Source of the DNA: Balneolaceae bacterium
Lineage (GTDB): Bacteria; Bacteroidota; Rhodothermia; Balneolales; Balneolaceae
Assembly (NCBI GenBank): GCA_034521445.1
Contig: JAXHMM010000011.1
Location: 1 to 64,000, forward strand
Direction: 5' to 3'
Length of the DNA stretch: 64,000 nt
The position numbers and the translations under genes were made by a program. The notes beneath the pieces are model-generated. The model was not told the origin of the DNA. It did not search any database and worked only from the letters and a program-made list of their open reading frames with translations. Positions 1 through 64,000 of this stretch are shown one piece after another; the stretch's first letter is position 1; each line of letters opens with the position of its first letter.

Positions 1-115
1 AGCCCATGCGCTTGTGCCGGAGGGTGTGATCGCTGGCGTAGAGCTGGCTGATCTCCCAGCTTACGAACACGACGATCACCATCAGCACCGCTGCGTGTAC
101 GTAGGAAATATCCAT
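1..115 (-). CDS. Membrane protein of unknown function, N-terminus only
   Basis: An ATG at 113-115 opens a minus-strand frame that stays open to the window edge (38 codons). The first residues contain one hydrophobic stretch (roughly residues 8-20, ending VIVVFVSWEI), so the protein is probably anchored or membrane embedded at its N-terminus. Too little is present to name a family. It is divergent from mfd, so the 116-299 gap should hold both promoters. Confidence 0.5.
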   Translation of the reverse strand, partial: MDISYVHAAVLMVIVVFVSWEISQLYASDHTLRHKRMG

Positions 116-299
116 AGCATTTCACTTGATAATTGTAACAATCTGGCGGTCTGAGTGAAGAAAAGCAAATACATGCCCCTCTCACCTATCCCGAGCTATT
201 TAAGGACTCCCCGGAAATGGTTACCTTGTCCGCTTTGTTGTCACCCTCGTAAGCTACTGTCGGCTACCGACGCCGTCCCGACTGAGCGAAATACCCCGC

Positions 300-3200
300 A
301 TGGCCCTGCAGACCGTATCGAAAAAACTGGAATCCGCCCTCCCCTGGAAAGGCATGGGCGAGGAGCTGGAGAGCCAGGGATGCCTGCACCTGGACCATTT
401 TGTGGGCTCCACCCCCTCCCTGCTGGCCCACCGCCTGCAAAAGCGCTACCGGCGCATCGTGGTAATCTGCCCGGACCATGAAACAGCCGAATTCTTCAAA
501 GGCGACCTGGATGCCCTGGAAGCCGACAACGCCCTTCTCTTCCCACCCACTGGCCGGAATCCCTACGACGACCAGCAGATCACCGACAGCACCCGCACCG
601 TGCAGCGTTCGGAGGTGCTGGAGGAGATCCAGAAACACGACACTTCGCTGACCGTCACCTCGGCGGAGGCGCTCTTCGACAAGATCATCTCCCCCGAGGC
701 CTTCCAGCAGTCGTCGTTTACCATCCGCACCGGCGAGGAAGTCGCCATGGAGAAGCTGCTGGAGGAGCTGGCCGATCAGAACTACGAGTCGGTCAGGTTC
801 GTGGACATGCCCGGGGAGTTCGCGCGGCGCGGCGGCATCCTGGACATCTTTCCCTACTCGGGCGAATATCCCATCCGCCTGGAGTTTTTCGGAGACGAGG
901 TGGACTCCATCCGCGAGTTCGACCCCGATTCCCAGCGTTCGGTTTCCTATCTCAACACCGCACGCCTGGTGCCGGACGTCACGCGCCTGGCGCAGGGCGG
1001 CAAGCAGCATCTGCTGAGTTATTTCGACGAGCACACCCTCCTGCTTGCCCTCAACGAGTCGCTTACCCGCGCCGACCTGGAAAACCGTTTCGGGGAGGCC
1101 GCCGAACGCTACAGGGAGCTCGAGAAGGAGGGGCGCGAGGATCTGTTGCCGCCCAAAGAGCTCTTCCTGGATCCCCATACGTTCGGACAGGTGCTGGAAG
1201 CAAGCACGCGCATCTACCTGGGAGGATTTTCAGAGCGGCGCGACGACCTGTGGAGCTGGCGCCTGGAGGCGGGTCCTCAACCCGACTTCAACGGATCCAT
1301 CAAGCTGCTGCGCGAGCGCATCGCCCGGCTCAGTGAGGAGGACACAGAAACCTGGATTCTTTGCGACAACGAGGGGCAGCGCGACCGTTTCGAGGAGCTG
1401 CTTGGCGAGCCCTCCGAGGAGCTTCGCTACCACCTGGCCATCGAAACCATCCACGAAGGATTCATCCTCCACGACCAGAAGTTGGCCGTCTTCACCGACC
1501 ACCAGATTTTCAACCGCTACCACCGCCCGAGTACCCGAAGACGGCGGCGCGCCGACAAGGGCGGCATCTCCTTCAAGGAGCTGCGCGACCTGAACAAGGG
1601 AGACTTTGTGGTGCACGTCGACTACGGCATCGGCAAGTTCGCCGGTTTCCGCAAGATCACCGTCCGCGGCGTGGAGCAGGAGTCGGTCGTGCTGCGCTAC
1701 GCCGAGGACTCCGTGCTCTACGTGAACGTGACCAGCCTCCACAAGATCCAGAAGTACTCCGGCAAGGAGGGCACCCAGCCGCGTATCACCAAGCTGGGCA
1801 GCGGAGCCTGGGCGCGAAAAAAAGCCCAGACGCGCTCCAAGGTAAAGGACATCGCCCGCGACCTCATCGAGCTCTACGCCAAGCGCAAGTCCAAGAAGGC
1901 CTTCGCCTATTCGGAGGACAACGCATGGCAGACCGAAATGGAGGCGCGTTTCGAATTTGAGGAAACGCCCGACCAGCGCGAGGCCATCGAAGCCGTAAAG
2001 GACGACATGAAAAGCGACACCCCCATGGACCGCCTGGTCTGCGGGGACGTGGGCTTCGGCAAGACCGAGGTGGCCGTACGCGCCGCCTTCAAGGCTGTGA
2101 TGGACAACAAGCAGGTGGCCGTGCTGGTGCCCACCACCATCCTGGCCGACCAGCATTACAAAACCTTCGCCAAGCGCATGAAAGACTTTCCGGTGAAGGT
2201 GGAAGTGCTCTCGCGCTTCCGCTCATCCAAGGAACAGAAGGAGGTGCTCGAGGGACTCAAGGAAGGTACGGTAGACATTGTGGTGGGCACCCACCGGCTC
2301 ACCTCCAAAGACGTGGCGTTCGACGACCTGGGCCTGTTGGTCGTGGACGAGGAGCAGCGTTTTGGGGTGCAGGCCAAGGAGAAGCTCAAGGAGTACCGGG
2401 CGACGGTGGATGTGCTGACCCTTACGGCCACCCCCATCCCCCGCACCCTGCAGTTCTCGCTCATGGGCGCGCGCGATCTGTCCATCATCAACACCCCTCC
2501 GCCCAACCGCCAGTCGGTGCAGACCGAGATTCACTCCTTTGACGAGGAGCTTATCCGCGACGCCATCCTCCACGAGGTCTCACGCGGCGGGCAGGTCTTC
2601 TTTATCCATAACCGCGTGAAGAATATCGAGGAGATCGCCTCCATGGTGCGTCAGCTCATTCCCGACGTGCGCGTACGCTTTGCCCACGGGCAGATGAGCT
2701 CCTCCAAGCTGGAGAAGATCATCGAAGACTTCTACGCCCACAAGTTCGACGTGCTCATCTCCACCAACATCGTGGAGAACGGCATCGACATTTCCAACGC
2801 CAACACCATGATCATCAACCGGGCCGACCGCTTCGGACTGTCGGAGCTGCACCAGCTCAGGGGACGTGTGGGACGCTCCCAGCGCAAGGCCTACTGCTAC
2901 ATGATCACCCCGCCCATACAGACGCTCACCGACGAGGCGCGCAAACGCCTGCTGGCCCTGGAGGAGTTCTCCGATCTGGGCGCAGGATTCAACATCGCCA
3001 TGCGCGACCTCGACATTCGCGGAGCGGGCGACATCCTGGGGGCCGAGCAGAGCGGCTTCATCAACGAGGTGGGCTTCGAGCTCTACCAGAAAATCCTCAA
3101 CGACGCCGTCCGCGAGCTCAAGGAGGAGGAGTTCAGCGAGGTATTCGAAGATGTGGAGGTGGATCTGGAGCTGCCGGAGACACAGGTGGAGCACGATCTG

Positions 3201-3662
3201 CCCGCCCTGCTGCCGTCGGACTTTGTGGCCGACAACGTGGAGCGGCTCAACCTCTACCGCAAGCTCTCGGGCGCCGATGAGCTGGAGGAGATCAACGACT
3301 GGAAGGAGGAGGTGGAAGACCGCTTCGGCACTCTGCCCCAGGCCGCACAGAATCTGCTCACCTCCTTCGTCATCAAGCTCTACGCCTCGCGCCTCTTCTT
3401 CAAGAAGGTGACGGTCCGCTCCGGGCGCATGTGGCTGGTCTGTCCCGATCCCGACAGCGAGCTGGGCAACGAATTCTACGAAAACCGCTTTCAGGACATC
3501 CTGAAGGCTCTGCAGGAGCTCGCTCCCGACAAATTTGAAGTGGTCCAGAAAAAAGACAAGGTGCGCTTCGTGGTGCACGACATCGACGGGCTGGAGGACG
3601 CCGCCACCTTCCTGAAGGACCTGCACAAGGAGCGCTTCCGGGAGGAGGTCACCCTTGCTTGA
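300..3662 (+). CDS. mfd: Transcription-repair coupling factor Mfd
   Basis: Superfamily 2 DNA translocase that removes stalled RNA polymerase at lesions and recruits UvrA. The 1120 residues are close to the usual Mfd length (about 1150). Domains in order: UvrB-like N-terminal modules (about 1-400), the RNA-polymerase-interacting CarD-like domain beginning near residue 438 (VVHVDYGIGKF), Walker A GDVGFGKT at 582-589, the DEEQ box at 683-686, TATPIPRT near 709, LRGRVGRS near 852, and a C-terminal TRCF domain. The 3' end overlaps the next gene by 8 bases, so the two are probably co-transcribed. The ATG at 300 is chosen because the UvrB-like homology starts soon after it; no strong ribosome site is visible. 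Confidence 0.97.
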   Translation: MALQTVSKKLESALPWKGMGEELESQGCLHLDHFVGSTPSLLAHRLQKRYRRIVVICPDHETAEFFKGDLDALEADNALLFPPTGRNPYDDQQITDSTRTVQRSEVLEEIQKHDTSLTVTSAEALFDKIISPEAFQQSSFTIRTGEEVAMEKLLEELADQNYESVRFVDMPGEFARRGGILDIFPYSGEYPIRLEFFGDEVDSIREFDPDSQRSVSYLNTARLVPDVTRLAQGGKQHLLSYFDEHTLLLALNESLTRADLENRFGEAAERYRELEKEGREDLLPPKELFLDPHTFGQVLEASTRIYLGGFSERRDDLWSWRLEAGPQPDFNGSIKLLRERIARLSEEDTETWILCDNEGQRDRFEELLGEPSEELRYHLAIETIHEGFILHDQKLAVFTDHQIFNRYHRPSTRRRRRADKGGISFKELRDLNKGDFVVHVDYGIGKFAGFRKITVRGVEQESVVLRYAEDSVLYVNVTSLHKIQKYSGKEGTQPRITKLGSGAWARKKAQTRSKVKDIARDLIELYAKRKSKKAFAYSEDNAWQTEMEARFEFEETPDQREAIEAVKDDMKSDTPMDRLVCGDVGFGKTEVAVRAAFKAVMDNKQVAVLVPTTILADQHYKTFAKRMKDFPVKVEVLSRFRSSKEQKEVLEGLKEGTVDIVVGTHRLTSKDVAFDDLGLLVVDEEQRFGVQAKEKLKEYRATVDVLTLTATPIPRTLQFSLMGARDLSIINTPPPNRQSVQTEIHSFDEELIRDAILHEVSRGGQVFFIHNRVKNIEEIASMVRQLIPDVRVRFAHGQMSSSKLEKIIEDFYAHKFDVLISTNIVENGIDISNANTMIINRADRFGLSELHQLRGRVGRSQRKAYCYMITPPIQTLTDEARKRLLALEEFSDLGAGFNIAMRDLDIRGAGDILGAEQSGFINEVGFELYQKILNDAVRELKEEEFSEVFEDVEVDLELPETQVEHDLPALLPSDFVADNVERLNLYRKLSGADELEEINDWKEEVEDRFGTLPQAAQNLLTSFVIKLYASRLFFKKVTVRSGRMWLVCPDPDSELGNEFYENRFQDILKALQELAPDKFEVVQKKDKVRFVVHDIDGLEDAATFLKDLHKERFREEVTLA

Positions 3663-4635
3663 ACGGATCAAGAAGATACTGCGAGAGGGCGGCGTGGCCG
3701 CCTTCCCCACCGAAACAGTCTACGGGCTGGGCGCCTACGCCTGGAACCCCGACGCCGTGCGCCGCGTCTTCGAGCTGAAGGGCCGCCCCGCCGACAACCC
3801 CCTCATCGTGCACCTGGCGTCGGCCCGCATGGCCGCAGACTTCGTCCCGGAGATTCCCGAAGACGCCCGCACCCTCATGACCGCCTTCTGGCCGGGTCCC
3901 CTTACGCTGATCCTCCCCAAAAAACCCGAAGTGCTCGACCTGGTCACCGCGGGCCTGGACACCGTGGCCCTGCGCTGGCCCGCCCATCCCCTGGCGCAGG
4001 AGCTCATCGCCACCTGTGGGCCGCTGGTGGCCCCCAGCGCCAACAAATCCGGGCGGCCCAGTCCCACGCGCCCCGAACACGTGCGCGAGGACTTCGGGGA
4101 GGATTTTCCCGTATTGGAGGCCGGCGAGACACAGATCGGGCTGGAATCGACGGTATTGGACCTTTCCCGCGAGCCCTATACCATTTTGCGGCCGGGATAC
4201 ATCGGCCGCGAACAGATCGAGAAAGCGCTGGGCAAGGAGGTGCGCCTGGCCGATTCAGAGGAGGGCGAAGAGACCGATGGCGAGATCCCCGGCCGTGTCG
4301 GACAAACAGACGCCGACGCCCCCGCCCGCAGCCCGGGCACCAAGTATTCTCATTACGCCCCCTCGGCCCGGGTGCGCTGGATGGAAGAGGGAGAAGAGCC
4401 CGGCCGGGACAACACCCTCTACCTGATACATGCCGAGACGGCGGCCGAGCGGCCCAACGTGGCAAGCTACGAAAGCGACTACGAGCGCATGGCCCGTGAG
4501 CTCTACGACCGCTTCCGGCAGGCCGACCGCGAGGGTTACGCCCAGGTTGCCCTCCGACCCTTCACTGCCGACCTCCGCCGGAGTAAGCCCGTCGCCGAAG
4601 CCCTTCACAACCGCATTTCGAAGGCTATTGGCTGA
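3655..4635 (+). CDS. tsaC: Threonylcarbamoyl-AMP synthase (TsaC/Sua5, two-domain form)
   Basis: Makes threonylcarbamoyl-AMP from threonine, bicarbonate and ATP for the universal t6A37 tRNA modification. Residues 1-200 form the YrdC fold, with KGRPADNPLIVH from residue 42 and PSANKSGRPSPT around 127-138. The rest is the Sua5 extension, recognised by PGTKYSHYAP near 227-236, so this is the long Sua5 type. The start is a TTG at 3655 inside the mfd stop region; a strong GGAGGAGG at 3640-3647 sits at the right distance and decides this start. Translational coupling to mfd is likely. Confidence 0.95.
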   Translation: MLERIKKILREGGVAAFPTETVYGLGAYAWNPDAVRRVFELKGRPADNPLIVHLASARMAADFVPEIPEDARTLMTAFWPGPLTLILPKKPEVLDLVTAGLDTVALRWPAHPLAQELIATCGPLVAPSANKSGRPSPTRPEHVREDFGEDFPVLEAGETQIGLESTVLDLSREPYTILRPGYIGREQIEKALGKEVRLADSEEGEETDGEIPGRVGQTDADAPARSPGTKYSHYAPSARVRWMEEGEEPGRDNTLYLIHAETAAERPNVASYESDYERMARELYDRFRQADREGYAQVALRPFTADLRRSKPVAEALHNRISKAIG

Positions 4636-4659
4636 GCCTGTACCTTGATGCGGACTGTA

Positions 4660-4690
4660 TTGCAATTTGTCATTATATATACGAAATTTG
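4660..4690 (+). promoter_or_regulatory. Possible promoter for the Xre/RES toxin-antitoxin pair
   Basis: An AT-rich stretch has TTG at 4660-4662 and GAAATTTG at 4683-4690. The latter matches the Bacteroidetes -7 box TAnnTTTG except at one position, with about 20 bases between the elements. This is pattern matching only. Confidence 0.3.
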
Positions 4691-4710
4691 TCTTAGCAAC
4701 CATGCCATGA

Positions 4711-5142
4711 ATGCGTTCACTCATGAATATTATAAAAGAGATTGCCACCCATTATAAGACGGATGATCAGAGCTTATATAAGCTGAGTAAAATGGCAAGG
4801 GAGGGTATCCCTTACAGCTCTTTTACCCTGATTGTGGAAGATAATCCATTCGATCTCTCCGACTGGGCGAAGTTCCTGGATATATCAGAACGAACGCTAC
4901 AGCGATACAAAAAAGAAGACACTACTTTCAGTCTCCTTCACAGCGAAAAGATCTTGGAAATAGCTCTGTTAAATTTGAAAGGTATTGAGGTATTCGGGAA
5001 TAAAGAGAATTACCATACCTGGCTTGATAGTAAGAGTATCGCACTAGGTGGAATAAAACCCAGAGAATTGCTGGATAACCATTTCGGGATAGAGCTGATC
5101 CGGGGCGAGCTGATCAGAATTGAACATGGCGTCCTTGCATGA
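4711..5142 (+). CDS. Antitoxin of a RES system (Xre/MbcA/ParS type, DUF2384)
   Basis: The protein has 143 residues (139 if the second ATG at 4723 is used). The middle has a helix-turn-helix-like segment (DWAKFLDISERTLQRYKK), and the C-terminus carries the DUF2384 signature of a PRELLDNHFG-like segment followed by LIRIEHGVLA. Proteins of this family bind and block RES-domain toxins and repress their own promoter. The stop overlaps the toxin start (ATGA), the usual coupled arrangement. Base composition is clearly more AT-rich than mfd and tsaC, which suggests acquisition. Neither start has an obvious ribosome site. Confidence 0.9.
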   Translation: MRSLMNIIKEIATHYKTDDQSLYKLSKMAREGIPYSSFTLIVEDNPFDLSDWAKFLDISERTLQRYKKEDTTFSLLHSEKILEIALLNLKGIEVFGNKENYHTWLDSKSIALGGIKPRELLDNHFGIELIRGELIRIEHGVLA

Positions 5143-5606
5143 CCGTATTCCGGCTGTGTCGCAAACCTTACAGAAATGACCTGTCGGGGAGAGGGGCGGA
5201 AATCAAAGGGGGGCGCTGGAACAGCGAAGGTGTACCCCTGCTCTATACATCGCAGTCCCGTGCCCTTAGCGTAGTAGAACTGGCCGTTCACCTGCCCCTC
5301 GGAATTCATCCCCTGGACTATTTCATGCTGACTATCACGGTTCCCGATTTTGTACCCGTACAATCATCGGAGGAAATGGGACTGCCGGCAGATTGGAAAG
5401 AACGCCTGCATTCGCAATCAACGAGGGAAATCGGCAATCAATTTTTTGACATGAATACCCACCTCGTACTGGAAGTCCCCTCTGCGGTTGTGGAGGGTGA
5501 CCATAACTACCTGGTCAACCCCCGTCATTCAGACTTTAACCAGGTAACATTAGTTGAGACGGTCCCTTTTCAATTTGACAGACGACTATTCGAGAGGGAG
5601 ATTTAG
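5139..5606 (+). CDS. RES-domain toxin (NAD+-consuming)
   Basis: At 155 residues this is the normal size for RES toxins, which degrade NAD+ and stop growth when unopposed. Visible family residues are Arg5 and Tyr11 in the first strand, GGRWN at 24-28, LLYTS at 34-38 and Glu47 in SVVELAVHL. The ATG lies inside the antitoxin stop (ATGA overlap). Function is inferred from the family and the pair arrangement; no key residue looks lost. Confidence 0.9.
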   Translation: MTVFRLCRKPYRNDLSGRGAEIKGGRWNSEGVPLLYTSQSRALSVVELAVHLPLGIHPLDYFMLTITVPDFVPVQSSEEMGLPADWKERLHSQSTREIGNQFFDMNTHLVLEVPSAVVEGDHNYLVNPRHSDFNQVTLVETVPFQFDRRLFEREI

Positions 5607-5639
5607 TTTACTCGCTCAGTCTGATCAAGGGAACGCCCC

Positions 5640-6719
5640 CTAGTCAAACACCGTGAAGGTCTGGTCGGGCTCCAGGGCCAGCACCGACTCGGTCATCAGT
5701 TCAATAAGCTGCTCCACGTCGCCCACCGAGACCGTCTCCACCGGCGAGTGCATGTAGCGCAGCGGCAGCGAAATCAACCCGCTGGGAATGCCCGTCTTCT
5801 GGTGGAATATGCTGTCGGTGTCGGTGCCCGTGCGTACGCTGTTGGCCTCGTGCTGGATGGGGATCTCCTTCTTTTCGGCCACCCCTTCCACGAACTCCAC
5901 GATACGCGGGTGGTTGGCCCCGCCGTGCTGCACCACCGGACCCCTACGCATCTTGATCTGCCCGTGCTCCTTGTTGTCGATGCCGGGCGAGTCGGTGGCG
6001 TGGGTCACATCGGTGACCAGCGCCATATCGGGCTCCAGGCGGTAGCTCATCATGCGCGCGCCGTAGCCCCCGACCTCCTCCTGTACGGAGTTGAGGGCCA
6101 TCACGTTCACTTTCAGCTCCTCGCGGCGCTCCTGCAGGTTCTTCAGAGCCTGGGCGATCACAAAACCGCCGATGCGGTTGTCCAGCGCCCGTCCGGTGAG
6201 AATGTCGTCCGACAGGTACTCGAAATCACTGGCGTAGGTGATGGGATCGCCCACCTGCACCATCTCCAGGGCCTCCTCCCTGTCGGAGGCGCCGATATCC
6301 ACGTAGATATCCTTCCAGGCCGGCTCCTTCCCTCCCCCGTTCTTGTTCTCCTGCAGGTGAATGGCGGTGTTGCCCGTCACGCCCGAAACGCGTCCCCGCT
6401 TGTTATGAATATAGACCCGTTTGGCCCGGGCAATAGTAGAGTCGCTGCCGCCCAGCTTGTTGATGTAGACAAAACCGTTGTCGTCGATGTATTGCACGAT
6501 CATCCCGATCTCGTCGCAGTGCGCCTCCAGCATGACGGTAATCACGTCGAAGCTGGTGTTCAGCTTGGCCACCGCCGAACCATAGGCGTCGGTGTCCACC
6601 TCGTCGCTGAAACGCTCGGTATACGATTTCCACACCTTCTGGCCGGCCTTCTCGAAACCGGTGGGGCTGGGCGTGATGAGCAGATCTTCCAGGAATTCCC
6701 GGGCCGCATCGTCTAACAT
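5640..6719 (-). CDS. M42 family metallo-aminopeptidase
   Basis: Cytosolic co-catalytic zinc aminopeptidase of the glutamyl-aminopeptidase/FrvX family. The 359 residues match the family length. Metal and catalytic positions are all visible: His67 and Asp69 (LEAHCDEIG), Asp180 (GRALDNRIGG), the Glu214-Glu215 pair (SVQEEVGGYG), Asp237 (VTDVTHATDSPG) and a late His in the YMHSPVET segment. These predict an active enzyme. It faces away from the thioesterase gene and converges on the RES toxin gene. Confidence 0.93.
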   Translation of the reverse strand: MLDDAAREFLEDLLITPSPTGFEKAGQKVWKSYTERFSDEVDTDAYGSAVAKLNTSFDVITVMLEAHCDEIGMIVQYIDDNGFVYINKLGGSDSTIARAKRVYIHNKRGRVSGVTGNTAIHLQENKNGGGKEPAWKDIYVDIGASDREEALEMVQVGDPITYASDFEYLSDDILTGRALDNRIGGFVIAQALKNLQERREELKVNVMALNSVQEEVGGYGARMMSYRLEPDMALVTDVTHATDSPGIDNKEHGQIKMRRGPVVQHGGANHPRIVEFVEGVAEKKEIPIQHEANSVRTGTDTDSIFHQKTGIPSGLISLPLRYMHSPVETVSVGDVEQLIELMTESVLALEPDQTFTVFD

Positions 6720-6818
6720 ATTCCTCTTTTTCCGTTATATTTTGGTCGCTTACGAGCCTGAATATAAGAATCCCGCGGACAGCCCTAAACCCAATTTACC
6801 AGCGCGAAACCGGTCCCC

Positions 6819-7280
6819 ATGGACGCACCCTCCTACGACGAATCCCTCTTCCCCCACTGGTTTCGCCTGCCGGTGCGCTTCCGCGACCTCGATCCCCTCA
6901 ACCACGTCAACAACGCCCTCTTCAACACCTACTACGAGGAGGCGCGCATCGATTTCATCCGGGAAGTGCCCGCCCTGGTGCGCGGGCTGGAGGAGGGCTT
7001 CAGCTTCGTGCTGGCTGAGATCACCATCCGCTACCTGCATCCGGCCGAATTCCCCGACACTCTGCTGATCGGCACAGGCATCACGGACACGGGCAACAGC
7101 AGCATCAGCAGCTACCAGGCCGTCTTTTCGGGGGAGGAGAATCGGCTGCTCTCCACCGCCCGGGCCACGGGCGTCTGGTTTGACGTGGAGGCGGGACGGC
7201 CCGCGCGCCTGCCCGACCTCCCCGACCCGGAGGCTTTCCGCCCCGACGAACGCATGCTAAGCTATCGCGACCATGGATAA
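6819..7280 (+). CDS. Hot-dog fold acyl-CoA thioesterase (YbgC/4HBT-like)
   Basis: The 153-residue protein has the 4HBT signature FRDLDPLNHVNNALF at 21-35; Asp25 is the expected catalytic acid and the following helix (YYEEARIDFI) is typical. Such enzymes hydrolyse acyl-CoA or aromatic-CoA thioesters; the substrate cannot be told. The last 8 bases overlap the start of the HD phosphohydrolase gene, so the two are likely co-translated. A link to menaquinone (DHNA-CoA hydrolysis) is possible because no separate MenI is seen in the window, but that is speculation. Confidence 0.88.
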   Translation: MDAPSYDESLFPHWFRLPVRFRDLDPLNHVNNALFNTYYEEARIDFIREVPALVRGLEEGFSFVLAEITIRYLHPAEFPDTLLIGTGITDTGNSSISSYQAVFSGEENRLLSTARATGVWFDVEAGRPARLPDLPDPEAFRPDERMLSYRDHG

Positions 7281-8541
7281 GAGCACCCAGTACAAAATTT
7301 TCAACGATCCCATCCACGGTTTCATCACCGTGCCCAAGGGCACCATCCTGCGGCTGATTGATCATGCGAATGTGCAGCGCCTGCGCCGCATCAAGCAGAT
7401 GGGCCTGGGCTACCTTGTTTTCCCCGCCGCCGAGCACTCGCGCTTCTCTCACGCCATCGGCGCCATGGAACTGGCCCAGCGCACCCTCAACAACCTGCGC
7501 GAGAAAGACACCACCATCAGCGAGGCCGAGTACGAGGCCACCCTCATCGCGGTGCTCATGCACGACGTGGGACACGGTCCCCTCTCCCACACCCTGGAGT
7601 ACGACCTCATCACCGACTTCCACCACGAAATGATGACCCTGGCGGTGATGAAAAGGATGAACAAGGAGTTCGACGGGGCCCTGGACCTGGCCATCAAGAT
7701 CTTCACCGGGCAATATCCCAAAAAGCCCTTTTTGAATCAGCTCATTTCCTCGCAGCTCGACATCGACCGGCTGGACTATCTGAAGCGCGACAGCTTTTTC
7801 ACGGGCGTCTACGAGGGCTCGGTGGGCATTGACCGCATCCTGAAGACCATGCGGGTGCACAAGGGCAACATCGTCATCGAAAAGAAGGGCATCTACGCCA
7901 TCGAGAACTACATTCTGGCGCGCCGGCTCATGTACATGCAGGTCTACCTGCACAAGACCGTGCTCAGCGCCGACAAGCTGGTGCGAAACATCTTCGCCCG
8001 CGTGCGCCAGCTCATCGACCGAGGCATCAAGCTTTACCACCCTTCCCCTTCCATGGAGTATTTTCTGAAAAAGAAGCCCTCCGCCAAAAAGGGCATCAGC
8101 GGGGAGATCCTCGACCGCTACCTGGATCTGGATGACAACGACGTCTTCCAGAGCATCAAGTACTGGCAGAAATCCAGCGATCCCGTGCTGGCTGACCTCT
8201 GCCGGCGATTTCAGTCGCGTACCCTTTTCCGCACGACCTTTACCGGGGGACGCAAAATTACCAAGAAGATGAAGGAGGAGGTTAAACGGAAGACCAGGGC
8301 GGTGCTGGAGAAGCAGGGGCTGCCAGCCGATGAGGAGGCCGCCTCCTACTATTATGCCTTCGACCGCAGCTACAGCGAAGCCTACAAATACGAAAAAGAG
8401 GGCATCTGGATCCTGGAGGGCAAAGAAAAAGCGGTGGAGTTCTCAAAAGCCGCTGACACCGACAATATTATTGCGCTCACCGAGCCCGTGGTGAAGCCCT
8501 TCATTGTGCACTTGAAGGATTTTGAAATTGAGGGGATTTAA
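7273..8541 (+). CDS. HD-domain phosphohydrolase (dGTPase-like/YwfO type)
   Basis: The 422-residue protein begins with NDPIHGFITVPKG, typical of this HD subfamily. Metal ligands are visible: His60 (SRFSHAIGAMELA), His97-Asp98 (LMHDVGHGPLSH) and Asp163 (SQLDIDRLDYL). Relatives hydrolyse dNTPs or (p)ppGpp-like nucleotides. The C-terminal third is lysine-rich and less conserved. It is the last core gene before the cassette island, and its stop is followed by about 180 bases of unassigned sequence. Confidence 0.88.
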   Translation: MDKSTQYKIFNDPIHGFITVPKGTILRLIDHANVQRLRRIKQMGLGYLVFPAAEHSRFSHAIGAMELAQRTLNNLREKDTTISEAEYEATLIAVLMHDVGHGPLSHTLEYDLITDFHHEMMTLAVMKRMNKEFDGALDLAIKIFTGQYPKKPFLNQLISSQLDIDRLDYLKRDSFFTGVYEGSVGIDRILKTMRVHKGNIVIEKKGIYAIENYILARRLMYMQVYLHKTVLSADKLVRNIFARVRQLIDRGIKLYHPSPSMEYFLKKKPSAKKGISGEILDRYLDLDDNDVFQSIKYWQKSSDPVLADLCRRFQSRTLFRTTFTGGRKITKKMKEEVKRKTRAVLEKQGLPADEEAASYYYAFDRSYSEAYKYEKEGIWILEGKEKAVEFSKAADTDNIIALTEPVVKPFIVHLKDFEIEGI

Positions 8542-8720
8542 TACTTTCACCTTGCCAGTTCCTGCATTGGCGGGAGGGTCGAGACGATTATTCGACGCTC
8601 CAAAAAGACGACCAACAAACCTTTAAATCTCTAATCACGGGCGTAGCTGTTTAGGTGAAGCTTTCACAGAATGACTGAGATTCTCGTCCGGCTAGCCACC
8701 CGGCCCCGAATTGATAAGCC

Positions 8721-8952
8721 ACATAAGTCCATAGACGCTTCCCCTTTGGGAAGTAGTCTCAGATAAACGCCTGGACAACAATTAATGTCCAATTGACCGA
8801 AGAACTGTTACTATCACTGTAAATAAATAGGATAAATAGAGCTGAAATTATTAGTGAAAACAGGTGTCCACCAGCCCTTCCAACAGGTCATAGAAAAGGT
8901 GTGGGAAGAGATGCCTTTCTAATACATAAACGCGTTAATGCGTGGGTTATAT
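8721..8952 (-). other. Degraded attC site (site A), 3' end of the cassette array
   Basis: On the plus strand the right arm reads GCGTTAATGCGTGG then GTTATAT (8946-8952), aligning with the right arms of the three clear attC sites. The first bases GTTATATGG are an exact reverse complement of the left end of site B, the expected signature of one cassette. A partner left arm is recognisable only weakly at 8719-8740 (CCACATAAG, then TCCATAGACGC). There the recombination-point C is a G, and the arms are unusually far apart (232 bases). It is probably inactive. Confidence 0.4.
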
Positions 8953-9001
8953 GGCGGCTCTTGTTTGCTATAGTTGAAGTTTAAACTAGTTTAAGATTCG
9001 T

Positions 9002-9589
9002 TCAAATTATCTTCAAGGTTTTTGTTATTGGGATTGCAGGTTTTAAGGTTTGATAGACCACGCAACTTTTTACTGCAGCACCAAATAAAGTATTTAAAAC
9101 CTTTTCTCCTGCATTGTCTGAACCTAATTCTACCTCCATATTAATTTTTTGAAATCCAACTGGAACAGATTTATCAAACTTTAATGTTCCGCGGACATCA
9201 AGGTTGGCTTCAACTGACACTTTTGTGTGCTGCAATTGAACTTCTAATCTATCTGCAATCATTCTTAAGGTACTTTCTAAGCAAACAGCCAATGCGGCAC
9301 ATAAAATGTCTCCGGGTGTTGAGTAATCGTGATCACCGCCTACAGCTCTATGGAGACCCGTTTTGAGTGGTAATTTTAGCTCATCATTCATTAGAACTTT
9401 AGAATGAAATGGATCATCCAAGTTTTCACCTTCAACTACTGCTGAATCTATAATTAACGCTTTCTGTGGGTCATCATCATAGATTTTCTTTAGTTGATTA
9501 TGCCTTTTTACGACTTCGGATTTTACATTTCGCAGTTTAAGTTTTTTAGCTAAATGCTTAGCGGTAAATTTAATGTCGTCTTTTTCCAT
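9002..9589 (-). CDS. OsmC/Ohr-family protein in an integron cassette
   Basis: The 195-residue protein has the OsmC fold signature. The first redox cysteine region is DILCAALAVCLEST (Cys97 and Cys103) and the second is AAVKSCVVYQ (Cys176). Members reduce organic hydroperoxides through a Cys pair. The PGDILCAALAVC spacing fits the OsmC-like branch, although which of Cys97/Cys103 is the peroxidatic residue cannot be told. It is longer than typical OsmC (about 140) because of a roughly 45-residue charged N-terminal region. It sits alone between attC sites A and B and is AT-rich. Confidence 0.85.
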   Translation of the reverse strand: MEKDDIKFTAKHLAKKLKLRNVKSEVVKRHNQLKKIYDDDPQKALIIDSAVVEGENLDDPFHSKVLMNDELKLPLKTGLHRAVGGDHDYSTPGDILCAALAVCLESTLRMIADRLEVQLQHTKVSVEANLDVRGTLKFDKSVPVGFQKINMEVELGSDNAGEKVLNTLFGAAVKSCVVYQTLKPAIPITKTLKII

Positions 9590-9779
9590 AAAATGTATTT
9601 ATGCTTTTTTAATGGGTATTAACATTGGAATAACCCCAGTGCGGTTGATGTTATCCTCACTTCGCTCATAAGTTTTCTTAAGGTTATTCTTATAAATTAA
9701 ATAAACAATTTGAAGAAAATCGCTCTCAAATCAAAGTAACTTACTACATCACCGCACTGTTTGGATGCTGAATTAAGCC

Positions 9780-9906
9780 ATATAACGACATTGCGCATAA
9801 GCTGCAGGAGCCAACGCGTTGAAATAATTTACAAATGAATGGATGAATAATAAATGGAAGCGGGCAGGAACAGGCGAGGCCTGTCCGCTTAGTGCGCTGG
9901 TTATGT
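9780..9906 (-). other. attC recombination site B
   Basis: 127 bases. On the plus strand, ATATAAC at 9780-9786 and GTTATGT at 9900-9906 are the outer core boxes. Inside them GCGCATAAGC pairs with the reverse complement of GCTTAGTGCGC, leaving one extra C and one extra A unpaired on the right arm. This is the classic attC pattern of extrahelical bases on one side, and it puts the site's sense orientation on the minus strand, the same as the genes. It separates the beta-propeller and OsmC cassettes. Confidence 0.8.
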
Positions 9907-9961
9907 GGTGGTCCTATTCAATTGAGAATTTGGGCTCAGGGTTAACTAGTTCTCTCATTTT

Positions 9962-11083
9962 TCAATTCTCTCGGTAATTATCAATCATAAAAATGCTCCC
10001 ATCTCGATTTAGAAAGAGATTTTCCTCCGATGTGAGTAGCTGATAATCATATTTCCCCAGAAATGATGCCTCTCTAGAGGTGTTGTCAATGCTGTAGTGG
10101 CTGTATGAAATCATAAATGAAGTGGAGTTGGGCTCCTCACGAACTCCATTAACGACACGGACCATCACATCTCCATTTTCTTCTAAATATAGACCGTTCA
10201 TAGCATCGTAATCTGCGATTATAGGAGAAAGACCTCTCATATCCCCTTCAGAAGAATAACGGATTTCCAAGTTAGCATAGTTAAAATCTTCTACGCGGTA
10301 CAGTCGATCCAGTTCAAAATCATTGTTAAAAACATAGACCAAAGGGAAAGAATTGTACATCAAATAAATAAGATTTCTATCCGGGTCGACTCTGACTTTG
10401 CCCTCGGAATACAAATTAGTCAATCTTCCAATATCCGTGTGATAAAACCTTCCAAAAGATTGGAGCAGGTTTCCTTCTTTGTCAAAGACATGCAAGGGAT
10501 GATCACTTGATACACTCTCCGGTAACCCCAAGGCAAACAACCGATCCTCCGTCACTGCAATCGAATGAGGCACAAATTCAAGGTTGATGGAACGTACATA
10601 TTGGCACGGAGTACTGCTACACTCGAAGATCGATATCAACCCCTCAGCGCCTGATACAAATACTTGTCCTTCCCAGACAGTGAGGTCACTTGGTTGAAAC
10701 AAATCACCCGGTCCTCGTCCCGCTTGAGCTATTTTCTGTACTTCATTGCTTGACGAGTTATATTCGTACAGGATGCTATTGGAGATATCCAGGATAACTC
10801 CTCTTGTTTTATCATCCGTTACATACTGAAAGATCACATCAGTGCCTACAAAAACATCCAGTTTTAGTGGGGCGTTAGCACTACTTTGCCCTTCGTTTGA
10901 GAATTCCTCCAGTAATAGATTCGTATTACGTTTATCGGCACCCAGGGGAATGGCCTCTTCATTGATGTAAGGGATATTTTCCAGTATCGGATGAGTTACC
11001 GTTTGTGCGGTTACCCACTCAGCGCTCACAAATAAAAAAAGTATTGCCATGACAATATTATAAATACTTATTCTGATCATCAT
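9962..11083 (-). CDS. Secreted 6-bladed beta-propeller protein in an integron cassette
   Basis: 373 residues. The first 26 or so form a signal peptide (hydrophobic VMAILFLFVSAEW, then VTAQT). The rest resembles the Bacteroidota 6-bladed beta-propeller (NHL-like) family, with the AGRGPGDLFQPSDLTVW type of blade motif at about residues 133-150 and repeated G-N-L/Y-V strand patterns. Such proteins are exported and often of unknown ligand. It fills its cassette almost entirely, with 79 bases upstream to attC C and 55 bases downstream to attC B. Codon use is AT-rich compared with core genes. Confidence 0.8.
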   Translation of the reverse strand: MMIRISIYNIVMAILFLFVSAEWVTAQTVTHPILENIPYINEEAIPLGADKRNTNLLLEEFSNEGQSSANAPLKLDVFVGTDVIFQYVTDDKTRGVILDISNSILYEYNSSSNEVQKIAQAGRGPGDLFQPSDLTVWEGQVFVSGAEGLISIFECSSTPCQYVRSINLEFVPHSIAVTEDRLFALGLPESVSSDHPLHVFDKEGNLLQSFGRFYHTDIGRLTNLYSEGKVRVDPDRNLIYLMYNSFPLVYVFNNDFELDRLYRVEDFNYANLEIRYSSEGDMRGLSPIIADYDAMNGLYLEENGDVMVRVVNGVREEPNSTSFMISYSHYSIDNTSREASFLGKYDYQLLTSEENLFLNRDGSIFMIDNYREN

Positions 11084-11158
11084 AATATTTCCTTCAATCT
11101 TAGATTTTTAACTAATGAGTGATATTACTTTCACTTTTGTGATCTCAGTAACTTAGCC

Positions 11159-11283
11159 ACATAACGTTGCTGCAAATAACCTGCGTAGTTACTAAGAATG
11201 TAATTTAACAGATTGAAGAGGAACCGAAAGAGGAGAGGGGGTGGAAGCGCTTCTGCCACGTTAGGTTAATTTGCTGGTTAGAG
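11159..11283 (-). other. attC recombination site C
   Basis: 125 bases. Outer boxes on the plus strand are ACATAAC (11159-11165) and GTTAGAG (11277-11283). Inner arms are GCAAATAACCTGCG and the reverse complement of CGTTAGGTTAATTTGC, with extra unpaired bases only on the right arm. The 24 bases 11162-11185 are identical to 12922-12945 in site D, so C and D belong to one attC subfamily. It separates the RelB/ParE and beta-propeller cassettes. Confidence 0.85.
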
Positions 11284-11381
11284 TGCCAGGATTAGACTCG
11301 TTGTCTCCACTTTTCAGGATCACTTCGTTGATCAAGAATTGCGAGAATTGTTATGCTTTCTGGCTCATCAATAAAATAGGG

Positions 11382-12342
11382 CATTTAACTCCGTTGGAGT
11401 GATTTCCGATTAAAACGTACAATAAGTGTCCGACAAATTCCTGTTGATCCAACTGGCGATGGTTGAACCGGTACTCAATTTCTTTGAGGTAGTATAAAAA
11501 GTTTTCTGCACTTACTCCGTGGTAGCGGAGAAGACGTTCTTTGGCATACCCCCAAAAGCCTTCGATTCCGTTGATACTGGCTGCTCCGCGAGCGTATTCA
11601 GCCTGGCCGTGATCGACCGTTTGATGATCAGCAAGCGGAGTCCTCGGACTGCCAGGTGTCGGAGTAGATGGTTGTTTCAATGGACACTTTATCACGGATG
11701 ATATCTTGTAGCGTGAGTTTGTCTACTTCGGCGACAGGAACGACATACACGATCCCGTCCTGGCGCTGATAGATCCCAAAAACTGGCTGCTGTAGCTCCT
11801 TGGCCCCTCGCCCGCGTTTTACCTTGCCGGCCTTACGCAGGCGCTTCCGGTCGCTGTGGCGACGGTTCTTGAAACTCGGGCCAAAGTAGGTGCCTTCCGG
11901 CCCGAGGCCGGACCTATCTCGTGGGCCTGCGACAGGCTGAATCTGCCCGGGCGACTTCGAACGCTTGGAGGCTCTTGTCTGTACGCGGCCGAAGCAGCGG
12001 CCGCACGCGGCCTGGTCTGGCCGCTTGCAGTCGCGCGGCACGACCTGCACGATTCGGTAAGCTCTTCAGCTCGAACCGCCGAACGGGCCGTCCTCCAGGC
12101 TGTCTTGGCCGGCTTTCTGGTAGGAGCAGCTCCGCGACTGGGGGTGCCAGGTGACCTCACCCTGCAATCTGCGGCCCGTAGCATCGCCCCGGGCATCGCC
12201 AGCGGCCGTTCAGCGGGCTTCCAGAATCGACGCGTCCAATCCGCGCAACCAGGCTGCCGGCGTGTGCGACCCCCGCAACGGGCCGCACGCCAGATACGGC
12301 CAACGGCGCGAAGAACGTAAACCACGCGTAAATATGCTGCAC
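11382..12342 (-). pseudogene. IS1595/ISXO2-like transposase, frameshifted and decayed
   Basis: Two overlapping minus-strand frames carry the catalytic domain. The first (to about 11630) reads TYFGPSFKNRRHSDRKR, KVKRGRGAKE, QPVFGIYQR and TTIYSDTW. The second (from about 11695) reads DHGQAEYARGAASINGIEGFWGYAKERL and YRFNHRQ. The frame changes just after the second catalytic Asp (SDTW), where YRGL-type sequence is expected. The first catalytic Asp is also lost: family proteins have D-E-T-Y-F-G, here it is G-P-E-G-T-Y-F-G. Upstream of that no frame shows the expected zinc ribbon clearly, although a KTAWR-like fragment appears. The element cannot move by itself. Confidence 0.75.
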
Positions 12343-12400
12343 AGGCGCTTACCGCCGCAGAGCCACACTCCCGCAGACGGGGGCATGCCCGGAGATCATT
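11382..12400 (-). mobile_element. IS1595-like insertion sequence remnant inside parE
   Basis: The boundaries are set by the two halves of parE, giving about 1.02 kb, a usual size for IS1595-family elements. Terminal similarity is weak: CTCCG is shared at matching distance from both ends, and TGCC is present at both junctions. An 8-base target duplication is not evident. The transposase is broken (separate entry). The half near the toxin N-terminus (about 11,870-12,345) is much richer in GC than the rest of the island. Confidence 0.7.
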
Positions 12401-12618
12401 GGCACGTGCCGGAAGCGAGCTACTAAAGCTCGCCGCACGGTATCCATGTAGATTGTTTGATAATGAAGAGGATTGCGTTGAACCGTAGCGATTTTGGCAT
12501 CCACGCACCGAACAAATTCTTTGCTTAGACTGGCGAGCTGCTTCTCATACCACCAATACGCTTGATCAAAATCTCGCTCTGCCTGAAGAGTAAAAATTAA
12601 GCGTTTGCTCACGAGGGG

Positions 12619-12831
12619 TCATAAGTATTGATCCCGAATCTCATCCCAAGATTTCCCTCTTTTCTTATCCTCTTGAAATGATTTCAGTCTCTCTTCTAGA
12701 ATACTCTTGTGGTGATCGGGGAGAGGTACGTCATTTGGTTCGGATGCAATGGAATCCCAGAGTGCCTCAACGACGAGGAGCTTCTCGCTTTTATTTAGCT
12801 CGCTGAGTTGCTTGGCCAGTGCTTCATCCAT
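12619..12831 (-). CDS. Antitoxin, addiction-module component (RelB/TIGR02574 type)
   Basis: 70 residues of the 'unstable antitoxin' family: a helical N-terminus (ELNKSEKLLVVEALWDSIA) and the family's PLPDHHKSILEERLK and GKSWDEIRDQY segments. It normally neutralises a ParE/RelE partner and represses the operon. Its partner starts 6 bases downstream but is interrupted by an IS, so this copy now stands as an orphan antitoxin. The gene itself looks intact. Confidence 0.88.
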   Translation of the reverse strand: MDEALAKQLSELNKSEKLLVVEALWDSIASEPNDVPLPDHHKSILEERLKSFQEDKKRGKSWDEIRDQYL

Positions 12832-12918
12832 GATGATGCTTTTAAATGATCATCTGGAATTTACTAAAAATGGGTCAGAATACAATTAACTGCTGAGGGA
12901 ACGGGAAGTGGGTAGGCA

Positions 12919-13042
12919 CTCTAACGTTGCTGCAAATAACCTGCGGGGGACTACAGTTCTAATGTAACAGACATTTCGGGAACCGCAAGCTGTGAGGTAG
13001 GGGGAGGGGCTCTGCCCCGTCAGGTTGATTTGCTTGTTATGG
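12919..13042 (-). other. attC recombination site D
   Basis: 124 bases. Outer plus-strand boxes are CTCTAAC (12919-12925) and GTTATGG (13036-13042). Inner arms GCAAATAACCTGCGGGG and the reverse complement of CCCCGTCAGGTTGATTTGC pair except for an extra C and an extra A on the right arm, exactly the integron pattern. GGCACTCTAAC at 12915-12925 is the perfect reverse complement of 11277-11287 at site C, marking the two ends of one cassette. Confidence 0.85.
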
Positions 13043-13059
13043 TTGCGAACGATCGCTGA

Positions 13060-13515
13060 TCAGGTTTCATCAACTATCTGCAGGACCCGATCAACCAGTT
13101 CTTGGGATATCCAAAAATTCGTTTGTAGCATTTTTTTAATCAGCGGTTTGACAGCCTGAATATGTCCTTTCCTTTTTGCTGTTACCAGGACGCCTAGCGA
13201 GCCGGTAATTGTCACTCCCATCTCAGTAGCTGCTTTTCTTCCCTTGATCTCATCGATGATCAACAACGAATTACTTTCCTCCGAAGCCAGTGCAATACTT
13301 GTCGCTTCACCCGGATCCAAATAGCTGGCTAACCCTTTATCAAGACCAGACGTCGGTTTCTTTACTTCAACCCAATCCGGAAGAGATTGACTAAACTCTT
13401 TCGAAACGGTTTCCGTGATATGGATTTTGCCGAAAAGATCCTTCAGGAGATCTAACTCTCCGATTTTGTAGAAAAGAATAAGGCAGCTCGTGTCAGAAAC
13501 TGTGACCTTGGGCAT
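13060..13515 (-). CDS. PIN-like toxin, DUF3368 family
   Basis: 151 residues with PIN-fold acids in the expected order: Asp8 in VSDTSCLI, Glu in DPGEATSIALA and Asp in LLIIDEIKGRKAA. DUF3368 proteins pair with UPF0175 antitoxins and are predicted RNases. The start overlaps the end of the UPF0175 gene by 23 bases. It is the gene nearest attC D and occupies the first cassette of the array. Activity is inferred from the family only. Confidence 0.85.
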   Translation of the reverse strand: MPKVTVSDTSCLILFYKIGELDLLKDLFGKIHITETVSKEFSQSLPDWVEVKKPTSGLDKGLASYLDPGEATSIALASEESNSLLIIDEIKGRKAATEMGVTITGSLGVLVTAKRKGHIQAVKPLIKKMLQTNFWISQELVDRVLQIVDET

Positions 13516-13735
13516 TTTCTATATCTTGATCCAATTCCTCTGCCGGATGATTGATGAGCGCTACATTATACTCCGCGAGAAGCTCCATAAACGTCTCTTT
13601 GGAATATCCTGCTAATTCTGCTGCCTGGCCCAGAGTTAATTTTCCTCTCTCGTACAATTTGGATGCCAAAGACATACGGGCCTCTTGATCATCTATCTCT
13701 GCTGTGTTTGGTATGTGTATCGTAAGAGTTTTCAT
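13493..13735 (-). CDS. UPF0175-family antitoxin
   Basis: 80 residues beginning MKTLTIHIPNTAEIDDQEAR, with the UPF0175 core LASKLYERGKLTLGQAAELAGYSKETFMELL, a small helix-turn-helix-like fold. It is paired with and overlaps the DUF3368 toxin gene. Its own promoter must lie in 13736-13830, since the cassette begins there; cassette-borne toxin-antitoxin genes usually carry their own promoter. Confidence 0.85.
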   Translation of the reverse strand: MKTLTIHIPNTAEIDDQEARMSLASKLYERGKLTLGQAAELAGYSKETFMELLAEYNVALINHPAEELDQDIENAQGHSF

Positions 13736-14124
13736 AGATGAAAAGTAATTAATTTTTCCTACTAACGATAATCATCCATCAATGGTGTTTACGGCTTGCA
13801 ATTAGGGCATGAGGAGTGAGCAACATAACATAATCTTACACCACTAACGTAGCTGATAGTGGTATATCAAGCAACTGGAGTGCCCATCGAAAAGCTCTGG
13901 GTTGGGACACTGGGAATTGCCGTTGATGTAATATCTTGATATAACATCTTGACGTAACTACAGGTTTTATGTCTGAGGGGGTATAAGGTGAAAGGCGGCC
14001 AAAAGTCTCATTTCTACGCATACCACAAATGCGATCCTTATGATAGGCGAACTAAATTCCTGGTGGAATAAACTGGCGCAACATTCCCCTTAAGCCAATC
14101 TCACCTAAATCGAATCCTCTCTAT
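13736..14124. other. Intergenic boundary between the cassette array and folA
   Basis: No gene is supported in these 389 bases. GCAACATAAC at 13820-13829 nearly matches the reverse complement of the right end of site D (GTTATGGTTGC, one base missing), so the first cassette probably begins at 13828. A further attC or attI to the right is not recognisable; candidate boxes (CACTAAC at 13842, GTTGATG near 13921) lack matching arms. Confidence 0.4.
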
Positions 14125-14610
14125 CTAATCCGATACGCGGTCGTAAATAACGAACGAAAGGTCTTCCCGGTCGTCTCGCATGACCTCTTTCCAGATGCTC
14201 CCGACGTCCTCGCGGTACTCCGGGAAATAGGTGTCTCCCTCAAACTCCTCGCGGATCTCGGTAATGTACAGCCGGTCAGCGTAGTCCATAAACTGCCGGT
14301 AGATCTCCCCTCCCCCGATGATAAACACCAGATCGTGGTTGCTCAGGTAGCTGATGGCCTGACTGACGGATTTGAAGGCGGTGATCTCCTCCAGGTCGTC
14401 GTAGGTGCGGGTGCGGCTCAGTACTACGTTTTCGCGACCTTCCAGCGGGCGCTCGTTGAGCTCCTCAAAAACCCCGCGTCCCATCACGATGGGATTTCCC
14501 ATGGTGGTCTCCTTGAAGTGCACCAGGTCGTCGGGGAAGTGCCAGGGTAGCTTGCCGTCTTTTCCGATGACCAGGTTGGGATCGTGTGCTGCGATGATGG
14601 CTAGGGTCAT
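14125..14610 (-). CDS. folA: Dihydrofolate reductase
   Basis: Reduces dihydrofolate to tetrahydrofolate with NADPH, regenerating the cofactor oxidised by ThyA. 161 residues, normal chromosomal length. Visible motifs: IIAAHDPNLVIGKDGKLPW, the substrate Asp in FPDDLVHFKETT, GRENVVLSR and the NADPH glycines in VFIIGGGEIYRQF. The usual GRxT position reads MGRGVF, a mild departure. The ATG overlaps the thyA stop by four bases, so the two genes form an operon. It is not a resistance cassette: it lies outside the attC sites and matches host GC. Confidence 0.95.
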   Translation of the reverse strand: MTLAIIAAHDPNLVIGKDGKLPWHFPDDLVHFKETTMGNPIVMGRGVFEELNERPLEGRENVVLSRTRTYDDLEEITAFKSVSQAISYLSNHDLVFIIGGGEIYRQFMDYADRLYITEIREEFEGDTYFPEYREDVGSIWKEVMRDDREDLSFVIYDRVSD

Positions 14611-15455
14611 ACGGCCACCTCGAATTTGATGGAGGGGTGCGGATTGTAGTTCTTCAGCTCAAAGTCCTCGAAGGTGAGCTCGTCCACCGGCTTGTCGGCG
14701 ATCTCCAGGGTGGGAAGCTCGCGGGGCTCGCGCTCGAGCTGTTCCTTTAGTCCGTCCACGTGATTCATATAGATATGCGCGTCCACGATGGTATGGGCGA
14801 AGGTGCCGTAGTCAAGTCCCACTTCGTTGGCGACAGCCATGGTGAGGGCGGAATAGCAGGCCAGGTTGAAGGGAATACCCAGGGCGATGTCGCCGGAGCG
14901 CTGCGTCAGGTGACAGTTGAGTTTGCCGTCGGCCACGTTAAACACGTACATCACGTGGCAGGGCGGCAGGGCCATTTGATCCAGCAGGCCGGGGTGCCAG
15001 GCGGAGACCACGATGCGGCGGCTGTGGGGGTTCTCCTTGAGCATGGTGATGGCGCGTTCCACCTGGTCGAGCTCCTTGTCGATGGTAACGGTTTTTGTGA
15101 GATGGGAGGCGTCTCCCTCAAAGCTGATCTCCTCGGTCTCCGAATAGGGAAAACGGCGCCACATGACCGGATAGATGGGTCCCACATGCCCGTCCTCGTC
15201 CGCCCACGCGTCCCAGATGTGACAGTCCTGCTCGTCGCGCAGCCAGCGGATATGGTCCTCCCCGCGCAGGTACCAGAGCAGTTCCAGGATGACCGAACGG
15301 AAGTATACCTTCTTGGTGGTCAGCAGCGGATAGCCCTCCGCCAGGTCCACCTTGTAGAATTCCGAGAAGCTGGAGAGGGTGTCGGTGCCGGTCCGGTTTG
15401 ATTTCCGCACGCCGTTGTCAAGGACGTTGCGTACCAGGTCGAGGTACTGTTTCAT
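14607..15455 (-). CDS. thyA: Thymidylate synthase
   Basis: Converts dUMP to dTMP using methylene-tetrahydrofolate. 282 residues. The nucleophile is Cys166 in ALPPCHVMYVFNV, followed by HLTQRSGDIALGIPFN and the dUMP-binding HTIVDAHIYMNH. It is a few residues longer than the E. coli enzyme because of an insertion near 110-130 (SFEGDASHLTKTVT). First gene of a thyA-folA operon. Confidence 0.96.
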   Translation of the reverse strand: MKQYLDLVRNVLDNGVRKSNRTGTDTLSSFSEFYKVDLAEGYPLLTTKKVYFRSVILELLWYLRGEDHIRWLRDEQDCHIWDAWADEDGHVGPIYPVMWRRFPYSETEEISFEGDASHLTKTVTIDKELDQVERAITMLKENPHSRRIVVSAWHPGLLDQMALPPCHVMYVFNVADGKLNCHLTQRSGDIALGIPFNLACYSALTMAVANEVGLDYGTFAHTIVDAHIYMNHVDGLKEQLEREPRELPTLEIADKPVDELTFEDFELKNYNPHPSIKFEVAV

Positions 15456-15496
15456 CTACGGGTTGCTTGGGTCTGTCTTTTTGAATTTTCGGATCT

Positions 15497-16879
15497 CTAA
15501 AGGGCTACGCCTTGAAGTAACGCTATTGCAATGGAAAAGTAAATGAGAATTCCCATGACGTCGCTCAGCGTGGAGACGAAGGGAGCGGAGCTGACAGCCG
15601 GGTCCAGCCCGAACTTGGAGAGCATAAAGGGCAGCATGGAGCCGCTAAGGTTCCCCCAGAGCACCACCCCGATGAGGCTGAGCGCCACCACCGTCGCACT
15701 GGCCAACATGTCGTCGGACACCCCGCCGTGCAGGGCCCATGTCCAGGCCAGGATAATGCCGAAACCGATAACTGCCATGAGCAGGCCCAGCATGAGTCCG
15801 GAGAGCAGCTCCCTCCCCATGACCTTGAGCCACTCGTCGCGGTCAATGTCGTCGGTGGCGAGGGCCCGGATGATGAGCGTGGCGGCCTGCGATCCAGAGT
15901 TGCCCCCGCTGGAGATGATCATCGGGATGAAAAGAGCCAGGGTAACGGCGTTGGCAAGCACGCTCTCGTAGCCGTCCAGCACCGAGGCGGTCAGCAGCTG
16001 TCCCACAAACAGGATCAACAGCCAGCCGATGCGCTTTTTGACCATCTCAAGGATGGTGGTCTGCGAGTAGTAGTCGTCGAGGGCATCCATACCGGCCATC
16101 AGCTGCATGTCCTCGGTGGTCTCCTCCTCGGCCACGTCGATCACATCATCCACCGTCACGATGCCCACGAGGATGCCGTCGGAATCGACCACAGGCATGG
16201 CCACACGGTCGTACTTGGAGAGCATCTTCACAGCATCCTCCTGGTCTTCGAAGGCGCTCAGCGCCTCAAAACTCTCGTCCATCAGCGAGCTTATGGTGGC
16301 CTCGGGGTCGGCCAGGATGAACTGGTTGAGCCGCAGGTCGTCGATCAGCTTTTCGTTCTCGTCCACCACGTAGATCACGTTTACCGTTTCGGCGCTGTGC
16401 CCGTAGCGCCTTATATGCTCCATGGCGCGCTGCACGGTCCAGTCCTGTTTCACCTTCACATAACGCGGGGTCATCAGCCTTCCCACGCTCTCGTCGGGGT
16501 AGCCCAGCAGCTTGGTCACCAGGCGGCGGTCCTCGGCCTTCATGGAGCTCATCACCCGCTGGGTGAGGTGGCCGGGCAGCTCCTCCATGAGGGCCACCCT
16601 CTCGTCAGGCTCCAGGTTGGACATAACGTCGCTGAGCTGCTGGGCGGTGAAGACCTCCAGAAGTTCGGCGCCCTTGACGGTGCTCAGGTAGGAGAAAACG
16701 TCGGCGGCTTTCTGCTTTCTGAGGAGGCGGAAGATGACCACGGCCACCTCGTTGTCCAGCTCCTCCAGCAGCTCGGCCACGTCCACCGCAGGCACGTCGT
16801 TCAGAATGTCCTTGAGCGCCACCCAGTCCTTGGCTTCGATCAGCTCGTCAAATTCGGGTTTCAGCAGGTGGACAATCAT
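15497..16879 (-). CDS. mgtE: Magnesium transporter MgtE
   Basis: Inner-membrane Mg2+ channel gated by cytosolic Mg2+. The 460 residues follow the family layout: an N-terminal superhelical domain (LLEELDNEVAVVIFRLL), two CBS domains (about 135-260, including PVVDSDGILVGIVTVDDVIDV), a plug helix, then five membrane helices from about 285. The pore signature GGNSGSQAATLIIRALA is present. Divergent from trkA, with a 168-base shared upstream region in which no M-box riboswitch was recognised. Confidence 0.95.
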   Translation of the reverse strand: MIVHLLKPEFDELIEAKDWVALKDILNDVPAVDVAELLEELDNEVAVVIFRLLRKQKAADVFSYLSTVKGAELLEVFTAQQLSDVMSNLEPDERVALMEELPGHLTQRVMSSMKAEDRRLVTKLLGYPDESVGRLMTPRYVKVKQDWTVQRAMEHIRRYGHSAETVNVIYVVDENEKLIDDLRLNQFILADPEATISSLMDESFEALSAFEDQEDAVKMLSKYDRVAMPVVDSDGILVGIVTVDDVIDVAEEETTEDMQLMAGMDALDDYYSQTTILEMVKKRIGWLLILFVGQLLTASVLDGYESVLANAVTLALFIPMIISSGGNSGSQAATLIIRALATDDIDRDEWLKVMGRELLSGLMLGLLMAVIGFGIILAWTWALHGGVSDDMLASATVVALSLIGVVLWGNLSGSMLPFMLSKFGLDPAVSSAPFVSTLSDVMGILIYFSIAIALLQGVAL

Positions 16880-17047
16880 CGGACTTCCGCAATATGGGAC
16901 GGTTTACGGGGATGGTTTCGCGGCGTCCTAATTTACGGGCTTCTCCCCTGTTTTAAAAAAATGAGGTGACCGGCTAAGAGATTTTTGCGATTTTACCTCC
17001 GCTTTGTCACATTGTGCCATGCTTTTTAACGAGGAAGTAGCAACAGC

Positions 17048-18397
17048 TTGAAGATCATCATTATCGGGGCGGGCGAAATAGGCTACGAACTGGCCAGCCT
17101 GCTCTCCAAGGAGCAACACGACGTGGTGGTCCTGGACCGGGACAAGGAGTGTCTGGACAAGGTGAAGGCAAACCTCGACGTGCTCACCCACGAAGGCAAC
17201 GCCACCTCGGTCAAGGACCTGGTGGATTCGGGCGTGCGGGACGCCGATATCATGATTGCCGTGACGAGCATCGACGAGGTGAACATGATCGCCTCCATGA
17301 TGAGCAAGCGCCTGGGCGTTGAATTGGTAATCGCACGGGTGCGCAGCGATGAGCTCTCGCGTCCGGGCGCCCCGCTGAAGCCCACCGACCTGGGCATCGA
17401 CGTAATTATCCATCCCGAGCAGAGCGCCGCCTATGAGATTGTGCGCCTCATCAAGCGCGCCTCGGCCAGCGACCTGGTAAACCTGGCCGATGGCAAGATG
17501 CAACTCATCGGGCTGAGGCTGGGCAAAAATTCGCCCCTGGTGGGCATGTCGCTGGAGCAGTACGCCGAAAAGCATCCCGATCTTACCTTTCGGGTGGCGG
17601 CCATCTCCCGGCGTACGCTTACCATCATTCCCAGCGGCTCAGTGAAGCTGCAGGCGATGGACCAGATCTTCGTGCTGGCCCGGACCGAGGACATCCCCGC
17701 CGTCATCAAAACCACCGGCAAGCCCGATGTGGAGATCAACTCCATCATGATTTCGGGCGGCACGCCCATCGGCGCCATGATCGCGCGTATCCTCACTCAG
17801 GAGGAGAAAAACTGGAAGATCAAGCTCATCGAGCCCGACCGCAAGATTGCCGAAGAGCTGGCTCAGGAGCTCAAGGACGTACTGGTGCTCAACGGCAACC
17901 CTACCGACCCCGACCTGCTGGCCACGGAGGGCATCACCGACACCGACGCATTCATATCGGTAACCGACGACGAGGAATCCAATATCATCTCCTGCCTGAT
18001 GGCCAAGCACCTGGAGGTCAAGAAAACCGTGGCGCTGGTCTCGAAGACTGACTACATCCCCCTCAGCCAGACCATTGGACTGGATGCCGCCGTCAACAAG
18101 AAGTCGGCCGCCTCCAACGAGATTCACCGCCACGTACGCCGTGGACGCGTCATCTCGGTGACCGCCCTGCAGGGTATCAAGGCTGAGGTGATCGAGCTGC
18201 AGGCCGCGTCCGGATCGAAGGTGGTAAAAAAACCCATTCACAAGATTTCCTTTCCCCAGGGCTGCGTAATCGGGGGCATTATGAGCAACGGCTCGGTGGA
18301 GATTGCCACCGGACAGTCGCAGATCAGGGCCAGCGACCGGGTGATCGTCTTCTGCATGCCCGAGGCGGTCGACAAGGTAACCTCACTCTTTAACTGA
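17048..18397 (+). CDS. trkA: Trk potassium uptake regulator TrkA
   Basis: Cytosolic nucleotide-binding subunit that gates TrkH. 449 residues with two RCK modules: the first Rossmann motif is GAGEIGYE near residues 6-13 with Asp at the end of strand 2 (VVLDRDKE), the second begins SGGTPIGAMIAR near residue 237, and each is followed by a TrkA-C domain. The start is TTG at 17048, 17 bases after an AGGAAG-like site. The stop overlaps the trkH ATG (TGATG), so the two are coupled. Confidence 0.95.
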   Translation: MKIIIIGAGEIGYELASLLSKEQHDVVVLDRDKECLDKVKANLDVLTHEGNATSVKDLVDSGVRDADIMIAVTSIDEVNMIASMMSKRLGVELVIARVRSDELSRPGAPLKPTDLGIDVIIHPEQSAAYEIVRLIKRASASDLVNLADGKMQLIGLRLGKNSPLVGMSLEQYAEKHPDLTFRVAAISRRTLTIIPSGSVKLQAMDQIFVLARTEDIPAVIKTTGKPDVEINSIMISGGTPIGAMIARILTQEEKNWKIKLIEPDRKIAEELAQELKDVLVLNGNPTDPDLLATEGITDTDAFISVTDDEESNIISCLMAKHLEVKKTVALVSKTDYIPLSQTIGLDAAVNKKSAASNEIHRHVRRGRVISVTALQGIKAEVIELQAASGSKVVKKPIHKISFPQGCVIGGIMSNGSVEIATGQSQIRASDRVIVFCMPEAVDKVTSLFN

Positions 18398-19911
18398 TGC
18401 TCAGAAGCCCCTCCGACAGTTTCAGGCGACCGAAGATCGACTATCTCACGGTGCTGGGTATCCTGGGTTCCTTTATCTTCTTCCTGGGCTTTGCCCTGCT
18501 GATTCCCATGATTATCTCACTGCACTACGGGGAGGAGATATGGGACACCTACCTATACTCGGCGGGGATAGCATTTGGCTTCGGGGGACTGCTCTGGGTG
18601 CTGTTCAAGCCGCGCCACGAGCTGCGCATACGCGAGGGGTTCCTGGTAGTGAGCTGCACCTGGCTCTTCCTTTCGCTGGTGGGCGCCCTTCCGTTCGTCA
18701 TTTCGGGCATTCTCCCCAGTTACACCGACGCGGTCTTCGAAACCATGAGCGGGCTCTCCACCACGGGTGCCACCATCTTCAACGGGGTAACGGCCGATGG
18801 CTTCCAAAACCCGCAGATCGAGGCCCTGCCCATGAGCATCCTCTTCTGGCGCTCCCTGGCCCACTGGCTGGGCGGCATGGGCATCATCGTGCTCACCATC
18901 GCCATCCTGCCCCTGCTGGGCGTGGGGGGCATGCAGCTCTTCGCGGCGGAGTCGCCGGGCCCCACCACCGACAAGCTCACCCCGCGTGTGCAGGAGACGG
19001 CCAAGCTGCTCTGGATTGTGTACGTCTCTTTTACCTTCGCGGAATTCCTGCTGCTCTGGGCCGCGCCGTCGATGGACTGGTTCGATGCCCTCAACCACGC
19101 CTTCGCCACCATGGCCACCGGGGGCTTCTCCACCAAGAACGCCAGCATACAGGCCTTCGACTCGATGTATGTGGACGGGGTGATCACCCTCTTCATGTTC
19201 ATGGCGGGCATCAGCTTCGCCATGCACTTCCGGCTCTTCCGCGGCGACGCAGCATCTTTCTTCAACAACCGCGAGACGCGATTCTACGCGCTGATCACCG
19301 GCATCAGCATCCTGGTGCTCTCCGGATCCCTCTGGCTCTTTAATAACTACGACGTGGTCAGCGCCCTCCGCTACGGGGCCTTTCAGGCCGTGGCCATCGT
19401 GACCACCACCGGCTTTGGGACGGACGACTACGAGCTCTGGCACTCCTTCGGGGCCTTTTTCCTGTTTTTACTCTTCTTCACGGGAGGCTGCGCCGGCTCC
19501 ACGGGCGGAGGCGTAAAAATGATCCGCTGGATGATTATCATCCGCAACTCCCTGCGTGAGTTCAAGCAGATCGTCCATCCCAAGGCCGTGCTTCCCATCC
19601 GCATCGGCGACAAGGTGGTGGATTCGGACATCCAGCGCACGGTGCTCAGCTTTTTCGTGCTTTACCTGGTGGTCTTCGGCGTGGGGGCGCTGATTATCGC
19701 GATCATGGGCTACGACATGAAGTCGGCCATCGGGGCCAGTATCGCCTGCCTGGGGAATATCGGTCCGGGCTGGGGCGAGTTCGGTCCGACGGACAGCTAC
19801 GCGCATCTGCCCTATTTCGGAAAGTGGGTGCTCATTCTGATGATGATGATCGGGAGGCTGGAGCTGTTTACGGTGCTGCTGATCTTTACGCCTGCGTTTT
19901 GGCGTCAATAG
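18397..19911 (+). CDS. trkH: Trk potassium uptake membrane subunit TrkH
   Basis: K+ channel subunit of the TrkAH system. 504 residues with the four M1-P-M2 repeats of the family; filter-type segments are visible at LSTTGATIFNGV, FATMATGGFSTKN, VTTTGFGTDDY and CLGNIGPGWGEFGP. The C-terminus ends LLIFTPAFWRQ, as usual for TrkH. Its TAG stop is also the beginning of a long inverted repeat (19908-20010), so the transcript likely ends there. Confidence 0.95.
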   Translation: MLRSPSDSFRRPKIDYLTVLGILGSFIFFLGFALLIPMIISLHYGEEIWDTYLYSAGIAFGFGGLLWVLFKPRHELRIREGFLVVSCTWLFLSLVGALPFVISGILPSYTDAVFETMSGLSTTGATIFNGVTADGFQNPQIEALPMSILFWRSLAHWLGGMGIIVLTIAILPLLGVGGMQLFAAESPGPTTDKLTPRVQETAKLLWIVYVSFTFAEFLLLWAAPSMDWFDALNHAFATMATGGFSTKNASIQAFDSMYVDGVITLFMFMAGISFAMHFRLFRGDAASFFNNRETRFYALITGISILVLSGSLWLFNNYDVVSALRYGAFQAVAIVTTTGFGTDDYELWHSFGAFFLFLLFFTGGCAGSTGGGVKMIRWMIIIRNSLREFKQIVHPKAVLPIRIGDKVVDSDIQRTVLSFFVLYLVVFGVGALIIAIMGYDMKSAIGASIACLGNIGPGWGEFGPTDSYAHLPYFGKWVLILMMMIGRLELFTVLLIFTPAFWRQ

Positions 19912-20010
19912 GGATACTGCTATTCTTAACTGGAAATTTTATACATCCTCATTACCTGTCCTATCTACGACCGTATATAAAATTTAGGTTTAGAATAGCA
20001 GTATCCCTAT
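19908..20010. repeat. Long inverted repeat beginning at the trkH stop codon
   Basis: ATAGGGATACTGCTATTC at 19908-19925 is the perfect reverse complement of 19993-20010. The pairing continues imperfectly for about 17 more bases inward, to TTTTATA at 19937-19943 and its partner TATAAAA at 19976-19982. The result is a hairpin of about 35 pairs with a loop near 32 bases. It may be a terminator or a miniature transposable element; no long T run follows. Confidence 0.85.
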
Positions 20011-20201
20011 TGCCTTAATTTCTGTATTTCGCATAAATAATTTAGATTGAATAAGGGACGTACCCTCCTCCTATATCTGAAACCTGCCCGCGGCCGGTTC
20101 GTATCCGCCAAGGATTCTAGTGTAGGTGTGCATCCTGGTGTTTCCAGGCCAGTCCAACCATTCGGCAGCTAACATCCACCTCCATCCCACTCCTCTCTCT
20201 G

Positions 20202-20858
20202 ATGACAAATGATCGCAAACCTGTCATGAGCGACAGTAAGGCCGGCATGGAAAAATGGATAGGCATCCTGCGGGCTGTCGTTTTGGGATGGACCGCCTTC
20301 ACCACGGTTTTTATCTGGACCGTCAGCAATCGAGGATTCTGGCGTCCTTCTATCTCTTCGGCTTCCATTGGGATGGAAGGTGCCGGGCGTACCACCTCCT
20401 TTTGGATCATCCTGGCGCTGGCCCCCCTGGCACTGACACTCTTCTACCTTCACGGCAGACGCAGAATGCAGCCGCTCTACCGCACCGGTTTCCTGCTTTG
20501 GAATCTTCTCCTGGCAGGTATCGTCATCTACGTTGCAGTGAGCACGGGATGGGAATCCAACTTTGTCGGGGGCACCTGGGGTTGGGAAGTGCCGCTGGTC
20601 CTCCTGGCCTTCCCATTCGGATTGGTGGCCGTCAGCGCCGTGGCCTGGATCTACCTCGATTCCAAGCTTCCCGGCGAAGCGCCCCGAGGGTGGAGCGACC
20701 TGCGCTGGAGGACCCTTGCAATCGCCCTGCTGCTGACTCCGTTGATAGCGCTGATATTCCAGATGGGCGAAGGCTACGACTGGAGCGCCAAGGTGGCGAC
20801 GGGTACAGCCATCCTGCAGTGGCTCATGTTCATCCACTCCCTCGAAAATAGCCGTTGA
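20202..20858 (+). CDS. Integral membrane protein of unknown function
   Basis: 218 residues with about five hydrophobic helices (roughly 22-41, 66-82, 98-113, 128-151, 168-187) and short charged loops. No family motif was recognised. The ATG at 20202 follows an untranslated stretch of about 190 bases after the inverted repeat; a second ATG (residue 9) is equally possible. It is convergent with the RND exporter gene, with another hairpin between them. Host-like GC argues for a real gene. Confidence 0.65.
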   Translation: MTNDRKPVMSDSKAGMEKWIGILRAVVLGWTAFTTVFIWTVSNRGFWRPSISSASIGMEGAGRTTSFWIILALAPLALTLFYLHGRRRMQPLYRTGFLLWNLLLAGIVIYVAVSTGWESNFVGGTWGWEVPLVLLAFPFGLVAVSAVAWIYLDSKLPGEAPRGWSDLRWRTLAIALLLTPLIALIFQMGEGYDWSAKVATGTAILQWLMFIHSLENSR

Positions 20859-20887
20859 ACACCTTGAAAAAGATAAACAGGCGCGTA

Positions 20888-21044
20888 CAGGTCCTTTTAC
20901 GGCCTAAATGGGTCATGCCATATCAAGATGAGGAATTGGGCAGGTATAGTCCCCTTCAGGGCCTAATTGGGTCATGCGATACTTGATAAGGCGGGATATC
21001 CGATATGAGCCAATTCTAGCCCTGAAGGGGACTATACCTGCCTA
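20888..21044. repeat. Large hairpin plus direct repeat ending at the RND gene stop codon
   Basis: Arm 20939-20970 (starting GGCAGGTATAGTCCCC) is the near-perfect reverse complement of 21010-21042, giving a stem of about 32 pairs with a 39-base loop. The outer end of the right arm runs into the TAG stop of the minus-strand exporter (21042-21044). A partial second copy of the left arm and loop lies directly upstream: GGCCTAAATGGGTCATGC near 20901 versus GGCCTAATTGGGTCATGC near 20960. It sits between convergent genes and could terminate both. Confidence 0.85.
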
Positions 21045-23549
21045 GTACCGAATCCAGTTCCTATCCTCCAGCCATTGAATCAACGCCGGCAGGAAGGTAA
21101 GCGCCGCCACCAGCGTCATGCCGATGCCGATCACCGCCATAATGCCCAGCGACTGCAACCCGGGGTGTGTGGTAAAGATCAGCCCCGAGAAACCCAGCAT
21201 GGTGGTCATCGAGCCGATAGTCACGTGCTGTCCTGTGCTGGAGAGCACCTCCCACATGGAGTTCCTGCCCTCGTCGCGGTAGCGGTGGGCCAGGTGAACC
21301 CCGTTGTCCTCCCCTATGCCCAGGATGGCCGGAAGCACCACCAGGTTGTAGAAATTGAACATCATGCCGGTCAGGATCATGATCCCGAAAAGCCAGAGCA
21401 GTCCCACCACCAGCGGCAGCATGGCGATGAGGGTCCACCGCAGCGAGCGGAAGGCGATCAGCATGAGCAGGAAGACCATGGTGAAGGTGGCGCCCACCAT
21501 CCAGGGACTCTCGCTGCGCATCAGATCCAGCATTTCAGCGGCGATGATGGAGGTGCTGGCGGCGTGGAAGGTCTTGCCGCTGTCCAAGGTCACTTCGCCC
21601 ACATCCTCCTTGAAGGCGATGGAATTACGTCCGTCGGCCAGTCCCACGCTTGGGTAGACGATCACGAAATTGCCCACCTCGCCCTCGCGCGTCACAAACT
21701 GGTTGCGAAAATAGTCGGGGATATCATCGATGCTCATGCGGGTCCGGGTCTGGGCGGCCCTGCGAAGGCGATCCAGCTGCGGGTCGTCCTGTCCCTGGAT
21801 GACGGGGTCGTTGAGCAGTTCGCGAATGTCCGATATGCGCTGGAGTTTAGCCGTGGCCGCAGAATCGGTGGGTGGAAAGCGCTCAGGCAGGGCTTCCACC
21901 TCGGCGATGGTGGGACTGGTGGTGTCGGTGCGCATGCGGTGGCGCAGTTTCTCCAGGATCTGGATGACCTCCTGCTGGTTGTCGGCCAGAAGGTAGGCGG
22001 GGTTGTGCTTGTCGCTGGTATTGACCCGATCGGTAATCTCGCGAAAAGACTCATAGCGGGGGAAGTCAGGCTCCAGCTCCCCGAAGTCGTACTGGAAACG
22101 AATATTGCTGGAAAAGATCCCAACCAGCACAGCCACGGCCAAACCTGACAGCACGATGGTGCGGGCCATCGGGAAGCGGCGGGGACCGGACGCCCTCCTC
22201 TCCACCGACTCCACATTCAGCAGGATCCAGTTGAACCGCTCGCATATCACCAGCAGAGAAGGCAGCACGAAGAGCATGCAGAGCAGCGCCAGGATGATGC
22301 CCGAGCCGGCGATAAATCCGAATTCCGAGAAGCCTCGGAAGCGCGCCAGCACCAGCACGTAGAGGGACAAGGCCGTGGTCAGCCCGCTCACCATGATGGC
22401 CATGCCCGTCTTGTCATAGGTACTCTGAAGGGCGTCGGGGATGTCCAGCCCGTCAGATCGGAATTCGATGTAGCGGGCGTAGAAGTGGATGCCATAGTCA
22501 ATGCCCATACCGAACAGTATCACGAAAAGCACCGAGGTCATGGTATTAAGCATGCCCAGCACGGCGTAGGTGATCCCGAAAGTCCACGAGAGGCTGATCA
22601 CCAGCGGCAGGCCGATGACCAGCACGGGCACCGGCACCCTCAGCAGATGGCTCCATACGGCGTGCGTCTGTCCCCTGCTACCCCCGCGGCGGTAGTGGAT
22701 GTATTTTTTGATGAAAAAGTAGAACATCACCAGCAGGATCACCGTGGAGATGCCGGAGGCGAAACTGCGGAAGACGTCATTCATGATGGAGTCGATCTCC
22801 TCCAGGTGACGCTGCAGTCGTCCCCCGTAGCGCACCTCCATCTGGGGATGATAGGAGGCCGGCTCCATGACGGCGGCCAGGGAGTCCACACTTGCGAACA
22901 TGTCGCGAAGGAAGCTCAGGTTGCTCTTCGAGCCGGTGGGATAGAAATGCACCACCATGACCGTGGAGTCGGGGCTCATGGGATACTCGTCGGGGATGAG
23001 GTCGTTGTAGCTCTCCTCAAAACGCTCCAGGTTCTGCTGCTGGGCAGCCTCATCCCCTTCCTCATCCAGTCCCAGATCCATGTAGAAGGGATTGGCATCC
23101 TCCTTGGCCTGATGGATTTCCGACTCCAGGTAATCGGCGATATCGGTCAGCTCGTTGTCGGTGGCGAAGTAGAGAGCGTTGTCCTTGAGCACCTCCACGT
23201 CCTTGCGGAACTCGGCCCGCTTGAAGAAGTAGTTCTCGGTGGCGGGATCGTAGAGCTTGAGGGCCTGCTGTATGAACTCATTGGCGAAGGCGCGGTTGGC
23301 CTCAAAGGAGGGCGACTGAATGGCCAGCTCCATGGAGGTCTCCCCGCCAACCGTCTGCTGCAGTCGCTCCAGTGCGATAACGTGGTCGTTGGTTTTGGGA
23401 AGTAGATTGGCCAGGTCGGTATCCACCTTGAGCTGCACGGCAAAGTATCCGGCCACCGCCGCCGTTACCAGCGCAAAGGCGATTACGCCGAAGGGATTCC
23501 GGTAGTTAAACCGGATCAGGGGACGCAAGTAATTCAGGATTTTGTCCAT
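21042..23549 (-). CDS. RND superfamily exporter (MMPL/HpnN-like)
   Basis: 835 residues with the duplicated RND layout: one N-terminal helix (about 18-37), a periplasmic domain, a five-helix bundle, then a second helix near 465, a second periplasmic domain and a second five-helix bundle. Fourth-helix-type motifs are GMGIDYGIHFYARY near 347 and GIGEDNGVHLAHRY near 746, with acidic residues expected for proton coupling. This type exports lipids or hydrophobic compounds (hopanoid and mycolipid exporters are relatives); the substrate here is unknown. It lies 75 bases downstream of the DUF3047 gene on the same strand. Confidence 0.9.
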   Translation of the reverse strand: MDKILNYLRPLIRFNYRNPFGVIAFALVTAAVAGYFAVQLKVDTDLANLLPKTNDHVIALERLQQTVGGETSMELAIQSPSFEANRAFANEFIQQALKLYDPATENYFFKRAEFRKDVEVLKDNALYFATDNELTDIADYLESEIHQAKEDANPFYMDLGLDEEGDEAAQQQNLERFEESYNDLIPDEYPMSPDSTVMVVHFYPTGSKSNLSFLRDMFASVDSLAAVMEPASYHPQMEVRYGGRLQRHLEEIDSIMNDVFRSFASGISTVILLVMFYFFIKKYIHYRRGGSRGQTHAVWSHLLRVPVPVLVIGLPLVISLSWTFGITYAVLGMLNTMTSVLFVILFGMGIDYGIHFYARYIEFRSDGLDIPDALQSTYDKTGMAIMVSGLTTALSLYVLVLARFRGFSEFGFIAGSGIILALLCMLFVLPSLLVICERFNWILLNVESVERRASGPRRFPMARTIVLSGLAVAVLVGIFSSNIRFQYDFGELEPDFPRYESFREITDRVNTSDKHNPAYLLADNQQEVIQILEKLRHRMRTDTTSPTIAEVEALPERFPPTDSAATAKLQRISDIRELLNDPVIQGQDDPQLDRLRRAAQTRTRMSIDDIPDYFRNQFVTREGEVGNFVIVYPSVGLADGRNSIAFKEDVGEVTLDSGKTFHAASTSIIAAEMLDLMRSESPWMVGATFTMVFLLMLIAFRSLRWTLIAMLPLVVGLLWLFGIMILTGMMFNFYNLVVLPAILGIGEDNGVHLAHRYRDEGRNSMWEVLSSTGQHVTIGSMTTMLGFSGLIFTTHPGLQSLGIMAVIGIGMTLVAALTFLPALIQWLEDRNWIRY

Positions 23550-23624
23550 TCGCTGTCAACCCTACGAAATATGACCCTGCATGAAAGGCGTGAATTTAAC
23601 CATTTTATTCCATCTTGTCGGTCT

Positions 23625-24368
23625 TCAGTTGCCCACGGGCTTCAGTATGAAATCATCGTAGTCGGCCATTACGTGGGAACCTGTGCTGTCGCCGTCGCTC
23701 AATACCAGGATGGCCAGGGGCTGCTTGGGAGGCGTCTCCCCGAAGAGTTCTCGGTAGTCCTCGTATATGTTGCGCTCGAAGGTGACCCACTCGCCTGTGC
23801 GCGCCTCACCCGACTCGATCACGAGGATTTTCTGGTTGCCGAAGAGCTTGGAAAACTGCGAGCCGGTCTCCCTGGTAGTGCTCCAGGAATAGCGAATGGA
23901 CTTAGGCACTTTTCGAAAGAGCACATGGCCGAATTCGAAGACCACATAGACGCTGACCACAGAGTCGTTACGGTCGCTGACGTCTTCATCGGCGTTATCA
24001 GGAAGCTCGTGAGCGCGCACCCGCCAGCTTAACACAGGCGTCTCGTGGATGTTTACCATTTCCTTGTTCGCGAGCGGATAATTGATATGCTTGGCGTGCA
24101 TACCCTCGTACCGTAGAAAGCGGTTGCCCTCCTCCTCCATAATCCGGTATTTGTACTCTTCCTGAACATTAGAATCATAATTCACCAGTTCCCTGTTCCC
24201 GTCCCGGTCAAACCAGCCGACAGGCAGTCCCCCGACGGGATCGCTCTCAAAATCATCCAGCAGAAGGGAGCCGTCGGCCAGTCGTTCCGGTGCACCTGCC
24301 TGCTTCTGGGCACTGGTTTCCGGTGGCACGGCCAGCAAAACCGCAAGCAAGCATAGCAGGATGCGCAT
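23625..24368 (-). CDS. Exported DUF3047 protein
   Basis: From the ATG at 24366-24368 the protein starts MRILLCLLAVLLAV, a clear signal peptide ending near SAQK, which is why this start is preferred over an upstream in-frame one. The mature part matches DUF3047: LLDDFESDPVGGLPVGWF, LSWRVRAHELP, VSVYVVFEFG, IRYSWSTT and YDDFILKP. Function unknown; the fold is probably a periplasmic jelly roll that binds a ligand. Likely co-transcribed with the RND exporter downstream, which suggests an accessory role in that export. Confidence 0.82.
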   Translation of the reverse strand: MRILLCLLAVLLAVPPETSAQKQAGAPERLADGSLLLDDFESDPVGGLPVGWFDRDGNRELVNYDSNVQEEYKYRIMEEEGNRFLRYEGMHAKHINYPLANKEMVNIHETPVLSWRVRAHELPDNADEDVSDRNDSVVSVYVVFEFGHVLFRKVPKSIRYSWSTTRETGSQFSKLFGNQKILVIESGEARTGEWVTFERNIYEDYRELFGETPPKQPLAILVLSDGDSTGSHVMADYDDFILKPVGN

Positions 24369-24712
24369 GGTATGGATGGGGGTTCGAATGTTGTGCACGG
24401 TAATCGTACTATTTGCCCTCATGATTTAAATGGTTGCCGTCCGATGGCCTGTATAGTGACGCGTTCCTTCAGCGAATACCTATAATACAGAATACGCTGT
24501 GAATAGAAAATGCAGGAATATGACAACGTATGAACGCCCGGTATAGTTTTCTCTGATCCCAAATCAGGGTTTGCCTGCGCCAATGCGGCTGCACCGGATT
24601 CCCGCCAACGACCGACGAACACGCATACAGGACCCCGGCATTAAGGTTGAAATAATTATTATATATATTGGGAACCGCCGAATCGGCCGCCTGTTTCACC
24701 ACAGATCACTGC

Positions 24713-25735
24713 ATGCTTGACTCCCTTGCCGAAAGCCTGAAACGCTACCGCCGGAAACTGGCGGAATTCCGGGAGTCCCCCCGCGGCGAGCGGACGGTCC
24801 GATACCTAACCTGGACCTTCCAGGCTGTGGTTCTGGGGGTGATCATCTACCAGCTCACCGGCATCGGCTGGGGGACGTTTCTGGCCGCGTTGCCCGACGT
24901 GGCAATGTTTTACGCGCTGTTCCTGTTGATCTACTTCCTGTTGCCCTTTTCCGAGGCGCTGGCCTATAAGATTTGCTGGGGCACCCCGTACCTGCACAGC
25001 ATTCCGATCTTCCTGAAGAAACGCATTTTCAACAAGGACGTGATGGGCTATTCCGGGGAGGTCGTCCTGCTGCACTGGGCCACCCAGTCGATTCCCCGCT
25101 CCCGCCGCCAGCTGTTCCGTGATATAAGGGACATGAACATTATCTCCTCGGCCGCTTCCACCATGGTGGGTGTGGGATTGCTGGTATTTTTGGTGCTTAC
25201 AGGACAGATTCAGGCGCTGAATTTCCTGTTTGACGGCAGCGTTATCGGAAGCGCCGGGGTATGGGACTACACCGTGGGGGGCGCCATCGCCCTGGCAATT
25301 ATCCTGATCGCCTACCGCTTTCGCGACTGGCTTTTTTCCATGCCGGTCGGGATCGCATCGAAAGTGTTCTCCATTCACTTCCTGCGAATGCTCCTTCTCT
25401 ATTCTGCGGAGATCCTGCAGTGGCACCTGGTGCTCCCGGAGATCGGACTGGAGATCTGGTTCACGTTCCTGAGCATCCGGATCATCATCAGCCGCATCCC
25501 ATTCATTCCCAGCCAGGATCTGGTGGCCACCAGCACGAACATCGAGCTGGCCCGAGTCCTGAATGTCTCCGTAGCGCCGGTCTCCGGACTCTTCCTGGCA
25601 CATGACGTGCTGGGTAAAATCTTCAACCTCTTCTTCTACCTCTATTATAGCTGGCAGGAGCGGCGGGGAAAGAGTGTCACGGCGGGCGACGAGCAGATGG
25701 TCGCCCACCGAGAGGGAGAGCCGCCGGGGATTTAG
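24713..25735 (+). CDS. Integral membrane protein, possibly LPG-synthase-TM-like
   Basis: 340 residues from the ATG at 24713 (an upstream in-frame TTG would add 15 unlikely residues). There are about seven hydrophobic helices, starting near residue 32, and a cytoplasmic C-terminal tail. The layout and the IIISRIPFIPSQDLVATS segment recall the lysylphosphatidylglycerol-synthase membrane domain/AglD family, but I see no diagnostic motif. It is divergent from DUF3047 and convergent with the Wzi-like gene. The 290-base upstream gap contains no supported gene. Confidence 0.6.
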   Translation: MLDSLAESLKRYRRKLAEFRESPRGERTVRYLTWTFQAVVLGVIIYQLTGIGWGTFLAALPDVAMFYALFLLIYFLLPFSEALAYKICWGTPYLHSIPIFLKKRIFNKDVMGYSGEVVLLHWATQSIPRSRRQLFRDIRDMNIISSAASTMVGVGLLVFLVLTGQIQALNFLFDGSVIGSAGVWDYTVGGAIALAIILIAYRFRDWLFSMPVGIASKVFSIHFLRMLLLYSAEILQWHLVLPEIGLEIWFTFLSIRIIISRIPFIPSQDLVATSTNIELARVLNVSVAPVSGLFLAHDVLGKIFNLFFYLYYSWQERRGKSVTAGDEQMVAHREGEPPGI

Positions 25736-25794
25736 ACCATCCTTCCGGCCGGATGCCTTCCGTACGGAGCCATACGCTCCAAGCGGCTGTCGAT

Positions 25795-27285
25795 CTAGAA
25801 GCTCCCGTCCCATCGGATGCCTGCGCGGATCCCCAAGATATTCCCGTACACTTCCCCCGTGTCGGCGCCCATGGAGAGATGCGCGGAAAGCCCGTCCCGG
25901 GAAGGAAAATCATAGGATAGGTCCAGCAGCAGAGAAAGATTAACCTCCTTCATCTCCTCCAGGGACCGGAAATTGTCTTCCAGCTCGTTGATCCTGCGCC
26001 GCTCGAAGGTGCTATAGTTACGGGAATAGGTCGCCAGGACGCGATAATCCAGCCCGGGCGATAAACTGCCGTTTACCCCGAGATGGTGGGCAACGATAAT
26101 ATTGTGCCAGGGCCGGTTGATCTCAGGACGGAAGGTAATCAGCGGCATACCAAGCACACGGTCCTCATGGGTCCACCCGCTCTGATAGATAAAATTCCAG
26201 TAATACATCTGACGTCCGCTGGGCTGGTCGGCCCGGGAGTCCTGCTGTTTGGTGTTGATGTGCTCGTAAGTAACTCCCTCAAGCCAGTGGGAATCGTCCG
26301 ACCGCCGGAGGTAGTTGAGACCCCACACCCCGTCCCATGGACTGCGGAGACGGCGGGAGACGCTATCCTCCAGGTAAAACAGGCGGGTGGCGGAAAGTTT
26401 AAAGCCCTCCCCCCGGTAGAGCAGCTCAAATTCATAGGCCGCCACAGAGTTGCCCAGCGAATTGGAGACCTCGCCGTCCGGCGTGCTGTCGCTCCCGGCT
26501 GCCCCGTAGGCAAACACCACACGGAGGTAGTCGGAAAATGAGCTGGGCAGGTGGCCGTCATGCGGATGCGTGCCGCCCCAGGTGCTGTTGTGCACCACCC
26601 CGCCCGTCCCGCTCCATCGACCGGAATTCAAGCGCAGATAGAGGTATTTCTGGTGCAGCATGACGTCCTTCACAAACCGGTTGTCGGGGAACACGCCGTT
26701 GGAGAAGAGCCCTTTGAACTGGACGTGCCCGTCGGTCCCCGGGATGTCGGCAAATTCCGGGTTGTAGATGCTGACCCTCGGCACGGGCGTGGCATGGGTG
26801 CCCTCCATCATCGATCCAACCGAAAGCCGGTGGTTGTTGCGTCCAATGGGGAGGGCAAAGCGTCCCGCATCCAGCCGGAACGCCCCGTAATCCGCCCTCA
26901 GGTAGAGCTCCGGGAAGTGATAGGAGGAGCGGTCCGACCACCTCACCAGGAACGTTCCAGCTGCGGTGAGCGACCAGCGGGAACCCCTGAGGAGCGGCGC
27001 CTCCACGGAAAACTCATTCAAAAAGTTGACCCCCTCCGGATGAACCCGTCCCAGGCTGTTGGAATAAAACCAGAAGGGAAGGCTGTCGGCCGTCGCGGCG
27101 TACACATCGGAACGCAGGGAGTAGCGAATGCTGTGCACCGTGTCGCGGTCCGCCACATCTCCGAGGACGGTATCTTCTCCATTTGCGTCCCCGTACTGTG
27201 CCTGTGACGTAGAAGGCAAAAGTGCTGGAATCACGGCAGCCGACAGCACCGCCAAAACCAGGAGACGAATCGGAATGGAGTTCAT
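25795..27285 (-). CDS. Outer-membrane beta-barrel, Wzi capsule-assembly-like
   Basis: 496 residues from the ATG at 27283-27285, chosen because it opens a good signal peptide (IPIRLLVLAVLSAAVIPALL, cleaved near SQAQ). The body alternates aromatic-rich strands such as DAGRFALPIG, YLYLRLNSG and NFIYQSGWTHEDR and ends in ...IRWDGSF, as outer-membrane barrels do (terminal Phe). The pattern fits the PF14052 Wzi family, whose E. coli member is a lectin anchoring capsule. It stands near two glycosyltransferase genes, consistent with a surface glycan role. Confidence 0.75.
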   Translation of the reverse strand: MNSIPIRLLVLAVLSAAVIPALLPSTSQAQYGDANGEDTVLGDVADRDTVHSIRYSLRSDVYAATADSLPFWFYSNSLGRVHPEGVNFLNEFSVEAPLLRGSRWSLTAAGTFLVRWSDRSSYHFPELYLRADYGAFRLDAGRFALPIGRNNHRLSVGSMMEGTHATPVPRVSIYNPEFADIPGTDGHVQFKGLFSNGVFPDNRFVKDVMLHQKYLYLRLNSGRWSGTGGVVHNSTWGGTHPHDGHLPSSFSDYLRVVFAYGAAGSDSTPDGEVSNSLGNSVAAYEFELLYRGEGFKLSATRLFYLEDSVSRRLRSPWDGVWGLNYLRRSDDSHWLEGVTYEHINTKQQDSRADQPSGRQMYYWNFIYQSGWTHEDRVLGMPLITFRPEINRPWHNIIVAHHLGVNGSLSPGLDYRVLATYSRNYSTFERRRINELEDNFRSLEEMKEVNLSLLLDLSYDFPSRDGLSAHLSMGADTGEVYGNILGIRAGIRWDGSF

Positions 27286-27616
27286 AATTTCTTGATCCTG
27301 GCAGTTTGTGTGCTTCTTTTCCCAGACCGCGTGATGCAATTCAGCGATTCACCCTGTCTTCGGTTTCGATGAGTTACCATAACTTTAATACAACATCAGG
27401 CGAAAGATAATGAAATATTTATTGGAGAGATGCATTCCGGCGCGCACGGTGAGAATTGCAAGGCCCGCCGTAGCCTTTTATTATTGCCTCCCCGAAATTT
27501 TTACGATATTTCGACCGCATTCAGCCCCAACTGCAGGACCGCGCGGGCCCGGATGGTGACCCGGCGCCGAAGGGGTACGCATCCGGCGAATACAGATTGT
27601 CAAGACGAACGAACCT
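27286..27616. other. Divergent intergenic region between wzi-like and GT2 genes
   Basis: 331 bases with no supported gene. It has an AT-rich middle (about 27375-27425) that should hold the divergent promoters; no clear consensus box was found. Confidence 0.4.
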
Positions 27617-28438
27617 ATGGATTTGAAATCCGACACTCAATTCCCCGCGTCCTCCGACCGCACAGAAGAGGAGAATCCGCCCAAGGTGAGCTGCCTGATC
27701 GTAACGGCAGACCGCAGGGCCCTGCTTCGCCGGTCGATCCGATCGTGGAGCAGGCAGACCTACTCCAACCGCGAGCTGGTGGTTGTGGACAACGGGAAGG
27801 ATACCGTTGAGGACCTGCTGGAAGATCTGCCCGGAGACCAGGTGCAGTATGAGCGGATCGACCCTGACGGGGACCTCGTGCTTGGGGACCTTCGCAATAT
27901 CTCCCTGGACCAGGCGACGGGTGATTTTCTGATGTGCTGGGACGACGACGACTGGTTTCACCCAGACCGCATATCGGTCCAATTGGAGTCGCTCGGCGAG
28001 GAGTACGACGCCTGCTGCCTGCTGGGCAATCTCTTTCACATCAACACCCCGCAGCTCACAGACCATCCCTACCGGGGCTACCTCCCCGACGGCAGTCCCA
28101 GCTCCATTATCCACCGTCGCGACCCGGAGATTCGCTATCCCAGCCTCCCGCGTCAGGAAGACACCGTCTACCTGAACAAGTGGAGAGAACGCAGATACCG
28201 CAAACTCCCCCTCTCCTATTCCTATCTTTTCGTACGCTGTTTTCACGGCGATAACGTTTCCGGCCGTAAACACTTTTTGAGGCGCCTGCGCAACTCGCCC
28301 ATGGGATGGATCCGTTACATGTGGTTTCACTATGTAAAGGGTGACGTGCTGCAACATCCAAAATTCAGGCTGACGGAGAAGGAACGTGCGTCTATTGAAA
28401 TGTTTCAGAAGGATTCCCGGCAGCTCGGTCTCTTCTAA
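27617..28438 (+). CDS. Family 2 glycosyltransferase
   Basis: 273 residues with the GT-A start VSCLIVTADRRALLRRSIRS, the nucleotide-sugar segment ELVVVDNGKDT and the metal-binding DxD-type cluster DDDDW at about 109-113, followed by FHPDRISVQLE. The acceptor half is short and has no membrane helix, so the enzyme is cytosolic or peripheral. It leads a plus-strand run with the next two genes (gaps of 29 bases, then an overlap). Donor and acceptor are unknown. Confidence 0.88.
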   Translation: MDLKSDTQFPASSDRTEEENPPKVSCLIVTADRRALLRRSIRSWSRQTYSNRELVVVDNGKDTVEDLLEDLPGDQVQYERIDPDGDLVLGDLRNISLDQATGDFLMCWDDDDWFHPDRISVQLESLGEEYDACCLLGNLFHINTPQLTDHPYRGYLPDGSPSSIIHRRDPEIRYPSLPRQEDTVYLNKWRERRYRKLPLSYSYLFVRCFHGDNVSGRKHFLRRLRNSPMGWIRYMWFHYVKGDVLQHPKFRLTEKERASIEMFQKDSRQLGLF

Positions 28439-28467
28439 CCCTGCAATTCCGGACCGTACAAAACGAC

Positions 28468-28941
28468 ATGAAGAACTACACCACACACAAGAAAATTCTG
28501 GGAGGCGCAATGCTGATCAACATCCTGCTGATCAGCACACACCTGGGGGAATTCTGGCCCTTCAGTATCTTTCCCATGTTTTCCCAGGCGGGCAATCCGT
28601 GGACCCGCGCCACGGTGGAGCGGGTGGAGAACCCCTCTGAGGAAGAGCTGTGGCAAAGCCGCACGCTTCCGGAACTCAACGGTAAGGCGGTGGGACTCTA
28701 CCGGCAGGGCGTCGATCCCATCGACTACGCCAATTTCGTCGGGAAGACCACGGAATGGAACCAAAAACGCATCAATGCTCTTCGCGAGCTCCTCGGAGCC
28801 CGTGACCTGGGTGATCAGCGCTGGATGATCCATCGTGTCCGCGGCTACCTGGCGGAGGGCGATTCCGTGGTGGTCGAGAGCACACCGCTCTTTCTCTTTA
28901 CGGCAGACTCCACCATCAAAAATCCTAATCTCTTCAGGTGA
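28468..28941 (+). CDS. Small anchored protein, partner of HTTM-like protein
   Basis: 157 residues with one N-terminal membrane helix (about 9-23) followed by FSIFPMFSQAGNPWTRATVERV and a soluble extracytoplasmic domain. No named domain was recognised. The stop overlaps the next gene (GTGA), so it probably acts with that membrane protein. The arrangement, single-helix protein then multi-helix HTTM/DoxX-like protein, suggests a two-subunit membrane complex; this is inference from context. Confidence 0.65.
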   Translation: MKNYTTHKKILGGAMLINILLISTHLGEFWPFSIFPMFSQAGNPWTRATVERVENPSEEELWQSRTLPELNGKAVGLYRQGVDPIDYANFVGKTTEWNQKRINALRELLGARDLGDQRWMIHRVRGYLAEGDSVVVESTPLFLFTADSTIKNPNLFR

Positions 28942-29828
28942 GCCTCATGCTGAACCGCCTGATGTACAACCTGTTTGATTGGGAGGAACCGGAATCGTTC
29001 GGCGTGAGGACCTACCTGCGGGTGTTCGAGTTCTTTGTAGCCGCCTATTCTCTGATCTACGCCTGGAGCTGGGGTTTCTACATTAGGAAAATACACGACG
29101 TGGTACTTCCGCTCGGGCTGGCTAACTACATCAATGACGAGATTTTTTTCGGAAACGATCTGGCGCTCTGGCTCGCCGGACTCCTCACCTTGCTGACAAC
29201 GGCAGGATTCCTGGGCCGGGGGCGCCGTTTCCGGTGGGCATACCTGGCGGCATTCCCGCTGCTGCACCTTCTGTACGTGACCCGATTTTCTCTCGGGGAG
29301 ATCCCCCACAGTTCCAACCTGGTTGGGTTCGGACTGCTGGGACTGGGACTCGGTTTCGTCTTTTTCAAGGATCGGCTCAAGGCGCTCTCTTTCGGCTACG
29401 GACTGATGATTTTCTTCATTGGACTGGGCTACACCACCGCCGGTATCAGCAAGCTGGTCGCCTCGGGCGTCACCTGGGTCGACGGCCACCACCTGTGGCT
29501 CTGGATCGCGGAAAAATCAACCGACGTTCTCTCAGGATACGGTTCCTTTGAACTTAATGCCCTGCAGGAAGTGGCTCTCTCAAGCCGTACCGCCGCAACC
29601 GCCATACTGGGCGTGGGACTGCTGACCGAACTGAGCGCTTTCCTGCTCTGGTTCAAACGGTTGCGTCCGTGGATTACCCTGGCCGTAATCGGCATGCACA
29701 TCGGCATCTACTACTCGATGAACATCTTCTTCCTTTCCTATATGATCGGGCTGGTCATTGTCGGCTTCCCCTGGCACCTGCTGTTGAATCGGCTGAAGAG
29801 CCGAGGCAATCCGGCGCCCAAGCCATGA
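28938..29828 (+). CDS. HTTM/DoxX-like polytopic membrane protein
   Basis: 296 residues with about eight hydrophobic helices. The segment GLGYTTAGISKLVASGVTWVDGHHLWLWI is characteristic of the HTTM (vitamin K-dependent carboxylase-like) and related DoxX-like families, and the LTELSAFLLWF and IGMHIGIYYSM helices also fit. Bacterial members are poorly characterised. The GTG at 28938 overlaps the preceding stop; the ATG at 28947, with AGGTGAG just before it, is an equally good start. Confidence 0.75.
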   Translation: MSLMLNRLMYNLFDWEEPESFGVRTYLRVFEFFVAAYSLIYAWSWGFYIRKIHDVVLPLGLANYINDEIFFGNDLALWLAGLLTLLTTAGFLGRGRRFRWAYLAAFPLLHLLYVTRFSLGEIPHSSNLVGFGLLGLGLGFVFFKDRLKALSFGYGLMIFFIGLGYTTAGISKLVASGVTWVDGHHLWLWIAEKSTDVLSGYGSFELNALQEVALSSRTAATAILGVGLLTELSAFLLWFKRLRPWITLAVIGMHIGIYYSMNIFFLSYMIGLVIVGFPWHLLLNRLKSRGNPAPKP

Positions 29829-29882
29829 AAAGTGCAGGTCTTACACCTGATGCCGTTTGAAATGGCTTCAACGCTTCTTCGC

Positions 29883-30905
29883 TCAAATCCTGTTCTCCTT
29901 GAAAATACCCGACGATCGTTTCAGCTGTTCCAGATTGCGTGTTAGGTTGTTCCAGGTGCGTTCGGCAAACTCGTAAAAGGGTTGTTTCTGGTGGTACCAG
30001 CCGAAATGCAGGCAAAAGGGCGTGGTTTTCAGGTAGTCACCCTTGCCGGGAATGACGGAGAGCAGGCGCGTCAGAAATCGCCGGAGCCTACGCGATTTGA
30101 GTCCCCGCAGGTTGTAGACGAAGCTGTCGCAGTAGTAGGTGCAGACCACGTACTCAAAATCGGGGTCATGGGCCGTCAGGTCGCCTATATAGTCGAGCTG
30201 GGGACTGGTATGGCCCTGCAGCCAGGGATAGACGGGCAGGTTCAGCTTGGACATGGCCATGGCCATGCTCCACTCGCAGGACTCCTCGCTGCGGCCCTGC
30301 TCCAGGGTGCGGCTGCGGAAGTGCGTCTCATTCTTGCGGTCGAGCATCTTGGAGGAGAGCTCGCACATCTTTTTGGTCAGGTTGTAGTCGGCCGCGTAGA
30401 TCATGCCGGTCTGCACGCGGCTGAGATAGGTAAGGCCGAAGTGGCGCAGGGTGCGCTGACGGCGGCGCAGAATGATGTCGGCCAGCACGCCGATGTTTTT
30501 GGGTCCCCCGAAAAAGTTATCCGACACCTGTGTGCCCGTAATGGTGAATTCATAGGGAGAGAAGGATTGCCAGAGGGGGTCCGGGTCCCGGCACCAGATG
30601 ATGTCGCTGTCCAGGAAAATATTCCTGCCGAAGAAGAGATAGTCGTGGATGTTGTGTTTGAATCCCACGATGGAGGCGCGCTCGGGCGCCATCAGGTGGA
30701 CCACGTCGAAAATGCCGGTCAGTCCATGCTCTTCCAGGATATTCTTGTGCTTCTTCTCGCAGACCAGGGCCACAGGACGCTCCCGGTCGTAGCGCCGCAG
30801 GGAGACCACGGAAGCGATGGCATGCCTGAGGTACCTGGGATGCCCGTACGTGGCGTAGACGTAGCCCTCCGGGGCGAGCTCTTTTTTCTGGACGGATCGT
30901 AGCAT
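29883..30905 (-). CDS. Putative GT-A glycosyltransferase (GT8-like)
   Basis: 340 residues. The N-terminal half has a GT8-like layout: a first strand (YVYATYGHPRYLRHAIASVVSL), VALVCEKKH, then FLDSDIIWCRDPDPLW near residues 97-112, where DSD can bind the metal and sugar nucleotide. The C-terminal half is basic (KSRRLRRFLTRLL) and may sit on the membrane. Donor and acceptor unknown. It is convergent with the HTTM-like gene and upstream of nothing on its strand except the short gap to that gene. Confidence 0.65.
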   Translation of the reverse strand: MLRSVQKKELAPEGYVYATYGHPRYLRHAIASVVSLRRYDRERPVALVCEKKHKNILEEHGLTGIFDVVHLMAPERASIVGFKHNIHDYLFFGRNIFLDSDIIWCRDPDPLWQSFSPYEFTITGTQVSDNFFGGPKNIGVLADIILRRRQRTLRHFGLTYLSRVQTGMIYAADYNLTKKMCELSSKMLDRKNETHFRSRTLEQGRSEESCEWSMAMAMSKLNLPVYPWLQGHTSPQLDYIGDLTAHDPDFEYVVCTYYCDSFVYNLRGLKSRRLRRFLTRLLSVIPGKGDYLKTTPFCLHFGWYHQKQPFYEFAERTWNNLTRNLEQLKRSSGIFKENRI

Positions 30906-30947
30906 GACGTGAAAATACGAATAAAATGGACCTCGTTCAGCCCGCTC

Positions 30948-31553
30948 CTATCCCCTGCCCGCCCGCTTGCGCAGGGCCTCCAGCAGCACCTGGTATCCGC
31001 GCTGGCTGATAATGCGCTGGTACTGGCTGCGGTAGCTCTCAGCCGTGGAGACGTCGTCGATGACAATATCGGTAACCGTCCACTCTCCGTCGTAGTTCAT
31101 GTCGTAGTGTACGGGAATGCGCGAGGCGTCCTGCATCACGGTGGTATGCACCCGCGCGCTGTCCCCGTTGACGCGGATGGCGAGGTATTCCACCCGAGCG
31201 CGGTAGATATCCAGGTTGTTCATGGACTGGTCGCGCACCACGGTGGAGAACACCTCGACAAACTCGTCGCGCTCCTCGACTGACAGCGTGTCCCAGGTCT
31301 GCTGCAGGGCGTAGGCCGCCATGGAACGGTAGTCGATGATGCCATTGATGATGTCCTTAAGCTGCTCACGCTGCGCCTCGGTATACTCGGCGCCTTCCGG
31401 GCCGACCAGATCCTTGATCTCGCGGTCGCGCTGATCAAGCAGGGCGCGAACGGCAGCGCTGTCCTGCTGCTGCGCCGCCGCAGGGGCGGGCAGTGCCGCC
31501 AGGAGGGCAACCGTCGCCGTCAGTGCCAGGTGCAGGGTTCTCTTGATCGTCAT
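30948..31553 (-). CDS. MlaC/Ttg2D-family periplasmic phospholipid-binding protein
   Basis: 201 residues with a signal peptide (HLALTATVALLAALPAPAAAQ). The mature part has the family pattern: IIDYRSMAAYALQQTWDTLS, EFVEVFSTVVRDQSM, VHYDMNYDGEWTVTDIVIDDVSTAESYRSQYQRII. MlaC carries phospholipids between the membranes. The gene starts 4 bases after the tolC stop on the same strand, with no MlaFED genes nearby; their location cannot be judged from this window. Confidence 0.88.
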   Translation of the reverse strand: MTIKRTLHLALTATVALLAALPAPAAAQQQDSAAVRALLDQRDREIKDLVGPEGAEYTEAQREQLKDIINGIIDYRSMAAYALQQTWDTLSVEERDEFVEVFSTVVRDQSMNNLDIYRARVEYLAIRVNGDSARVHTTVMQDASRIPVHYDMNYDGEWTVTDIVIDDVSTAESYRSQYQRIISQRGYQVLLEALRKRAGRG

Positions 31554-31557
31554 GGGG

Positions 31558-32946
31558 TCAGGGTTGATTCATAGAAAGGTGAGTGATAGGTAGTCCGGCC
31601 GCCTTGAAAAGTTCCGCCATGTTCTTATTGTGCTCGAATACCTCCCGCTCGATCTGCACACGAAGCTCCAACTCCTTCCTGAGTGCGTCCAGCAGGTCCT
31701 TGGTGTCTCCGAAGCCCAGGTCGTAGTCCAGCTGCTCCTGACGCAGCCACTCCTTGGTGGTGGTCAGCGCCTCATCGAGGCGCTCCAGGCGGGAGCGTGA
31801 GAGGCTGGCGTTCTTGTAGTGGTCGTTGAGTTCCAGTACGATGCCGTCCATGGCCGCCGATCGCGCATCCTGGGCCTGTTCGAGCTGAATGCGGCTGCGC
31901 TCGATCCGGGTACTGATGCCGAAGATGTCGAGGTTCTGGCGAATGCCGAAGCCCAGGGCGCCGGTGGCGTAGTTGGTGTTGTTGATGATAAAAGGGTTAC
32001 TCTGGCGCGGGCGGTTGGGTGTGTTGGCGTAGCTGCCGGAAAGTCCCACGAAAAGGGTGGGCAGGGCCTGCGAACGGGTGGCCTTGAGGCCGAACTCGGC
32101 GGCGCGGATACCCGAATCAATGCCTTGCAGCTCCGGGCGCGACTTCAGGGCGTTGCCGCGGTAGTAGCTGAGCTCGCGCAGGACGTTGTTTACCGGGTCG
32201 AGGAACTGCGGCTCCGGCACGTAGACCGTCCCGGGATCGGCCTGCAGCACATAGTTCCAGATACGCCGTATATAATCCATATTCTCCCGCACTTCGGCCG
32301 CGCGCATGTCAAACTCCGACCGGAAAACGCGAAACTTGAAGAGGTCCGACTGGTCAAAATCCTGATTGCCCTCCTCCTGCATCTGCTCCAGCTGGGAGGT
32401 AATCTCCTCGATGCGCCCGCGCGCCTCGTCCAACAGACGTTGAAGCTCACGCGTCATCATATAGCTGTGATAGAGCTCATAAAGGCGCAACTCCAGTCCA
32501 GCCTGCCGGGAGTCGAATTCGTGACGCGCCGCATCGGCGCCCGCCTCCGCCGCCTTCACTGCGCTGCTGAGTGCGCCCCAGGTGAAAACCGGCTGCACGG
32601 CGCTCACCTCCGCGCGTGTGTAGAGTCCCCAGTTCTCCCAGTCGTTGTCCAGGTTGGGGTCGAGGTAGTATTCGTTTTCCGACAGGTCGGTCCGGTCGCT
32701 CTTCACGCCCGGGACCACCCCGTGCTGGGTATTCAGCTCGAAGCGCGGAAGGTAGCGCTGCGAGCGGGCCTGGTCGATGCGGTTATTGGCCAGGCGCACC
32801 TTCTCCTGCTCAAATTCGAGCTGGCCCGAATTTTCCGTGCCTTGACGGATGAACTCCTGGAGACTCACGGAGAGGGTATCCTGCGCGGTTGCTGCCGGGA
32901 CGGCCACGCAGAGCAGCAGCGCGAAAAGCAGGAAGCGGAGTTGCAT
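31558..32946 (-). CDS. TolC-family outer-membrane efflux protein
   Basis: 462 residues: signal peptide (LLFALLLCVAVPAATAQ), then the duplicated long-helix/barrel layout of TolC proteins, with heptad-like segments (QLEFEQEKVRLANNRIDQARSQ) and the second-half SRIERSRIQLEQAQDARS-type helices. It forms the outer-membrane channel of a tripartite exporter. No periplasmic adaptor or inner-membrane pump is adjacent; instead the operon continues into an MlaC homologue. Confidence 0.9.
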   Translation of the reverse strand: MQLRFLLFALLLCVAVPAATAQDTLSVSLQEFIRQGTENSGQLEFEQEKVRLANNRIDQARSQRYLPRFELNTQHGVVPGVKSDRTDLSENEYYLDPNLDNDWENWGLYTRAEVSAVQPVFTWGALSSAVKAAEAGADAARHEFDSRQAGLELRLYELYHSYMMTRELQRLLDEARGRIEEITSQLEQMQEEGNQDFDQSDLFKFRVFRSEFDMRAAEVRENMDYIRRIWNYVLQADPGTVYVPEPQFLDPVNNVLRELSYYRGNALKSRPELQGIDSGIRAAEFGLKATRSQALPTLFVGLSGSYANTPNRPRQSNPFIINNTNYATGALGFGIRQNLDIFGISTRIERSRIQLEQAQDARSAAMDGIVLELNDHYKNASLSRSRLERLDEALTTTKEWLRQEQLDYDLGFGDTKDLLDALRKELELRVQIEREVFEHNKNMAELFKAAGLPITHLSMNQP

Positions 32947-32976
32947 GGCGAGTGGATTGGGTTAGAGCCTAATGAA

Positions 32977-33008
32977 ATAGCCCCTCCCCCCGGAAGGGAC
33001 GGGGCTAT
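32977..33008 (-). terminator. Hairpin terminator after tRNA-Ser
   Basis: On the minus strand ATAGCCCC (33008-33001) pairs with GGGGCTAT (32984-32977), with further pairing inside, and is followed by TTTCATT. It lies between the tRNA-Ser 3' end and the tolC start, so it probably ends the tRNA transcript, possibly also read-through from the atp operon. Confidence 0.6.
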
Positions 33009-33014
33009 GCAAAG

Positions 33015-33102
33015 CGGAGAGAGAGGGATTCGAACCCCCGGAGACCCATAGGGCCTCAACGGTTTTCAAGACCGCCGCATTCGACCACTCTGCCATCTCT
33101 CC
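33015..33102 (-). tRNA. tRNA-Ser (anticodon TGA)
   Basis: 88 bases with the long variable arm of serine tRNAs. The acceptor stem is GGAGAGA/TCTCTCC with discriminator G; the anticodon loop CTTGAAA gives anticodon TGA; the T arm contains GGTTCGAATCC. CCA is not encoded. It lies 65 bases downstream of atpG on the same strand. Confidence 0.97.
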
Positions 33103-33166
33103 GTTCCTTTCGGCGGCGCGGGCTCCCGTCCGCGGGCGTACCCGTTAACTGGGCCGGCTACTGCGG

Positions 33167-34057
33167 TCAGGATTCCTTCAGGGCCTGCGCGCCTGAAACA
33201 ATTTCGGAAATTTCCGTGGTAATCGCACTCTGGCGCGCCTGGTTGTAATCAAGCTTCAGATCCCGTTCAATATCCTTGGCGTTCTCGGTGGCGTTGTCCA
33301 TAGCGGTCATCCGGGCACCCTGTTCGGCGGCGTTGGATTCAAGCACGGCCTTCCAGATCTGCATGTTCAGGTGCAGCGGAAGCAGCTTGTCGAGGATGGC
33401 CTCCGCGTCAGGCTCGTAGATGTACTCGCCCTTCAGGTCGCGGGAGGCGCGGTCCTCCAGCAGCAGTTCGGGATCGATGGGTAGCACCGGCTCGACGATA
33501 CGGTTCTGCGAAATGACCGATTTAAACTCGTTGTAGCAGAGGTGTACCTGGTCGAAACTTCCCTGCTTGAACAGCCCGATCACCTCGCGCATGACCTCGG
33601 AAGTGGAGGCGAATTCCAGCTCGTCAAAGAACCCGGGAATGCTTTTGGCTACCTTGTACTTGCGCTTGCGGAAGTACTTGTCGGCCTTTTTTCCCAATGC
33701 GATAACGGACAAGTTGCCGGAATCATTGTACGCGGCAAAGTCGTCGGCAATGCGCTTCTCGACCGCCTTGAAGAGGTTGTTGTTGAATCCGCCGCAGAGT
33801 CCGCGGTCGGAGCCGATGACAATGAACAGCACCCGGTCGATCTGTTCGGGGCGGCGCATCAGCACGTTGTCCCCGCCGGCGTTGGCAACCAGCCGGGAGA
33901 CCACCTGCTTCATCTTGTAAGCGTAGGGGCGCGTGTCGATGATGCGGTTCTGCGCCTTGCGCAGCTTGGCGGCCGCCACCATCTTCATCGCCTTGGTGAT
34001 CTGCATGGTGTTCTGAACCGATTCGATCCGGTTCCGTATGTCGCGTAAGTTGGCCAT
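33167..34057 (-). CDS. atpG: F1 ATP synthase gamma subunit
   Basis: Central rotor shaft of F1. 296 residues with the conserved N-terminal coiled coil (RIESVQNTMQITKAMKMVAAAKLRKAQ), the middle Rossmann-like domain (VIGSDRGLCGGFNNN) and the C-terminal helix (ERDLKLDYNQARQSAITTEISEIVSGAQAL). Last subunit gene of this operon; it follows atpA by 9 bases. The next expected genes, atpD and atpC, are not here. Confidence 0.96.
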   Translation of the reverse strand: MANLRDIRNRIESVQNTMQITKAMKMVAAAKLRKAQNRIIDTRPYAYKMKQVVSRLVANAGGDNVLMRRPEQIDRVLFIVIGSDRGLCGGFNNNLFKAVEKRIADDFAAYNDSGNLSVIALGKKADKYFRKRKYKVAKSIPGFFDELEFASTSEVMREVIGLFKQGSFDQVHLCYNEFKSVISQNRIVEPVLPIDPELLLEDRASRDLKGEYIYEPDAEAILDKLLPLHLNMQIWKAVLESNAAEQGARMTAMDNATENAKDIERDLKLDYNQARQSAITTEISEIVSGAQALKES

Positions 34058-34066
34058 ACCTTATGC

Positions 34067-35695
34067 TTATGCTTGTGCTTCTGCTTCTTCGGAGGCTTTG
34101 ATCTGTCGGATGACGCTGCGGGCGGCTTCCAGCAGCTGCTCGCCCAGCTCGTCGCCCAGATTACCGGAATCGGCGAGCTCGCCGAGCTCATCGCTGAATT
34201 TGGCCCGGATGGTCTCCAGGTACTCCTGCTCGAACTGCATGATCTGGTCAACTTTCAGATCCTCAAGCAGTCCCTCGTCGTTAACCTTCAGCAGGGCAAT
34301 CTGATCCTGCACCGGTCGCGGCTGGTAGATGTCCTGCTTGAGCAGTTCCACCGTGCGCTCGCCCCGCTTGAGCTGCCGCTTGGTTGCGGCGTCGAGGTCG
34401 GAACCGAACTTGGCGAAGGCCTCCAGCTCGCGGTACTGCGCCAGGTCCAGCTTCATGGTGCCGGACAGCTTTTTCATGGACTTCACCTGGGCGGAGCCTC
34501 CCACACGCGACACGGAGGAACCCACGTCGATGGCGGGGCGCACCCCGGAGTTGAAAAGGTCGGTGTCCAGGAAGATCTGTCCGTCGGTGATGGAGATCAC
34601 GTTGGTAGGAATGTAGGCGGAGATGTCGCCCGCCTGGGTCTCGATAATGGGCAGTGCCGTCAGCGAGCCCCCGCCCTTCATGAGAGGCTTGAGCTGCTCG
34701 GGCACATTGTTCATCTGCCGGGCCACCTCGTCGTTGTCGATAATCTTGGCGGCGCGCTCCAGCAGACGGCTGTGCAGGTAGAACACGTCGCCGGGGTAGG
34801 CTTCGCGTCCCGGGGGACGCTTCAGCAGCAGGGAGAGCTCGCGGTAGGCGACGGCCTGCTTGGAAAGATCGTCGTAGACCACCAGAGCGTGACGGCCAGT
34901 GTCGCGGAAGAACTCCCCGATGGCAGCCCCTGCGAAGGGGGCGATGTAGCGCATGGGGGCCGAGACGCTGGCCGGGGCCGAAACGATCACCGAATACTCC
35001 AGGGCGCCCTGCTCTTCGAGGGCGTTGGCGATACCAGCCACCGTAGAGCCCTTCTGTCCCACAGCCACGTAGATGCAGAAGACCGGCGCGTCGGTCTCCT
35101 GGGTCTCGCGCTGGTTGATAATGGTGTCCACCGCTACGGTGGTCTTGCCGGTCTGGCGGTCGCCGATGATCAGCTCACGCTGGCCGCGTCCAATGGGAAT
35201 AAGCGAGTCAATGGCCTTGAGTCCAGTCTGCAGCGGTTGGGTTACCGGCTCCCGGTAGATCACGCCCGGGGCTTTCCGCTCCAGGGGGGTGCGGATGGTG
35301 TCGCCCGAAATGGGTCCCTTGCCATCCAGGGGACGTCCCAGCGGATCGATCACGCGTCCCAGCAGCCCTTCCCCCACGTTGATGGAGGCGATGTCCTTGG
35401 TGCGGCGCACCGTGTCGCCCTCCTCCACCGCGCTGGTGGCGCCGAAGAGCACGACGCCGACGTTGTCCTCCTCAAGGTTGAGCACCATGCCGCGCACCGA
35501 GTTGCCCTCCTCGTCCTTGGAATCGGGCAGGTCCACCAGCTCACCGGCCTGCACTTTGGAAAGGCCGTAGACGCGGGCGATACCGTCCCCTACCTCGAGG
35601 ACCGTACCCACGTCGTACACGTCGGCTTCGTTGTCAAAGCCGGAGAGCTGCTTGCGTAGGATGGCGGATACTTCGTCTGGTCTGACTTGACTCAT
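34067..35695 (-). CDS. atpA: F1 ATP synthase alpha subunit
   Basis: 542 residues with the P-loop GDRQTGKT at 178-185, the Arg-finger region [10 protein letters not shown] and the usual [30 protein letters not shown] segment in the nucleotide-binding domain. The C-terminus is about 30 residues longer than in E. coli ([16 protein letters not shown]-type tail), as often in Bacteroidota-related groups. Non-catalytic nucleotide-binding partner of beta. Confidence 0.97.
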
Positions 35696-35728
35696 GGTAT
35701 TCGTAAATGCTTTTAGCGGATGTTGGAA

Positions 35729-36277
35729 TTATTCGACCGAAGCGGCCGTAAGCTGCTCGTGGAGTTCCTCCAGCTTGTGCCTGACGGTGCCGTCGATGAC
35801 GGTGTCGTCAAGGCGCACGGAGAGCCCGCCCATCAAGTCGGGATTCACCGAGAGGTCCATCTTCACCTTTTTGCCGGTTTTCTTTTCGAGGGATTGGTGC
35901 AGCTTTTCGCGCTGCTCCCCGTTCATTTCGAAGGCGGCCTGCACCTCCACCTCGATGATGCCGGCGTGGATGTTGTACTGCTCGCGGAAGGCGGCGGTCA
36001 CCTGGTCCAGCAGGCGTATCCGGCCCTTTCGGGCCAGCAGGTCCAGGAAGAGGAGTGTGGCCTGATTGACCTTCTCCCCGAAAATCTCACGCAAGGCCTC
36101 CTTCTTGTCGTCGAACTTAATGACGGGACTGCGAAGAAAGGCCACAAGCTCCCGGGATCCCTCCAGGGTGTTGTGGATGAGATTCATGTCGTCCAGGATG
36201 GCCTCCACCTGCTCCTTTTCCTTTGCAAACTGCAGAAGGGCGGAGGCGTACCTGCGTGCCGTCTTGGTGGTGCGCAT
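35729..36277 (-). CDS. atpH: ATP synthase delta subunit (peripheral stalk)
   Basis: 182 residues, OSCP-type: N-terminal helical domain starting RRYASALLQFAKEKEQVEAIL, and C-terminal strand-rich part with GGLSVRLDDTVIDGTVRHKLEEL. It links the top of F1 to the b subunits. Separated by 4 bases from atpF and 33 bases from atpA. Confidence 0.93.
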   Translation of the reverse strand: MRTTKTARRYASALLQFAKEKEQVEAILDDMNLIHNTLEGSRELVAFLRSPVIKFDDKKEALREIFGEKVNQATLLFLDLLARKGRIRLLDQVTAAFREQYNIHAGIIEVEVQAAFEMNGEQREKLHQSLEKKTGKKVKMDLSVNPDLMGGLSVRLDDTVIDGTVRHKLEELHEQLTAASVE

Positions 36278-36281
36278 GGCG

Positions 36282-36806
36282 TCAGTTTTTGGAGAGCTCT
36301 TGGATGTAGTTGTTCACGAGCCTGCTGTTCTTCTCCTCGTCCAGTTCGGACTCCAGGATGACGGAGGCCGACTGCACGGCAAGGCGGGCGACTTCGTCCC
36401 GCAGTTCCAGCAGGGCACGTTTCTTCTCCTGTTCGATGGTTTCGCGCGCCTGTTCGAGCATGCGCGCGGCTTCAGCCTTCGACTTTTCGATGCGCTCGGC
36501 GCGGAGGACTTCCGCCTCCGCGATGGCTTCCTTGCGAATCTGCTGGGCCTTCTGCTCGGCCTCGCGGAGGGCCTTCTCGTTGTCTTTCGAGATCTGCTCC
36601 GCGCGGGCCAGGGCGTTTTCAGCCGACTCCAGCGACTCCTGGATACGGTTTTCGCGCTCGCTGAGTGCCTTCATAATGTGCGGAACGGCATACTTCCCCA
36701 TCAGGAGAAGAAAGAGCACCATCGTGATCAGCACCCATAGGGCGAAACCGCCGTTAAAAGAGAGGAAACCCCCTCCCTGGGCCAGGACTAGTGGTAACAC
36801 AGTCAT
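36282..36806 (-). CDS. atpF: ATP synthase b subunit
   Basis: 174 residues: one N-terminal membrane helix (about 19-38, GFALWVLITMVLFLLLMGKYA) followed by a long, charged coiled coil (ENALARAEQISKDNEKALREAEQKAQQ). Peripheral stator stalk. Only one b-type gene is present, so the stalk is probably a homodimer. Confidence 0.94.
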   Translation of the reverse strand: MTVLPLVLAQGGGFLSFNGGFALWVLITMVLFLLLMGKYAVPHIMKALSERENRIQESLESAENALARAEQISKDNEKALREAEQKAQQIRKEAIAEAEVLRAERIEKSKAEAARMLEQARETIEQEKKRALLELRDEVARLAVQSASVILESELDEEKNSRLVNNYIQELSKN

Positions 36807-36828
36807 AATGGAGTGTCAGCGGTGAAGG

Positions 36829-38203
<1,375 letters not shown>

Positions 38204-38584
38204 TTAGAATTCCGCTTCGGTTTCCAGTGTTTTGTTTAAAAAAATAATTTCGATTACAGAATGGAAAAGATAAGAAATAATGAAACTAACTGTAAAATAA
38301 ATATGGTGGAATTTCACCACCGCAAGCGCAAGATAGATGGCCCCCAGAACCAGCAGAAATCGTAGGGCTATAGAAACCAGAAAGATACGGTAAAAGCGCC
38401 GGTCGCTGTCGACGCCGATTTTCAGGATGACGGCGAAGTTGCTGCCCGTGAACAGGAAGCTCAGCAGGTAGGCGACGGCCGCCGGAAGCAGCGCCTCGGG
38501 TCCCAGCATCAGCCAGGCGGCCAGCGGCAGGAGGGCGCCGGCGGCGCACCAGGAGAGAAAATGGTAGAAATAAGCGTTCTTCAC
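38204..38584 (-). CDS. Four-helix membrane protein, AtpI-like
   Basis: 126 residues with four hydrophobic helices (about 12-30, 32-50, 64-84, 94-112). Size, topology and position between atpZ and atpB match AtpI/ATP-synthase-I-type assembly proteins, although sequence motifs are weak. It probably helps c-ring assembly or ion supply. It abuts atpB exactly, so it is translated with the operon. Confidence 0.7.
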   Translation of the reverse strand: MKNAYFYHFLSWCAAGALLPLAAWLMLGPEALLPAAVAYLLSFLFTGSNFAVILKIGVDSDRRFYRIFLVSIALRFLLVLGAIYLALAVVKFHHIYFTVSFIISYLFHSVIEIIFLNKTLETEAEF

Positions 38585-38615
38585 AGAAGCATTCCCTTTG
38601 AAGCAGTGGTTCGCA

Positions 38616-38861
38616 TCACCCCAGGTCCTTGTAGAGGCGGTAGATCAGCAGAAAGATATTGGCCATGCCGGCCAGAATACCCAGCAGCATGAGCCAGGGC
38701 GAGGTGTCCAGTTTCTGATCGAGCCAGTAGCCCAGCAGAACAGGCGCCGTAACGCCCACAGCGATTTCCGCGCCCAGCGAGAGGTAGGGCGCATAGCGGG
38801 AATAGGCGGAACGGCTGTCCTTCTCCCTGTCGGCCTGCTTCCTGTCGGATCCGCCGCTCAC
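38616..38861 (-). CDS. atpZ: AtpZ/AtpI family protein
   Basis: 81 residues: charged N-terminus, then two helices in the AtpZ pattern (LSLGAEIAVGVTAPVLLGYWLDQKL and PWLMLLGILAGMANIFLLIYRLY). AtpZ with AtpI can form a Mg2+/Ca2+ conducting or assembly complex. The GTG start lies in the bactofilin stop (GTGA), linking the cytoskeletal gene to the ATP synthase operon. Confidence 0.85.
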   Translation of the reverse strand: MSGGSDRKQADREKDSRSAYSRYAPYLSLGAEIAVGVTAPVLLGYWLDQKLDTSPWLMLLGILAGMANIFLLIYRLYKDLG

Positions 38862-39325
38862 GCCTGGGCGCCTTCGGGCGTATCGCTGATGGCCTGGTTC
38901 ACCGAGCCCTGCCCGGCGCTGTTGGTCGGGGGAAGCTTCATGTCCTCGCCCATGTGACAGGTGCCGTTGATCTGGGCCCCCTCCTCCACCAGGAGGCTCT
39001 TGGTGTGGATGTCCCCGTCAATTACGGCCGACTGGCGAAGCACCAGCTTGTTCTTGACGTAGATCTCCCCGTTGAGCGTGCCGGCGATGTCGGCGTCGGC
39101 CGCCTGCACATCCCCGGTCACCGACCCGCTGGAGGTGATAATCAGCTTGCCGGTGGCCTCGGCCTCGCCTTCCAGGGAACCCGCAATGCGAATGTCGTTC
39201 TTGGTCTTCAGGTTCCCTTTCAGGTTGGTGCCCTCGCTGATCATGTTAACCGAGGGCAGATTGTTGCCCGGAGATCCCGCCCCGGACTTCGAAGACGATT
39301 TGTTGGAGTTGTTGCTGTTGAACAT
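38858..39325 (-). CDS. Bactofilin
   Basis: 155 residues: a Ser/Asn/Lys-rich disordered N-terminus (about 1-25), then the DUF583 beta-helix with short repeating turns (GTNLKGNLKTKNDIRIAGSL, GDVQAADADIAGTLNGEIY) and a flexible C-terminus. Bactofilins polymerise on the inner membrane and position cell-wall enzymes. It lies 11 bases after a LytM peptidase gene, the familiar bactofilin-peptidase pairing, and overlaps atpZ. Confidence 0.92.
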   Translation of the reverse strand: MFNSNNSNKSSSKSGAGSPGNNLPSVNMISEGTNLKGNLKTKNDIRIAGSLEGEAEATGKLIITSSGSVTGDVQAADADIAGTLNGEIYVKNKLVLRQSAVIDGDIHTKSLLVEEGAQINGTCHMGEDMKLPPTNSAGQGSVNQAISDTPEGAQA

Positions 39326-39336
39326 GGTCCTGGTCC

Positions 39337-40218
39337 TTACGGGTTGATTAAAAAAGAATTCGGGTTCTGCGGGACGCCGTTTTTCCAGATCTCAAGGTGC
39401 AGGTGCGGTCCCGTACTGAGTATGCCGGTGTCGCCCACCGCTCCCAGTATTTCGCCCTTGAGCACCACGTCGCCGATGGAGCGGTTCACCCGAGTCACAT
39501 GCTTGTAAATGCTTATCAGTCCCCCGGCATGCTGCACATGAATCACGTAGCCGTAGTTGACCGACCAGTCCTGGCTGACGATGGAACCGTCGGCCAGGGC
39601 GCGGAATTCGGTGCCCTCACCGGTGGCAATGTCGATACCATAGTGGCGGTTGGCGGGTTGATAGTCCCGTGTGAGAGTCCCCTCCACAGGATAGGCCACC
39701 GGAAAAGTGGGCGCCCCCGAAAACAGGTCCGAAAAGATGATCTCGTTCTGTGAAATCATCTCGTAGGCGGGCGCAACCTGCCGGCCGTCGGACAGACCCA
39801 CTGATCCGGGGTTTGCCGTCCCCTCTCCGCCGGATACGGGGGAGGACGGCAGGTTGACGTCCCCGCTCACCTCAAAAGTAGTGTCGCTTCCTGTCATAAG
39901 CACGTCCTGGATCTGGCTGAGCTGCAGGTCGCGCGCCTGCAGGGAATCCTGCAGGGCCTGCACGCGCTGCGATACGTCGATGACCTGCTGGCGAAGCCGG
40001 TCGTCCGGCTGGTTGTAAAACAACGTTCCCAGCGGGGTGAACATCATCAGCAGGAGTACCACCGCGACGGTGGCACCCAGCACCCCGTAGAGCATGGTCC
40101 AGAGCCGGGCCGGTCGAACCTCGTAGGAGTTGGCCTTCTCGGGGTGCTCGTCGTCCAGCAGCACCACCGTCAGCTCGTTCTCCTTGTTATAGAACAGCTC
40201 TTTCAGGAAGTCGAACAT
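39337..40218 (-). CDS. M23 (LytM) peptidoglycan endopeptidase, membrane anchored
   Basis: 293 residues. One membrane helix near 40-60 (YGVLGATVAVVLLLMMF), a coiled coil (about 75-110) and a C-terminal LytM domain. Zinc ligands and catalytic His are intact: HYGIDIA (His and Asp) and GPHLHLEIW, with YKHVTRV at the usual YxH position. It cuts peptide cross-links in the wall. Neighbour bactofilin probably localises it. It follows DUF3467 by 4 bases. Confidence 0.92.
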   Translation of the reverse strand: MFDFLKELFYNKENELTVVLLDDEHPEKANSYEVRPARLWTMLYGVLGATVAVVLLLMMFTPLGTLFYNQPDDRLRQQVIDVSQRVQALQDSLQARDLQLSQIQDVLMTGSDTTFEVSGDVNLPSSPVSGGEGTANPGSVGLSDGRQVAPAYEMISQNEIIFSDLFSGAPTFPVAYPVEGTLTRDYQPANRHYGIDIATGEGTEFRALADGSIVSQDWSVNYGYVIHVQHAGGLISIYKHVTRVNRSIGDVVLKGEILGAVGDTGILSTGPHLHLEIWKNGVPQNPNSFLINP

Positions 40219-40222
40219 GCAA

Positions 40223-40543
40223 TCAGGCTTCGGGCGTGGGTCCCCGGTAGTTGAAGGGGACGTCCGGGCGTCCGCTGGTGTTTATGCTCCCGTTCTCTTC
40301 CTCGTAACGCTTCACGTTTTCGGAAAGTGCGTTGGCCAGGCGCTTGGCGTGATCGGGAGTCATCACCATGCGCTTGACCACCTTGGCCTTGCTGGCCCCG
40401 GGCATCACCGCGATGAAATCGAGGATGAATTCCGAGGGGGAGTGCGTGATCATCACCAGGTTGGAATAGGTGCCCGTGGCCTCCTCCTCAGGCAGTTCAA
40501 TTTCCATTTGTCCCTGTTGCATGCGGTTGCTCTGATCAGCCAT
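40223..40543 (-). CDS. DUF3467 protein
   Basis: 106 residues with the DUF3467 core: TYSNLVMITHSPSEFILDFIAVMPG, KVVKRMVMTPDHAKRLANALSENVKRYEE. Small, soluble, function unknown. Its position, 63 bases after the cysteine synthase-like gene and 4 bases before the M23 peptidase gene, suggests one long minus-strand operon reaching the ATP synthase genes. Confidence 0.85.
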   Translation of the reverse strand: MADQSNRMQQGQMEIELPEEEATGTYSNLVMITHSPSEFILDFIAVMPGASKAKVVKRMVMTPDHAKRLANALSENVKRYEEENGSINTSGRPDVPFNYRGPTPEA

Positions 40544-40606
40544 GAACTCGTGTCTAGGTTGTCCTTCCAGTGTGTGAAAAGGAAGCGGATTCCTTCCCGG
40601 GGCGAT

Positions 40607-41593
40607 TCAGTCGCCCAGGAAACCGTGCTCCCTCATCCACTCGTCGTTGTAGATCTTCGATACGTAGCGGGTGCCGCTGTCGGGCAGGATAATCACCATC
40701 ACGTCGTCCTCCGACAGCCCCTCGCGGCGCGCATACTCCACGGCACCGTAGACGGCTGCCCCGCACGATCCCCCCACAAAGAGGGCCTCCTCCTGCGCCA
40801 GGCGCCGCGTGGCCTGGAAGGCGTTCTTGTCGTTGACCTGCTCCACGGCGTCTATAAGGTCGAAATTCATATTTTCGGGAAGGATGTCCTCCCCTATGCC
40901 CTCGGTGAGGTAGGGTTGTATCTCCTCCTTGTCAAATTCGCCGGTCTCGAAGTACTTCTTGTAGACTGAGCCCACGCTGTCCACCCCGATCACCTTGATG
41001 TCGGGGTTTTTCTCCTTCAGGTAGCGTGCGGTGCCTGAGATGGTGCCTCCCGTACCCATGCCGGCCACATAGTGGGTCACCCTGCCTTCGGTCTGCTCCC
41101 AGATCTCAGGCCCGGTCGTCTCGTAGTGGGCCTCCACGTTGCTTGGGTTGTCGTACTGGTTCGGGTAGTAGGAATTGGGGATCTCCTCGTTGAGCCTTTT
41201 GGCCACCGAATAGTAGCTGCGCGGGTCGTCCGGCTCCACATCGCTGGGACAGAGCTTAACTTCCGCCCCCAGCGCTTTCAGCAGGTCGACCTTCTCCTTG
41301 CTCTGCTTGTCTGAAACCGTAAAAATACACTTGTAGCCCTTGACAGCCGCCGCCAGGGCGAGCCCCATCCCGGTGTTGCCCGAGGTGCCCTCGATAATGG
41401 TGCCCCCCGGTTCGATTAGCCCCTTCTCCTCGGCATCTTCGATCATCTTGATGCCGATGCGGTCCTTCACGCTCTGTCCGGGGTTCATATACTCCACTTT
41501 GGCGAGCACGGTGCCCGGCAGGCCGTCGGTCACATGGTTGAGACGGACCAGCGGGGTGTTGCCAATGACATCCAGGATGGAATCGTAATACAT
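40607..41593 (-). CDS. Cystathionine beta-synthase / cysteine synthase family enzyme
   Basis: PLP enzyme of the beta-replacement family, 328 residues. PLP Lys43 is in NPGQSVKDRIG, the substrate loop is TSGNTG at 70-75 and the phosphate loop is GMGTGGTISG near 174-183. The segments YKKYFETGEFDKEEIQPYLTEGIGEDILPEN and GGSCGAAVYGA fit cystathionine beta-synthase better than CysK. There is no C-terminal CBS regulatory pair. Whether it makes cystathionine or cysteine cannot be settled from sequence. Confidence 0.88.
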   Translation of the reverse strand: MYYDSILDVIGNTPLVRLNHVTDGLPGTVLAKVEYMNPGQSVKDRIGIKMIEDAEEKGLIEPGGTIIEGTSGNTGMGLALAAAVKGYKCIFTVSDKQSKEKVDLLKALGAEVKLCPSDVEPDDPRSYYSVAKRLNEEIPNSYYPNQYDNPSNVEAHYETTGPEIWEQTEGRVTHYVAGMGTGGTISGTARYLKEKNPDIKVIGVDSVGSVYKKYFETGEFDKEEIQPYLTEGIGEDILPENMNFDLIDAVEQVNDKNAFQATRRLAQEEALFVGGSCGAAVYGAVEYARREGLSEDDVMVIILPDSGTRYVSKIYNDEWMREHGFLGD

Positions 41594-41762
41594 AGGGGAA
41601 AAGCTGATGGCTTCGTTCGGGTTGTCAGAGCTAGAGAATATAGGAAAATTGCGCTACCAACCCGAATTCGCGAAGCCGAAATATTTTTACCTTTCCGCGC
41701 AGAACCGCTATTATAGAAGGGCAAACACGGCAGCAAGAACCCCCTCTTTACTCTCAGAAAGC

Positions 41763-42038
41763 ATGTTTATAGAACAGAAGAAACCCAGGGATTACGACTG
41801 CGGCTACAACCTGGACCTCATGATCGCCGCCCTCCCCCGTATCAAGGACCAGAAGAAGAGGCTGGAATACGCCAACCGCGCGGTCGGCCTGATCAAGCAG
41901 AGCCACCCCTCGTGGGTGGACGACGACGGGAACAGCGAAGATGCCTGGGACTACTTTTTCCAGCTGGCCGATTACGACCCCACCGCCTACGGCATTTACA
42001 ACCCCTACATGACGGGGGATCCTGATGAAGCCAAGTAA
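41763..42038 (+). CDS. Small conserved protein, DUF4290-like
   Basis: 91 residues from the ATG at 41763; upstream in-frame codons lack conserved character. It contains GYNLDLMIAALPRIKDQKKRLEYANRAVGLIKQSHPSW and DAWDYFFQLADYD, a layout like the Bacteroidota DUF4290 family (YGRNIQKM..., HLWDHL... in relatives). The match is from memory and only moderate. Its TAA stop is the first part of a GTC-repeat element. Confidence 0.6.
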   Translation: MFIEQKKPRDYDCGYNLDLMIAALPRIKDQKKRLEYANRAVGLIKQSHPSWVDDDGNSEDAWDYFFQLADYDPTAYGIYNPYMTGDPDEAK

Positions 42039-42126
42039 GTCTTTTAAAGTCTGTAAAGTCCAGAAGTCGAAAAGTCTTAAAGTCGGCGGACTTTCAGACT
42101 TTCTGACTTGTCAGACTTTATGACTT
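42033..42126. repeat. GTC/GAC periodic palindromic element, copy 1
   Basis: The left half contains GTC units spaced 8-10 bases apart in an A-rich context (AAAGTC type), from 42033 to GTCGGCG near 42087. The right half contains GAC units (GACTTT type) spaced 8-9 bases, to 42126. The halves are complementary, giving a large hairpin centred near 42087. It lies between convergent genes and provides the stop codon of the plus-strand gene and the last codons (SHKV, stop) of the minus-strand acetyltransferase. Confidence 0.9.
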
Positions 42127-42689
42127 AGAATATTGTCGGAGCGGCCGTTCGTGCCGTTGCTCGATTCCGTTTCCGTAAACTCCTGGCGTAGCAGGCTGTA
42201 GATGAGCTTGTCGCGGAATTCTCCCTTCTTGAGCACATGCTGCCGGAGGGTGCCCTCACGGCGGAAACCCAGGCTTTCCACATGTTCGATCCACGAAGTA
42301 TTGAAATCGAAGGCCGTGGTGGCCACCTTGTTCAACTCTTTCCGGTTGAAGCAGTAGCGCAGGATGACCTCCAGCGCCTCCAGATCCAGTCCCTTGCCGG
42401 CGTAGTCGCGGTCACCGATGGTGCAGTTCACGAAACAGCGCCGGTTGTAATGGTCGATGGCGTGGATGTCGACAATGCCGATGAGCTTGCCCGACTCCTC
42501 CAGGTGAATTTCGAATAGCTCGGCCGCCTCATTCTTCTCGTTGGCCACCGCCTTGATGCGCCTGAGAAAGTCATCAAAGGCTTCGTGCTCGTGGGGGTAG
42601 TCGGAATCGTAGTAGTTGAGTTCGGCGTCGTTATTCCACTTGTAGTGCAGCCTGACGTTCTGCAGGTCGAAGGGCTTTATCTCAACCAT
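42111..42689 (-). CDS. GNAT-family N-acetyltransferase (RimJ/SpeG-like)
   Basis: 192 residues from the ATG at 42687-42689, preferred because the fold begins MVEIKPFDLQNVRLHYKW; an upstream start adds 15 residues. Motif A-like acetyl-CoA loop is DRDYAGKGLDLEALEVILRYCF; NKVATTAFDFNTSWIEHVESLGFRREGTLRQ is the typical RimJ/L C-terminal half. The acetyl acceptor is unknown. The final residues SHKV and the stop are encoded by the GTC/GAC repeat element, so this tail is probably recent and not functional. Confidence 0.85.
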   Translation of the reverse strand: MVEIKPFDLQNVRLHYKWNNDAELNYYDSDYPHEHEAFDDFLRRIKAVANEKNEAAELFEIHLEESGKLIGIVDIHAIDHYNRRCFVNCTIGDRDYAGKGLDLEALEVILRYCFNRKELNKVATTAFDFNTSWIEHVESLGFRREGTLRQHVLKKGEFRDKLIYSLLRQEFTETESSNGTNGRSDNILSHKV

Positions 42690-42992
42690 GGTAGATGATA
42701 AGGGTAAGCTGAAAGATCGTCTGTCGTTTCCCAAAGGCTGATGCAGATGTTTTCAAGAGTGTCGTGAACCTGCCTTGGAAAAGCAAATTAATTTTGGGCG
42801 AGACGTGCCTCCAGGGCACCACAAGGTGGACCAGATCCGGACGGAAGGCCGCCCGGATCGGACATCTTCGCGTGTGGACTTCTTCCAATTTTCACTATAT
42901 TTTGAAACTTCTGAAAACAAATCGGGGTAGACCCCGGTGACGGTTTCCCGGAAGGCTCCGCCCCATGGTCCACCAACCTTCTTATCGGCCAG
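42690..42992. other. Divergent intergenic region before menF
   Basis: 303 bases between a minus-strand acetyltransferase and the plus-strand men operon. No gene is supported. The AT-rich part at 42895-42925 is the likely promoter zone; no convincing box was identified. Confidence 0.4.
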
Positions 42993-44486
42993 ATGAACTC
43001 CAACCTTAGCTCGCGTACCGGCAAGCTGCCCGACGTCCTCCTGCGTCACCTGGAGACGCCCGGATGGGAGGCCTTTCTCGAGGAGGCCATCCAGAGCAGC
43101 GGCGACCGCCCCTGGCTCTCGCTCAGCCTGCCCGTAGAGGAGCTGGATCCCCTGGCCTGTCTGGAGATTGATAGGGAGCGCGATACCTTTCGCTACTACC
43201 TGGAACAGCTCGAGCGCGAGGAGGCGCTGGGGGCTTCCGGCTCCCTGCTGTCCGTAGAGGCAGAGGGCAGAGAGCGATTCGGGGCGGTGCGGCGGCGCCT
43301 GCATGATCTGAAGGAGCGCTTCGCCGTCTACAATCCCGCCGGCCACTCCGGCGGCGGCCCCCTGCTGCTCGGCGGATTCTCATTTTTCGGGGAGGAGGGC
43401 GCCAGCGCGAACGGCGACAGCAGCCTCTGGGAGGGATTCCGACCGGCCATGTTTCACGTGCCGCGCTGGTCGGTGCTCCGGGATGGGCGCCTCACCCTGC
43501 TCACCCTCAACCTTGAAAACGGGGAGGACCCTACCGAACTGGACCGGCGCGTGCGCCGTGCCCTGCGGCGGCTGGTGCCTCTCTTCGAGCTGGACCCCGA
43601 CCAGGTGCTGGGACGTCCCGGCGGGGAGCCGGAGGCCTTCCGTCTGCCCGGCGACGCCTACGACCGGCGAACATGGACCCGATCGGTGTCTCTGGCCGTG
43701 GAGGCCATCCGCGGAGGCGAACTGGACAAGGTGGTGCTGGCACGCAAGGTGGATCTATCCCCCGGGAAAGGTTCCGGCCTGTCGACGGAGACGCTCGAAC
43801 CCACCGCTATTCTGCACGACCTCCGCCGAAGCTACCCGGGATGCTGGTCCTTCCTCGTGCAGCCGGCCGGGGGACGCGCCTTCCTGGGCTGCACGCCGGA
43901 GCGCCTGGCCTCCTTCCAGAATCGACGGCTGCTTACCGAAGCCCTGGCCGGCAGTATTCGCCGGGGCGGGACCGCCAGCGAGGACGCCCTCTACGGCAAG
44001 GAGCTGCTGGCCAGCGCCAAGAACCGTGAGGAGCACAACCTGGTGGTCCGCGACATCCGGGATCGCCTGCAGCCCTACATCGCCCAGATCGAAAACCACG
44101 GGGAGCCGCGTGTCAAGAAACTTTCCAATGTGCAGCACCTCTACACGCCCATCACCGCCCGCCTGGAGGAGGAAGCCGACCCCCTGACGCTGGTCGGGGC
44201 CATGCACCCCACGCCCGCTGTGGGCGGCTACCCCTGGTCGGCCGCCGCGCCCTGGATCCGCCGCCTGGAGAACTTCGACCGCGGCTGGTACGCTGGTCCC
44301 CTGGGCTGGCTCAACCTGGACGGAGGCGGGGAGTTTGTGGTGGGCATACGCAGCGCGCTTGTGGGACCCGAAGGGGTCTCCCTTTTTGCCGGCTGCGGCA
44401 TCGTGCGTGATTCCGATCCTGAAACTGAATGGGAGGAGACCAACCTGAAACTGGAGCCCATGCTCTCCGCCCTCAACCATGCCTGA
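42993..44486 (+). CDS. menF: Isochorismate synthase (MenF-type)
   Basis: First step of menaquinone synthesis, chorismate to isochorismate, Mg2+ dependent. 497 residues. Chorismate-binding core is in the C-terminal half: GELDKVVLARKVDL (catalytic Lys), GCTPERLASF, EALAGSIRRGG, REEHNLVVRDIRDRL, VQHLYTPITARL and GAMHPTPAVGGYP. The N-terminal half is variable. Overlaps menD by 8 bases. No other isochorismate-using genes are nearby, so MenF rather than a siderophore EntC role. Confidence 0.94.
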   Translation: MNSNLSSRTGKLPDVLLRHLETPGWEAFLEEAIQSSGDRPWLSLSLPVEELDPLACLEIDRERDTFRYYLEQLEREEALGASGSLLSVEAEGRERFGAVRRRLHDLKERFAVYNPAGHSGGGPLLLGGFSFFGEEGASANGDSSLWEGFRPAMFHVPRWSVLRDGRLTLLTLNLENGEDPTELDRRVRRALRRLVPLFELDPDQVLGRPGGEPEAFRLPGDAYDRRTWTRSVSLAVEAIRGGELDKVVLARKVDLSPGKGSGLSTETLEPTAILHDLRRSYPGCWSFLVQPAGGRAFLGCTPERLASFQNRRLLTEALAGSIRRGGTASEDALYGKELLASAKNREEHNLVVRDIRDRLQPYIAQIENHGEPRVKKLSNVQHLYTPITARLEEEADPLTLVGAMHPTPAVGGYPWSAAAPWIRRLENFDRGWYAGPLGWLNLDGGGEFVVGIRSALVGPEGVSLFAGCGIVRDSDPETEWEETNLKLEPMLSALNHA

Positions 44487-46260
44487 CGCCGACGTCCCCT
44501 CCGGCAATCTCGCCTTCGACCTCTGCAACGCCCTGTTCCGGGCCCTCTACCGGCTGGGACTGCGCCATGTGGTGATCTCCCCCGGATCGCGCTCCACCCC
44601 CCTGGTGCTGGCCGCCTCGGTCCATCCCGGCCTGGAAAAGCACGTGATTCTGGACGAACGGTCGGCCGCATTCACCGCCCTGGGCATTGGCAAGGCTACG
44701 GGACGGCCCGCCGTGCTGGTCTGCACCTCCGGTACCGCCCTGGCCAACTATTTCCCCGCCGTCATCGAGGCGCGCATGTCCGGCGTACCCCTGCTGCTGG
44801 CCACGGCCGACCGTCCGCCGCAGCTGGTGGGTACCGGCGCCAACCAGACCATACGCCAGGATGAACTTTACGGGGACTATCCCGTGCGCTACGCCAGCTT
44901 GCTGTCCGACGGGATCACCCCGGAGGAGACCGGGGAGCTGGCACGCAAACTATGGAATGCTGCGCGGGAGGGACGTGGACCCGCCCACCTGAACGCCCCT
45001 TTTGACAAGCCGCTGGAGCCTGATTCCGATCGCCTCGAGGAGGCGAACGATGCCAACGCACGACAGGTCCGGGAGGTGGAGGCCGAGGAAAGACCGGGAG
45101 TCGAATGGGGCGAGGCCCGTCCCGCGGCGGTCCCCGATCTTGCACCGGGCGGCGACGAGAAGGCCGGTCACATCGTGCCCGAAGCCCCCCTCGCCGTGGT
45201 GATACAGGGACCCCTCTCCCCCATGGAAGATCCCGGGGCCGCCGCGCGCCTGGCCCGCCGCCTGAACGCCCCCCTGCTCAGCGAGACGGGCGGGGACTCC
45301 TCCGCCCTGCACGACACATCCGACGGTACGGCGGTCACCGGTTTCGAGGGCTTCCTGCGCGACGGGGAAGCGCGGCGGGAGCTGCGCCCCCAGCTGATCC
45401 TGCGCTTCGGATTCCAGCCGGTGAGCAAGGCCCTGGAATATGCCCTGCGTGCCTGGGAGGGGGTCCCCCACTGGCATCTGGCCCACCCCTCCAATTCCCA
45501 CGACATCACCGTGTCGGTCACGCGCCGGCTGGCCTGGGACGGTCATTCGGAGCCGGATTGCCGGCTGCAGCCCGCCGGTCCCGACTGGCTGGCAGGCTGG
45601 CGCGCACGCGAGGAGGAATACGCGCGCCGCCGCGGAGAGGTGCTCGGCAGCAGAAACGGCGAAACCGGCAGCGATGGCACACACCTGGGCGACGGACAGC
45701 TCTACCATCGCCTGCTGCCGCAGGTGCCCCCGGACTGGTTCGCCTTTTTTTCGAACTCCTTCCCGGTACGCGACCGCCTGCTCTGCGGTCCGCCGCTCGC
45801 CTCCCCCGCCTTCGTCAGCCGCGGGGCCAGCGGCATCGACGGCATCACCTCCACCGCCATGGGCATCGCCCTGGCTTCCGGCAAAACCGGCGTGCTCTTC
45901 ACGGGCGATCTCGCCTTTCTTCACGACACCAACGCCCTGTTGGGCGGACAGTTGCCCTCCCAACCCCTGATCGTTATCATAGTCAACAACGGCGGAGGTT
46001 CCATCTTCCGCATGCTGCCCATCGCGGAACGCGGGGAGGTCTTCCGTCTCTATTTCGAAACCCCGCAGCAGGCCGATATCCGCAGCATGGCCGGGAGTTA
46101 CGGCCTGCCCTACACCCGCATCGAGACACCGTCCGAGCTCTCTTCGCTGGATCTGCAGGAGCTGGCCCGCCAGACCGGCCGGGGCCTGCACCTGGTCGAG
46201 TGCCGGACCGACGCCGAATACGCCATGAACCTGCGCAGGAGGCTGTGGGGAATCGCATGA
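44479..46260 (+). CDS. menD: SEPHCHC synthase MenD
   Basis: Thiamine-diphosphate enzyme joining isochorismate and 2-oxoglutarate. 593 residues. N-terminal pyrimidine domain has VVISPGSRSTPLVLAAS and the catalytic Glu in LDERSAAFTALGIGKATG; the C-terminal domain has GDLAFLHDTNALLGG (ThDP/Mg2+ motif) and NNGGGSIFRMLPI. A charged stretch near 190-235 (EVEAEERPGVEW) lengthens the middle domain. The stop overlaps menH (ATGA). Confidence 0.95.
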   Translation: MPDADVPSGNLAFDLCNALFRALYRLGLRHVVISPGSRSTPLVLAASVHPGLEKHVILDERSAAFTALGIGKATGRPAVLVCTSGTALANYFPAVIEARMSGVPLLLATADRPPQLVGTGANQTIRQDELYGDYPVRYASLLSDGITPEETGELARKLWNAAREGRGPAHLNAPFDKPLEPDSDRLEEANDANARQVREVEAEERPGVEWGEARPAAVPDLAPGGDEKAGHIVPEAPLAVVIQGPLSPMEDPGAAARLARRLNAPLLSETGGDSSALHDTSDGTAVTGFEGFLRDGEARRELRPQLILRFGFQPVSKALEYALRAWEGVPHWHLAHPSNSHDITVSVTRRLAWDGHSEPDCRLQPAGPDWLAGWRAREEEYARRRGEVLGSRNGETGSDGTHLGDGQLYHRLLPQVPPDWFAFFSNSFPVRDRLLCGPPLASPAFVSRGASGIDGITSTAMGIALASGKTGVLFTGDLAFLHDTNALLGGQLPSQPLIVIIVNNGGGSIFRMLPIAERGEVFRLYFETPQQADIRSMAGSYGLPYTRIETPSELSSLDLQELARQTGRGLHLVECRTDAEYAMNLRRRLWGIA

Positions 46261-47124
46261 CCGAAACGGTTAACGACATCGCCTATCACCTGGAAAGCCT
46301 GGGGGAGGATGGCGCCGGCCCCACCCTGCTGATGCTGCACGGCTTTATGGGCAGCGGCGCATGCTTTGATCACCTGGGTTCCGACCTGGCATCCTTCTGC
46401 CGGCCAGTGACACTGGACCTGCTGGGACACGGCCGCACGGAGGGACCGGCCGAACCGGACCGCTACCGCTGTGGCCGGCAGGTGGCCGACCTCCGCGAAA
46501 TCGTCCGTCGACTGGACCGCAAGCCGCTCTATCTTTACGGCTACAGCATGGGGGGACGGCTGGCCCTTCAGTACGCCCTGGAGCATCCTGAAACACTGAA
46601 AGGCCTGGTGCTGGAGAGCGCCCATCCCGGCCTGGAGGATGAAAACGAACGGGAGCGGCGGCGCAGGGAGGACGAGGAACGGGCCGCCGCCATCGAGGAG
46701 GATTTCGACGCCTTTCTGCAGCGCTGGGAGGAGCTGGAGCTCTTTGAGGTACCCTCCCCCATCTCTCCTGCCGGGGAAGGCGGGGAGCCCGGCAACAGCC
46801 CGCGTCGGCCGGATCCGAAACGATACCAACGCTACGCCGCGATACAGCGGAGCCAGCGGCCCGCATGCATGGCCGCCAGCCTCCGGGGCTTCGGCAGCGG
46901 CGCCATGCCCCCGGCCTGGGACCGCCTGGAGGGCTTCGGACTGCCCGTGCTTGCCCTGGCGGGGGAACACGACCCCAAATACCGCGGGATCGCCGCAAAC
47001 CTGAACCGACTGCTGCCGTACAACCGCGTCGACATCGTCCCGCAGGCCGCCCACCGCGTGCACCTGGACCAGCCCTTTTACCTTCTGAAACTTATCACCG
47101 CATTCTTAACCAACCACGAAGACC

Positions 47125-47150
<26 letters not shown>
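46257..47150 (+). CDS. menH: SHCHC synthase MenH (alpha/beta hydrolase)
   Basis: Removes pyruvate from SEPHCHC. 297 residues starting at the ATG that overlaps the menD stop; the frame extends upstream through menD but that part is not coding. Oxyanion motif is LLMLHGFMGSG; nucleophile is the Ser in LYGYSMGGRLALQYA; Asp in LAGEHDPKYRGIA and His in VPQAAHRVHLDQP complete the triad. About 25 extra residues (PISPAGEGGEPGNSPRRPDP) interrupt the lid. The last 26 bases overlap menB. Confidence 0.9.
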
Positions 47151-47964
<814 letters not shown>

Positions 47965-47969
47965 CGGCC

Positions 47970-49202
47970 CTACTCCCGGCGGATGGCGTCGATGGGCGTG
48001 AGACGGGCCGCACGAAGCGCCGGGTAGGTGCCGAAGACGATGCCTATGATCAGCGCAATGAGGCCGATGATAAGGAAAGTCTCCGCAGTGAAAACCACCC
48101 GGAAGGGCGCATCGGTCAGCCAGGTCACTAGAGGCACAGACGCCAGAGAGACCCCCATCCCAAGAAGCAGTCCCAGGGCGCTGCCCAGGCTGGAGATGGT
48201 GACCGACTCGGAGAGAAACTGCAACAGGATGTCCCTTCGCTTGGCGCCGGTCGCCTTGCGGATGCCGATTTCACTGGTGCGTTCGGTGATGGAGACCAGC
48301 AGCACATTCATCACGCCGATGCCGCCCACCACCACGGAGATGCCCGTAATGAGTCCCATAATCACCTTGAAGATGAGCATGGCGCGGCTGGCCTGCTCCA
48401 CGCGCATCCGGTTGGTGGCGATGGCAAAGGCCTCCTCCCCTTCCGCAAAGCGCCCGTCCAGCCACACCCGGATATCCTCTTCGATTCGGGGCACCTCCTC
48501 CACGCGCTCCGCCTGCAGGACCAGCCGGGGAGGCGCGGCGCGCAGCTCTTCCCGGCTCAGGGCCTCCATGGGCATGACCGCGCGGAGCAGACCCGTGGGA
48601 TCGTCTTCCACTACCCCGGCCACGCGCCAGCTGCGGCCGTTCAGCACCGCCTGCGTGCCCAGGGCCCCGGACACCTCACCGTCCCCGGATAGGCGCCGCG
48701 CCAGGGCGTGGTTGACCACCAGGCTGCTGTCCTCGCCGTTTTTCACCAGTTCCGCCAGGCTCGCACCGGCCACCCCTTCGGCCTGCTCCAGGAGGGGATC
48801 GCCGGCGGTCAGCACGGCGTAGGTAACGCCCAGTTCCCCTCCCCCGTCGGGACGCCTCACCAGGGCGCTGCCCTCCACGCGGGGGGAGACCGACACCACG
48901 CCCTCCAGTGCGCCGTGAAGTGCAGCCGCCTCTTCGGGTCCAAGCACGGGTACGTCCTCCCTCTCCACCCGTATCCCGTCTACCTGCCGGCTGGTGCGGC
49001 TCTGCACGATGAGGGTCTGCAGGGAGGTGGTGCTTTCGATCTGCTCGCGGGCATGCTGCTCCAGGCCGTCGGCCAGCGAGAGGATGGAGACGAGGGCCCC
49101 GACGCCGATAACGATGCCGAGGGTGGAGAGGGCGGTGTGGAGGGGGTTGGCCCGGATATTCTGCCAGGCCACGCCCACGGAGATCACTATTTTTTCAAGC
49201 AT
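47970..49202 (-). CDS. ABC transporter permease, MacB/FtsX type
   Basis: 410 residues with the MacB layout: one N-terminal helix (TALSTLGIVIGVGALVSILSL), a large periplasmic domain (about 45-270), then three helices in the FtsX domain with ITERTSEIGIRKATGAKRRDI, the segment that contacts the ATPase. No ATPase or membrane-fusion gene is next to it. Substrate unknown. It ends 5 bases from menB on the opposite strand. Confidence 0.9.
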   Translation of the reverse strand: MLEKIVISVGVAWQNIRANPLHTALSTLGIVIGVGALVSILSLADGLEQHAREQIESTTSLQTLIVQSRTSRQVDGIRVEREDVPVLGPEEAAALHGALEGVVSVSPRVEGSALVRRPDGGGELGVTYAVLTAGDPLLEQAEGVAGASLAELVKNGEDSSLVVNHALARRLSGDGEVSGALGTQAVLNGRSWRVAGVVEDDPTGLLRAVMPMEALSREELRAAPPRLVLQAERVEEVPRIEEDIRVWLDGRFAEGEEAFAIATNRMRVEQASRAMLIFKVIMGLITGISVVVGGIGVMNVLLVSITERTSEIGIRKATGAKRRDILLQFLSESVTISSLGSALGLLLGMGVSLASVPLVTWLTDAPFRVVFTAETFLIIGLIALIIGIVFGTYPALRAARLTPIDAIRRE

Positions 49203-49396
49203 TCTATAGAATTCGTGACGTATTCCAATTGGGTTTGCCTACGTCCGCTGCTGCACGCAAGTTACGTATGGTCCGTGACTCAAACCCCATCCTTACATCT
49301 GTTAAAGTATTTAAAAACAATATTTTATAGTTTTTTTTCTTGTTTGATTCGGTCCATTATGCTAGGTTGCCAACACTTGCACATTGAGGTATACCC

Positions 49397-50185
49397 ATGA
49401 GCATCCGCCGCGCCATCATATTATTGACAGTCCTGTTGCTTATTAGCGCAGCATGTGATAATAATATGGACGGGATCGACTCCTATCCCATGGAACTGAC
49501 ACCTATCTCCGAATCGGAATTGGGGCAGCGAACCGCCGAGTTCCGGGAACTGAGCGATGGACAAATCTGCACGGGACTCAACCGGTACGGCTATACGGCC
49601 GATCAGGGGGAATGTCACCGTGCGGAGGGAGCGGACTCAAGCATTACGCTCGACGAGGCCATTGCCATCCTTCGATCCGAACTGCCGAAATACCACGAAT
49701 TCACCAACCTGCAATCGGAAGGGGACATTCACATAAGGGATTACAGCGGCCGAGCAGACGTTCCGGACAGCGAATGGAAATTCCAACTGGGAAGACAGAT
49801 CGTAAACGGCATCCCGATCCGCTTTACCCGGATAGACATCTGGCTTTCAGCGGAGGGCATCTATAGAATCGACGGACACTGGTACCCCAACGTGGTGGTA
49901 CCCGACAGGTTTGCCGTCAACAGATCTCAGGCGCGCAATTCCGTTGTCGGCCATACCTTCAAATACCGCGACTGGACCGGCGGGGCGGCATTTAATATCG
50001 GTCCGGATGATCTGCCTCCCCCCGACTCCCTTGAGACGGTCGTCTTCCCTCACCGGGTAGGGGACACGATCCAGCTACGCCTCACCTGGCGTATTCCATT
50101 CGGGGAGGAATTCACCTGGCTGAATCTCTATGTAGATACGATGGACGGGCAGATCCTGGACGAAAATATGCTGGTTAATTTCTGA
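49397..50185 (+). CDS. Putative lipoprotein of unknown function
   Basis: 262 residues. Signal sequence IILLTVLLLISAAC places a Cys at about residue 20, followed by DNN; the lipobox is imperfect (S-A-A-C), so lipidation is likely but not certain. The mature part has a segment like the cystatin-fold PepSY/FTP domain (GRQIVNGIPIRFTRIDIWLSAEGIYRIDGHW), which often folds as an inhibitory or ligand domain. No catalytic motif. The 194-base upstream region is AT-rich with a T8 run. Confidence 0.7.
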   Translation: MSIRRAIILLTVLLLISAACDNNMDGIDSYPMELTPISESELGQRTAEFRELSDGQICTGLNRYGYTADQGECHRAEGADSSITLDEAIAILRSELPKYHEFTNLQSEGDIHIRDYSGRADVPDSEWKFQLGRQIVNGIPIRFTRIDIWLSAEGIYRIDGHWYPNVVVPDRFAVNRSQARNSVVGHTFKYRDWTGGAAFNIGPDDLPPPDSLETVVFPHRVGDTIQLRLTWRIPFGEEFTWLNLYVDTMDGQILDENMLVNF

Positions 50186-50199
50186 CTCGCCCGATCATG

Positions 50200-51537
50200 C
50201 TAATCCGCATGGCTTAGCATGTAATCCACCGCCAGGTAAGCCAGGGACCTCACGCCCAGCCGCATGCCCGACTCATCGATGTAGAAATCGGGGGTGTGGT
50301 GCGGGGTGGCGTTGGCCGGGTCCATATCCGCCGGCATGCCGCCGATGAAAATGTAGAGGCCGGGCACCTGCTGCTGGAAAAATGAGAAGTCCTCCGCCCC
50401 CGTAATGGCGTCCTCCAAAATCACGTTCTCCCCTCCCCCGGCGGCCTGTTGCAGGGAGGGCAGCATCTGCTGTGTGAGCTCCGGGTCGTTGTAGGTCACC
50501 GGCACGCCCAGCTCAATCTCCACCTCGGCCGTGGCACCCATGCTTTCGGCGATGGTGGTGGCCGTGTGGCGGATCTTCTCATGGATGATGGTCTTCATTT
50601 CAGGGTCCAGCGTGCGGATGGTGCCGATCATTTCGGCCGATTCCGGAATGATGTTGTTTCGCACGCCGCCGGAGATCTTGCCCACGGAGATCACGGCCGC
50701 CGCCTTGGTCAGCTCGGTCTGCCGGCTGACAATGGTCTGCAGCCCGTTAATGATCTGTGCCGAGGTGACGATGGGATCGACGCCCGTCCACGGTGTGGAG
50801 CCGTGCGTCTGCTTGCCGTGCACGGTAATCACAAAGCGGTCGGCCGCCGCCATGGAACCCCTCGGGCGGTAGTTCAGCTTGCCCACGGGCGTGTCGGAGT
50901 CAATGTGCTGTCCGAAAATCACGTCCACTTCCGGATTCTCCAGCACGCCCTCCTCCACCATCAGCTCGGCGCCGCCCTCCTCTCCCGGAGGCGCGCCCTC
51001 TTCGGCGGGTTGAAAGATAAATTTTACGGTGCCCGGCAACTGCTCCTTCATGTCGGTCAGGATCCTGGCCACCCCCATCAGCATGGCCACGTGGGTGTCG
51101 TGTCCGCAGGCATGCATCACGCCTACCTCCTGGCCCAGGAAGGTGGTGGTCTTGGTGGAGGCGAAAGGCACGTCCACCCGCTCGGTCACGGGGAGGGCGT
51201 CCATGTCCGCGCGTAGACCCACGACGGGACCAGGCCGCCCGCCCTCCAGTATACCCACCACGCCGGTGTGGGCCACACCGGTCTGCACCTCCATGCCCAG
51301 GGAGCGCAGGTAGTCGGCCACATACGCCGCCGTTTCGGTCTCCCGGTTGGAGAGCTCGGGGTTCTCATGGAAATGGCGGCGCCACTCCACCACCTGCTCG
51401 AAGAGGGCCTCCGACTGCTGGTCGATGATTTGGTGAAGCTCGTCAGCAGAGACGTTTTGTGCATAGGAGGATGGCGCGGCCAGGGCCAGAAGCAGGCAGG
51501 CAGCGGCCGGAATGTAGAGGCATCGGAAGACTTTCAT
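50200..51537 (-). CDS. Exported M20 amidohydrolase (hippurate/IAA-amino acid hydrolase type)
   Basis: 445 residues from the ATG at 51535-51537, which opens a signal peptide (IPAAACLLLALAAPSSYAQ); the frame continues upstream but without conserved character. Family segments: HFHENPELSNRE, GLRADMDALPV, MHACGHDTHVAMLMG, FQPAEEGAPPGEEGGAELM and ITGAEDFSFFQQQVPG, giving Asp, His, Cys and Glu metal ligands of M20D. Hydrolyses N-acyl amino acids, here probably in the periplasm. Confidence 0.9.
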   Translation of the reverse strand: MKVFRCLYIPAAACLLLALAAPSSYAQNVSADELHQIIDQQSEALFEQVVEWRRHFHENPELSNRETETAAYVADYLRSLGMEVQTGVAHTGVVGILEGGRPGPVVGLRADMDALPVTERVDVPFASTKTTTFLGQEVGVMHACGHDTHVAMLMGVARILTDMKEQLPGTVKFIFQPAEEGAPPGEEGGAELMVEEGVLENPEVDVIFGQHIDSDTPVGKLNYRPRGSMAAADRFVITVHGKQTHGSTPWTGVDPIVTSAQIINGLQTIVSRQTELTKAAAVISVGKISGGVRNNIIPESAEMIGTIRTLDPEMKTIIHEKIRHTATTIAESMGATAEVEIELGVPVTYNDPELTQQMLPSLQQAAGGGENVILEDAITGAEDFSFFQQQVPGLYIFIGGMPADMDPANATPHHTPDFYIDESGMRLGVRSLAYLAVDYMLSHAD

Positions 51538-51646
51538 GGATCCCGGGATTGGATGAAAAGGTACGTTGGATCGAACCTTCTGAATTAAGGGGGTTTGGCC
51601 GGAAAGCGCAAGAGGGCATATTACGATGAATATGATGCTGAAAATG

Positions 51647-51934
51647 TTATTCCCATTTACTCTTGTGTTTCTCAAGTCGCTCCTTTGCCTCCTCCAAGGT
51701 GTAACTCTCTCCTCTCTTGATCTGACCCTCAGCTTCCAGAATTTCTTCCAGCAGTTGAATTTTGTTGGTCATGCGCTCAAACTCAGCCACATCCATAAGT
51801 ACGGCGGCGCTCTTCCCATGCTGGGTGAGTAGGATCGGCTGTTTATCCTCCTTGATGCGCTGGATAAACTCGGCAGATCGTTTTCGGAATTCAGAGAGAG
51901 GCTGTACGTCTTCAGACAGGGAAATGGTATTCAT
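51647..51934 (-). CDS. Phd/YefM-family antitoxin without partner
   Basis: 95 residues from the ATG at 51932-51934 (MNTISLSEDVQPLSEFRKRSAEFIQ); an upstream start adds 10 doubtful residues. ILLTQHGKSAAVLMDVAEFERM is the YefM/Phd signature. A Doc or RelE/YoeB toxin gene would be expected immediately downstream, but only 109 bases separate it from the M20 gene and no toxin frame is seen. Orphan antitoxin, possibly after toxin loss. Confidence 0.85.
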   Translation of the reverse strand: MNTISLSEDVQPLSEFRKRSAEFIQRIKEDKQPILLTQHGKSAAVLMDVAEFERMTNKIQLLEEILEAEGQIKRGESYTLEEAKERLEKHKSKWE

Positions 51935-51970
51935 CGAACTATATTTAGTTTTTAGATATACCATTAATGT

Positions 51971-52009
51971 ACTTCATGAAGTTTTTTTATGCAATGAATT
52001 TCAATTCAT
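51971..52009. promoter_or_regulatory. Two palindromes in the phd / sigma factor divergent region
   Basis: ACTTCATGAAGT at 51971-51982 is a perfect 12-base palindrome, and ATGAATT-TC-AATTCAT at 51994-52009 is a second, 7-base-arm inverted repeat. They lie 37 and 60 bases upstream of the phd ATG. Phd/YefM proteins bind such palindromes to autorepress, so these are plausible operators; they could equally serve the sigma operon. Confidence 0.45.
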
Positions 52010-52121
52010 CTCACCTGATAATTAAAAGAGTCACCATCCAGGAAACACTTACAATTTTATTAAACTTTCCTGTAGCGTTTCGGGGGTGGGACGCATCCAA
52101 CCGACAAACAGCAACCACCGC

Positions 52122-52646
52122 ATGGGATCATCACAGCAGGAGCCGACAGTGCAGAGGGCGCGGACGGGCGACCAGTCCGCCTTCCGCGAACTGTACGAGC
52201 GGCATGTGGACGCACTCTTTCGCTTCCTGATGCAGTTCTCGGCGAACCGGGCGGAGGTGAAAGACTGGGTTCAGCAGGCCTTTATCAAAGCCTTTGAAAA
52301 TCTGAACACTTTCGAGGGCCGTTCGCAATTTCGAACCTGGCTCTGGCGCATCGCCATCAACGAGATGAAGATGAGCCGCCGCGGCGCCCTGCGCTTTGAC
52401 ACAATGGAGGAGCTGCCCGACAATGGGAAGGCGCAGGGCGGCCTGCCGCCCGAAACGCTGATGACCATGCGCAGCGAAATTGAGAACCTGGACGAGCGAA
52501 AGCGGATGGTCCTGATCCTCTACGAGGTGGAGGGCTACTCGCATCGCGAAATCGCCGGTATGCTGGAGGTGGGCGAGAGCACCTCGCGCACCATCCTGAC
52601 CCGCGCGAAATCGGAATTACGTGAACAGATAGGCAAACGACCATGA
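52122..52646 (+). CDS. ECF-type RNA polymerase sigma factor
   Basis: 174 residues from the ATG at 52122 (a GTG at 52086 would add 12 residues). Region 2 is DQSAFRELYERHVDALFRFLMQFS...VKDWVQQAFIKAFENL with FRTWLWRIAINE; region 4 is LDERKRMVLILYEVEGYSHREIAGMLEVGESTSRTILTRAKSEL. First gene of a three-gene operon whose members overlap by four bases each, followed by a single-helix membrane protein and a DUF4097 protein. Confidence 0.93.
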   Translation: MGSSQQEPTVQRARTGDQSAFRELYERHVDALFRFLMQFSANRAEVKDWVQQAFIKAFENLNTFEGRSQFRTWLWRIAINEMKMSRRGALRFDTMEELPDNGKAQGGLPPETLMTMRSEIENLDERKRMVLILYEVEGYSHREIAGMLEVGESTSRTILTRAKSELREQIGKRP

Positions 52647-53239
52647 ACAGCGACCGACACCAAAACCGCGACCGAAAAGACCGTGGGCGTTCCGGGGCTT
52701 CCTCCCACGAATACTACCGGGAGGAAGACCGGCCCACCTCCTCCGAGAAATCCTCCATGTGGACCGCCGTGGCGCAGCGCCTGCCCGGCGGCGGCGCCGG
52801 GTCCACCTCGGGACGGGAGGCCGGCCAGGGGTCCCCGCATCGGGGCGCCGCCTTCCACTGGCGCAGCTTCTGGATGGGACAGGCCGCGGCCGTGCTGCTC
52901 CTGCTGGCCCTGTTCGGAGCGTACACGCTCTGGCAGGAACTGGGAGGGGATTCGGCGCCCGAAAGCCGGCTGCAGCAAACCTACCGCACCTCCCTGCAGG
53001 AGCTCGCCTCCTCCGCACAGTTCCTCTCCACACCCGCCAGTGAGGTGCAACAGGAGGCCCTGGATTCGCAGCTCAGGGGACTCCAGGAGATCGACCGCAT
53101 GATCGAGGAGATGCGCAGCGACATGCTGCTCAACGGCTCCACCCGGGCCAAGCGCAGTCAGCTGCGCCGGCTCTACGCCACCAAACTCGACTTTGTACAG
53201 AAACTGATCCTAACCGAAGACCAAGAGGCATCCTCATGA
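52643..53239 (+). CDS. Single-pass membrane protein, likely anti-sigma-like regulator
   Basis: 198 residues: a long polar, probably disordered N-terminus (about 1-70), one membrane helix at 78-95 (WMGQAAAVLLLLALFGAYTLW) and a helical extracytoplasmic domain (QQTYRTSLQELASSAQFLS..., LRGLQEIDRMIEEM). No named anti-sigma motif is visible. Position between an ECF sigma gene and a surface adhesin gene, with ATGA overlaps on both sides, supports an anti-sigma role. Confidence 0.65.
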   Translation: MNSDRHQNRDRKDRGRSGASSHEYYREEDRPTSSEKSSMWTAVAQRLPGGGAGSTSGREAGQGSPHRGAAFHWRSFWMGQAAAVLLLLALFGAYTLWQELGGDSAPESRLQQTYRTSLQELASSAQFLSTPASEVQQEALDSQLRGLQEIDRMIEEMRSDMLLNGSTRAKRSQLRRLYATKLDFVQKLILTEDQEASS

Positions 53240-54666
53240 AACGTACCGTCCTTCTATTCAGCCTTTTCTGCCTGGCCCTGGTCCCCGCCCTCACGGCGCA
53301 GGACACCTACACCGGGGAGACCCGCGACGCCATCGACGGGAGAGGCGTCCAGAACTTCCAGGTGGAGCTGGGCAACGGCTTCACCGTCGTCCTCCGTGGC
53401 AGCGACACCGACAGCATCTCCTACCGTTACGCCTTCGAAGGGAACCGCCTGGCCCACGAACGCAACTTCAACCGGGCCGAATTCCGCCTGGAGCGACAGG
53501 GCGGCACGGCCTTGCTCAGCATACAATTTCCCGAGCTGGAAGATATGCGCCGTGAGGCCAATCAGTCCTGGCTGCAGCGCCTCTTCGGCAGCGACATACG
53601 GAATTTCAACATCGAGAAGCAGGAGCTGGTGATTGACATGCCGCAGGATCTTGCCCTACAACTGGGAACGCGCTATTCCAACGTCGATATTCGCAGCGTT
53701 GGCCGTGACCTTCAGGTATCAACACGGAGTGGAAAGGTGACTGTGGCAGACATTGGCGGTAACCTCTCGGTGTCCAACGAGTACGGAAACACGACGGCCC
53801 GCAACGTGGAGGGACAGGCCCATATCAACAGCCGTTCCGCGGACATTGTCCTCGAAAATATCGGCGGTCAAACACAAATTATCAGTCCCTACAGCAATAT
53901 TGACCTGTCCGACATCCGCGGGACCGTCGGTGTACAGAACCAGAGCGGTACGGTGGAGGCAACAGGCATCCGCGGCACCCTGCAGGTACGGGGGGACTAT
54001 TCCTCCATGAATATCCGGGAAGTGGAGGGAGGGGTAACCGTTCAGAGTCGGAGTGGGGAATTGACCATTGAAAACGTCCCCCAGCTGGCATTTGCCGGCG
54101 AGTACACCGACATTACGGCCAGAAATCTCACCGGCACCGAACCCAGCTCCATTGAAAACCGGTCGGCTTCGATGAACGTACGCAACGTCACAGGAAGCCT
54201 GCAGATTTCCGGTGAGTACCTGGAGGTAAATCTGGAAGACATCCGGGGAGATCTGAGCGTCGAAAACCGGTCCGGTTCTGTGACCGCTGACGGGGTGCAA
54301 CGCACCACCAACATCCAGGGTGAATATCTTGAAATCGACCTCAACCGGTTTTCCGGGGCCGTGCTGGGCATACACAATCGCTCGGGTGACGTCAACGTGG
54401 AGAGTACAGGCTCCCTTTCGCAGGTGAATATACAGGTAACCTACGGGGACGTGCAGTTCACGCTGAACGAAAAATATTCCGGTCACTATAATTTTTATGC
54501 ACGCTACGGAGAACTGACCGTTCCAAATCTCTTCACTTCCAATGGACGAGGGGTTGAAATACCCGATAAGCAAGAAGATGTACTTACGGGTTCAATAGGA
54601 AATAGTCAGAGCCGTTTCGAAATCCAAACGCAGAACGGCGACATTACGATCACCGCAAACTACTGA
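53236..54666 (+). CDS. DUF4097/GIN-domain adhesin-like beta-helix protein
   Basis: 476 residues: signal peptide (VLLFSLFCLALVPALTAQ), then a right-handed beta-helix built of coils of about 21 residues. Two coil types alternate: one containing (N/S)RSG(S/D/E)V, the other containing (G/S)(E/D/P)Y, for example VENRSGSVTADGV then NIQGEYLEIDLNRFSG. At least seven coils are visible between residues 150 and 420. DUF4097 proteins are common downstream of ECF sigma factors in Bacteroidota; ligand unknown. Followed by a strong terminator. Confidence 0.85.
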   Translation: MKRTVLLFSLFCLALVPALTAQDTYTGETRDAIDGRGVQNFQVELGNGFTVVLRGSDTDSISYRYAFEGNRLAHERNFNRAEFRLERQGGTALLSIQFPELEDMRREANQSWLQRLFGSDIRNFNIEKQELVIDMPQDLALQLGTRYSNVDIRSVGRDLQVSTRSGKVTVADIGGNLSVSNEYGNTTARNVEGQAHINSRSADIVLENIGGQTQIISPYSNIDLSDIRGTVGVQNQSGTVEATGIRGTLQVRGDYSSMNIREVEGGVTVQSRSGELTIENVPQLAFAGEYTDITARNLTGTEPSSIENRSASMNVRNVTGSLQISGEYLEVNLEDIRGDLSVENRSGSVTADGVQRTTNIQGEYLEIDLNRFSGAVLGIHNRSGDVNVESTGSLSQVNIQVTYGDVQFTLNEKYSGHYNFYARYGELTVPNLFTSNGRGVEIPDKQEDVLTGSIGNSQSRFEIQTQNGDITITANY

Positions 54667-54691
54667 TACCGCACCTTCCCCTTCCCCATGC

Positions 54692-54727
54692 AAAAAGGGC
54701 TGCCCGATAAACCGGGACAGCCCTTTT
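54692..54727. terminator. Bidirectional hairpin terminator
   Basis: AAAAAGGGCTG at 54692 pairs with CAGCCCTTTT ending at 54727; the inner part CCCG-ATAAA-CCGGG adds pairs. A-rich and T-rich flanks on the two sides allow termination in both directions, for the sigma/DUF4097 operon (plus) and glnN (minus). Confidence 0.85.
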
Positions 54728-54780
54728 GCGTTGGCCATTCATTACGGAGTTCGCGCAGGCCGCGGAGGTCCCATCACGCC

Positions 54781-56964
54781 CTACTTCACGAAGAGCATTT
54801 CGCGGTAAACCGGCAGCGGCCAGAAGTCGTCGGCCGTGTAGCGCTCCAGGAAGTCCACCGAGTCACGGATGCGCGTGAGTACCGGAAGCACCTCGTTTTT
54901 TACGCGGGTGGCCCGGGTCATCACGTCCTCGTCCTCGATGTCCTGTACGGTCTCGCGGAGGTCCTCCAGCGCCTTGTTCAGGTCGTTGAGCCCCCCGTTT
55001 ACCTTCTGGAGCATGTCGCGCGAGCCGGAGTTATCTATATTCAGCTTTTCCAGGCGCTCCACGCTCTCCGAGAGCTCGTTCATGTAGCGCACCACCGCAG
55101 GATAGATCATGGTCTTGGCCATGGACTCGGTGGTGTCGGTCTCGATGTTGAGGGTGGTCAGGTACTGCTCCGCCCAGATCTCCTGCCGGGAGTGGATCTC
55201 CCGCTCGTTGAGCACGCTGTGGCGCTCGAACAGGTCGATGTTTTTCCGGTCGGTCAGCCGCGGCAGAGCGTCCATGGTGGTGCGCAGGTTCAGCAGCCCG
55301 CGCTCTTCGGCCTCTTCACGCCAGGCATCGGAGTAGCCGTCGCCGTTGAAGATGATGTCCCGCGACTCGCCCAGGGTGCCGTGCAGTACGTTGGCCAAGG
55401 CGTTTTCGAGGGAGTCGGTATCCTCCATGCCCTCTTCCAGGCGATCGCACATCCGGCCGATGGCGTCCGCCACGATGGTGTTGAGCACCACGATGGGGAA
55501 GGAGATGGACTGGCTGGATCCCACGGCGCGGAACTCAAACTTGTTGCCGGTGAAGGCGAAAGGCGAAGTCCGATTGCGGTCGCCGGCGTGCTTGGGAATG
55601 TTGGGCAGCACGGGCGATCCGAGCCCCATCAGTCCGCCCTGCTTGGACTCCTTGAGTCCCCCGTTCAGCAGCTGGGTAATCACGTCCTCCAGCTGCTCCC
55701 CGATGTAGGCGGAGATGATGGCGGGAGGCGCCTCGTTGGCGCCCAGCCGGTGGTCGTTGCCCGCATGGGCGATGGAGATGCGCAGCAGGTCCTGGTGCTC
55801 GTAGACCGCCTTCAGGATGGCGGAGAAGAAGAACAGGAACTGCATGTTGTCGTGGGGATTGTCCCCGGGTTCCAGCAGATTCACGCCCTCGCTGGTGCTC
55901 ATCGACCAGTTGAGGTGCTTGCCGCTTCCGTTCACCCCGTCAAAGGGTTTCTCGTGGAGCATGCACTCCATGCCGTACTTGCGGGCGATGCGTTTGAGGG
56001 TAATCATCATGAGCTGCTGGTGATCGGCCGCAATGTTGCAGGTCTCGAAGAGCGGGGCGATCTCGTACTGGCTGGGAGCCACCTCGTTGTGGCGGGTCTT
56101 CACGGGAATGCCCAGCCTGTAGAGTTCCTGTTCGGCCTCCAGCATGAAAGAGAGCACGCGGTCGGGGATGGAGCCGAAATAGTGGTCGTCCAGCTCCTGT
56201 CCCCTGGGCGGTTTGGCGCCCACGAGGGTGCGGCCTGACGTCAGCAGGTCAGGACGCCGGTAGTAAAACTCCTGGTCGATGAGGAAATACTCCTGCTCGC
56301 ACCCGACGGTGGAGGTGACCCGCGAGGTTTCCACGCCGAAAATGTCCAGGGCGCGTTTGGCCTGCTGGTTGAGCGCTTCGATGGATCGCAGCAGGGGCGT
56401 CTTGTGATCCAGCGCCTCCCCGGTCCACGAGGCGAAAGCCGTGGGGATGCAGAGGTAGGAGCCGTTCTGATTCTCCATAATGAAGGCCGGAGAGGTGGGA
56501 TCCCAGGCCGTGTAGCCGCGCGCTTCAAAAGTCTGGCGCAGCCCCCCGCTGGGGAAGCTGGAGGCGTCGGGTTCGCCCTGGATCAGGTCCTTGCCCGAAA
56601 ACTCGGCCAGCGCGCCGCCGCCCTGGTTGGGCGTGATAAAAGAGTCGTGCTTCTCGGCGGTGAGGCCGGTCAGCGGCTGGAACCAGTGGGTGAAGTGGGT
56701 GGCGCCCTTCTCGGTGGCCCAGTCCTTCATGGACACCGCCACGGCGTCGGCCACTTCGGAATTGAGCTGCTCGCCCTCGTAAATGGTCGACTTCAGGTCG
56801 TGCCAGACCTTCTTGGGAAGACGCTCCTTTAGGTCCTCCAGCTGGAAGGCGTTTTCACCGAAAATTTCGGTGATCTGCATCGCTTTGTGGTCGTTGCCGT
56901 TCTGCTGCGGAGTCCAGTTGCGGGCCGCGGCCAACGTGTCGTATCGTCGAAGTGCTTTTGTCAT
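54781..56964 (-). CDS. glnN: Glutamine synthetase type III
   Basis: Ammonium assimilation enzyme, GSIII class. 727 residues from the ATG at 56962-56964 (the frame extends upstream by 25 doubtful residues). Class motifs: [55 protein letters not shown] (metal Glu), [38 protein letters not shown] and [27 protein letters not shown] forms dodecamers of two hexamers. The 293 bases upstream of the gene are AT-rich, without an identified regulator site. Confidence 0.96.
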
Positions 56965-57257
56965 GGAGAGTGTGGAAGAGATTTTATGGGGCGGGGTTAA
57001 AAAGCAGTTCGACTCTAAAATAGGATATTGGCGCACCAACGCGCAACTTATTTAAGCTATATTTTATCCACATTTAATATATAAAGGAGTATTTAGGCTA
57101 TTACCTTATTTATTTAATTGAAGAGGGGTATTTACCCCATCCGGCTTAAACTTTTTCGCCGAGGGAGGCGGTATGGCTTGTTTTTTTAAGCAGGGCGGAA
57201 TTTCACTATCTTGATCGCGTCATCCGGGAACGGTTATTCACAGTCATCCCCGTATCC

Positions 57258-58145
57258 ATGAGCCGATCACGCCTCTCCATCTGGCTGGGCGCTGCGCGTC
57301 CACAAACCCTGCCCGCCGCGGCAGTGCCGGTCATGCTGGGCGCCAGCCTGGCCTGGACCGACGGCCTGTTTGGCTGGGCCCCTACCCTGGTCGCGCTCTT
57401 CTGCGCCTTTCTTATCCAGATCGGGACCAACTTCGCCAATGACTACTTCGACCACCGCAAGGGGGCGGATACCGACGAGCGGGTGGGCTTTGAGCGGGCC
57501 ACCGCCACCGGGGCCGTCAGCGAGGGACAGATGAAGGGGGCCACCCTGCTGACCATGGGGGCGGCCTTCGTGCTTGGACTCTACCTGGTATGGCATGCCG
57601 GGTGGGTGATCCTGCTGGTCGGCGTGCTGTCGCTGGTCTGCGGGGTGCTTTACACCGGCGGACCCTGGCCGCTGGGCTACCATGGGCTGGGCGACCTGTT
57701 TGTGTTTATCTTCTTTGGAGGGGTGGCCGTCATGGGCACCTACTACGTCAACGCCCTGCGGCTGAGCGAAGCCTCCCTCTGGGCCTCCCTTGCGGCGGGC
57801 GCCCTCGCCGTCAACATCCTGGTGGTCAACAACCTGCGGGACATCGTGCAGGACGCCGCAGCCGGAAAGCGTACGCTGGGCGTGATCTTCGGGGAGCGTG
57901 CGCTGCGCTACGAATACCTCTTCATGCTGGCCCTGGCCTTCGCCGTACCTCCCCACTTTTTCTTCCGGCTGAATTTTAACTGGCCCGTCATGCTTCCCCT
58001 CATCACCTTTCCGATCGCCCTCTGGCTGATCGTGTCGGTCTGGACGGAGCAGCGCAAGGCCAACCTGAACCGTACGCTCGAACGCACCGCTCAGTTCATG
58101 GCCCTTTTCGGGGCACTTTTCTGCACCGGTCTACTGTTGGGGTGA
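57258..58145 (+). CDS. menA: DHNA polyprenyltransferase MenA
   Basis: Attaches the polyprenyl chain to 1,4-dihydroxy-2-naphthoate at the inner membrane. 295 residues of UbiA fold with about eight helices. First Asp motif NFANDYFDHRKGADTDER near 54-71; second Asp motif NNLRDIVQDAAAGKRTLGVIFG near 193-214. First gene of the second men block; menC starts 4 bases after its stop. Confidence 0.95.
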   Translation: MSRSRLSIWLGAARPQTLPAAAVPVMLGASLAWTDGLFGWAPTLVALFCAFLIQIGTNFANDYFDHRKGADTDERVGFERATATGAVSEGQMKGATLLTMGAAFVLGLYLVWHAGWVILLVGVLSLVCGVLYTGGPWPLGYHGLGDLFVFIFFGGVAVMGTYYVNALRLSEASLWASLAAGALAVNILVVNNLRDIVQDAAAGKRTLGVIFGERALRYEYLFMLALAFAVPPHFFFRLNFNWPVMLPLITFPIALWLIVSVWTEQRKANLNRTLERTAQFMALFGALFCTGLLLG

Positions 58146-58148
58146 ATC

Positions 58149-59360
58149 ATGGCACTCACCGCATACCGTTACGAACTGCCGCTTGCCCGTCCCTTCCGCA
58201 CGTCGGGACGCACCTGGCTGTCCCGCCAGGGCGTACTGCTGAGGCTGAAGCATAAAGACGTCACCGCCTGGGGGGAGGCCGCGCCCCTGCCCGGCTTTTC
58301 CCGGGAGACGGTGGCGGAGGTGGCGGCCCAGACCAGGGAGCTGGCCTCCGGGATGATGGAACTCTTTGAGGAGGAGGTCGACCTGCCAGGCGAGGCGGAG
58401 CGCGCCCTGCCCGGATCCAATACCCATCCCGCCGACATTCCTCCTCCCAGGGGCTGGAAGCTGGGCGATACCGGCGAGCCCTTCCTGACCGGCGTAAGCC
58501 GCTACCCACGGGTGAACCGCTTTCTCCTGGAGCACCGCGTGCCTCCCGCACTGCAGTTCGCCATCGACACCCTATGGACCGACTACCACGCACAGAGGGA
58601 GGGCTGCAGCCCCGGCACCCTGCTCTTCGGACGCATGCCGGACGCGATCCCCGTAAATGCGGTGCTCTCGCTGGGCGACGACCTGGAGGAAACCCTGGCC
58701 CGGGCCGGCAAGCTGGCCGAAGGCGGCTTCGGTACCATCAAGGTCAAGGTGGGGGACGAAGGCGGGTCGGGCATCGCCCTGCTGAAAGCCCTGCGCAAGC
58801 GGCATCCGGATCTCCGGCTCCGGGCCGACGCCAACCGGGCCTGGTCTCCCAAGCAGGCCCTGGAGGCCTTCGCCGCCCTGGAGGATGCGGAACTGGAGTA
58901 CTGCGAGGAGCCTCTCGCCAACTGCACGCCTGCCAGCCTGGAACATCTCGCTTCCCGGACGAAGGTGCCGGTGGCGCTGGACGAAAGCCTGACCGACCCC
59001 GCCTTCAGCGTCGATTTACTGCCGTTTGTGAATTTTTTTATACTCAAACCGATGGTCGCAGGCGGACTTTCCAATTTATTTGCAACAAAAGCCCTCGCAG
59101 ATGATCATGATATTGAAATCATCGTAACAAGCTCCCTGGAGGGGAGTACGGGACGGTCCATGACGGCGCTTATTGCCGGAGGCCTGGGTTCACGGGACTT
59201 CGCACACGGCCTGGCAACGGCTTCGGTGCTTGAAAAGGATTTTCGCAGCTCCCCGCCCGGCGGGGAGCCCCCCGCCGTCTCTCCGCCCCGGGGACCGGGT
59301 CTGCCACCGGTGGATCCTGACCTGCTGTCAACCCTAAGCACCGAACGTCTTGAGCTCTGA
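58149..59360 (+). CDS. menC: o-succinylbenzoate synthase MenC
   Basis: Enolase-superfamily dehydration of SHCHC to succinylbenzoate. 403 residues, longer than the usual 320-370. Catalytic elements: Lys in TIKVKVGDEG, metal ligands Asp in RADANRAW, Glu in YCEEPLAN, Asp in VALDESL, and the second Lys in FILKPMVAGG. Extra length comes from an insertion near 80-115 and a proline-rich C-terminal tail (PPGGEPPAVSPPRGPGLPP). Overlaps menE by 11 bases. Confidence 0.93.
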   Translation: MALTAYRYELPLARPFRTSGRTWLSRQGVLLRLKHKDVTAWGEAAPLPGFSRETVAEVAAQTRELASGMMELFEEEVDLPGEAERALPGSNTHPADIPPPRGWKLGDTGEPFLTGVSRYPRVNRFLLEHRVPPALQFAIDTLWTDYHAQREGCSPGTLLFGRMPDAIPVNAVLSLGDDLEETLARAGKLAEGGFGTIKVKVGDEGGSGIALLKALRKRHPDLRLRADANRAWSPKQALEAFAALEDAELEYCEEPLANCTPASLEHLASRTKVPVALDESLTDPAFSVDLLPFVNFFILKPMVAGGLSNLFATKALADDHDIEIIVTSSLEGSTGRSMTALIAGGLGSRDFAHGLATASVLEKDFRSSPPGGEPPAVSPPRGPGLPPVDPDLLSTLSTERLEL

Positions 59361-60921
59361 ACTCGAATTTCGGGAACACCTGGTCCCCACTTTTTCGCAG
59401 CCGGACGAGGATGCGCACTTCCTCGCCTCGGCCCGGGGCCTGTACACCTATAGCCACCTGGCACGTTTCGAGCGCTTCCTCCTGCAGTTTCTTAACGACT
59501 ACGGCTACGACCCCGGCGGGGAGCGTCCCGTCGGCTTTCTCTCCCACTCCAGCGACGAACTGATCTTCGCCCTGGCGGCCTGCTGGAGGCTGGGATTCAC
59601 TTTTTGCTGCGTGGACGCCAACGCCGCCCCCTCCGAGCAGAAAAAACAGCTGGAGCGGCTGAATCCCGGCCTGCTCTTCTACGACCAGGAGCACATGGAC
59701 CAGGCCCCGGTCACCGGCTCGGTGCCCATGTCCAATCTGAAGCTGGAGGAGGTACTGGAGCGCACCTTCAACATGACCACGAGCGTGGAGAAGCGACGGG
59801 AAGCTATCGACACGGAGGACGTTTTCGCAAAATTTCTCACCTCGGGCACTTCAGGACCTCCCAAGATCGTACCCCTGAAGCGCCGCCAGATGCTCTATGC
59901 CGCAAGGGCATCCGCCCGCAACTTCCGGCCCGATCCGGGCCACTTCTGGCTGCTCTGCCTGCCCCTGAACCACGTGGGCGGCATCTCTATCGTGCTCCGC
60001 TCCCTGCTCTACGGCAGCGGCATCTACCGCATGGACGGCTTCGACCAGGAGATGGTCTCCACTTTCCTCAACGAAAACACCCTCTTCCAGGCGGCCTCGC
60101 TGGTGCCCACCATGCTCAAGCGCCTGCTGGAGATCCCCGCCTTCCGCACCCACCGCGGCTTCAAGGCCATCCTGCTGGGCGGGGGACCCATCGACCCGGC
60201 GCTGCTACGCCAGGCCACCGAAAAGGGCATCCCCATCGTGCCCAGCTACGGGATGACGGAAACCTGCGCGCAGATCGCCGCCAACCACATCCAGAAGCCC
60301 AGCGGCGTCTACGTCCCCTTCCAGAGCGTGGGCGCCATCTTCGCGCCCAACGAGATGGAGATCCGTGACCGCGAGGGCGAAAAGGTGCCGCCCAACGACT
60401 CGGGCACCATCTGGCTGCGCGGCCCGCAGGTTTTCGACGGCTACCTGGACGACGGGGAGGGCGGCGCTTCTGCGGCCGGAGACGGGGACGATGCGCCTTC
60501 GCGTACCGGGGGCGAGGGCAGTTTCGACGCCGAGAGATGGTTCAACACCGGCGACTACGGGCACCTGAACATCCACGGGCAGCTCATCGTGGAGGCGCGC
60601 CGCACCGATCTGATCATTACAGGGGGAGAAAACGTCTCCCCCCACGAAGTGGAGAGTGCGCTGGTAAAGCTGGAGGGCATCGCGGAGGCGGCCGTCATCG
60701 GCCTGCCGGATGAGGAGTGGGGGCAGCGGGTGGTGGCGGCCGTGGTCACCCGCGACGGGAAAGAGCTGGATCCCGAGGCCGTTCGGGAAGCCCTGGGACA
60801 AAACATGTCGGAGTTCAAGATTCCCAAGGAGTTGCTGGCCGTCGACGCCCTGCCCCATACCCCCTCAGGCAAAATAAAAAGAAAAGACGTCATAGCACTC
60901 TTCAAGTCCAACAAGTCGTAA
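59350..60921 (+). CDS. menE: o-succinylbenzoate-CoA ligase MenE
   Basis: Adenylate-forming enzyme making OSB-CoA. 523 residues from a TTG at 59350. The P-loop is FLTSGTSGPPKIVPLK; other family motifs are YGMTETCAQIAANH, the Asp in FNTGDYGHL, RRTDLIITGGENVSPHEVE and the catalytic Lys in PHTPSGKIKRKDV. A short acidic insertion (about 375-395) precedes the hinge. The last codons (KSNKS, stop) are part of the second GTC/GAC repeat element. Confidence 0.93.
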   Translation: MSSELEFREHLVPTFSQPDEDAHFLASARGLYTYSHLARFERFLLQFLNDYGYDPGGERPVGFLSHSSDELIFALAACWRLGFTFCCVDANAAPSEQKKQLERLNPGLLFYDQEHMDQAPVTGSVPMSNLKLEEVLERTFNMTTSVEKRREAIDTEDVFAKFLTSGTSGPPKIVPLKRRQMLYAARASARNFRPDPGHFWLLCLPLNHVGGISIVLRSLLYGSGIYRMDGFDQEMVSTFLNENTLFQAASLVPTMLKRLLEIPAFRTHRGFKAILLGGGPIDPALLRQATEKGIPIVPSYGMTETCAQIAANHIQKPSGVYVPFQSVGAIFAPNEMEIRDREGEKVPPNDSGTIWLRGPQVFDGYLDDGEGGASAAGDGDDAPSRTGGEGSFDAERWFNTGDYGHLNIHGQLIVEARRTDLIITGGENVSPHEVESALVKLEGIAEAAVIGLPDEEWGQRVVAAVVTRDGKELDPEAVREALGQNMSEFKIPKELLAVDALPHTPSGKIKRKDVIALFKSNKS

Positions 60922-61028
60922 AGTCATAAAGTCAAAAAGTCCGCCGACTTTCAGACTTCCAGACTTTTCGACTTATCAGACTTTATGACTTTACAGACTT
61001 TATGACTTTACAGACTTTAAGACTTTAA
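60904..61028. repeat. GTC/GAC periodic palindromic element, copy 2
   Basis: GTC units every 8-9 bases from 60904 (AAGTC type) reach the centre at GTCCGCCGAC near 60939-60948, then about ten GAC units every 8-9 bases (GACTTT type) run to 61028. The right half is longer than the left because the 17-base unit GACTTTATGACTTTACA is duplicated. It lies between convergent menE and purD and provides the last codons and stop of both (KSNKS and ALKS). It shares CGACTTTCAGACTT-like centre sequence with copy 1. Confidence 0.9.
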
Positions 61029-62297
61029 GGCTTTGTGGCCGATGTCGCTACGGAAGTAGCGGTTGGAGAAGCGGACCTTTTCAACTTCTTCGTACACCCC
61101 GCTTATGGCCTGCTGCAGGCTGTCGCCCGAAGCCACCACGCTGAGCACGCGTCCCCCGTCGCTCACCAGCTTCCCGTCCCTCAGGGCCGTGCCGGCGTGG
61201 AATACCATGGCGTCGCCCGACACCTCGTCGATGCCGGTGATCTCCCTGCCCTTCTCGTAGTCCACGGGATAGCCCTCGGAGGCCAGCACCACGCAGCAGC
61301 GGTAGCGTCCGTCCACCTCCACCTCCTTCCCGTGCAGGCTGCCCTCGGCCGCCGCCAGCATGAGCTCCAGCAGGTCGCTCTTCAGGGCGGGCAGGATGGC
61401 CTGGCATTCGGGGTCGCCGAAGCGGCAGTTGAACTCCACCACCCTGGGACCCTCGCGGGTGATCATGAGTCCACAGTAGAGGATGCCCTTGTAGGGGTGC
61501 CCGTCGAGCTGCATGGCCGAGATGGCGGGCAGGATGATCTCCTTCTCCACCCGGGCCAGCATGCGTTCGGTCACAATGGGGGCCGGGCTGTAGGCGCCCA
61601 TGCCCCCCGTGTTGAGTCCGGTGTCCCCCTCCCCTATGCGCTTGTGGTCCTGGGCGTTGTGGATCACCTTGGCCGTCTCCCCGTCGGTGATGACGAAAAC
61701 GGAGGCCTCCTCCCCCTCCAGAAACTCCTCGATCACCAGGGTCTGCGCCGCGTCGCGGAAGCGCTCGTCTTCCTTCAGCTCGCCGAGCCGCTTCTCCACC
61801 TCGGCCTCGCTTTCGCAGATGAACACCCCCTTGCCGCCGGCCAGCCCGTCGGCCTTCAGCACGACGGGATATTCGCCGCGGTTGCGCACCCAGTCGAGGG
61901 CCTCGTCAAACTCCCCGCGCGTCCACGTCGTGAAGTCCGCCGTGGGGATGCGGTTCTTTTTCATGAATTCGTTGGCGAATTTCTTGCTGCCCTCCAGCTG
62001 GGCGGCGTACCTCGAGGGGCCGAAGACGGGAATGCCGCGCTCCTCCAGAAAGTCGGCAATGCCGTCCACCAGCGGCTGTTCGGGTCCCACAACCACCAGG
62101 CCCACCTCCTTCGATTCGGCAAAGTCGGCGACAGCCCCGAAATCGGAAAGAGAGAGGTCCACGTTGGTTCCCACGTCGGCGGTCCCGGGATTGCCGGGGG
62201 CGATGTAGAGGGTATCGAGCAGTTCGGAACGCGCAATGGACCACGCCATGGCATGTTCGCGTCCCCCGCTGCCCAGAAGCAGTACGTTGAGAGGCAT
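61017..62297 (-). CDS. purD: Phosphoribosylamine-glycine ligase PurD
   Basis: Second step of purine synthesis, ATP-grasp enzyme. 426 residues. N-terminal LLLGSGGREHAMAWSI, ATP-grasp KADGLAGGKGVFICES, LVIEEFLEGEEASVFVITDG, HKRIGEGDTGLNTGGMGAYSPAP and metal site EFNCRFGDPECQ are all intact. The final ALKS and stop fall in the repeat element. Overlaps tpiA by one base, which suggests one operon with it. Confidence 0.96.
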   Translation of the reverse strand: MPLNVLLLGSGGREHAMAWSIARSELLDTLYIAPGNPGTADVGTNVDLSLSDFGAVADFAESKEVGLVVVGPEQPLVDGIADFLEERGIPVFGPSRYAAQLEGSKKFANEFMKKNRIPTADFTTWTRGEFDEALDWVRNRGEYPVVLKADGLAGGKGVFICESEAEVEKRLGELKEDERFRDAAQTLVIEEFLEGEEASVFVITDGETAKVIHNAQDHKRIGEGDTGLNTGGMGAYSPAPIVTERMLARVEKEIILPAISAMQLDGHPYKGILYCGLMITREGPRVVEFNCRFGDPECQAILPALKSDLLELMLAAAEGSLHGKEVEVDGRYRCCVVLASEGYPVDYEKGREITGIDEVSGDAMVFHAGTALRDGKLVSDGGRVLSVVASGDSLQQAISGVYEEVEKVRFSNRYFRSDIGHKALKS

Positions 62298-63076
62298 CAG
62301 TCGGATGAGATTTGTTCGGCAATTTCAACGATGGCGGCGAAGCTTTCGGCCTCAAGGGAGGCGCCTCCCACCAGTCCCCCGTCCACGTCAGGCTGCTCCA
62401 GCAGCTCACGGGCGTTGCGGGGCTTCATGCTGCCGCCGTAGAGAATCTGCACGGCGCGGGCCGTCTCCAGATCGTACAGATCGGTGATGGCGGAGCGTAT
62501 CATGTCGTGCATCTCCTGGGCCTGCTGCGGGGTGGCCGTCTCGCCGGTGCCGATGGCCCAGAGGGGTTCGTAGGCCACGATCACGCCGGGGGCGTCGTCT
62601 ATGGAGACCTCCGTAAAGGCGGCCTCCACCTGTTTGCCCACCATGCGCTGGTGGGTGCCCTTCTTGCGCTGCTGCAGCGATTCCCCCACGCAGACGACCG
62701 GCGTGAGTTCCGCGCCGAGGGCCTTGCGCAGCTTGTAGTTGACGGTGGTGTCGGACTCCCCGAAAAACTCCCGCCGCTCGGAGTGGCCCACAATCACATG
62801 GGTGCAGCCCAGCTCGCGGAGCATGGAGGTGCTCACCTCCCCCGTGTAGGCGCCCTCGTCCTCGTAGTGCACGTCCTGCGCCCCCAGCCATACGGTCTCG
62901 CTGCCGTCGAGGGCCACGGAGGCCGCGGGGATGGAGACGAAAGGGGGACAGATCAGCACCTGGACAGAGTCGGGGAGGTCGCCCAGGCGCTCGCGGATGC
63001 CGCCCGCGAGCTCGGCGGACTCCCTGGGACCGCCGTTCATCTTCCAGTTTCCGGCGATGAGCAGCGGTCGAGTCAT
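62297..63076 (-). CDS. tpiA: Triosephosphate isomerase
   Basis: 259 residues. Lys in IAGNWKMNGG, catalytic His in VIVGHSERREFFGES, catalytic Glu in VVAYEPLWAIGTGETA (the flexible loop follows), and the phosphate site ILYGGSMKPRNARELLEQPDVDGGLVGGASL are all present. Glycolysis/gluconeogenesis. Its ATG overlaps the stop of the thioredoxin-fold gene upstream (ATGA). Confidence 0.97.
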   Translation of the reverse strand: MTRPLLIAGNWKMNGGPRESAELAGGIRERLGDLPDSVQVLICPPFVSIPAASVALDGSETVWLGAQDVHYEDEGAYTGEVSTSMLRELGCTHVIVGHSERREFFGESDTTVNYKLRKALGAELTPVVCVGESLQQRKKGTHQRMVGKQVEAAFTEVSIDDAPGVIVAYEPLWAIGTGETATPQQAQEMHDMIRSAITDLYDLETARAVQILYGGSMKPRNARELLEQPDVDGGLVGGASLEAESFAAIVEIAEQISSD

Positions 63077-64000
63077 GAAGCGGGGCCTTCGTTGTTAATC
63101 AGCGTTTGAATACCCTGAATGATATCGCGGAACTCCGTACCCACATACCTTCGCACGATGCGTCCCTGGCGGTCGACAAGAAAGCGCGTGGGCGTGCCTC
63201 GGATGTTGAACCGGTTCACCAGCTCCTGCCGGTCGTAGGCGCCGGCCTGGGCCACAGGCCAGGGCTGCACCCGCTCCTCAAAGAAGCCTTCGATCGTCAC
63301 CTGGCTTTCGTCCAGGGGAAGCGTGACGACCTGGAGTCCGTAATTGCGGTAGATGCTGTGGATGACCACCGTGCGGTCGAACTGCTGCTGGTAGGTGCGG
63401 CTGGCCAGCGAGGTGATCTCCAGGATGTAGGGAGTGCCCAGGAGCGACTCCCTGCTCACGGTACCCCCGTTGGTGCCAAAGGAAAATTCGGGAATGGTGT
63501 CGCCCGGCGCCAGATAGTCCAGATCGTACTGGATGGCTTCGGACCAGTTTCGCGCGGTGGGGTTATCGGGGTAGCTGTTCTGGAAATCGGTCAGCAGGTT
63601 CTGGGCGGTTTCCACACGCGCGCTGTCGTAGAGCAGCTTGATGCGTTCCATGCGGATGCGCATGCTCGCCTGGGAGCCCTCCGTCATCTGCTGGAGGGTG
63701 TCAAGGTAGGCCAGCGCGTGGTCGAGTCCCTGGTCCTGGGCCAGGTAGTCTTTGCCGTAGGTGGCGGCCAGCCCCACCAGGTCATCATCGGCGCGCACCT
63801 GGTTCAGGCGCAGCATCATGCTGTCGGGGTCCTGGGTGTTGAGGATGCGTATCGATTCGGTGGCCGCCATCTTGCCTGCAATGGTGGTGGGATAACGCTC
63901 GTAGACCTCCCAGTAGAGTCCGCTCCACTTGTTCATCTCCTGGGAGAGGCTGTCGGCGGAGATGCGGCCCGCCTGGGCGTAGATGCGCACCCGGCCTATG
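63073..64000 (-). CDS. TlpA-like thioredoxin-fold protein without CxxC, C-terminal part
   Basis: The frame is open to the window edge, so the N-terminus is missing; the GTG at 63988-63990 is unlikely to be the true start. The first visible 150 residues are helical, like the tetratricopeptide-like middle of Bacteroidota TlpA/DUF4369 proteins. The last 140 form a thioredoxin fold: IPEFSFGTNGGTVSRESLLG, the cis-Pro loop IRGTPTRFLVDRQGRIVRRYVG. Where WCxxC is expected, the sequence reads ITSLASRTYQQQF, with no cysteine. It is therefore unlikely to be a thiol oxidoreductase. Likely operon with tpiA-purD. Confidence 0.8.
   Translation of the reverse strand, partial: IGRVRIYAQAGRISADSLSQEMNKWSGLYWEVYERYPTTIAGKMAATESIRILNTQDPDSMMLRLNQVRADDDLVGLAATYGKDYLAQDQGLDHALAYLDTLQQMTEGSQASMRIRMERIKLLYDSARVETAQNLLTDFQNSYPDNPTARNWSEAIQYDLDYLAPGDTIPEFSFGTNGGTVSRESLLGTPYILEITSLASRTYQQQFDRTVVIHSIYRNYGLQVVTLPLDESQVTIEGFFEERVQPWPVAQAGAYDRQELVNRFNIRGTPTRFLVDRQGRIVRRYVGTEFRDIIQGIQTLINNEGPAS

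What the first reader, a model, noticed from the sequence alone, without database searches (positions are those of the whole stretch)
42033..42126. GTC/GAC periodic hairpin element encodes gene ends (copy 1)
Five or more GTC units at 8-10 base spacing are followed by complementary GAC units at 8-9 base spacing, forming one long hairpin with regular internal bulges. The element supplies the stop of the plus-strand gene and the last four residues and stop of the acetyltransferase. I know of no named repeat family with this architecture.
Basis: seen in the sequence. Interest (0 to 1): 0.75.

Follow-up and report, generated by a model that had tools for sequence, protein, structure and literature searches.

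The report
AAGTC-word arrays at gene ends
The hairpin is one of roughly 85 arrays in this genome built from the five-letter word AAGTC with near-random letters between the words, sitting flush against gene ends and often supplying the stop codon; arrays of the same word occur in a few unrelated bacterial phyla, and no description of them was found.

Summary
Copy 1 (42037-42126) and a second window copy (60904-61025) belong to a dispersed family: 428 triple-word matches in the 3.2 Mb genome against 0 in the reversed control, and about 44 arrays in 1.66 Mb sampled. Fifty-seven other genomes of the family have essentially none. The word is about 95% exact; the 2-4 nt spacers are not. Arrays are not copies of one another: no run of four spacers is shared. 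They show a head (AT-rich, at a gene edge) to tail (G-rich) gradient, lie flush with stop or start codons, and often supply the stop codon. Only about a quarter are two-armed. These share a centre, GTC-CRCC-GAC, favour convergent gene ends and fold strongly; one-armed arrays do not fold. Hence a 'hairpin terminator' reading does not cover the family. The same word arrays occur in Flavobacterium, Nitrospirae and Planctomycetes, where words are more conserved than spacers at matching sites. The own genome lacks RAYT-type (Y1) transposase and RVT_1 reverse transcriptase. Best reading: a REP-like gene-end repeat of new anatomy, a multivalent array of a selected word; its function and its factor are unknown.

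The parts
42037..42084 (+). copy 1, left arm: six AAGTC words, head at the stop codon of the plus-strand gene
42082..42091 (-). copy 1 centre GTCGGCGGAC (minus strand GTCCGCCGAC), shared by 9 of 10 two-armed elements of the unbiased genome sample
42089..42126 (-). copy 1, right arm: five GACTT words; encodes the last residues S-H-K-V and stop of the acetyltransferase
41607..42038 (+). gene whose stop codon TAA is part of the array; weak DUF4290 match (E 8.9e-6, 25.8 bits, below the 27-bit cut-off)
42111..42734 (-). GNAT acetyltransferase ending inside the array
60904..60941 (+). copy 2, left arm: five AAGTC words; encodes the end of the plus gene (..FKSNKS-stop)
60939..60948 (+). copy 2 centre GTCCGCCGAC
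60946..61025 (-). copy 2, right arm: ten GACTT words; encodes the end of purD (..KALKS-stop)
59350..60921 (+). AMP-binding enzyme, MenE-like, ending in copy 2
61017..62297 (-). PurD (GARS) ending in copy 2

Best explanation
The element is a two-armed member of a lineage-specific, dispersed gene-end repeat family whose building block is a polar array of the word AAGTC repeated every 8-9 bp with free spacers. SHOWN: copy number, word exactness, spacer independence, head-to-tail gradient, flush placement at gene edges, supplied stop codons, shared centre of two-armed copies, strong folding of two-armed copies only, absence from 57 other genomes of the family, absence of Y1 transposase and RVT_1 from this assembly, and the same word in other phyla. 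INFERRED: the word itself is what is kept, so each array is a multivalent recognition array for a factor that reads AAGTC/GACTT; in two-armed copies at convergent ends the words also pair, giving a helix interrupted by spacer bulges in transcripts of either strand, which would act as a bidirectional 3'-end block or stabiliser in the manner of REP/BIME elements. How new arrays arise is not known.
For: Words: 297 exact against 14 with one mismatch inside arrays. Spacer strings are no more shared between arrays than in shuffles, with none of four spacers shared, and adjacent identical spacers are at chance in this genome, so neither recent copying nor slippage explains the arrays. At sites matched between species in other phyla, word identity is 0.92-0.98, spacers 0.75-0.80, loops 0.69-0.74 and flanks 0.68-0.84. 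Gradient: G count rises and T count falls from head to tail in one-armed and two-armed arrays alike, 0 of 1000 within-array shuffles each. Placement: residual intergenic length 20 bp or less in 49% of arrays, against at most 10% in the simulations. Stop codons at arrays: TAA 22 of 39, genome 320 of 1297. Two-armed z about -7 in 10 of 10; one-armed about 0. Convergent gaps with arrays fold strongly in 67%, without arrays in 12%.
Against: No binding factor, transcript data or phenotype is available. One-armed arrays occur in both orientations relative to genes, which argues against a single RNA role. The nine-species Flavobacterium alignment gives little compensatory change (2 of 23 pairs, covariation term +0.49). 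Word conservation at matched sites is biased upward, because loci were found by exact words. Two arrays lie in frame in coding sequence (ribosomal protein S16 and an E2 acyltransferase), which gene-end function does not explain. Patchiness within the taxonomic family fits a selfish or neutral repeat as well.
Confidence: 0.4

Rival explanations
1. A selfish or neutral extragenic repeat with no host function, generated de novo at gene ends by an unidentified process that writes a fixed word with loose spacers, and tolerated where it can supply the stop codon.
For: Patchy distribution; gene-end and stop-codon placement as reported for REPs; in-frame arrays in coding sequence; no shared spacer strings; in Flavobacterium the same gap carries unrelated short-period repeats in other species.
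Against: Word conserved more than spacers at matched sites in three other lineages; regular head-to-tail gradient; no Y1 transposase or RVT_1 in this genome or in the array-rich Nitrospirae genome.
Confidence: 0.35
2. Bidirectional transcription terminators of convergent genes.
For: Two-armed copies: 7 of 10 convergent, z about -7; convergent gaps without arrays rarely have strong hairpins.
Against: One-armed arrays, the majority, do not fold and lie largely between same-direction genes such as def-fmt; no G+C-rich stem with T tract at the element; only about 6% of convergent pairs carry an array, so it is not the general terminator; in other phyla most two-armed copies lie between same-direction genes.
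Confidence: 0.17
3. REP/BIME elements mobilised by RAYT (Y1 transposases).
For: REP-like placement, stop-codon supply and inverted pairs.
Against: No Y1_Tnp match in the own assembly (97.8% complete) nor in the Nitrospirae genome richest in arrays; no sequence-similar copies beyond word and centre; no GTAG or CGTC-tagged 20-40 bp palindrome.
Confidence: 0.03
4. Slippage minisatellite (STRR-type tandem repeat).
For: Regular 8-9 bp period in tandem.
Against: Adjacent spacers identical only at chance (20 of 262) in this genome and never in the other lineages (0 of 24, 0 of 65, 0 of 11), whereas true heptamer arrays met in the control pattern are largely homogeneous; inverted arms with a shared centre.
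Confidence: 0.05

Closest known systems
REP/BIME elements (GTAG- and CGTC-tagged repeats; PMC3733652)
   Same: Dispersed, intergenic, next to 3' ends, between same-direction and convergent genes, often supplying the stop codon, sometimes inside genes, often in inverted pairs, found in several phyla including Planctomycetes
   Different: No tagged 20-40 bp palindrome; arrays of a 5-6 nt word with free spacers; one-armed majority in this genome; copies not similar to one another; no RAYT-type transposase in the genome
TAACTGA heptamer direct repeats (PMC4679880) and cyanobacterial STRR (from own knowledge)
   Same: Short-unit intergenic direct repeats at gene edges with patchy distribution across phyla
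   Different: Those are contiguous near-identical heptamers, mostly just upstream of start codons in one orientation; here unit length varies 7-10 bp, spacers are heterogeneous and arms are inverted
Inverted DNA-uptake-sequence pairs acting as terminators in Neisseriaceae (from own knowledge, not tested)
   Same: An inverted pair of a conserved word at gene ends forms a hairpin
   Different: Single 9-12 bp words, not arrays of 4-14 short words

Membership tests
REP (RAYT-associated) | high-copy, mainly extragenic, gene-end proximal | tested here: met
REP (RAYT-associated) | 20-40 bp palindrome with GTAG or CGTC tag, copies similar in sequence | tested here: not met
   (only word and centre are shared); tag definition
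REP (RAYT-associated) | Y1 (RAYT-type) transposase in the genome | tested here: not met
   none in G000 or G413; CGTC REPs are also reported to lack a dedicated transposase
STRR / heptamer minisatellite | contiguous near-identical units | tested here: not met
Intrinsic terminator | G+C-rich stem followed by a T tract | tested here: not met
   none found at the element
Intrinsic terminator | transcripts end there | not testable with these tools
   no transcript data
Conserved RNA structure | compensatory changes | tested here: inconclusive
   2 of 23 pairs, nine related sequences only
Rfam family | match to a curated model | tested here: not met

The most novel reading that the evidence does not exclude
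A new class of gene-end element in several phyla: polar, multivalent arrays of one conserved word (AAGTC/GACTT) with free, position-graded spacers, read by a conserved but unidentified DNA- or RNA-binding factor that marks gene boundaries, and produced without a RAYT-type transposase or RVT_1 reverse transcriptase.
Probability: 0.25. Interest if true: 0.82.

Novelty: new variant of a known kind. Interest (0 to 1): 0.62.

Why it matters
Extragenic repeats are normally explained by copying (REP, MITE) or slippage (tandem repeats). These arrays show neither signature, yet keep one word almost exactly, carry a direction-dependent spacer gradient, and sit on gene boundaries in unrelated phyla. Either an unknown factor reads the word, or an unknown process writes it. 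Both questions are testable, and cultivable Flavobacterium species carry two-armed relatives between genes of conserved operons (clpP-clpX, atpA-atpG, infC-rpmI-rplT).

Tried and rejected
Rfam: no match. RAYT/Y1 and RVT_1 as drivers: absent from the two array-rich genomes tested; abortive-infection-type reverse transcriptases may escape the RVT_1 model. Copy-paste dispersal: no shared spacer strings. Slippage: adjacent spacers not alike. Inverted duplication of arms: rejected for this genome and Nitrospirae (p 0.94 and 0.97 for the upper tail); arms do resemble each other in Flavobacterium (p 0.002) and Planctomycetes (p 0.0002). G-quadruplex tails: 0 of 44 arrays match the motif. CTGAA arrays in relatives, seen in the reversed control, are mainly homogeneous minisatellites. 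Veillonellaceae/Selenomonas hits of the genome scan look like tandem TTGACTT promoter boxes before a TATAAT and were set aside. Virus collection: only four contigs match, not followed up.

Full report
WHAT IS THERE. Copy 1 (42037-42126) is six AAGTC words, a centre GTC-GGCG-GAC, and five GACTT words; copy 2 (60904-61025) is five AAGTC words, GTC-CGCC-GAC and ten GACTT words. Both lie between convergent genes and encode their ends: DUF4290-like / GNAT acetyltransferase at copy 1, and MenE-like AMP-binding enzyme / PurD at copy 2. Both fold far better than shuffles (z -5.1 and -5.2). Rfam has nothing.

HOW MANY. In the genome (3.2 Mb, 18 contigs) the pattern of three words at 8-10 bp spacing has 428 matches, its reversed control 0; 57 other genomes of the same family have essentially none. 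In 1.66 Mb taken as stretches I find 44 arrays of five or more words, which would mean roughly 85 in the genome; the best unrelated 5-mer gives 10 clusters despite being about five times commoner. Ten are two-armed and 34 one-armed; some one-armed arrays are heads-out pairs separated by about 30-700 bp.

ANATOMY. Words are 297 exact to 14 with one mismatch. Spacers come from a loose vocabulary (GGA, ATA, TTA, GGG, GAA, TAAT and others); 7-bp units always carry CG and 9-bp units nearly always begin with T. No run of four spacers is shared between arrays, and shorter runs are shared at the shuffled rate, so the arrays are not recent copies of each other. From head to tail, G in spacers rises (about 0.06 to 0.34) and T falls (0.30 to 0.10), while unit length falls from 8.65 to 8.0; the trend holds separately in one-armed and two-armed arrays. 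Nine of ten two-armed elements in the unbiased sample share the centre GTCCRCCGAC (seven of nine further ones do too, but those were fetched partly because they matched the hairpin or centre pattern).

PLACEMENT. Arrays are flush with gene edges: 31 of 33 head-to-stop distances lie between -69 and +14 bp, and residual intergenic length is 20 bp or less for 49%, against at most 10% in simulated insertions. The array often supplies the stop codon: TAA 22 of 39, against 320 of 1297 genome-wide. Two-armed copies favour convergent pairs (7 of 10; Fisher p 0.0003 against background), one-armed ones do not (7 of 29; p 0.31). Two-armed arrays fold (z about -7) and one-armed arrays do not. Two arrays run in frame through coding sequence of ribosomal protein S16 and an E2 acyltransferase.

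ELSEWHERE. One Nitrospirae genome has 220 triple-word matches in 2.7 Mb, and there, as in Flavobacterium, the arrays lie mostly between same-direction genes and mostly within some 10-30 bp of them. In Flavobacterium they recur at the same position in different species, for example clpP-clpX, lipA-gapA and suf loci. At sites matched between species, words are conserved at 0.92-0.98 against 0.75-0.80 for spacers, though detection by exact words biases this upward. In the infC-rpmI gap of 30 Flavobacterium genomes some carry AAGTC-word hairpins, while others carry repeats of other short words (TAAGC, CAGT) or unrelated hairpins. This suggests AAGTC may be one dialect of a wider class; that class was not surveyed.

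MECHANISM. What is shown is a dispersed gene-end repeat family with a conserved word. That every word stays the same, rather than pairs co-changing, points to recognition of the word rather than to pairing alone; covariation in nine Flavobacterium orthologues is negligible. Copying by RAYT and RVT_1-type reverse transcription have no candidate gene in the two array-rich genomes tested. I therefore favour a selected recognition word in multivalent arrays, with a REP-like 3'-end role for two-armed copies, at 0.4, and a selfish or neutral repeat at 0.35. No tool here can show function.

COMPARISON. Placement, stop-codon supply and intragenic copies match what is reported for REPs (PMC3733652), but tag, palindrome and copy similarity are not met and no Y1 transposase is present. 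TAACTGA heptamer repeats (PMC4679880) are the nearest short-unit relatives in kind. Literature searches found no description of AAGTC arrays, in an open-access library that lacks most subscription papers.

Noticed in passing
window 60904-61025: Second copy of the element, longer right arm (ten GACTT words), between a MenE-like gene and purD, with the same centre in the opposite orientation.
   Followed up: yes
window 41607-42038: The plus-strand gene matches only positions 16-74 of the 174-position DUF4290 profile; it may be a shortened gene whose 3' part is missing where the array begins.
   Followed up: no
L196 3427-3551 and L208 4523-4623: AAGTC arrays run in frame through the acidic C-terminal extension of ribosomal protein S16 and through a linker between lipoyl domains of an E2 acyltransferase.
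   Followed up: partly
G000 contig C3 about 378060-378520 and 512540-512760: Beside one-armed arrays lie pairs of TTGTGA-N5/6-TCACAA palindromes (CRP/FNR-like) about 90 bp apart, possibly another repeat family.
   Followed up: no
window 20927-21054 and 19906-20012: Two other long inverted repeats (36 and 34 nt arms, 86% and 85% complementary) unrelated to the AAGTC arrays.
   Followed up: no
L289-L318 (Flavobacterium infC-rpmI and rpmI-rplT gaps): The same intercistronic gap holds hairpins made of quite different short repeats in different species (AAAGTC, TAAGC, CAGT, CCTCCCC), usually starting right at the stop codon.
   Followed up: partly
L033, L069, L078, L119, L138, L143: Veillonellaceae/Selenomonas matches are near-identical TTGACTTTTTGACTT..TATAAT stretches that look like promoters with doubled -35 boxes, not this family.
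   Followed up: partly
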